Below are positions 1-33,577 of a stretch of DNA of 33,577 nt, piece by piece. The notes under the pieces are model-generated. The model did not search any database and had not been told where the DNA came from. It worked only from the letters and a program-made list of their open reading frames with translations. How positions within the stretch are numbered: position 1 is the stretch's first letter; each line of letters begins with the position of its first letter. The DNA comes from Candidatus Onthomonas avicola (GTDB taxonomy: Bacteria; Bacillota; Clostridia; Oscillospirales; Oscillospiraceae), in contig DVJB01000054.1 in the NCBI GenBank assembly GCA_018710845.1, positions 1 through 33,577 on the forward strand, in the 5' to 3' direction. Made by a program: the position numbers and the translations under genes.

Positions 1-35
1 ATGTTAAAATAGAAAAAACATGGGGAGGGAGAGAG

Positions 36-710
36 ATGTTTCAAATTCTGCTTGTGGAAGATGACCGGGAGCTGAACCGGACGGTCTGTTCCTATCTGAA
101 TCAGAACAGCTATCAGGTGACCGGCTGCCTGAATGTCAACGAGGCCTACGACGCGATGTACGGCGGCACCCCCTTTGACCTGATTATCTCCGATATCATG
201 ATGCCGGGGGTGGACGGCTTCGAGTTTGCCAGGACGGTCCGGGAACAGAACCAGGAGATTCCGATCCTGTTCATGCCCGCGCGGGACGACTTTGCGTCTA
301 AGCGGCGGGGCTTTCGCACCGGGATTGACGACTATATGGTCAAGCCGGTCAACCTGGACGAGCTGTTGCTGCGGATCGAGGCGCTGATGCGCCGCGCCCG
401 GATCGCCGCGAGCCGCCATCTCACGGTGGGGGGCCTCACGCTGGACGCGGAGGAGCGCACCGCGTATCTCAACGGGCAGGAGGTCCCCCTGACCGTGCGG
501 GAGTTCAACCTGCTCTACAAGCTGCTGTCCTATCCGCGCAAGACCTTCACCCGTTCCCAGCTGATGGACGAATTCTGGGACAGCGCGACCTCCTCCGGCC
601 CCCGGACGGTGGATGTCTATATGACCAAGCTGCGCAACAAATTTGCCGGCTGCGACGACTTTGAGATTGTCACTGTGCACGGCCTGGGCTACAAGGCGGT
701 CCTGAAATGA
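36..710 (+). CDS. OmpR-family response regulator
   Basis: DNA-binding response regulator of 224 residues. The receiver domain (about 1-118) shows the acidic pair in VEDD, the phosphoacceptor Asp53 in ISDIMMPG and Lys103 in MVKP. A winged-helix Trans_reg_C domain follows (about 128-222, ending GLGYKAVLK). It should be phosphorylated by the kinase encoded immediately downstream, whose ATG overlaps this stop (ATGA), and then bind direct repeats near target promoters. Oddity: the conserved Thr/Ser of the beta4 switch (normally LTAR) is Pro81 here (FMPAR), so the classical phosphorylation-coupled hydroxyl is missing. The start is supported by a purine-rich ribosome site (ggggagggagagag). The sequence upstream lies outside the window, so more operon members could precede it. 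Target genes are unknown; the downstream membrane proteins are the obvious candidates. Confidence 0.93.
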   Translation: MFQILLVEDDRELNRTVCSYLNQNSYQVTGCLNVNEAYDAMYGGTPFDLIISDIMMPGVDGFEFARTVREQNQEIPILFMPARDDFASKRRGFRTGIDDYMVKPVNLDELLLRIEALMRRARIAASRHLTVGGLTLDAEERTAYLNGQEVPLTVREFNLLYKLLSYPRKTFTRSQLMDEFWDSATSSGPRTVDVYMTKLRNKFAGCDDFEIVTVHGLGYKAVLK

Positions 711-1816
711 GGGCGGCGGAGAAGAGGCGGAGGGTGCGCTGGCTGTTTTCCCTCCGACGTTATCTCATCTTCTTTGCGCTGATGGCCTTTGTGATCACCT
801 GCTGTATGCTGCTTTTTCTCAACAGCGTGCTCCAGTCGACGGGGTGGGTTTTGACGCGGGACCATGTGGAGCAGGCGGCCAAGCTGACATTTGCCAACGT
901 GGTGCTGCTGAGCCTGCTGTGCACTGTGATTGACGGCATCCGGCGCAGATTTATGGTCGAGCGCCCGGTCCGGCAGATTATCCGGGCGGCGGACCGGATC
1001 ATACAGGGGGATTTCTCCGTGCGGGTTCCGCCTGTCGGCAACGCCGATGACGGGGACGGATTTGCCATCATCGCCGCGTATTTCAACCAGATGGCCGGGG
1101 AGCTCTCTGGCATTGAGACGCTGCGCACCGATTTTATCGCCAACGTCTCCCATGAGATGAAGACACCGCTGGCGGTGATTCAGAACTACGGGACGATGCT
1201 CCAACAGCCCGGCCTGCCGGAGGAGAAGCGGATCGAGTACGCCAAGGCGGTCACCGACGCCTCGCGCAGGCTGGCCAACCTGATGACCAATATCCTCAAG
1301 CTGAACCGCCTGGAAAACCAGCAGATCTATCCCGAGGCGAAGACATATGACCTGGGAGAGCAGCTGTGCGAGTGTATGCTGGCCTTTGAGGGCGCCTGGG
1401 AGGAAAAGGAGCTGGAGATCTCTGCCGATCTGGAGGAGAACGTGCTGGTCAAGACGGACGCAGAGCTGCTCTCCCTGGTGTGGAACAACCTGTTTTCCAA
1501 TGCCGTCAAGTTTACCGAGCCGCACGGCACGGTGTCGGTGTCGCTGCATGTGGAGGGCGCTGACGCGGTGGTCCGGGTGTCCGATACCGGCTGCGGCATC
1601 TCGCCGGAGGTCGGAAAGCACATGTTTGAGAAGTTCTATCAGGGAGATACCTCCCACGCGACCCAGGGCAACGGCCTGGGCCTCGCCCTGGTCAAGCGGG
1701 TGATCGACATCGTGGGCGGAGAGATCTCCGTGGAGAGCCAGGTGGGCGTGGGAAGTACCTTCACCGTGCGATTGGAGAGAAGAGAAGATGAAGCGATGGA
1801 AAAGCCTTCTGCATAG
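707..1816 (+). CDS. Sensor histidine kinase (HAMP, HisKA, HATPase)
   Basis: Membrane sensor kinase of 369 residues and partner of the preceding regulator, with a 4-base overlap. A basic N-terminus leads into TM1 (about 18-40). A very short outer loop of some 20 residues follows, then TM2 (about 60-80), a HAMP-like linker (about 80-135), a HisKA domain with His149 in NVSHEMKTPL, and a HATPase with N box NNLFSNAVKF, G1 box SDTGCGIS and G2 box GNGLGLALVK. All catalytic boxes look intact. The tiny extracytoplasmic loop resembles intramembrane-sensing kinases, which sense membrane or transporter state rather than soluble ligands; that role is an inference. Its end overlaps the next gene by 29 bases, indicating co-translation. 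Confidence 0.92.
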   Translation: MRAAEKRRRVRWLFSLRRYLIFFALMAFVITCCMLLFLNSVLQSTGWVLTRDHVEQAAKLTFANVVLLSLLCTVIDGIRRRFMVERPVRQIIRAADRIIQGDFSVRVPPVGNADDGDGFAIIAAYFNQMAGELSGIETLRTDFIANVSHEMKTPLAVIQNYGTMLQQPGLPEEKRIEYAKAVTDASRRLANLMTNILKLNRLENQQIYPEAKTYDLGEQLCECMLAFEGAWEEKELEISADLEENVLVKTDAELLSLVWNNLFSNAVKFTEPHGTVSVSLHVEGADAVVRVSDTGCGISPEVGKHMFEKFYQGDTSHATQGNGLGLALVKRVIDIVGGEISVESQVGVGSTFTVRLERREDEAMEKPSA

Positions 1817-2666
1817 ATTCCTGTTTCCCGGACCGGCCGTGGTGCTGCTCAGTGTCCCGGTGGGCTTCGGGCTGCTGGCCTATGCCTTTTTATTCGCCGG
1901 GGAAGACAGCCCGGTGGCCTACCTTTCCTATGTGCTCTCGGCCTACTCGCTGACGGTGGTCTGCGCCGCCCTGATCAAGGTGGTCCCGCAGGGAAGAGCG
2001 TGGCTGCTGCGCAATCCGCTGGTGCACCGCTATCTCTCCGACGTCCCGTTTCAGCTGCGCGTATCGCTCTACGGTTCGCTGCTGGTCAATCTCCTGTATG
2101 CGCTCATGAACGCCTGGTCCGGGCTGTTTTACCGCTCGCCCTGGTTCGGCTCCCTGGCCGCGTACTATATCTGCCTGTCCGTGATGCGCTTCTCTCTCGT
2201 CCGGTACGCCCACCGGCACGGCTTTGGGGAGAACCACGAAGCGGAGTGGAGGCGGTACCGGCTGTGCGGGATCGTGCTGATCGTGATGAATCTCGCGCTG
2301 GCCGGCGTGGTTATTCTGGTGCTGCATCGGGGAGGAGGCTTTTCCTACGGCGGCTCGCTCATCTACGCCATGGCGCTGTATACCTTTTATATCACGATCA
2401 GCTCTGTGGTTCACGTGGTCCGCTACCGGAGATACAACAGCCCTGTGATGTCGGCCGCCAAGCGGATCAATCTGGTGGCGGCGCTGGTCTCCATGCTCTC
2501 TCTCGAGACGGCCATGCTGACCCGGTTTGGGAGCAGTGAGGATGCGCCCTATTTCCGGCCGCTTATGACGGCGTCCACCGGAGGGGCCGTGTGTCTCATC
2601 GTGGTGGTCATGGGCATCTCTATGACGGTTCACGCAAACAGACAGCTGAAGAGCGCGAAGTCTTGA
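1788..2666 (+). CDS. Polytopic membrane protein of unknown function
   Basis: Protein of 292 residues that I do not recognise as a named family. It has several strongly hydrophobic stretches, roughly residues 14-37, 43-65, 94-112, 122-137, 158-178, 185-210, 225-245 and 262-280, consistent with seven or eight membrane helices. Short basic loops (RYAHRHG, RYRRYNS) are probably cytoplasmic. No catalytic motif is visible. The start ATG at 1788 follows a GGAGAGAAGAGAAG ribosome site and lies inside the end of the kinase gene, so it is probably translationally coupled to the two-component system. It could be an accessory sensor or a target of that system. A second small membrane protein follows 44 bases downstream. 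Confidence 0.8.
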   Translation: MKRWKSLLHRFLFPGPAVVLLSVPVGFGLLAYAFLFAGEDSPVAYLSYVLSAYSLTVVCAALIKVVPQGRAWLLRNPLVHRYLSDVPFQLRVSLYGSLLVNLLYALMNAWSGLFYRSPWFGSLAAYYICLSVMRFSLVRYAHRHGFGENHEAEWRRYRLCGIVLIVMNLALAGVVILVLHRGGGFSYGGSLIYAMALYTFYITISSVVHVVRYRRYNSPVMSAAKRINLVAALVSMLSLETAMLTRFGSSEDAPYFRPLMTASTGGAVCLIVVVMGISMTVHANRQLKSAKS

Positions 2667-2710
2667 CCCATTTTATCTTGGGATTATTTGACAGAAGAGG
2701 AAGCGTACCT

Positions 2711-3091
2711 ATGGAACATCGGGAAGACACCTTTCAATATACCTATTCTGCCAAGCAGCAGGAAGAGGTGCAGCGCATCCGGAAGAAGTATCTCCCCCGC
2801 CAGGAGGACAAGATGGAGCAGCTGCGCCAGCTGGACCGGAGCAGCACGCGCAAGGGGACCGTGGTCTCCGTCATTGTGGGCGTGGCCGGCTGTCTGCTGA
2901 TGGGCATCGGCATGTGCTGTACGATGGTCTGGATGGGCTGGCTGTTTGTCCCGGGCATTATCCTGGGGCTGCTGGGCATCGCAGTGATGGCCGCCGCCTA
3001 TCCCCTTTATAACAGCATCACCCGGCGGGAGCGCGAGCGGCTGGCCCCGCAGATTCTGAAGCTGACGGAGGAGCTGTCGCAGTCGGAGTAG
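2711..3091 (+). CDS. Small two-helix membrane protein, unknown function
   Basis: Protein of 126 residues. The first 50 are charged and probably helical or coiled coil (many Q, E, K and R). Two membrane helices follow (about 56-77 and 81-105) separated by a very short turn, then a charged tail. The start is set at ATG 2711 because GAGGAAGCGTACCT precedes it; the same frame is open further upstream into the previous gene, but no good ribosome site is seen there. It is the last gene of the block that begins with the two-component system and is followed by a strong hairpin terminator. No family assignment is possible from the sequence alone. Confidence 0.7.
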   Translation: MEHREDTFQYTYSAKQQEEVQRIRKKYLPRQEDKMEQLRQLDRSSTRKGTVVSVIVGVAGCLLMGIGMCCTMVWMGWLFVPGIILGLLGIAVMAAAYPLYNSITRRERERLAPQILKLTEELSQSE

Positions 3092-3119
3092 CGGCCTCCG
3101 ATTCAGAACGCATAAAAAG

Positions 3120-3163
3120 AAGTTGCAGAGTACCGCTGTAGAAACAGTACTCTGCAACTTTTT
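3120..3163 (+). terminator. Bidirectional intrinsic terminator
   Basis: A perfect 14-bp stem (3120-3133 with 3147-3160) around a 13-base loop. It is followed by a T-rich run on the plus strand and preceded by an A-rich run (aaaaag), so it can also end minus-strand transcripts. It sits between convergent transcription units: the membrane protein block and gltBD. Confidence 0.9.
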
Positions 3164-3233
3164 ACATTTTCTTTTTAAGATCGAGGTGTGCGTTTTGACT
3201 TTTAAAGGTGAAATGTCTCTGAATGGCAGGGCC

Positions 3234-4718
3234 TCAGAGGAAGGAGTAGCCCATCAGGTACTCGTCCACCTCGCGCGCGCAGCCGCGGCCCTCCGCCACA
3301 CCCCAGACGACGAGGGACTGGCCCCGGTGCATGTCGCCGGCGGTAAAGACCTTGTCCACGTTGGTGTGGTAGTGGCCCTCTTCCGTCTTCACGTTGGTGC
3401 GGGCGTTGACCTCCACCCCGAAGGCGTCGGTCACATAGGACTGGCTGCCGAGGAAGCCGGCGGCGATGAGCAGGAGCTGGCAGGGGAGAGTCTCCTCGCT
3501 GCCCTCCACTGGGACCATCCGCATCCGCCCGGTCTGCTCGTCCTTCTGGCTCTCCAGGTGGACGATGGTCACGGCGCACAGCTTGCCGTTCTCGTCGGCG
3601 TGGAACTCCTTCACCGTCGTCTGGTACAGCCGGGGATCGTGGCCGAAGACGGCGATCGCCTCCTCATGGCCGTAATCCGTCTTGCACACGCGCGGCCACT
3701 GGGGCCAGGGGTTATTGGCCGCCCGGGTGTCCGGGAGCTTGGGCATCATCTCCAGGGCGGTGATGCTCCGGCAGCCGTGGCGGATGCAGGTGCCGATGCA
3801 GTCGTTGCCGGTGTCGCCGCCGCCGACGACGATGACGTCCTTGTCCTTTGCGGAGATATACTTCCCGTCCGCCAGGCCGGAGTCGAGCAGGCTCTTGGTG
3901 TTCGCGCGCAGGAAATCCACCGCGAAGTGGATCCCCTCCGCCTCGCGGCCGGGGTTGTTCAGGTCGCGCGGATTGGACGCGCCGCAGCAGAGCACCACCG
4001 CGTCAAACTCGTCCAGCAGCTCCTGGGCGGACTTGTCCACCCCGATGTTGCAGCCGGTGACGAAGGTGACGCCCTCCTTTGTCATCAGGTCCACCCGGCG
4101 CTGGACGACCGACTTGTCCAGCTTCATATTGGGGATGCCGTACATCAGCAGTCCGCCGACTCGGTCAAACCGCTCGAAGACGGTGACCCAGTGGCCGCGG
4201 TGGTTGAGCTGGTCTGCTACGGCGAGGCCGGAGGGGCCAGACCCCACCACCGCCACGTGTTTCCCGGAGCGGACCTTGGGAATCTGCGGCTGAATCAGTC
4301 CGTTGGCAAAGCCGTACTCGATCAGAGCCAGCTCGTTGTCATGCACGGTCACCGGCTCCCCGTGCATCCCGCAGGTGCAGCCCGCCTCGCACAGGGCGGG
4401 GCAGACGCGGCCGGTGAACTCGGGGAAGTTGCTCGTCTTGCACAGTCGGGAGAGCGCGTGCTCCCAGTTGCCGCGATAGATCATGTCGTTCCACTCGGGG
4501 ATCAGATTGTGCAGCGGGCAGCCGGTATACATGCCGCCCAGCATCACCCCCGACTGGCAGAAGGGGACGCCGCAGTCCATGCAGCGCGCGCCCTGCCGCT
4601 CCCGCTCCTCCACAGAGAGGGGGGGATGAAATTCGTTGAAGTTCTTAATCCGTTCCAGGGGCTCCACCGAGGGGTTGCCCTGACGGTCATAGTCCAAAAA
4701 ACCGGTCAGCTTACCCAT
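3234..4718 (-). CDS. gltD: Glutamate synthase small subunit
   Basis: Beta subunit of NADPH-dependent glutamate synthase (GOGAT), 494 residues, the usual length. It takes electrons from NADPH through FAD and iron-sulfur clusters to the large subunit, which makes glutamate from 2-oxoglutarate and glutamine. The N-terminal region carries the cluster cysteines ([12 protein letters not shown], then TGCPLHN, and a second set [12 protein letters not shown]). The FAD-binding glycine motif is [15 protein letters not shown] and the NADPH-binding motif is [13 protein letters not shown]. The C-terminal ATGD-type flavin motif appears as [14 protein letters not shown]. It starts 15 bases after the gltB stop with AGGAGGGAGCACAAC as ribosome site, so the two subunits form one operon (gltB first). 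Confidence 0.96.
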
Positions 4719-4733
4719 GTTGTGCTCCCTCCT

Positions 4734-7700
4734 TTAGTGCTGGTTGACGACGGCGTAAAACGCGTCGATCTCGGCCTCCTGGCGGGACATGCCCTTCTCC
4801 TCCCGCTGGGCGATGGCCTGGAGCATCCGGTTGTAATCCCGGGGCATAATCTTCTTGAAGTTGGGCAGGTAGTCGTCAAAGTGGTCCAGAATCTCCTGCC
4901 CCAGCGCAGAGCCGGTGGCCTTCACGTGACGGGTGATCAGTTCTTTGAGCTCGAGGATATCGTGCTTTTCCGTCACTGTCTCCATGGAGACCATCGCCTT
5001 GTTCACCCGCATATACAGGTCGCGCTTGCGGTCGAGCACGTAGGCGATGCCGCCGGACATGCCGGCCGCGAAGTTCTTGCCCGTCGGGCCGAGGATGACT
5101 GCCCGGCCGCCGGTCATATACTCGCAGCCGTGGTCGCCCACGCCCTCGACGACGGCAGTCGCGCCCGAGTTGCGCACGCAGAAGCGCTCGCCGGCCACGC
5201 CGCACAGATATGCCTCGCCGCCGGTGGCACCATAGAGGGCGACGTTGCCGATGAGGATGTTCTCCTCCGGGCGGAAGCGGCTGTTCTTGGGCGGGTAGAC
5301 GATGATCTTGCCGCCGGAGAGGCCCTTGCCGAGATAGTCGTTCGAGTCGCCCTCCAGCTCCAGGGTCAGTCCCTTGGGGATGAACGCGCCGAAAGACTGT
5401 CCGCCGCCGCCATGGCACTTGACGACATAGGTGTCGTCCGGCAGATTGTTGTGGTGCAGCCGGGTGATCTCCGAGCCGAAGATGGTGCCTAACGTCCGGT
5501 CGGTGGAGGTGACGTCGATCTCAATGCGCTGCGGCTTGCCCTTCTGGAGGTTCTTGCCCATCTTGGCCAGCAGGACGGACTCGTCCAGCGTCTTCTCCAG
5601 GGCGAAGTCGTAGAGGTTGGCGGGGTCAAAGTGCTGCGGGTGCTCCTTGTCTAGCCATGGGTTGTTCAGGATTCGGGAGAGGTCCACGGTGGCGGCGCGG
5701 TCGGTGACCATCTTCTCACGCACTTGGAGCAGGTCGGAGCGTCCCACCATCTCCTCGACGGTGCGGATGCCGAGCTTGGCCATGATCTCGCGCAGCTCCT
5801 GGGCGATATAGCGCATGTAGTTTTCCACATACTCGGGCTTGCCGATAAAGCGCTTGCGCAGCTCGGGATTCTGGGTGGCGATGCCCATCGGGCAGGTGTC
5901 CAGGTTGCACACCCGCATCATCACGCAGCCCATGGCGACCATCGGGCCGGTGCCAAAGCCGAACTCCTCCGCGCCCAGCAGGCAGGCAATCGCCACGTCG
6001 CGGCCGGTCATCAGCTTGGAGTCCGCCTCGATGACGATGCGCGAGCGCAGGTCATTCTGAATCAGAGTCTGATGCGTCTCCGCCACGCCCAGCTCCCAGG
6101 GGAGGCCGGCGTTGTGGATGGAGCTCTTGGGCGCGGCGCCCGAGCCGCCGTCGTAGCCGGAGATGAGCACCACCTGGGCGCCCGCCTTGGCCACGCCTGC
6201 GGCGATGGTACCCACGCCCGCCTCCGAGACCAGCTTGACGTTGATGCGGGCCCTCCGGTTGGCGTTCTTCAGGTCGAAGATGAGCTGGGCCAAGTCCTCG
6301 ATGGAGTAGATGTCGTGGTGCGGCGGGGGAGAGATCAGCGGCACGCCGGGGGTAGAGTAGCGCGTCTTGGCCACCCAGGGATAGACCTTCGCGCCGGGCA
6401 GGTGACCGCCCTCGCCGGGCTTTGCGCCCTGCGCCATCTTGATCTGAATCTCGTTGGCGCTCATGAGGTATTCGCTGGTGACGCCGAAGCGGGCGGAGGC
6501 CACCTGCTTAATCTGGCTGTTGCGCTCGGTGCCGTAGCGCTCGGGCGGCTCGCCGCCCTCGCCGGTGTTGGACTTGCCGCCCAGGCGGTTCATGGCAATG
6601 GCCATGCACTCATGCGCCTCGGCGGAGAGACACCCGTAGCTCATCGCCGCGGTCTTGAAGCGCTTGACGATGGACTCGACCGGCTCCACCTCCTCGATCG
6701 GGATGCCGCCGTCCTCCGCCCAGCGGAAGGCCATCAGGCCGCGCAGGGTGTGCGGCTTGTTCTCGTCGTCCACGGCGGCGGAGTACTGCTTGAAGATGGA
6801 GTAGTCCGAGTTCCAGAGCGACTGCTGCAGCAAGCTGATGGTCTTGGGGTTGTAGAGGTGGTCTTCCGCCTCGTCGCCGGCGCGGGCCTTGTGGATGCCG
6901 GTGGAGTCGAGCGAGGTGTCCGTGGTCAGTCCGAGCGGGTCAAAGGCGTGGTTGTGCCGCCACTCCACCACGTCGTCGATCTCCTTGAGGCCGATACCGC
7001 CCACACGAGAGATCGTGTTGGTGAAATACTTCTCAATCACGTCCGGATGGATGCCGACCGCCTCAAAGATCTGCGCCGACTGATAGGACTGAAGGGTGGA
7101 GATGCCCATCTTGGAGGCGATCTTCACGATGCCGTTGAGGATCGCGCGGTTGTAGTCGTCCACAGCGGCGGAGTACTCCTTGTCCAGCAGGTTCTTGTCG
7201 ATCAGCTCGCCGATGCACTCCTGGGCGAGGTAGGGGTTGATCGCCGCCGCGCCGTAGCCGAGCAGGGTGGCGAAGTGGTGCACCTCGCGCGGCTCGGCCG
7301 ACTCGAGGATGATAGAGATCGCCGTGCGCTTGCGCGTGCGGATCTGGTACTGCTCCAGCGCGGAGACGGCGAGCAGGGAGGGGATGGCCACGTGGTTTTC
7401 ATCCACACCGCGGTCGGAGAGGATGATGATATTCGCGCCATTGCGGTAGGCGCGGTCCACCGAGACGAACATCCGGTCGATTGCCCGCTCCAGCGAGGTG
7501 TTCTTGTAGTAGAGCAGGGAGACTGTCTCACAGCGGAAGCCGGGAATTTTCATGTTCCGGATCTTCATCAGGTCGATGCTGGTGAGAATGGGATTGCGGA
7601 TGTGCAGCACCTTGCAGTTTTCCGCCCGATCCTCGAGCAGATTGCCCTCGCGGCCGAGATAGACGGAGGTGTCGGTGACGATCTCCTCGCGGATTGCGTC

Positions 7701-9290
7701 GATCGGTGGGTTGGTCACCTGGGCAAAGAGCTGCTTAAAGTAGTTAAACAGCGGCTGATGCTTCTCCGAGAGCACGGCGAGCGGGATGTCCACGCCCATG
7801 GCGGCGGTGGGCTCCGAGCCGGTCTGCGCCATCTGGAGGATGGAGTTCTTGACCTCCTCGTAAGTGTAGCCAAAGGCCTTGTAGAGCCTGTCGCGCTGCT
7901 CCTGGGTGTAGCTGTCCACCTTGTGGTTGGGAATCTTCAGGTCCTTGAGCTCCACCAGATTCATATCCAGCCACTCACCGTAAGGCTCGCGGGCCGCGTA
8001 GCCCTCCTTGAGCTCGTCGTCGGTGATTAGGCGGCCGGCGACAGTGTCCACCAGCAGCATCTTACCCGGCTGCAGGCGGGACTTCTGGACGATTTTCTCC
8101 GGCGGGATATCGAGCACGCCCACCTCAGAGGCGAGGATGAGCTGGTCGTCGTCGGTAATATAGTAGCGAGAGGGGCGCAGGCCGTTGCGGTCGAGCACGG
8201 CGCCCACGCAGTCGCCGTCAGAGAAGAGGATAGAGGCCGGGCCGTCCCACGGCTCCATCATGGTGGCGTAGTAGCGGTACATATCCCGCTTGGCGCGCGA
8301 CATATTCTTGTCGTTCATCCACGGCTCGGGAATGCAGAGCATCACCGCCATCGGCAGGTCGATGCCGTTCATCACGAGGAACTCCAGCGTGTTGTCCAGC
8401 CGGGCGGAGTCCGAGCCGGAGGGATTGATGACGGGATAGACCTTGTCCAGGTCATCTCCGCTCATAATCCGGGAGGTCATCGTCTCCTCGCGGGCGAGCA
8501 TGCGGTCCACATTGCCGCGGATGGTGTTGATCTCACCGTTGTGGAGGATGAAGCGGTTGGGGTGCGCGCGCTCCCAGCTCGGATTCGTGTTAGTGGAAAA
8601 GCGGGAGTGGACCATTGCGATGGCGGACTCATAGTCGTGATCCTGCAGATCGCAGTAAAACTCGCGCAGCTCGGAGACGAGGAACATGCCCTTGTAGACG
8701 ATCGTCCGGCTGGAGCAGGAGGCAACGTAGGTGTTGTCATTGGACTGCTCAAAGACCCGGCGGGCGATATAGAGCTTGCGGTCAAAGGGCAGTCCGCGCT
8801 CCACTTTTTCCGGGCGGCGGACAAAGGCCTGCTCGATATAGGGCATGCACGCGCGCGCCTTCTGCCCGAGGATCTCCGGCCGGACGGGTACCGTGCGCCA
8901 GCCGAGCAGCTCCATCCCTTCCTTTTCCACAATGATCTCGAACATCTTCTTGGCCTGCCCGCGGGCGAGCGTGTTCTGGGGGAAGAAGAACATGCCGATG
9001 CCGTAATCCCGCTCTCCGCCCAGCGCGATGCCGGCCTGAGCGGCCGCTTTGGAAAAGAATTTATGACTGATCTGCAGCATAATGCCCACGCCGTCACCGG
9101 TCTTGCCCTCCGCGTCCTTGCCGGCGCGGTGCTCCAGCTTTTCGACGATCTTCAGCGCGTTGTCCACTGTGGCGTAGGTCTTGCGGCCCTTGATATCCAC
9201 CACGCCGCCGATGCCGCAGGCATCATGCTCTAACCGGGGGTCATATAATCCCTGTGCAGGGATCGTGGTCTCAGTCCTGTTCGGTTGCAT
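4734..9290 (-). CDS. gltB: Glutamate synthase large subunit
   Basis: Alpha subunit of GOGAT, 1518 residues. Domain order: class II glutamine amidotransferase with the catalytic Cys25 (DACGIGG) after a 24-residue propeptide that must be removed; a central linker domain (about 470-760); the FMN-binding synthase barrel (about 830-1200) with the 3Fe-4S cysteines in GCVMMRVCNLDTC (about 1120-1135); and the C-terminal GXGXG beta-helix domain (about 1270-1460). The frame stays open for 41 more codons upstream, but ATG 9290 is preferred because AAAGGGGAAAATTAAC precedes it and the propeptide then has normal length. It forms an operon with gltD. The roughly 200-base leader is highly structured and separated from dapL by a terminator, so this gene probably has its own promoter. 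Confidence 0.96.
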   Translation of the reverse strand: MQPNRTETTIPAQGLYDPRLEHDACGIGGVVDIKGRKTYATVDNALKIVEKLEHRAGKDAEGKTGDGVGIMLQISHKFFSKAAAQAGIALGGERDYGIGMFFFPQNTLARGQAKKMFEIIVEKEGMELLGWRTVPVRPEILGQKARACMPYIEQAFVRRPEKVERGLPFDRKLYIARRVFEQSNDNTYVASCSSRTIVYKGMFLVSELREFYCDLQDHDYESAIAMVHSRFSTNTNPSWERAHPNRFILHNGEINTIRGNVDRMLAREETMTSRIMSGDDLDKVYPVINPSGSDSARLDNTLEFLVMNGIDLPMAVMLCIPEPWMNDKNMSRAKRDMYRYYATMMEPWDGPASILFSDGDCVGAVLDRNGLRPSRYYITDDDQLILASEVGVLDIPPEKIVQKSRLQPGKMLLVDTVAGRLITDDELKEGYAAREPYGEWLDMNLVELKDLKIPNHKVDSYTQEQRDRLYKAFGYTYEEVKNSILQMAQTGSEPTAAMGVDIPLAVLSEKHQPLFNYFKQLFAQVTNPPIDAIREEIVTDTSVYLGREGNLLEDRAENCKVLHIRNPILTSIDLMKIRNMKIPGFRCETVSLLYYKNTSLERAIDRMFVSVDRAYRNGANIIILSDRGVDENHVAIPSLLAVSALEQYQIRTRKRTAISIILESAEPREVHHFATLLGYGAAAINPYLAQECIGELIDKNLLDKEYSAAVDDYNRAILNGIVKIASKMGISTLQSYQSAQIFEAVGIHPDVIEKYFTNTISRVGGIGLKEIDDVVEWRHNHAFDPLGLTTDTSLDSTGIHKARAGDEAEDHLYNPKTISLLQQSLWNSDYSIFKQYSAAVDDENKPHTLRGLMAFRWAEDGGIPIEEVEPVESIVKRFKTAAMSYGCLSAEAHECMAIAMNRLGGKSNTGEGGEPPERYGTERNSQIKQVASARFGVTSEYLMSANEIQIKMAQGAKPGEGGHLPGAKVYPWVAKTRYSTPGVPLISPPPHHDIYSIEDLAQLIFDLKNANRRARINVKLVSEAGVGTIAAGVAKAGAQVVLISGYDGGSGAAPKSSIHNAGLPWELGVAETHQTLIQNDLRSRIVIEADSKLMTGRDVAIACLLGAEEFGFGTGPMVAMGCVMMRVCNLDTCPMGIATQNPELRKRFIGKPEYVENYMRYIAQELREIMAKLGIRTVEEMVGRSDLLQVREKMVTDRAATVDLSRILNNPWLDKEHPQHFDPANLYDFALEKTLDESVLLAKMGKNLQKGKPQRIEIDVTSTDRTLGTIFGSEITRLHHNNLPDDTYVVKCHGGGGQSFGAFIPKGLTLELEGDSNDYLGKGLSGGKIIVYPPKNSRFRPEENILIGNVALYGATGGEAYLCGVAGERFCVRNSGATAVVEGVGDHGCEYMTGGRAVILGPTGKNFAAGMSGGIAYVLDRKRDLYMRVNKAMVSMETVTEKHDILELKELITRHVKATGSALGQEILDHFDDYLPNFKKIMPRDYNRMLQAIAQREEKGMSRQEAEIDAFYAVVNQH

Positions 9291-9473
9291 GTTAATTTTC
9301 CCCTTTCCGGTCCCGCTTCTGCGGGACGCTTGCGGTAATCGGACACCAGGTGCCCTGATAAGCACAAGACACCCCAATGGTTGCTGAAAATGTGCGCGAA
9401 CAACCGCGCGCATTTCAGAGCAGTCTCCCCATTGAGGCGTCTCATGAAATGAGTGTATGGATCTGTTTTATGG
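9291..9473 (-). promoter_or_regulatory. Structured leader of gltBD with candidate ANTAR hexaloop
   Basis: Non-coding leader between the dapL terminator and gltB. In transcript order it contains a palindrome CTCAT-ttc-ATGAG (9441-9453) and then a small hairpin CUC-AAUGGG-GAG (9425-9436) with a six-base loop having A at 1 and G at 4. A long hairpin (9384-9418) follows with a GCGCG/CGCGC core, its own six-base loop GUUGUU and an AUUUUC stretch in the 3' arm. After that come CCAUUG (9375-9380), which can pair back to CAAUGG of the small hairpin, and a GTCCCGC-agaa-GCGGGAC hairpin just before the ribosome site. No convincing -35/-10 pair is visible. I infer RNA-level control; ANTAR recognition is a hypothesis. 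Confidence 0.45.
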
Positions 9474-9499
9474 AAAAAAAGAGCCGGTGCCCCGCGCTC
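9474..9499 (-). terminator. Terminator at the end of dapL
   Basis: GAGC(g)CGG pairs with CCGGCTC across a four-base loop, followed by seven T residues on the minus strand. It overlaps the dapL stop codon and separates the glnA operon from gltBD. Confidence 0.8.
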
Positions 9500-10724
9500 A
9501 ACCGCGCAGCAGCTTTTGGATGCGCTCGACCGCCTCGCGGGTGTCCGCGGCGTCGCCGAAGGCGGTCAGCCGGATATAGCCCTCGCCGCTCGGACCAAAG
9601 CCGGCGCCCGGGGTGGTGACGACGCAGGCCTCGTGCAGGAGCTTATCAAAGAAGGACCAGGAGTCATATCCCTCCGGCGTGCGGAACCAGATATACGGCG
9701 CGTTCACACCGCCGTAGACGGTCAGCCCGGCCGCGGTGAGGCCCTCGCGGATCACCTTGGCATTGTTCATATAGTAGGCGATGGTCTCCTGAATCTGCCG
9801 CCGGCCCTCTTCCGTAAAGGTGGCCTCGGCGGCCCGCTGGATGACGTAAGCCACGCCGTTAAACTTGGTGCCTTGGCGGCGGTTCCACAGCGCGTTCAGG
9901 CTCACCCCGCCGCGCACCAGCTCCTTGCTGATGACGGTATAGGCGCAGCGGTTGCCGGTAAAGCCCGCCGTCTTGGAGAAGGAGCGGAACTCGATCGCGC
10001 AGGTCTTCGCGCCCGGAATCTCAAAGATGCTGTGCGGCAGCTCCGGCTGGGTGATGAAGGCCTCATAGGCCGAGTCAAAGAGGATGACCGAGCCGTGCTC
10101 ATTGGCGTAGTCCACCCACATCTGCAGCTGCTCGCGCGTGGCGGCGGTGCCGGTGGGGTTGTTCGGAGAGCAGATATAGATCATGTCCGGGACCTTGTCC
10201 CCGCTGGGCAGCTCCGGGAAGAAGCCGTTTTCCGCCGTGCAGGGCAGATAGACCAGATTGGTCCACTTCTCGCCGTCGTAGTCCCCGGCGCGGCCGGCCA
10301 TGGCGTTGGTGTCCACATAGACCGGATAGACCGGGTCGCAGACGGCCACAACGTTGTCCACGTCGAAGATATCGCCGATGTTGCCGCAGTCGCTCTTGGC
10401 GCCGTCAGAGACAAAGATCTCATCGTCGGCGATCTCCACGCCCCGGCGGCGGTAGTCATCCTGGATGGCAAAGCGCAGGAAGTCATAGGCCGCGCACGTC
10501 TCCTCGCAGTAGCCGCGGAAGGTCTCCTTCCGGCCCATCTCCTCTGTGGCCTTGGCCATGGCGTCAATCACGGCGGGGGCCAGCGGCTGGGTTACGTCGC
10601 CGATCCCCAGACGGATGAGCGGCATCGGGGGATTCTGCGCCGAGAAGGCGCGCACTCTCCGGCCGATCTCGGGAAACAGATAGCCGCCCGGCAGCTTTTG
10701 AAAGTTGGAATTGATCTTAACCAT
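9498..10724 (-). CDS. dapL: LL-diaminopimelate aminotransferase
   Basis: PLP-dependent class I/II aminotransferase of 408 residues, the usual DapL length. It converts tetrahydrodipicolinate plus glutamate directly to LL-2,6-diaminopimelate and 2-oxoglutarate, a lysine and peptidoglycan shortcut found in some clostridia, chlamydiae and plants. Diagnostic features are the N-terminus [48 protein letters not shown] and the PLP lysine in [11 protein letters not shown]. The start is ATG 10724, preceded by AGGAG with seven-base spacing; the open frame upstream has no such site. It lies 42 bases after the NitR-like gene in the glnA operon, a setting that couples this glutamate-consuming step to nitrogen assimilation. 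Confidence 0.95.
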
Positions 10725-10766
10725 ACCATAACTCCTCTTCTCGAATTTTAAAACGACCGCCGGCAC

Positions 10767-11297
10767 TCAATAGTCGTCCAGAATGAGACGGGCGGTCTGT
10801 ATCATCTTTACACCGGTATCCATGCTCTTTTTTTGCAGATACCGATGGGCCTGTTCTTCTGTCAGACCATTGCGGTCCATGAGCAGATGTTTCGCCTGCT
10901 GGATGATCTCTTCCTCCTGATCGGTCCGCCGGGGGCGGATCAGGCGGTTGACCCGCCGGCTCATCTGCAGCACCATGCGCACCGAGGTGACCAGGTCGCT
11001 GCGGGAGATGGGGGCGGGCAGGCGGAGGATATCCTCCGAGACCATGTCCAGATGGTGCTGGGCGGCGACCATCAGCAGGGAGGTGGTGGGGGGCAGGTCC
11101 TCATAGAGGGCCTCACCCGTGCCGTCGCTGAGCTGAAAGCCGCAGACAACCAGACTGACCTCGTGCTTGGCGGCCGCGCGGCGCGCCTCAGCGCCGCTGC
11201 GGCAGGGCAGACAGGCGGCCAGACCGGCTGACTCAATCATTTCACAGATGCGCTGGGTACTTTTTTCGCTGTCAAATACGACGATCACTCTCTCCAC
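10767..11297 (-). CDS. ANTAR-domain antitermination regulator (NitR-like)
   Basis: RNA-binding regulator of 176 residues. The N-terminal half (1-105) has a receiver fold but is degenerate: the phosphoacceptor position aligns with Gly53 (VVCGFQLSDGTG) and the acidic pair is reduced to FDSE. The C-terminal half (about 112-176) is an ANTAR domain (EEEIIQQAKHLLMDRNGLTEEQAHRYLQKKSMD), which binds RNA hairpins with six-base loops and blocks terminator formation. Directly after glnA, it matches the glnA-nitR-gltAB arrangement known from solventogenic clostridia, where NitR controls nitrogen genes. The start is GTG 11297 with GGGAG nine bases upstream. Without a phosphoacceptor, control is probably by ligand or protein contact (for example glutamine synthetase); that is inference. 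Confidence 0.88.
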   Translation of the reverse strand: MERVIVVFDSEKSTQRICEMIESAGLAACLPCRSGAEARRAAAKHEVSLVVCGFQLSDGTGEALYEDLPPTTSLLMVAAQHHLDMVSEDILRLPAPISRSDLVTSVRMVLQMSRRVNRLIRPRRTDQEEEIIQQAKHLLMDRNGLTEEQAHRYLQKKSMDTGVKMIQTARLILDDY

Positions 11298-11358
11298 GTC
11301 GATGCACTCCCGGTTTCAGCTTCGGTTTCCAGCCTCTGCCGGCGGAGAGCCGGGCGGG

Positions 11359-12687
<1,329 letters not shown>

Positions 12688-12795
12688 AACTGTGTCCTCC
12701 AGTCGTGCAGGACGCGCCAGGCCGGGCCGGCCGCGCGCCTGTATGGTGTGCGCGCAAGCGGCAGACAGCCGCTGCCGGCGGCGCGATACGTCAGA

Positions 12796-12831
12796 TAACA
12801 TAATAGTAAACATTTCAGATGTCCCTGTCAA
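12796..12831 (-). promoter_or_regulatory. Promoter of the glnA operon
   Basis: On the minus strand TTGACA (12826-12831), a 17-base spacer and TACTAT (12803-12808), with a predicted start near 12796. The roughly 108-base leader that follows is very GC-rich, with nested hairpins such as CGGCAG/CTGCCG and GCGCGC/GCGCGC but no T-run. I see no six-base A..G loop in it. Confidence 0.85.
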
Positions 12832-12942
12832 GGCATTCTGCCCAATTTTGAATTTTTGCCGTCGTGTTCCGTTAAAACTCTCTAAAATAGCGGGAAAGGG
12901 TGCGGTGGTTTGATGTCATTTTGAATGAAAGTAAAAAAACGC

Positions 12943-12978
12943 TTGCAAATCAGGGGAGAATAGTGTATGCTGAACATG
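12943..12978 (+). promoter_or_regulatory. Promoter of glnN
   Basis: TTGCAA (12943-12948), a 17-base spacer and TATGCT (12966-12971), with an A-tract just upstream (aaaaaaa). The predicted transcript begins near 12978 and has a leader of about 200 bases before the glnN start. It is divergent from the glnA promoter 110 bases away. Confidence 0.75.
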
Positions 12979-13014
12979 TCAAGCAAAGCGCCGCGGGCGT
13001 GACTCAAAATGAAA

Positions 13015-13090
13015 CAGTCAGAGATGGTAGAGGTGACAATGGAGTCCCCCCTGTGTGATGGGTTGGACGCATTGTCTCTTTTCATTTTTT
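13015..13090 (+). promoter_or_regulatory. Candidate antitermination switch in the glnN leader
   Basis: Terminator-like stem: GACAATG (13035-13041) pairs with CATTGTC (13070-13076) and GTCC (13044-13047) with GGAC (13065-13068), followed by a T-rich tail to 13090. Competing with it is a small hairpin GG(u)GAC-AAUGGA-GUC(c)CC (13032-13049) with a six-base loop, A at 1 and G at 4. Just upstream is a weaker hairpin, CAGUC-AGAGAU-GGUAG (13015-13030), with a loop of the same pattern. Two adjacent six-base loops with the second overlapping the terminator is the architecture recognised by ANTAR antiterminators. The first stem has G-U pairs and a mismatch, so this stays a candidate. Confidence 0.45.
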
Positions 13091-13177
13091 GACTGCCATG
13101 GGGCCCGGACAAATTGAAAGCCTGTATTCCGGTCTCTGATGCTCTGACAGCCAGCACAAGGAAAGGGTTGAGGCAAG

Positions 13178-15271
<2,094 letters not shown>

Positions 15272-15392
15272 TTTCCCGCTGCCAGTCACAGATTACAGAG
15301 CGGCGCCCCGCCGGATTTCACGGATGGTCATAAGAAGATAATCCGAAAAATTACGATTATGGCATCTGTCAGACGGGGTCGGTAAACAAACG

Positions 15393-15433
15393 AACGGGTA
15401 TTCGGTGTAAAAGCCGAGTACCCGTTGTTTTTT
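15393..15433 (+). terminator. Terminator of glnN
   Basis: A 13-bp stem (15393-15405 with 15414-15426, one T-G pair) with an 8-base loop, followed by a run of six T residues (15428-15433). Confidence 0.92.
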
Positions 15434-15672
15434 GCCTGTGCATGGGTGCAATAGATTGGGTGTCATAAAAGCTGATACCCCCAAGTACAGGGGCGGTGCT
15501 CAAACGACTCTAAGGAACGATACAGCGCATGAGCGGCACAGGACGCTGCTGTTACGGCAAAGCCGGGATGAAGAGCTTTTCGCCCGAAAGAAGGAGAAAC
15601 TCTGTCGGGCAAATGCACGGACGCTGACGAGGGCGGAGGTCAAAACGGACCGGCATATGCCCCTGTTCCGCC
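15434..15672. other. Intergenic stretch with no recognisable gene
   Basis: About 240 bases between the glnN terminator and the remnant of the aldo-keto reductase. An open frame can be drawn but it has no family features and no convincing ribosome site. A weak inverted repeat (GCCCGA/TCGGGC around 15590-15620) is visible without a T-run. Confidence 0.5.
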
Positions 15673-16524
15673 TCATTCTTGCCCGTCCAAATCCAGCTTC
15701 ATATGGGGAAACACCACGGCGCCAAGGAGGCGTGACATGGTAAAGAACTGCTTCCGGCCATCCAGCGCGTCGATCTCAGCCATTTCGCCGGCTGTCAGCT
15801 CAAAATCAAAGATATCCGCGTTGCTCCTGATGTGCTCCGGATTTTAGGAGCCCGGAATGGCGATGTTTCCCACCTGTATGTGCCAGCGAAGAATGATTTG
15901 CACTCTGGACTTCCCGTATTTCTCCGCCAGTGCGGCGAAGACAGGTTCGTTGAGCAGACCGGAATCCCCGTGCCCCAGAGGATACCAAGCTTCCATGCAG
16001 ATGCCGTCCCTGGCATAGACCTCCTTAAGCGCCCGCTGCGCGTGATAGGGATGACATTCATTCTGGATCAGGACCGGCTTGATCTGCGCGTAAGACAGCA
16101 GGCGGTCCATGTCGCGCTGTGTGAAATTGCAGACGCCGATGGCCCGCACCTTGCCGCCGCGGACCGCCCGCTCCAGGCTCTGCCACGCCTGCCGTACCCG
16201 GCCGAAAGGCTGATGCAGGAGCAGCAGGTCGATCTGCTCGACCTGGAGGCGTTTCAAAGTCGCGTCGATTTGGGTATCTGCCTCCCGATAGGAGGAGGGA
16301 AAGAGCTTAGTTGCCAGATAAATTTCCTCCCGCGGCACGCCGGACTTGCCAATTGCGCGCCCCACCGCGCGCTCATTCAGATATGCGTTGGCGGTATCAA
16401 TATGCCGGTATCCGGCTTGCAGCGCAGTGAGGACGGAGCGTTCCGCCTCATCCGGGCGTAAGGTAAAAGTGCCGATGCCCAGCTGCGGTATCCGCATGCC
16501 GTTGTTTAGTGTGATATAATTCAT
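15673..16524 (-). pseudogene. Aldo-keto reductase interrupted by a stop codon
   Basis: AKR family NAD(P)H-dependent carbonyl reductase, close to 2,5-diketo-gluconate reductases. Translation from ATG 16524 (GGAGAAGCAC ribosome site) gives GMRIPQLGIGTFTL, with the catalytic tetrad present: Asp43, Tyr48, Lys73 and His104. The frame stops at TAA 15844-15846 after ...GNIAIPGS (226 residues). Reading on in the same frame gives NPEHIRSNADIFDFEL, then GEMAEIDALDGRK and a natural stop at 15673-15675, exactly the missing AKR C-terminus (IPGS-K-N-E-I-FDFELT pattern). One base change (AAA to TAA) would restore a normal 283-residue protein. The product lacks the last barrel strand/helix and the C-terminal loop, so it is probably inactive, unless this is a sequencing error. 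Confidence 0.85.
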
Positions 16525-16560
16525 GTGCTTCTCCATCCTTTCGAACTTCTGCCGCTGCCT

Positions 16561-16590
16561 AGTATACAGATAGATGACACAGATGTACAA
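16561..16590 (-). promoter_or_regulatory. Promoter of the aldo-keto reductase
   Basis: On the minus strand TTGTAC (16585-16590), an 18-base spacer and TATACT (16561-16566), about 40 bases before the gene start. Confidence 0.6.
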
Positions 16591-16628
16591 TGCCGGTTGC
16601 GGAATGCGGCATAACCAAAATGCATACT

Positions 16629-16658
16629 GCCCTCCTCCCGCCGAATTGGGAGGAGGGC
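16629..16658 (-). terminator. Hairpin after the AraC gene
   Basis: A perfect 11-bp GC-rich stem (16629-16639 with 16648-16658) with an 8-base loop, between the AraC stop and the next promoter. The following T-tract is poor, so it may be a weak or rho-independent-like terminator. Confidence 0.6.
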
Positions 16659-16674
16659 GAAGCTTTGCCGCGGG

Positions 16675-17577
16675 CTAGGCGGGACCGGGGCGGTGGCGCC
16701 TGCGGTATTCGCTCGGCGGACAGCCGTAGGCTTTCCGAAAGCACTCGGCGAAATAGCTTGGACTGGAGAAGCCGAGCTCTGAGGCGATATCGGTCATCGG
16801 CATGTCGGTCTCCAGCAGCCACCTGCAGCTACGATCCAGCCGCAGGGAGCTGAGATACTCCATCGGCGTGCGGTGCAGGTAGCGTCGAAACAGGTGGCTG
16901 CAAGTGCTGATCGAGACACCGGCAGCCGCGGCGACAGCGGCGAGCTGGACGCCGTCGGCCAGATTTTCCTCCATATACGAGACCATCGCCTTGATCCGCC
17001 GCAGCGCCCGCTGCCGGGCGGGGTGGACGGCCGAGTGCTGCTGTGCGGGCATATTCCGGCACAGCAGCGCCAGAATGCGGTAAAAGCTGCTGAGCAGGTC
17101 GAGCTCAAAGCCGGGGACCTGCGTCTGATAGGTCTGATAGACGCGCTCCGTCAGCTCCAGGATTTCCCGCTGCCAGGAGACGGCGGGGCGCAGATGCGCG
17201 ATGGGAAAGCTCTCATTCTGGAGGAGGGGAGAGAGAAATGATGTCTCGATATAGTCGTTGAGCTGCAGCAGCATGGGCTGCAGGAGTATGCAGAGATACG
17301 AGCAGTCCTTGCCGCCGTGAGAAAAACCGTAGTGCAGGTGGCGGGAGTTGACAAAAATTCCCTCTCCGGCCTGCAGACAGGTGATCTCCCCGTCAACGTT
17401 ATAGTCCATCCGTCCGGATTGGACACAGATCAGTTCCAGATCCTCGTGCCAGTGACAGGGAGCGGACAGGTGCGGGAATGAGAGCAGATCCCCCCGCGCG
17501 ATATAGAGCGGAAACCGGGAGCTGTCGTACCGTACCTTCTCCTGTCCGGCGGAATCCACCAGGATATGGACATCCAT
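16675..17577 (-). CDS. AraC-family transcription regulator
   Basis: Regulator of 300 residues. An N-terminal cupin-like sensing domain (about 20-160) carries CHWHEDLELICVQSGRMDYNV and HLHYGF. The C-terminal double helix-turn-helix (about 195-295) shows IKAMVSYMEENLADGVQLAAVAAAAGVS and then TDIASELGFSSPSYFAECFRKAYGCPPSEYR, the family signature. Such proteins usually sense a sugar or metabolite and activate nearby genes. The start has GGAGGAGAACT as ribosome site. It is divergent from the GH3 glycosidase gene 353 bases away and upstream of the broken aldo-keto reductase on the same strand, so control of the glycosidase is the most likely role. The ligand is unknown. Confidence 0.9.
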   Translation of the reverse strand: MDVHILVDSAGQEKVRYDSSRFPLYIARGDLLSFPHLSAPCHWHEDLELICVQSGRMDYNVDGEITCLQAGEGIFVNSRHLHYGFSHGGKDCSYLCILLQPMLLQLNDYIETSFLSPLLQNESFPIAHLRPAVSWQREILELTERVYQTYQTQVPGFELDLLSSFYRILALLCRNMPAQQHSAVHPARQRALRRIKAMVSYMEENLADGVQLAAVAAAAGVSISTCSHLFRRYLHRTPMEYLSSLRLDRSCRWLLETDMPMTDIASELGFSSPSYFAECFRKAYGCPPSEYRRRHRPGPA

Positions 17578-17930
17578 AGTTCTCCTCCAAATTGCGAAAT
17601 ATTGATAGTGATTTGACCGGATGCCGATAGCACTCCATAAGCTGTGACGATATAATTATAGCAGATCATTTCGAAAAGAAAAGAAGATTTGGGATAATCG
17701 GGCCTTTTTGGGGGCCGGCAGTCGGACTGGCCTCATACCGTCTTGACCCGGTTATACGAAAAATCTGACAACGTAACCGCCGTGCAGAGCGCGGCGAATA
17801 CGTGGGGAAGGTTGCCGTACCGCTCGGGAAAGAGTCCCGCTTTTTGCCGGACCCCCCGGGCGGCAAGCAATAGAGTGGAGTGAGGAGGGCTCCGGAGCGA
17901 TCACCAAATTGAAACAAGGAGGAAAGAAAG
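17578..17930. promoter_or_regulatory. Divergent control region, AraC gene and GH3 gene
   Basis: On the minus strand a TATAAT box (17655-17660, within the palindrome TATAATTATA) is a good -10 for the AraC gene, with only a poor -35. Toward the GH3 gene there is TTGACC (17743-17748) but no convincing -10 at normal spacing, as expected for an activator-dependent promoter. Two hairpins lie in the GH3 leader: CGGG/CCCG followed by CTTTTT (17825-17845) and TTGCCG/CGGCAA (17844-17866). The GH3 ribosome site AAGGAGGAAAGAAAG is strong. Confidence 0.5.
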
Positions 17931-20897
17931 ATGCTGTCCATTAACATGGACGATGTCCGCTCTGCGCTGCTGAGCTGCAGAAATGAGTTTATTTTCCTGG
18001 GCGTTGTCCTCGTCTTGGTTGTCATTGCCCTGGTTTTGGCGGCCGTCATGAAAAAGTGGTCCAGGGCGACCAAATTTATGGTGCGCGCCCAGTCAGGTGT
18101 CGCGGCCCTGCTGGCCGTCGCCATCACGGTGAGCTTGATCTGCACCGGGCCGATGTACACCATGATCTCTCTGGCCACCGGAAACGGGACCATCTCGGCC
18201 GAGAGCATTGAGAAGGCCTACGACGCGGTCAACCAGATCAGCGCGGAGGGCATGACACTGCTGGAGAATGACGGCATGCTCCCGCTGGCCGCCGGCAGCA
18301 GGGTCAATGTCTTTGGCTGGTCCTCGACCGCCCCGGTCTTCGGCGGTGTCGGTTCTGGCGCCATCTCGGACCAGTACGAGATCATTGATCTGCTGGGCGG
18401 TCTGGAGCAGGCCGGGTTTGAGGTCAATCAGGACCTGGCGAACTTCTACGAGAGCTACCAGGCGGAGCGCCCCGACGTGGGCATGTGGGCCCAGGACTGG
18501 ACCCTCCCGGAGCCGAATGTCAGCGCCTACTCAGAGGAGCTGCTCTCGGGCGCGGAGAGCTTTTCTGATACCGCGATCGTGGTGATCTCCCGGCCCGGCG
18601 GAGAGAACGCGGATCTTCCCACCGATATGGAGGCGGTGGTGGACGGCTCCTGGAGAGAGCTGGACGCCACGACGGGCAATACCTATTTTAACGGCACCTA
18701 CGACGACACGCTCAACGAGGGCAACGACTGGGAGCCGGGCCAGCACTATCTGGAGATCAACAACCGTGAGCGGGAGCTGCTCGATCTCGTCTGCTCCCGG
18801 TTTGACAACGTGGCAGTCATCATCAATGCCAACAACGCGATGGAGCTCGGTTTTCTGCGGGAGTATCCCCAGATTCGCGCGGCCATCTATGCCCCCTGTC
18901 CCGGGCAGAGCGGCTTTACCGCGCTGGGGCAGATCCTCTCCGGCGAGGTGAACCCGTCCGGACGCACGGTGGACACCTTTATCTATGATCTGTTTTCCGC
19001 CCCGTGCTACAACAACTGGGGCCAGTTTACCTATGACAACGCGGAGGAGTTTGCCTATCAATCCACCAGTTGGCTGACGCAGACGGAGACGACCACGCTG
19101 CCGCAGTTTGTCAACTACGTGGAAGGCATCTATGTCGGCTACAAATTCTATGAGACGGCTTACGCAGAGGCACAGGCGGGCCGCATGGAGTACGACTACG
19201 ATAGCCAAGTACTCTACCCCTTCGGCTACGGCCTGTCCTACACCACCTTTACCCAGGAGATGGGTGCGCTGCAGGTGAGCGGCAATGAGATCTCTGTGGA
19301 CGTCACGGTGACCAATACCGGCGACGCCGCCGGGCGCGAGGTGGTCCAGGTCTACTTCAATCCGCCCTACACGGACGGCGGCATTGAGAAGGCGGCGGCC
19401 AATCTGGTCGCCTTTGACAAGACCGACCTGTTGGAACCGGGGGAATCTCAGACGCTGACCATCGCCTTCCCGGCGGAGGATATGGCCTCCTATGACGAGT
19501 TTAACCACGGCTGCTATGTCCTGGAGGCGGGCGATTATGGGATCTCCATCCGCGCCAACTCGCATGTCATCCTGGACGAGCAGACGTACACGGTGGAGAG
19601 CACCATTGTCTATGACCAGTCCAATCCGCGCGAGAGCGACGAACAGGCGGCGGTGAATCAGTTCTCCTTCGCACTGGGCGAGGGCATCACCTATCTCTCC
19701 CGCGCCGGCGGCTTTGCCAACTACGACGAGGTGACCGCCGCCCCCAGCAGCTACAGCATGACGGAGGCGCAGAAGGCGAGCTTTCTCTATAATGACAACT
19801 ACAACCCGGAGGATTACAACAACCCGGACGACGTCATGCCCACCACCGGCGCGGACAACGGCCTCACGCTGGCAGACCTGCGCGGCCTGGACTACGACGA
19901 CCCGATGTGGGATGAGCTGCTCGACCAGCTCACCGTAGAGGACATGGACCGGATGATCGCCTACGGCGGCTACTCCACCACCGAAGTGCAGTCTGTCGGC
20001 AAGGTGTCCACCGTCGACTGCGACGGGCCCGCGTCCATCAATAACAACTTCACCAGCACCAGCTCCATCGGCTTCCCCGGATGCGTGCTGATCGCCTCCA
20101 CCTGGAACGTGGACTGCTCCACCCTCTACGGCGAGATCATCGGGCAGATGGCGGATGAGATGAATGTATCCGGCTGGTACGCCCCTGCCGTGAACAACCA
20201 CCGCTCCGCCTTCTCCGGCCGCAACTTTGAGTACTTCTCGGAGGACGGGGTCCTGGCCGGCTATATGGCCGCCGGCGCCGTCCGCGGCGCCTGGGAGCAC
20301 GGGGTCTACGCCTATGTGAAGCACTTCGCCTTCAACGATCAGGAGTCCGGCCGCAACAGCGAGATCTGCACCTGGTCCACCGAGCAGGCGCTGCGTGAGA
20401 TCTATCTGAAGCCCTTTGAGATCTGCGTGAAGGACGGCGGCGCGATGGCGATGATGTCCTCCTTCAACTACATCGGCACCCATTGGGCGGGCGCGGATTA
20501 CAGCCTGCTCACCGAGGTCCTGCGCAACGAGTGGGGCTTCCGCGGCATGGTGGTTACCGACTACTACGGCGTGTACGCCTATATGGATGCCGACCAGGCA
20601 ATCCGGGGGGGCACCGATCTCTGCCTGGCGCCGATGGACAACGCGACCAACCACCTGACCGACACGACCAGCGCCACCTCGGTTCTGGCCGCCCGGCAGG
20701 CCTGCAAGAATATCATGTACACTGTCGTAAACAGCCGCGCCTACGATCCGGAGAACCTGGAAGGCGGCCTGCAAAACTGGCAGATCGCGCTGATCGTGGC
20801 GGACGTGGTTGTGGCAGCGGTCGCAGTGTTGCTGGAGATCAAGATCGTGCAGGGCTTCCGCCGCCGCAGAGACGGCCGTCCGACGGTTGAGGCGTAA
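17931..20897 (+). CDS. Membrane-anchored, domain-permuted GH3 glycosidase
   Basis: Glycoside hydrolase family 3 protein of 988 residues, probably a beta-glucosidase or related exo-glycosidase. Order: TM1 (about 19-42), a short basic loop, TM2 (about 58-80), the GH3 C-terminal alpha/beta sandwich domain (about 85-440, starting SAEGMTLLENDGMLPL), a fibronectin III-like domain (about 445-560), and only then the GH3 catalytic barrel (about 660-930) with KHFAFNDQESGRN and the nucleophile Asp877 in MVVTDYYG. A third membrane helix (about 952-972) and a basic tail follow. This reversed order is known from Ruminococcus albus and Butyrivibrio enzymes. The charges put both ends inside and the catalytic part outside. 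Substrate cannot be told from sequence. Divergent from the AraC regulator. Confidence 0.9.
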   Translation: MLSINMDDVRSALLSCRNEFIFLGVVLVLVVIALVLAAVMKKWSRATKFMVRAQSGVAALLAVAITVSLICTGPMYTMISLATGNGTISAESIEKAYDAVNQISAEGMTLLENDGMLPLAAGSRVNVFGWSSTAPVFGGVGSGAISDQYEIIDLLGGLEQAGFEVNQDLANFYESYQAERPDVGMWAQDWTLPEPNVSAYSEELLSGAESFSDTAIVVISRPGGENADLPTDMEAVVDGSWRELDATTGNTYFNGTYDDTLNEGNDWEPGQHYLEINNRERELLDLVCSRFDNVAVIINANNAMELGFLREYPQIRAAIYAPCPGQSGFTALGQILSGEVNPSGRTVDTFIYDLFSAPCYNNWGQFTYDNAEEFAYQSTSWLTQTETTTLPQFVNYVEGIYVGYKFYETAYAEAQAGRMEYDYDSQVLYPFGYGLSYTTFTQEMGALQVSGNEISVDVTVTNTGDAAGREVVQVYFNPPYTDGGIEKAAANLVAFDKTDLLEPGESQTLTIAFPAEDMASYDEFNHGCYVLEAGDYGISIRANSHVILDEQTYTVESTIVYDQSNPRESDEQAAVNQFSFALGEGITYLSRAGGFANYDEVTAAPSSYSMTEAQKASFLYNDNYNPEDYNNPDDVMPTTGADNGLTLADLRGLDYDDPMWDELLDQLTVEDMDRMIAYGGYSTTEVQSVGKVSTVDCDGPASINNNFTSTSSIGFPGCVLIASTWNVDCSTLYGEIIGQMADEMNVSGWYAPAVNNHRSAFSGRNFEYFSEDGVLAGYMAAGAVRGAWEHGVYAYVKHFAFNDQESGRNSEICTWSTEQALREIYLKPFEICVKDGGAMAMMSSFNYIGTHWAGADYSLLTEVLRNEWGFRGMVVTDYYGVYAYMDADQAIRGGTDLCLAPMDNATNHLTDTTSATSVLAARQACKNIMYTVVNSRAYDPENLEGGLQNWQIALIVADVVVAAVAVLLEIKIVQGFRRRRDGRPTVEA

Positions 20898-20992
20898 TTC
20901 CCCAACCAAACTGGTTGCCTTCGTATGAACCTCCTCCTTTTTTTCGGTTGTCGCTTCCTAAGAACAACCCGGGCTCATATGATGGCATATAT

Positions 20993-21035
20993 AATCTCCC
21001 GCCAGAGTGGTGACTGGCGGGAGATTTCCTTTTTC
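20993..21035 (+). terminator. Terminator of the GH3 gene
   Basis: A perfect 13-bp stem (20993-21005 with 21014-21026), an 8-base loop, then TCCTTTTT. It lies about 100 bases after the GH3 stop. A smaller hairpin (CAACCA/TGGTTG) lies just after the stop codon. Confidence 0.9.
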
Positions 21036-21077
21036 CATGCCGCGGACTGCCGGGTCTCAGCTTTTGGCGCTCAGAAC

Positions 21078-21113
21078 TTGCGGTTTTGTCCCGTGCAAAT
21101 TATAATGGAGACA
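21078..21113 (+). promoter_or_regulatory. Promoter of the alpha/beta hydrolase
   Basis: TTGCGG (21078-21083), a 17-base spacer and a perfect TATAAT (21101-21106), about 35 bases before the start codon. Confidence 0.75.
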
Positions 21114-21139
21114 GACCGGTCGGATGAGGAGGTACAAGG

Positions 21140-21760
21140 GTGAAGGCGGTATTTTTGCATGGACTGGGGCAGACTTCCTCCAGCTGGGGCGGCACGCTGC
21201 GCGAACTGCACTGCGGTGGGGACGCGCTCTGTCCAGACCTGAAGGATTGGGCTTCGGAGGGGGAGGTGGACTATCCGCGGCTGTACCGGGCGCTGGAGGC
21301 GTACTGCGCCGCGCTGGAGGGGCTGCTGAACCTGTGCGGGCTGTCGTTGGGCGGGATTCTGGCGCTGCAATACACCATAGAGCATCCGGACAGAGTGAGC
21401 GCCCTGGTGCTGATCGGAGCGCAGTACCGTATGCCCAGGGGACTGCTGCGGCTCCAGAACGCCGTATTCCGGATTATGCCGGACAACGCCTTCCTGTCGA
21501 TGGGCTGGGGAAAGAGGGATGTGATCGCCCTTACAAAATCCATGCTGTCTTTGGATTTTCAAAGTGATCTGGACAAAATCCGCTGTCCGGTGGCGGTTCT
21601 GTACGGCGAAAAGGACAGCGTGAACCGCAAGGCGGCCCTGCGGATGAAGGAGCGGATTGCAGGTGCGCAGCTGCACGTGATACCGGGCGCGGGACATGAG
21701 GTCAATGAGGATGCCCCCGCCGCGTTGGCGCGCGTTCTCGAGACATTTTTTGCCGGGTAA
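21140..21760 (+). CDS. Alpha/beta hydrolase
   Basis: Small alpha/beta-hydrolase fold protein of 206 residues. It shows the oxyanion motif VFLHGLGQTSSSW, the nucleophile elbow CGLSLGG (Ser69), the acid Asp159 in LYGEKDS and the base His186 in GAGHEVN, so the triad is complete. It is probably a soluble esterase, lipase-like or thioesterase-like enzyme; the substrate is unknown. The start codon is GTG 21140, preceded by GAGGAGGTACAAG; no ATG start is available near it. It has its own promoter and is monocistronic, convergent with the MobA-like gene across a long hairpin. Confidence 0.87.
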   Translation: MKAVFLHGLGQTSSSWGGTLRELHCGGDALCPDLKDWASEGEVDYPRLYRALEAYCAALEGLLNLCGLSLGGILALQYTIEHPDRVSALVLIGAQYRMPRGLLRLQNAVFRIMPDNAFLSMGWGKRDVIALTKSMLSLDFQSDLDKIRCPVAVLYGEKDSVNRKAALRMKERIAGAQLHVIPGAGHEVNEDAPAALARVLETFFAG

Positions 21761-21817
21761 AAGGAAAAAATGTGGGCCGAGGCAAGCGGACCCGCACAAG
21801 ATTGCCCAAAATGACCT

Positions 21818-21860
21818 GCACACCCCCGATTCCTGGATAGGAGAGGAATCGGGGGTGTGC
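21818..21860. terminator. Long hairpin between convergent genes
   Basis: A perfect 17-bp stem (21818-21834 with 21844-21860) with a 9-base loop, between the hydrolase and the MobA-like gene. Neither side has a strong T-tract (the minus side has ATTTT a few bases out), but its position suggests it terminates both. Confidence 0.7.
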
Positions 21861-21893
21861 CAATCATGGACTTTGGTATGACCATTGGCTCGC

Positions 21894-22472
21894 TCAGGGA
21901 GCCGGGGACAGGGCGGAAAAGTCCTCCGGTCGGTCGACGTCGCGCAGGGCGGGTCCGTCCCAGAAGTAACAGTCCTCCGCGTGCCGGCGCAAGACCTGCC
22001 GCCCGCCGGTATCTCCGGTGAGAGCGAGCAGTTCGGGGCGAAAGCGCCGGTGAAAGACGGCCGGATTGCCCGGGACCCCGTCATGGCGTACGCAGCCGAG
22101 CGGCTGTCCGGAGGAGAGAAAGCCGGTGAGAAACTCGTCCAGCAGCGCGGCGGTGAGCTGCGGCTGGTCTGCGACGGAGCAGAGATAGTAGTCTGCCTCC
22201 GGCGCTGCCTCCAGCCCCAGGCGGAGTGAGGAGGAGATGCCCTCCTCACTGTGGTCGTTCCAGCACACGCGAAGGCCCAGCCCGCGCGCCTGCCGTGCGA
22301 CCGGCGGCCAGCGCGTCACCACCAGCAGGCGGCAATCCGCGCACCGGTGGGTCAGCTCCCATAGCGCGGTCAGACTGTGCTGATAGAGCGGCTGCCCCTG
22401 CCAGGGGACGAGCAGCTTGTTTTCCCCGAAACGCCGGGACAGGCCGGCGGCGAGCAGAATCAGTTGTACCAT
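21894..22472 (-). CDS. MobA/MocA-like nucleotidyltransferase
   Basis: NTP_transf_3 family protein of 192 residues. The N-terminus LILLAAGLSRRFGENKLLVPWQGQPL is the nucleotide-binding signature, SVADQPQLT carries the metal-binding Asp, and VPGNPAVFHRRF matches the family's substrate loop. It resembles molybdenum cofactor cytidylyl- or guanylyltransferases (MocA/MobA) that activate the cofactor for molybdo-hydroxylases. No other cofactor or molybdoenzyme genes are in the window, so the exact nucleotide and acceptor are uncertain. The start has GAGGTGCCGCT upstream. Its 5' side borders a tandem 12-base repeat and a dense hairpin block. Confidence 0.8.
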   Translation of the reverse strand: MVQLILLAAGLSRRFGENKLLVPWQGQPLYQHSLTALWELTHRCADCRLLVVTRWPPVARQARGLGLRVCWNDHSEEGISSSLRLGLEAAPEADYYLCSVADQPQLTAALLDEFLTGFLSSGQPLGCVRHDGVPGNPAVFHRRFRPELLALTGDTGGRQVLRRHAEDCYFWDGPALRDVDRPEDFSALSPAP

Positions 22473-22483
22473 AGCGGCACCTC

Positions 22484-22507
22484 ACAATAGAAATGACAAT
22501 AGAAATG
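22484..22507. repeat. Tandem 12-base duplication
   Basis: ACAATAGAAATG occurs twice in perfect tandem (22484-22495 and 22496-22507), directly upstream of the MobA-like gene. On the minus strand it reads CATTTCTATTGT twice and could duplicate a weak -10-like TATTGT. Confidence 0.9.
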
Positions 22508-22509
22508 CC

Positions 22510-22824
22510 GCCTGTGCCGCAGACGTGCGGCACAGGCGCAGACTGTCGAAAAAGGTCTCACCGAGTTTGGCTCGAAGAGCCAAATGAAGTCCAATTCATT
22601 TTTGGCACGGGCATGTACCGGGCCAAAAATACTGATAGTCCGGCAAGTGTGCGGATTTTTGGAACAAAAATCCGTGCGCGCGCCCGAGCCGCCAACGGCG
22701 GCGACAAAGTGCCCTCGGGGTATGGGAGGACTGCAAACTCGCGCAAATGCTTGCATTTGCGCGAAAGGCTGTCAAAAATACTTTTTTGACAGCCTTTGCC
22801 TGTGCCGAGAGATGCGGCACAGGC
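22510..22824. repeat. Hairpin-dense intergenic block
   Basis: About 315 bases with at least eight inverted repeats. They are 22510-22537 (12-bp stem), 22566-22584 (8 bp), 22598-22630 (9 bp, with inner pairs), 22652-22674 (9 bp), 22683-22719 (CCCGAG/CTCGGG enclosing GCCGCC/GGCGGC), 22739-22764 (12 bp), 22764-22797 (15 bp) and 22798-22824 (10 bp). The first and last share the same arm GCCTGTGCCG. It lies between the 3' end of the CoA-transferase gene and the 5' end of the MobA-like gene. Some of these hairpins probably end the CoA-transferase transcript, but so many in a row is unexplained. No protein features are seen in it. Confidence 0.8.
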
Positions 22825-22835
22825 GGGCAAATGGG

Positions 22836-24185
22836 TTATCGCTTGTTGGAACGTCTCCAGATATGCATCTTTTCCGCCTCGGCGATCAACTCGTCGCGGA
22901 AGTCGGGGTGGGCGACGGAGATGATGGCCTCCGCGCGCTGCCAGGTGGTGGTGCCCTTGAGGTTCACCATGCCGTACTCGGTGACAAGGTACTGGATGTT
23001 CGCGCGGGTCGCGGTGACAATGCCGCCAGGGGTCAGGGTGGGGGTGATGCGGCTCTTGACCGTACCGTCCTTCTTGTTCTTCACGGTGGAGGAGCAGCAG
23101 ATAAAGCTCTTGCCGCCCTTGGAGCGGTACGCACCGAGGACGAAGTCGAGCTGCCCGCCCGCGCCGCTGATATGGCGGGTGCCGGCGGTCTCCGAGGCCA
23201 CCTGGCCGAAGAGGTCCACCTCCACCGTGTTGTTGATGGAGATGAAGTTGTCAAGCTGGGCGATGACGGAGGTGTCGTTGACATAGTCCACCGGGGCGCC
23301 CATGATGGCGGGGTTGTTGTTCATGTAGTCATACAGCTTCTGGGTACCGGCGGCGAAGGTGAAGACCTGCCGCCCGTGGTCGAGCGACTTGTATTTGCCG
23401 GTGATCTTGCCGGCCATGGCGATATCCACGAAGGCGTCCACGTACATCTCAGAGTGGACGCCCAGATCCTTCAGGTCGGACTGGGCGATCAGCGCGCCGA
23501 CGGCGTTGGGCATGCCGCCGATGCCGAGCTGGAGGCAGGCACCGTTCGGAATCTCAGGCAGGATCAGCTTGGCCACGGCGGTATCTACATCACTCGGCGC
23601 GCCGCTCGGGAGCTGGCCAATGGGGCTGTCCGCCTCGACGATCATGCTCACCTCGTCCACATGGACGCTCATGTCGTGTCCGCCGTGGACATAGGGCATA
23701 TTCCGGTTGACCTCGACGATGATGGTGTCAGCCACGTCGCAGATTGCGCGCAAGTGCGAGGGGGTCAGGCCGAAGTTGAAGTTGCCAAAGGCGTCCATCG
23801 GCGCGACCTGGAACATGGCCACGTTTACGTGGCGGATATTTTCCCGGTAATAGCGCGGCATCTCGGAGTAGCGGAGGATATGGTAGTAGCCGATGCCCTG
23901 CGGGAAGAGACGGCGCTCGATGCCGGAGACGTGCCAGGAGTTCCAGGTGATGCGGTCAGCCGCGTCCGGCAGCTGCGTCACGGCGGGGGGCCACAGAGCG
24001 ATACCGCCGCGGAAATTCAGGTTGGTCAGGTCGGGCTCGGCGGCCATGCGCGCGGCGAGGGCGCGGTCGAGCGCGACGGGATGGTTGGCGGTGAAGCTGT
24101 AATCCACCCAGTCACCCGGCTGGATGACCTTGACGGCCTCCTCGGCGGTGGTCAGCTTTTGACGGTACGTTTCAGCATACTGCAT
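22836..24185 (-). CDS. Butyryl-CoA:acetate CoA-transferase family enzyme
   Basis: Family I CoA-transferase of 449 residues, the length of butyryl-CoA:acetate CoA-transferases (But); the related 4-hydroxybutyrate CoA-transferases are similar in size. It moves CoA from butyryl-CoA to acetate, the last step of butyrate formation in many gut Firmicutes. Visible features are [14 protein letters not shown] (the region used to detect but genes), [13 protein letters not shown], the glycine loop [10 protein letters not shown], the catalytic Glu246 in [11 protein letters not shown], and [24 protein letters not shown]. The start is ATG 24185 with AAGGAG ten bases before; an upstream in-frame ATG has no better site. 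It has its own promoter inside the end of the phospholipase D family gene. Acyl specificity is inferred from family resemblance. Confidence 0.88.
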
Positions 24186-24232
24186 AGCGGGACACTCCTT
24201 CCACTGCAATCCATCGACTCTGTCGAATATTA

Positions 24233-24268
24233 CCAGTCTATTATACCGTCCGCCCGGCCCGCCGTCAA
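24233..24268 (-). promoter_or_regulatory. Promoter of the CoA-transferase gene
   Basis: On the minus strand TTGACG (24263-24268), a 17-base spacer and a perfect TATAAT (24240-24245). The -35 lies just past the stop of the preceding gene. Confidence 0.85.
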
Positions 24269-24275
24269 CCGGCGG

Positions 24276-25736
24276 TCAGAGCAGATAACGGATCGGGACG
24301 GTCAGGCCGCGCAGCAGCCAGAGCACCGCGGCTTTGCCGGCTGACATCTCCGGCAGCTCCAGCCCGTCCGGGGTGACATACTCTGTCTCATCCAGGCAGA
24401 GGCGGCTCTGTGCCAGCAGGCCGTCCGTGTAGGCGTCCAGCTCAGCCGCCAGGGCCGGGCAGCTCACCACCAGCATCAGCTCGGTGTCCAGATAGGCCGC
24501 GCGCATGTCCCAGTTAAAGCTGCCGATAATGGCCAGCTTCCCGTCGATTGTGACGCTCTTGCCGTGGTCGCTCACCGGGCCGGAGTACTCGTACAGCGTA
24601 ACGCCGGTGGCCAGAATCGCCCCCTTGTTGCGCAGATAGTCGGACGAGGCCATCAGGTTATCCCCGTTGGCCACGCCATTGAGCAGCAGGGTAAAGGAGG
24701 GGACGGAGCCGGCCACCCGCTCCAGCGCGTCGTACATCGCCTGATTGCAGACGGCATAGGGGGAGTGGAGCACCACTTCCTCCTCCGCCGCGGCCATCAG
24801 CTCGGTCATGGTGTAGAGCACCTGCGGCTCCTTGACGGTCACATTGATGGGGTTGGAGACAAGGTGGATGGCGCCCGCCTCCTCTGTCACAGCGGCATAG
24901 TCCACCGTGGTGAAGGCGTCCGGATAGGCCGCCTGAAGCCACTGAAAGCGATTCTCAAGCTGCTGCGCGGCCTCCTGCACGGCCCCCTGCTGCCGGAGGG
25001 TTTCGTCGTCGCAGTAAGTGACACAGCTCTCGCTGTTCCAGACGGAGGAGAAGTAGTCCAAAAGCTGGGCCATGCTGCCCTGCTCCTCGTCGCCGGCGGT
25101 GTTGTACACGAACACCTCGAGATCCTGGCTGGGATGCTCGGTGGGATATTCCCCCAGGAAGTAGTCGTAGGTGTTGCGCCCACCGAGCAGATAGCCCGTC
25201 TCGTCCACGATGACGTACTTGTCATGCAGCCGCCCGTTGAGCGTCCACGGGGCGAGCAGGTTGGGCGGGTTGTACTGGCGGATCTCCGCGTTCGGGTGAG
25301 CGGAGAGCGCCTGAAAGAGGGGATTGCCCGTCATGCGCAGAAATCCGGTCACCCCGTCCACCAGCACCTGCACCTGGACTCCGCGCTCGGCCGCGTCCAG
25401 CAGCAGGGCGAGCACGTCCTGCCCGCTCTCATCACTGTGAAAGTCAAAAGTGGAGAGGATCACCCGCTCCTGTGCCTGGGTGATGAGCTGGATGCGCGCC
25501 TCCAGTGCGTCCTGATTTGTCTCCACCAGGGCGACGCGCTCTGGTCCGGGCGTGTCGTCGTAGAAGTCTGTCCCGGCTACGGAGGCGGCGTATGCCTCGC
25601 TCACCTCCGGGTGGTTCCACGCAAACGGGAGCGTCGCCCCGAGCAGCAGATAGACCAGAAAGAGCAGCAGCAGATTGCGCGCCGCGCGCAGAACCCGGCG
25701 CCAAAGCCGGACCGGCCGGCTGCGTTTTGGGCTCAC
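24276..25736 (-). CDS. Phospholipase D family protein (cardiolipin synthase-like)
   Basis: About 486 residues with one N-terminal membrane helix after a basic start (RNLLLLFLVYLLLGATLPFAW), then two PLD repeats. The first HKD motif is LHDKYVIVDETGYLLGGRNTYD; the second is DHGKSVTIDGKLAIIGSFNWD. Both have HxKx4D, so the enzyme should be active as a phosphatidyltransferase or phospholipase on the outer face of the membrane. Cardiolipin synthases usually have two N-terminal helices, so the substrate is uncertain. The start is taken as GTG 25736, which overlaps the stop of the upstream gene (GTGA); another GTG at 25757 with GGGAGG close by is possible. Translationally coupled to the Spx/ArsC-like gene. 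Confidence 0.85.
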   Translation of the reverse strand: MSPKRSRPVRLWRRVLRAARNLLLLFLVYLLLGATLPFAWNHPEVSEAYAASVAGTDFYDDTPGPERVALVETNQDALEARIQLITQAQERVILSTFDFHSDESGQDVLALLLDAAERGVQVQVLVDGVTGFLRMTGNPLFQALSAHPNAEIRQYNPPNLLAPWTLNGRLHDKYVIVDETGYLLGGRNTYDYFLGEYPTEHPSQDLEVFVYNTAGDEEQGSMAQLLDYFSSVWNSESCVTYCDDETLRQQGAVQEAAQQLENRFQWLQAAYPDAFTTVDYAAVTEEAGAIHLVSNPINVTVKEPQVLYTMTELMAAAEEEVVLHSPYAVCNQAMYDALERVAGSVPSFTLLLNGVANGDNLMASSDYLRNKGAILATGVTLYEYSGPVSDHGKSVTIDGKLAIIGSFNWDMRAAYLDTELMLVVSCPALAAELDAYTDGLLAQSRLCLDETEYVTPDGLELPEMSAGKAAVLWLLRGLTVPIRYLL

Positions 25737-26086
25737 GGCTGCAGCGCCTCGGCCCACTGCGCCTCCCGGAACCCGACCAGGACAGTCTCCCCGTCGAGGA
25801 GCAGCGGCCGCTTGACCAGCATCCCGTCGGTGGCGAGCAGGGCGTACTGCTCCTCCTCCGTCATGACGGGCAGCCGGTCTTTCAGCCCGAGGGCCTTATA
25901 CTGCAATCCGCTGGTATTGAAAAAGCGCTTGAGCGGCAGGCCGCTCTTCCGGTGCCAGTCGCGCAGCTCGTCGGCGGTGGGGTTGTCCGTCTTGATGTCG
26001 CGCACGTCATACGCCAGGCCGCGCTCGTCCAGCCAGCGCCGAGCCTTTTGGCAGGTGGAACACTTGGGATAACAGAGGAACAGCAT
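25733..26086 (-). CDS. Spx/ArsC-family protein
   Basis: Thioredoxin-fold protein of 117 residues in the arsenate reductase/Spx/MgsR family. The N-terminus LCYPKCSTCQKARRWLDERG carries the CxxC (Cys9, Cys12). DIKTDNPTADELRDW, GLPLKRFFNTSG and LVKRPLLL with the conserved Arg-Pro complete the fold. Family members are either glutathione or thiol-linked reductases or RNA polymerase-binding stress regulators; the YxKCSxC start is shared, so I cannot choose between them. No arsenic genes are nearby. The start is ATG 26086 with AAGGAGTATCGGAT upstream; it follows the rhomboid gene by 38 bases and overlaps the phospholipase D family gene. Confidence 0.87.
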   Translation of the reverse strand: MLFLCYPKCSTCQKARRWLDERGLAYDVRDIKTDNPTADELRDWHRKSGLPLKRFFNTSGLQYKALGLKDRLPVMTEEEQYALLATDGMLVKRPLLLDGETVLVGFREAQWAEALQP

Positions 26087-26124
26087 ATCCGATACTCCTT
26101 TTCGAATGGTCCGCACAGTGCGCC

Positions 26125-26697
26125 TCACCGCTTTCCGCGGCGCAGCGACAGTCCGAACACGGCCCCGCAGGTGCCGCCGATGATATGGGTCAGCTGGGAG
26201 ACATTGTCCGCCTGCAGGACGCCGTCGGCAATCTCCCCGCCGATATAGATGACATAGACCAGAATCAGCGTCAGCGGAATCCGCCCCTTCTCTGCCCCGG
26301 CGAGAGAGGAGAGAATGATGAGCATGAACACAATCCCGCTCGCGCCCAGCAGCGCCGTGCCGGGAAAGCAGAGAAACTGCACCAGCCCGGAGAGAAAAGC
26401 GGTCGCGACCATCAGTTCCAGCAGCGTCCGGCTGCCGTAGCGCTCCTCCATCGGTGGGCCGATCACCAGCAGCAGCGTCATGTTGCCGATATAGTGGCTG
26501 TATCCGGAGTGGCCGAGCACATGGGTGAAAAAGCGCAGGTAGGTCAGCGGGTCCGTCAGCGGCGCGCGGTAGACGGAAAAGCACAGCGCTGTGCTCTGCC
26601 CGCCGGTCCAGATCCCCAGAAAGAGCACGCCGAGCGAGAGCAGGGCAAAGGTCAGTATGACCGGCGAATTATACTGTATCTTATGCAGCAGCTTCAT
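26125..26697 (-). CDS. Rhomboid-family intramembrane serine protease
   Basis: Membrane protein of 190 residues with about six helices. Rhomboid features: HxxGNMTLLL (YSHYIGNMTLLLVIGP) in the second core helix, the nucleophile Ser120 in LLGASGIVFM and the partner His171 in LTHIIGG, so the Ser-His dyad is complete. It would cleave membrane-anchored proteins; no substrate is evident. Start ATG 26697 is preferred over 26703 because AGGAGG lies seven bases before it. It has its own promoter but runs in the same direction as the ABC-F gene upstream and the Spx/ArsC-like and phospholipase D family genes downstream. Confidence 0.85.
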   Translation of the reverse strand: MKLLHKIQYNSPVILTFALLSLGVLFLGIWTGGQSTALCFSVYRAPLTDPLTYLRFFTHVLGHSGYSHYIGNMTLLLVIGPPMEERYGSRTLLELMVATAFLSGLVQFLCFPGTALLGASGIVFMLIILSSLAGAEKGRIPLTLILVYVIYIGGEIADGVLQADNVSQLTHIIGGTCGAVFGLSLRRGKR

Positions 26698-26733
26698 TCC
26701 CATCCCTCCTGCGCGAAAGACGCCCGCACAAGA

Positions 26734-26762
26734 AGTATAGCGCATTTTGTCGTGCGGGGCAA
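26734..26762 (-). promoter_or_regulatory. Promoter of the rhomboid gene
   Basis: On the minus strand TTGCCC (26757-26762), a 17-base spacer and TATACT (26734-26739), just after the ABC-F stop codon. A 7-bp inverted repeat (GCCCGCAC/GTGCGGG type) surrounds the -10. Confidence 0.6.
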
Positions 26763-26766
26763 GGGA

Positions 26767-28245
26767 TTACAGGGAAAGTACGTCTGTGGCGACCGACGCT
26801 GCAAAGGCCCGGTCGTGCTCGACAAAAATCATCGCGGGCTGTGCCTCCCGCAGCAACGCCTCGATCTGCAGCCGGGAAGGCAGGTCGATATAGTTCAGCG
26901 GCTCGTCCCAGAGGTACAGGTGGGCGCGCTGGCACAGGCTCCGAGCGAGCAGGACCTTTTTCCGTTCCCCGTCGCTGTAGGTTTCCAGCGGGGCGTCAAA
27001 GCGGTCCCGGGCAAAGCCGAACTTGCGCAGCAGGGTGAGCAGCCGGGTCGCGTCTACCTCAGACGCCCGGGCAAAGTCGTACAGTCCGCCGCGCAGGTCG
27101 GCGGCGGACTGCGGCACGCAGGAGAGTATCAGCCCGCCCGCCAAGCGCAGCGTCCCGCCGGAGGGGGCCAGCTCCCCGGCTAGCACGCGCAGCAGGCTGG
27201 ACTTGCCGCAGCCGTTCTTCCCCTGCAGGGCCAGCCGCTGGCCGCGGCGCAGCGTGAGGGAGAGGCCGCTCCAGACGGTACGGGCCCCATAGGCGAGCGA
27301 GAGATCGTGCGCCTCCAGCAGGATCTCGGACGGGCAGGCGAGCGGCTCCAGGCGCAGCGGCGGCGTGCGTTCCCGGTTTTGCAGCAGGGCGCTCTTCTGC
27401 TCGATCAGCTCCTGCTGGCGCCGCTCGACCGCCTTGGCCCGGCGCATCGTCTTGGCCGCCTTGTGGCTGAGATAGCCCTTGTCCGGGTGCAGGCCGGCGC
27501 TGTTTTTGCCATATTTTTTCTGTTCCGCCTGGGAGGACCAGACGGAGACCTGGCGGGCTGTGTCGGAGAGACGGCGGATCTCCGTGCGCAGCCGCTCGTC
27601 GGCGGCCAGCTCGGCCTCCTGGCGGACCTCCTGCTCCCGCTGCCAGTCGGAGTAGCTACCCCGGCGAAGCTGCACGTCCGAGCGGTTCAGCGCGAGAATG
27701 TGCGTGACACAGGCGTCCAGCAGCGCGCGGTCGTGCGAGACGAGCAGGAATCCCTCCTTGCCGCGCAGGTAGCGGCCGAGGACGACGCGGCCGGCCTGGT
27801 CGAGATGGTTGGTCGGCTCGTCGATGAGGGGAAAGCGCCCCTCCTGCAAAAACAGGGCGGCGAGCAGCACCTTCGTCTGTTCGCCCTGAGACAGGCGGGA
27901 GAATGGGGCCTCCATTGTCCCCGGCGCGAGCGCGAGCAGAGAGAACTCCCGCTCGATCTGCCAGTCCTCCGCCTCTGGTGCGGCCTCCCGGACCACCTCG
28001 GCGGCGGGGCCGTCCGGCCGTGAGACCGGAAAGGGGAATCGGATAAAATCGGTGGGGGCGCTGATCTGCCCCTGATAGGGCCAGCGGCCCTGCAGGAGCT
28101 GCAGCAGCGTGCTCTTGCCCCGGCCGTTGCGGCCGATCAGCCCGATCCGCCAGCGGGTGTCGAGCCGGAGTGTGAGATGGTCGAACAGCACCTCCTCCCG
28201 TCCCTCGTGGGAGAAGGTGAGGTCGGAGATCTGAATGAGTGCCAT
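26767..28245 (-). CDS. Lsa-type ABC-F ribosomal protection protein
   Basis: Soluble protein of 492 residues with two ABC ATPase domains and no membrane helices. Domain 1 has Walker A GRNGRGKST, signature LSQGEQTKVLLAALFL and DEPTNHLD; an alpha-helical, charged linker (about 205-300) follows; domain 2 has GKNGCGKSS, YSDGERKKVLLARSL and DEPLNYIDLPSR. This length, the LSxGEQTKVLLAALFL signature and the altered second Walker B (DEPLNYID) fit the Lsa/Vga-like ABC-F group. Those proteins bind the ribosomal E site and displace lincosamides, pleuromutilins and streptogramin A. Resistance is an inference from family; housekeeping ABC-F roles are possible. ATG 28245 follows AGGAGG by eight bases. The leader upstream looks like an attenuator. 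Confidence 0.88.
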   Translation of the reverse strand: MALIQISDLTFSHEGREEVLFDHLTLRLDTRWRIGLIGRNGRGKSTLLQLLQGRWPYQGQISAPTDFIRFPFPVSRPDGPAAEVVREAAPEAEDWQIEREFSLLALAPGTMEAPFSRLSQGEQTKVLLAALFLQEGRFPLIDEPTNHLDQAGRVVLGRYLRGKEGFLLVSHDRALLDACVTHILALNRSDVQLRRGSYSDWQREQEVRQEAELAADERLRTEIRRLSDTARQVSVWSSQAEQKKYGKNSAGLHPDKGYLSHKAAKTMRRAKAVERRQQELIEQKSALLQNRERTPPLRLEPLACPSEILLEAHDLSLAYGARTVWSGLSLTLRRGQRLALQGKNGCGKSSLLRVLAGELAPSGGTLRLAGGLILSCVPQSAADLRGGLYDFARASEVDATRLLTLLRKFGFARDRFDAPLETYSDGERKKVLLARSLCQRAHLYLWDEPLNYIDLPSRLQIEALLREAQPAMIFVEHDRAFAASVATDVLSL

Positions 28246-28268
28246 GTGGCATTCCTCCTTTTGGGCAT

Positions 28269-28305
28269 GAAAATGGGCCGCAGGAAGGCAATGCCCTCGC
28301 GGCCC
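28269..28305 (-). terminator. Candidate attenuator hairpin before the ABC-F gene
   Basis: On the minus strand GGGCCGC (28299-28305) pairs with GCGGCCC (28275-28281), enclosing GAGGGC/GCCTTC, to give about 13 bp. It is followed by ATTTTC and then directly by the AGGAGG of the ABC-F gene. Position between promoter and gene suggests premature termination; the short T-tract makes it uncertain. Confidence 0.6.
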
Positions 28306-28429
28306 AAAACACCCCCTGCTCGGCGGATGTCAGCCGGGCGGAGGAGAAGAGGGAGACGGATGTGCTCTGCCTTCTTGCGAAGGCGCAGACAAATCCCCAG
28401 GGTGTTGCCCCGGATACTGCGCCAGAAAA

Positions 28430-28450
28430 TCAGCAAGAAGCAGAAAACAT
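28430..28450 (-). CDS. Possible six-residue leader peptide of the ABC-F gene
   Basis: ATG TTT TCT GCT TCT TGC TGA encodes MFSASC. A ribosome site GAGGTGAAAGG directly precedes it, about 25 bases after the predicted transcript start. Short upstream frames of this kind in ABC-F and erm leaders let antibiotic-stalled ribosomes change the folding of the downstream RNA. Translation is not shown. Confidence 0.45.
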   Translation of the reverse strand: MFSASC

Positions 28451-28474
28451 CCTTTCACCTCGCTCTCATTCAGA

Positions 28475-28510
28475 TAAACTCTTTATAACAGAGACAGGCA
28501 CCGATGTCAA
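28475..28510 (-). promoter_or_regulatory. Promoter of the ABC-F gene
   Basis: On the minus strand a perfect TTGACA (28505-28510), a 17-base spacer and TATAAA (28482-28487). The -35 overlaps the stop codon of the lactate permease gene (cacTTGACA). The leader to the ABC-F start is about 230 bases. Confidence 0.88.
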
Positions 28511-30159
28511 GTGAACATGGCAAAAAAGGCGACGATGAGCACCAGCGACACATAGATGACCACTGGAATCAGGTTGGTGGAGATGATCTCCCCCTCGTGG
28601 CCGTTCGCGCCGGTGGTGGCGGAGACGGAGACGACGTTGTTGATGCAGATCATATTGCCGATCGCGCCGCCTGCGGTCTGCAAGGCACAGGTATAGATCG
28701 GGTTGACACCGATCAGTAGCGCCGTGTTGAACTGCAGGGAGGTGAACATCACGCACGAGACGGTGCACGAGCCGGAGATGAACGCTCCCAGCACGCCGAT
28801 GAACGGAGAGATGATGGGAAAGGCCGGGCCGGTCAGGTCAGCCAGCGCCTGTGCCGCAACGAGCAGCATGCTGTCCATGCCGCTGTTGTTCACACCCGAG
28901 TTCATCATGATCTGCACCATCGTCACGCCGAAGACGAGCGCAGAGAACACTTTGAGCAGCTGAAAGAAAGAACCGAGGCAGACCCGGCCTACATCCTTCA
29001 CGCCGACACCGCTCAGAAGGCCGACCAGGATGGCAAAGACGATAAACGGCAGGATGCCGGCACTCCAGAGCGGCTGAAAGGAGTAGGTGCACGACTCCAC
29101 GCCGAGCAGACTGTCCCAGCCGACGCTCCACGATTGCAGCAGCGCGCGCAGCCCGAAGACGGGCACACGGCTCACGAGCAGGAACAGGCCGATGCACCCA
29201 TACGGAATCCAGCCCTGCCAGGCGGGCATGGCCTTCCGGTCCGTGTTGAAAATGGCCCGGTTTTCCAGCGGCAAGTCATTGGGAAAGCGCCAGACATGCT
29301 TGGGAATCAGGAACCCGCGGGAGGCGGCGGCCACCGATACCACCAGTCCGAACACCGAGCCGGCGATGGAGGGGAATTCGTGCCCGAAAAGGACGGAGAT
29401 GATGTAGTAGGGGGCGCTGAAGGCCAGACCGGTAAACAGGCCGAAGGGGATGATCTCGACAAAGTCGCGCACGCGCCGCCCTTTCTCCCCATAGCGGAAG
29501 AGAAAGACGCCCATGAGCAGCAGCGGAACCACAACACCGCCCACCCCCAGAAAGAGAGTGGTCATCTCGGTGCTCTCCTGGAGAAATTCCTCATAGCTCA
29601 GACCGTATTGGGAGACGTACTGCGCGTTGCCTGTCAGTTCGCTGGAAATGGAGGAGACCATCGCTGTGATGGGCGCGCCCGCGGCGGCAAAGGGTACCGG
29701 TGTGGAGTTGGCGATCAGACAGACAATGCATGCCGCCACCGGCGGGAAGCCGAGCGCGACCAGCAGCGGGGCAGCCAGGGCGGCCGGGGTGCCGTAGCCG
29801 GCGGTCCCCTCGATGAAGGCGCCGAAAAGCCAGGCAATCAAAATCGCCTGTACCCGCCGGTCCGGGCTGACGCGGGAAAAGCTGCGCTGGATGGCCTCCA
29901 TGTGCCCCGTGCGGCGCAGCATATTCAGAAAGAGAATCGCGCCGAAGATGATGAAAAACACCTCCAGCGCCTTGCACACACCCTGCACGCCAAAGGCAGC
30001 CAGGGCGGCCGGCTCCATCTGCCAGACGAAGGCTGCCAGCACGACCGTCAACGCCAGCGAGAGCAGTAGAGCCTTTGGCGCGGAGAGCTGAATGCGGCGG
30101 ATCACCATAACCGCAAGGGCCAGCAGGATGGGAGAGAGGGACAAAACGGCGTATAGCAT
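28507..30159 (-). CDS. lldP: L-lactate permease family transporter
   Basis: LctP/LldP family secondary transporter of 550 residues with about 13 hydrophobic helices; it imports lactate (or glycolate) with protons. Family motifs are [68 protein letters not shown] and [21 protein letters not shown] near the C-terminus. The start is ATG 30159 with GGAGG nine bases before. It is preceded by its own strong promoter. In a butyrate former with a CoA-transferase nearby, uptake of lactate as carbon source is a reasonable reading, but no lactate dehydrogenase gene is in the window, so the substrate rests on family resemblance. Confidence 0.9.
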
Positions 30160-30224
30160 AGATCATTTCCTCCGGGATACCGGTCCTGCCGGATCTCTGT
30201 CGAATCGCGACGGCAGCGGCAAAT

Positions 30225-30260
30225 TGACCCTATTATAGCGTGCGCAGTCCGCTTTGTCCA
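30225..30260 (-). promoter_or_regulatory. Promoter of the lactate permease
   Basis: On the minus strand TGGACA (30255-30260), a 17-base spacer and a perfect TATAAT (30232-30237), about 70 bases before the start codon. Confidence 0.82.
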
Positions 30261-30299
30261 GACACAACGGGGCGGCAGGGACAGAATACGGAGATTTTC

Positions 30300-30420
30300 A
30301 GCCCGGTCGCGGGAGGGAAAAAGGGAAGGACCCCCGGCGATGCGCCGGAGGTCCCGAGGAGAAAAAGAAGAGAAAAGAGAGGAGATAGACAGATGAGTTC
30401 CATCTGACAAGCATATTATA
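30300..30420 (-). promoter_or_regulatory. Possible second promoter with attenuator upstream of lldP
   Basis: On the minus strand a TATAAT box (30415-30420) with a weak -35 is followed by a hairpin CAGATG/CATCTG (30390-30406) and a long pyrimidine-rich run. A 10-bp hairpin follows, GGACC.CCGGC/GCCGG.GGTCC type (30329-30355, one mismatch), ending in TTCCCTTTTT. It would yield a short RNA of about 100 bases or gate read-through into lldP. Weak evidence; nothing in it looks coding except a chance four-codon frame on the plus strand. Confidence 0.35.
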
Positions 30421-30512
30421 ACAGCTGCCGGGCGGAAATCCATGAAGGTTTTGCAAACCAATTTCAAATAAACTGTGAACACGGGACGGATTTGTCTCTC
30501 TAAACGGGATGA

Positions 30513-30530
30513 TCTTAATAGTTTCTTAAT
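30513..30530 (+). promoter_or_regulatory. Direct-repeat response-regulator site
   Basis: TCTTAAT occurs at 30513-30519 and 30524-30530, exactly 11 bases apart, 15 bases before the -35 of the following regulator gene. The pair is enclosed by an inverted repeat GGATGAT/ATCATCC (30507-30513, 30532-30538). An 11-base direct repeat at this position is typical of OmpR/PhoB-type activators. Confidence 0.6.
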
Positions 30531-30544
30531 AATCATCCGCAGCG

Positions 30545-30581
30545 TTGTCCGATGAGGGGGAGGTGCGCTATAATAGAAAAA
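30545..30581 (+). promoter_or_regulatory. Promoter of the second two-component system
   Basis: TTGTCC (30545-30550), an 18-base spacer and a perfect TATAAT (30569-30574), about 65 bases before the regulator start. Confidence 0.72.
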
Positions 30582-30642
30582 AACAGCATCTGCCCGTACC
30601 CGGCCGGGGCGGGCACTGCCTGCTGTCTGGAGGTGGCAACCC

Positions 30643-31362
30643 ATGAACAGACCGGAACAGGAGTATGCCGGCACCATTCTGTTGGCGGATGATGAGCCGG
30701 AGATTCGGCAGCTTCTGCGCATCCTGCTGACGAAAAAGCAGTATCTTGTGCTCGAGGCCGTCAACGGGGAGGAGGCTGTCCGGCAGGCCGAGCAGCACCC
30801 GGAGCTGGATTTGATTTTGATGGACATTATGATGCCCGGCCTCTCCGGGCTGGACGCCTGCCGGCAGATTCGCATCTATACCAAGGCGCCCATCCTCTTC
30901 CTCACCGCCCGCAACACGGAGCAGGATAAGGCCATGGCCTATGAATACGGCGGGGACGACTACCTGGCCAAGCCCTTTTCCCAGAGCGAGCTGATGATGA
31001 AGGTCGGCTCGCTGATCCGGCGCTACCGGGTCTACGGGGGCTTGATGAATGTCTCTCCGCTGCGCGGCAACGCGGCGGACGCGCTGTCGGTGGATGTGCG
31101 GGCCCGTCGGGTGAAAAAGCACGGGCAGGAGATCAAGCTGACGGACAAGGAGATGGATCTGCTCCTCTTCTTGCTCGGGCACCGGGGAGAGACGCTGGAT
31201 GTCAAGACGCTCTATGAGGCGGTCTGGCAGAGCAAGTACATGCCCTCCTCAGACAACAACATTATGGTCTATATCCAGCGCCTGCGCAAAAAGCTGGAGG
31301 ACGACCCCGCAAACCCTGCCCTGATCCGTACCATTTACGGGAGGGGGTATCAGATTGACTAA
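30643..31362 (+). CDS. OmpR/VanR-like response regulator
   Basis: DNA-binding regulator of 239 residues. The receiver (about 10-125) is complete: Asp16/Asp17 in ADDEPE, phosphoacceptor Asp61 in ILMDIMMPG, Thr in FLTAR and Lys in LAKPFS. The C-terminal winged helix (about 135-238) carries LTDKEMDLLLFLLGHRGETLD and NIMVYIQRLRKKLEDDPANP...RTIYGRGYQID, close in pattern to VanR-like regulators. The ribosome site is GGAGGTGGCAACCC before ATG. It overlaps the kinase start by 8 bases. Repeats upstream suggest it activates its own operon. No resistance ligase genes are present, so a glycopeptide role is not supported. Confidence 0.93.
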   Translation: MNRPEQEYAGTILLADDEPEIRQLLRILLTKKQYLVLEAVNGEEAVRQAEQHPELDLILMDIMMPGLSGLDACRQIRIYTKAPILFLTARNTEQDKAMAYEYGGDDYLAKPFSQSELMMKVGSLIRRYRVYGGLMNVSPLRGNAADALSVDVRARRVKKHGQEIKLTDKEMDLLLFLLGHRGETLDVKTLYEAVWQSKYMPSSDNNIMVYIQRLRKKLEDDPANPALIRTIYGRGYQID

Positions 31363-32764
31363 AGGACGCCGCTTCCTCTCCCTGCGGTTTAAGTTTATTG
31401 TGGCGTTGGCGTTCTCTCTGCTCATTGCGCTGGGGGCCGGAGCGCTGGCCAAGCTGGTTGGCGACAGCTATATCCAGCTGACCTATATGAGCCAGACGCA
31501 GACGGAGACGAGAATTCGGCAGATATTCTCGGATTTTCAGCAATTCGTGGAGGGACGCGGGCTGGATGTCCACAACGCCATCGAGATCACCCGTTGGGCC
31601 AAGTCACAGAATCATATCTATCTGTTGGTCTACAAGGATGACCGCGTGATTATCGACTCTGGCTGGTGGGATGAGCAGGAGTACTATACCGACTACTCCG
31701 AGCTGGATACCGAAGTGCAGGGCAGCGCGCGGATGGCGGACGCGTCAGAGGACGGGATGAGCTTTGGCTACGGCGTCGGCAGCGCGCCCATTACCTTTCA
31801 GGATGGAGAATACACCGTTACGGTATATGACTTTTCCGAGGAGCCGCTCTATGAGGGGGTGCAGATCGCCTCATACGCGATGGCCATCCTGCTCTTTATC
31901 TTTCTGCTGATGTTCTATCACAGTCAGACCATCAAGCGGATCATTCGCCTGTCACAGGAGGTGGAGGTGATCGCCGGCGGGCAGCTCGAGGAGCCGATCG
32001 CCCGTCAGCCGGCGGATGAGCTGGGAGCGCTGGCGCAACATGTGGACACCATGCGTTTTTCCATCATCAACGAGATGCGGGCTGAGCAGGAGGCGTGGAA
32101 CGCCAACAGCGATCTGATTACCCGCATGAGCCATGATATCCGCACCCCACTGACCGTCCTGCTCGGCTTTCTGGAGCTCCTGGATGAGGGCGGCTACAGC
32201 GAGGAGGAGACGTATCAGAATTATCTCGGCATCTGTAAGAAGAATGCCTTTCAGCTCAAATCGCTGGCCGACAAGCTCTTTCAGTATTTCCTCGTCTTTG
32301 GCCACCGGGAATATGAGATGGAACTGGAAGTGACGGATGCGCACGTTCTGCTCGAGCAGCTGATTGGAGAGCATGTGGCCTGGCTGACCGAACGCGGCTG
32401 GCAGGTGGATGTTCACCCTCTGGGCGGGTCTGCGCTGATAGAAGTGGACACCGTCTGCATGAAGCGGCTGTTTGACAATCTGTTTTCCAATATCGAGAAG
32501 TATGCTGACTCCGCCCGGCCGGTTGTCATCCGTCAGTGGGTGGCCGAAGAGAAACTCTATGTCACCCTGAGCAATCAGATCTCTCAGAGCTCCGGGCAAG
32601 TGGAGAGCACCAATATCGGGCTCAAAACCTGTGAGCGTATCCTGCAGCTCATGGGTGGGACGTTTCGCACCTGCCGGATGGAGGAGACCTTCCGGGCAGA
32701 GGCGGTTCTGCCGCTCTACCGAGAGGCGGAGGAGATGGCGGCGCTTCCGGCCGGAGATCCGTAA
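31355..32764 (+). CDS. Sensor histidine kinase with divergent ATPase domain
   Basis: Membrane kinase of 469 residues, partner of the preceding regulator. TM1 (about 13-35), an outer sensing domain of about 135 residues, TM2 (about 171-190), HAMP (about 192-243), HisKA with His260 in RMSHDIRTPLT, then a HATPase domain. The N box is present (DNLFSNIEKYAD), but the usual DxGxG G1 box is replaced by LSNQISQSSG and the G2 box is reduced to NIGLKTC. This divergent type recurs in Firmicutes kinases and is usually functional. The start codon is TTG 31355, preceded by GGGAGGGGGTATCAGA; no ATG is available nearby. The signal is unknown. Confidence 0.9.
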   Translation: MTKGRRFLSLRFKFIVALAFSLLIALGAGALAKLVGDSYIQLTYMSQTQTETRIRQIFSDFQQFVEGRGLDVHNAIEITRWAKSQNHIYLLVYKDDRVIIDSGWWDEQEYYTDYSELDTEVQGSARMADASEDGMSFGYGVGSAPITFQDGEYTVTVYDFSEEPLYEGVQIASYAMAILLFIFLLMFYHSQTIKRIIRLSQEVEVIAGGQLEEPIARQPADELGALAQHVDTMRFSIINEMRAEQEAWNANSDLITRMSHDIRTPLTVLLGFLELLDEGGYSEEETYQNYLGICKKNAFQLKSLADKLFQYFLVFGHREYEMELEVTDAHVLLEQLIGEHVAWLTERGWQVDVHPLGGSALIEVDTVCMKRLFDNLFSNIEKYADSARPVVIRQWVAEEKLYVTLSNQISQSSGQVESTNIGLKTCERILQLMGGTFRTCRMEETFRAEAVLPLYREAEEMAALPAGDP

Positions 32765-32774
32765 GCGGCGTCGC

Positions 32775-33233
32775 TCACCGCGCGGGGCGAGGGTGGGTGT
32801 TCAGATAGTCCGAGAGCAGGTCCGCGGCCAGGTGGACCAACTTGGGACAGGGACGCTTGCGGTAATAGTCGGCAGTCCGTTCACTGGCGAGCGGGCTGCC
32901 CTCGGCCTGGCTGAGCCCGAGCAGCTCGCGGCAGACAATGGAGCCGCCGGCGCGCGTGCGGTATTGGGCGGCCAGCGCCTGCACCTCGGCGTAAAGCCGG
33001 GATTTGTCCTCTGGACGGCCGGTGGCGTAGATGGTGCTGAAGGCAAAGACCATGCCGGAGAAGGCGCCGCAGACCTCCCGCAGACGCCCCATTCCGGCGC
33101 CGAAGCCGGCGGACATGCGCAGGACCTGCTCCTCCGTCAGGCCCATCTCGCCGGCAAAGGCGGCGGCAACGCTCTGGCTGCAATTGTACCCCTGATAGAA
33201 GAGGGCTTCCGCCCGCTCACCATACTGACTCAT
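32775..33233 (-). CDS. C_GCAxxG_C_C family protein
   Basis: Protein of 152 residues in the C_GCAxxG_C_C (redox-active, probably metal- or cluster-binding) family. It has the spaced cysteines Cys18 (GYNCSQSV), Cys55 (REVCGAFSGM), Cys101 (GSIVCRELLG) and Cys129 (KRPCPKLV). Members are common in anaerobes, often next to oxidoreductases or transporters, and their function is not established. GGAGGAGACGGAA precedes ATG 33233. It is convergent with the kinase gene, with only 10 bases between the stops and no clear terminator. Confidence 0.85.
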   Translation of the reverse strand: MSQYGERAEALFYQGYNCSQSVAAAFAGEMGLTEEQVLRMSAGFGAGMGRLREVCGAFSGMVFAFSTIYATGRPEDKSRLYAEVQALAAQYRTRAGGSIVCRELLGLSQAEGSPLASERTADYYRKRPCPKLVHLAADLLSDYLNTHPRPAR

Positions 33234-33309
33234 TTCCGTCTCCTCCCGTCATATCTGGTATCTCTTTGGGATTATTTTAGAGGATTCCGGCAGCGAGTAC
33301 AAGGTTGAA

Positions 33310-33375
33310 AAAAATTTCTTCGAAAACGCGAAAAACCGCTTGACATGGCGGAGGGGATCTGTTATACTAATTGAG
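33310..33375 (+). promoter_or_regulatory. Strong promoter with UP-like element
   Basis: TTGACA (33340-33345), a 17-base spacer and TATACT (33363-33368), preceded by phased A/T tracts (aaaaaaatttctt, cgaaaacgcgaaaaac) like an UP element. It drives something that begins beyond the window. Confidence 0.85.
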
Positions 33376-33577
33376 ATGTCGCCGAGGGGCGGCAACGTGG
33401 TGTACCTTGTAAATTAAACAACGTGAAGCAAACGAAGCACCAGAGTAAGGATTTTAGCGGAGATTCCGGGGCGGAAAGTTCCGGGATTGAGGCAGAAAAA
33501 TTGCGAGCCGTCGGAAGGCGGCGAGCGGAACTCTGATTTAAGCAGCCGCGGGAGACCGAGGTTGTTTAGATACCAAA
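33375..33577 (+). other. Probable leader of an rRNA operon (partial)
   Basis: Non-coding, structured sequence after a very strong promoter. It contains ACCTTGTAAATTAAACAACG, similar to the conserved motif seen in clostridial rRNA leaders and spacers, and several GC-rich inverted repeats. The 16S gene itself is not reached, so the assignment is an inference; another abundant stable RNA is possible. Confidence 0.5.

Follow-up and report, generated by a model that had tools for sequence, protein, structure and literature searches.

The leader of glnN, the gene for a type III glutamine synthetase (GSIII) in Candidatus Onthomonas avicola, raises the question of whether transcription into the gene is decided by a protein of the ANTAR family and, if so, by how many RNA hairpins. 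In the window, that is, the whole stretch of 33,577 nucleotides that was analysed (contig DVJB01000054.1 of assembly GCA_018710845.1), the initial annotation had proposed two adjacent hexaloop hairpins before glnN, here called P1 and P2, as in the targets of EutV and NasR. According to passages of Ramesh et al. 2012 (PMC3369931), P1 and P2 are both needed in the E. faecalis eut leaders, which are controlled by EutV/EutW; induction is lowered by deletion of P1 or by change of any of four loop bases, the linker between the two stems measures 5-12 nt, and mutational work on eutP indicates that the C-G closing pair matters. The same passages mention previously reported ANTAR sites before genes for glutamine synthase and for ammonium transporters; an association with such genes is thus not in itself new. 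In excerpts of a paper on the EutV-RNA structure (PMC8934654), the minimal ANTAR binding motif is given as one hexaloop, two being kept for antitermination; function from a single hexaloop is raised there as a possibility, and mycobacterial sites are said not always to obey the dual motif. No description of antitermination by a single hexaloop was found in the open-access literature, within which that paper, in the portions available, was the only one found to combine the term "single hexaloop" with ANTAR.

As listed in Table 1, GSIII is encoded divergently from a minus-strand run that comprises glnA, the ANTAR gene and gltBD, and that also includes an aminotransferase gene. The ANTAR gene lies where the initial annotation had placed it, some 2 kb from the leader and adjoining the divergent type I glnA. 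The window additionally encodes a response regulator/histidine kinase pair (36-1816, plus strand) and an L-lactate permease (28507-30159, minus strand).

Table 1. Genes and leader elements of the glnN locus, in window coordinates
Feature	Position	Strand	Basis
Type III glutamine synthetase (GSIII, glnN), gene presumed regulated	13178..15271	+	GSIII_N, Gln-synt_C and Gln-synt_C-ter matches
ANTAR protein with degenerate receiver domain, 176 aa	10767..11297	-	sole ANTAR match in genome
Type I glutamine synthetase (glnA), preceding the ANTAR gene within the divergent run	11359..12690	-	domain match
Glutamate synthase large-subunit-like protein	4734-9413	-	same minus-strand run
Glutamate synthase small-subunit-like protein	3234-4718	-	same minus-strand run
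Predicted glnN promoter, TTGCAA, 17-nt spacer, TATGCT	12943..12971	+	sequence; scripted score 8
P1 as initially annotated, loop AGAGAU at 13020-13025	13015..13030	+	unsupported
P2, candidate antiterminator hairpin, hexaloop AAUGGA at 13038-13043	13032..13049	+	sequence, conservation, fold energy
P2 core stem	13035-13037/13044-13046	+	A1, G4 and G5 in loop, C-G closing
Terminator hairpin, left arm contains P2	13030..13081	+	-22.1 kcal/mol
U-rich tail, expected termination site	13079..13090	+	sequence

The glnN RNA is predicted to start at about 12978, from a promoter whose score falls below the 8.5 taken here as good. Both this promoter and the terminator went unlisted in a consensus promoter/terminator scan of the window, the terminator because the loop limit of that scan is 8 nt. 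The two loops have the letters and positions first claimed for them (AGAGAT and AATGGA in the DNA), each with A at its first and G at its fourth position (A1/G4). The terminator-like stem with its T-rich tail is likewise borne out: the fold has a z-score of -3.1 and its energy is equalled by 1 of 200 shuffles, the tail running to about 13090. P2 alone folds at -3.4 kcal/mol as drawn and at -4.3 kcal/mol in its best form. Because P2 sits inside the left arm of the terminator, the two structures are mutually exclusive, as had been proposed. By eye, no A1/G4 hexaloop was seen in the window's own glnA leader.

P2 and the terminator are real and conserved. Among the 30 readable orthologous GSIII leaders of the genus (G001 and G002 gave none), a C-closed A1/G4 hexaloop stands at the equivalent place in 26, those without it being G010, G011, G012 and the G024 orthologue. 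An ANTAR match is present in 26 of the 32 genus genomes, and P2 accompanies it in 25 of the 26 ANTAR-bearing genomes with a readable leader, as against one of the four that lack an ANTAR match. In G024, the two ANTAR genes neighbour two further copies of GSIII, with the hexaloops ACCGAG and ACCGAU in their leaders. A good P2-terminator element (G006:C131:2404-2452, L059; E 4.6e-9) was also observed in a genome that is 93% complete and gave no ANTAR match; there the regulator may have been lost or left unassembled, or the genome may be an exception.

When 20 distinct P2-terminator segments are aligned, standard pairs occupy 88% of cells in the terminator helix and 95% in P2, and both levels exceed shuffled and slid controls; the exchanges comprise one G-C/C-G set in P2 and A-U/G-C in the terminator. 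The closing C-G pair, A1, G4 and G5 are invariant across these segments. Moreover, the left arm is constant and its terminator partner variable, a pattern to be expected of a left side that is read by a protein. The closing pair is C-G in all 51 distinct P2 hairpins, followed by A-U in 23, G-U in 17 and G-C in 11. A model built from the 20 leaders (R1) gives the window copy 57.6 bits (E 7e-12), a score that follows from the way the model was made, the window being one of its seeds; among the 150 of 1146 first-look candidates that were scored, no further match at E<=1 was found in the same genome. Secondary R1 matches in the genus consist of some single-hexaloop elements before a DUF2812-like gene and of others that are plain terminators. 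Single-hexaloop modules with promoters were noted some 200-320 nt before a weakly DUF2812-like gene at L243, L244, L245 and L276, the similarity lying below the Pfam cut-off and having been scanned for L276 only. The simple pattern GRCAANGGNGTC gave 46 matches in the window's genome against 16 for its reversed control, and these were mostly uninformative.

The ANTAR protein can be aligned over its whole length with Rv1626 and EutV, and in all 25 genus genomes compared its gene is found 2.1-2.3 kb upstream of GSIII. At the position of the EutV phospho-acceptor aspartate, the window protein possesses a glycine. Across 26 genus ANTAR proteins, a comparison that leaves out two G013 fragments, this column holds Gly in 24 and Asn in 2, and the column of the conserved lysine holds Ala in 23, Ser in 1 and Arg in 2. 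By a mapping made here from the alignment with EutV, the RNA-contact residues Lys149 and Glu160 are kept in 26 of 26, Tyr164 is replaced by His in 26 of 26, and Arg142 is variable. These residues identify the protein, as judged from its alignment, as one of pseudo-receiver type. With the phospho-residues lost, a kinase is unlikely to phosphorylate it, so that the signal must come from a partner or a ligand; the product of the adjacent glnA is a candidate for this role, by position only.

Beyond the genus, the loop signature was followed in 103 GSIII leaders from the genomes of 98 relatives, 77 of them from ANTAR-bearing and 26 from ANTAR-less genomes. The scan was blind to loop letters and collected hexaloop hairpins of at least 4 bp that lie in the left part of hairpins anchored at a U-tract. 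In the ANTAR-bearing genomes, A1/G4 accounts for 60 of 150 such hairpins (both genus P1s included), and the next of the 16 classes for 11; in the ANTAR-less genomes it accounts for 4 of 33. At least one A1/G4 loop is present in 50 of the 77 leaders from ANTAR-bearing genomes versus 3 of the 26 others (Fisher p 2e-6, a guide only, since the leaders are related). Three features that were not selected for also set the A1/G4 loops apart from the other 90: a C-G closing pair (58/60 versus 25/90), A2 (54/60 versus 20/90) and G5 (51/60 versus 26/90). The scan detected no A1/G4 module in 27 of the 77 leaders; as seen by eye, several of the GSIII genes concerned follow immediately on another coding region or represent second copies.

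In a further set, of named loci from another scan, 76 of 80 loci were scanned, L133, L139, L146 and L161 having little or no upstream sequence. A1/G4 makes up 31 of the 100 hexaloops in these 76 leaders and occurs in 27 of them, of which 22 were kept, including those of Acididesulfobacillus acetoxydans, Sarcina ventriculi, Claveliimonas monacensis and a Spirochaetaceae bin. All 22 kept genomes have one ANTAR match, and ANTAR was also found in 7 of 8 chosen module-less genomes, so the named set speaks for co-presence and not for discrimination. Curation, which yielded 74 modules, removed by eye L083, L089, L090, L107 and L126 from the named set and, from the 103-leader scan, the A1/G4 hits in L068, L174, L189 and L200, the P1s of the window and G025, and second tandem copies; L007, L012 and L071, missed by the scan, were added by eye.

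An ammonium-transporter (amt) leader of the same genome provides a second element. The best own-genome match of an order-wide model (R2), among the 88 of 594 candidates scored, is G000:C4:28549-28597 on the minus strand (L280), with an E of 0.002, a weak score. Its layout is a TTGACA-17-TATACT promoter, the hairpin CAGGC[AAAGGC]GCC and a terminator, with an ammonium transporter (Pfam PF00909) 84 nt downstream. Here the hexaloop lies at the 5' end of the leader, leaving no room for P1, and as the genome has a single ANTAR gene, it can be argued that the protein uses single hexaloops. A C-closed A1/G4 hexaloop of at least 3 bp is present in 22 of 26 genus amt leaders, and the same loose rule finds A1/A4 in 15 and A1/C4 in 13 of them; since other A1 classes are so common, this count is weaker than that for GSIII, and the case is carried by the overlap with the terminator and the position near the promoter. 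The amt leaders of the ANTAR-less G001 and G002 (76% and 61% complete) also carry hexaloops. Further R2 matches with an intact hexaloop precede ammonium transporters at L256, L263, L269 and L284 (by Pfam) and at L260 (by eye), an amino-acid-type ABC ATPase (L268), a periplasmic binding protein (L262) and an ATP-grasp protein (L279). Where the hexaloop of an R2 match was not intact (e.g. L257, L259, L266, L271, L281 and L285), the match was judged to be a plain terminator.

Read across these sequences, what is conserved is a single A1/G4 hexaloop for each terminator. A good promoter match is present in 50 of the 74 curated modules, and in 34 of these 50 the base of the hairpin is less than 17 nt from the predicted RNA start, 17 nt being the minimum room estimated here for a 3-bp P1 and a 5-nt linker. 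These leaders thus have no room for a recruiting P1; in L188, L196, L184, L186 and L193 the distance is 1-2 nt. The genus leaders are all of a longer type (about 46-71 nt in most), exceeding those elsewhere by 45-70 nt, and may contain a recognition element upstream that has escaped notice. Eight leaders (L168, L171, L172, L180, L187, L188, L193 and L196) bear tandem modules in which every unit has a terminator of its own, the loops being 63-81 nt apart (169 nt in L168); tandem modules also occur in L141 and L145 of the named set. At L073, L184, L186, L188, L193 and L196 the divergent gene, inspected by eye, seemingly also starts with an A1/G4 hexaloop and a terminator.

Within 13010-13096 of the window, the segment upstream of P2, initially read as P1, can pair beyond the U-tract to form an outer stem around the terminator. 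It is conceivable, though unlikely, that P2 is joined in this way by a non-hexaloop upstream element that tunes the terminator or acts after read-through, an arrangement compatible with the single-hexaloop explanation rather than exclusive of it. The outer stem is contained in the window's MFE fold, but it cannot form until the U-tract has been passed. Pairing between the 30 nt upstream of P2 and the 35 nt after the terminator is better than in shuffles in 14 of a set of 15 genus leaders that includes the window, yet with z-scores from -0.3 to -4.9 (strongest in G020, G028 and G017), of which only some are strong, against a control of mononucleotide shuffling.

The canonical arrangement of EutV and NasR, in which AGAGAU of P1 would recruit the protein and AAUGGA of P2 would antiterminate, is improbable. 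P1 shares A1 and G4 with P2 and is C-G-closed as in eutP, but its remaining two pairs are G-U and U-G, and the U-G stands at the second position, where all 51 distinct P2 hairpins have a purine-pyrimidine pair. Its spacing from P2, 6 nt if P1 is taken as 3 bp, would fall within the E. faecalis range, which counts only if P1 is real, and P1 itself is unsupported: its energy is +5.9 kcal/mol with the outer C-G pair and +4.2 kcal/mol in the 3-bp form, RNAfold leaves it open, and a P1-like hairpin arises in 11% of shuffles of the window's own 45 upstream nucleotides. A search of the 45 nt upstream of P2 in the 26 P2-bearing genus leaders (A1/G4 hexaloop, at least 3 bp) found two, versus 2.2 expected from shuffles, and these two, the window and its sister G025, are identical in that stretch. 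P1 is therefore at chance level, the dual hexaloop was rejected across the genus, and the amt element of the same genome has no room for P1. An A1/G4 hexaloop in the apical loop of the terminator (AGAGAG or AAAGAG) was also considered as a second site and dropped, as it was seen in 4 of the 29 leaders compared and can coexist with the terminator.

Of the switch initially annotated, then, the second hairpin and the conservation of its A..G loop stand, and the first hairpin, kept only in the window and G025, does not. ANTAR control of GSIII antitermination is nevertheless well supported at the level of sequence, by the exclusive P2 and terminator, by synteny and by the A1/G4 enrichment. That the leader is instead an ordinary attenuator or one otherwise controlled (by another RNA-binding protein, as a riboswitch or as a plain terminator), its ANTAR link being incidental, is very improbable: an element does occur in G006, where no ANTAR gene was detected, and the tie to ANTAR is an indirect one, but the loop signature, closing pair and gene context fit the ANTAR consensus, and Rfam gave no match at gathering threshold in the window, none at E<=1 in the loci of ten relatives, and in the leader one to mir-1197, far below the cut-off (27.2 bits versus 80) and judged spurious.

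Together, these observations favour, with a probability of roughly 0.72, a NitR-like, phosphorylation-independent ANTAR protein that antiterminates nitrogen genes via single hexaloops, the glnN leader being a one-hairpin attenuator; at its start, the glnN mRNA would probably form a single small hairpin, to be bound by a protein, on which the choice between termination and read-through depends. When nitrogen is plentiful, 13030-13047 would pair with 13065-13081, and RNA polymerase would stop at the U-tract, around 13085-13090. Under nitrogen shortage, the ANTAR protein would be activated through its pseudo-receiver by a signal other than phosphorylation, bind the AAUGGA hexaloop as it emerges and hold GAC/GUC closed. 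Clamping of P2 would keep the left arm from AUUGUC, so that transcription would run into glnN, and the same protein would act likewise on the 5'-terminal hexaloop of the amt leader. The direction of this response, activation on nitrogen limitation, is taken from the precedent of NitR.

More broadly, it seems rather likely that single hexaloops, formed within a few nucleotides of the RNA 5' end, serve the ANTAR proteins of Clostridia, and of at least one Spirochaetaceae bin (L145), in the antitermination of operons for nitrogen assimilation (those of GSIII and of ammonium transporters, and probably further genes for nitrogen uptake). Every such hexaloop would have a terminator of its own, with some modules standing in tandem, and the protein would act independently of phosphorylation, perhaps reading glutamine synthetase or another adjacently encoded partner. 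If so, the two-hexaloop requirement would be one solution among several, and these leaders would be candidate natural single-hexaloop antiterminators, since a recruiting P1 does not fit where the hairpin begins 1-10 nt after the start of the RNA. In many anaerobic gut bacteria, the central route of ammonium assimilation would be placed under an RNA switch read by a protein that is probably not phosphorylatable. Covariance searches requiring two hairpins would tend to miss such elements, and the single-hexaloop leaders matched no Rfam family at the thresholds used.

Compared with known systems, the glnN element has the P2, terminator and protein domain of ANTAR regulation, and shows neither a supported P1, as in the dual family, nor the phospho-acceptor of EutV. 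With the eut leaders it shares the A1/G4 hexaloop, the C-G closing pair, the exclusion between P2 and an intrinsic terminator, and nitrogen-related genes; the closing pairs of eutP, C-G then A-U, are matched by glnN P2, whereas the second pair of the window P1 is U-G. The EutV model itself does not carry over: phosphorylation drives dimerisation there, according to the papers on the eut system cited above (PMC3369931, PMC8934654), whereas here P1 is unsupported, the protein has no phospho-acceptor aspartate, and homologous elements elsewhere have one hexaloop at the RNA 5' end. In AmiR of Pseudomonas aeruginosa, as described in part of PMC3369936, a pseudo-receiver is likewise fused to ANTAR and acts independently of phosphorylation; unlike AmiR, which is governed by the amide sensor AmiC, the present protein has no such partner identified. 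NitR of Clostridium saccharobutylicum induces GS/GOGAT genes on nitrogen limitation (a review passage in PMC6316151, citing Stutz et al. 2007), and the likeness to it rests on that passage and on gene context. As with NitR, an ANTAR protein is associated with GS/GOGAT genes, glnA, the ANTAR gene and gltBD forming one divergent run in the window, yet unlike in NitR, the presumed target is a type III glutamine synthetase on the opposite strand.
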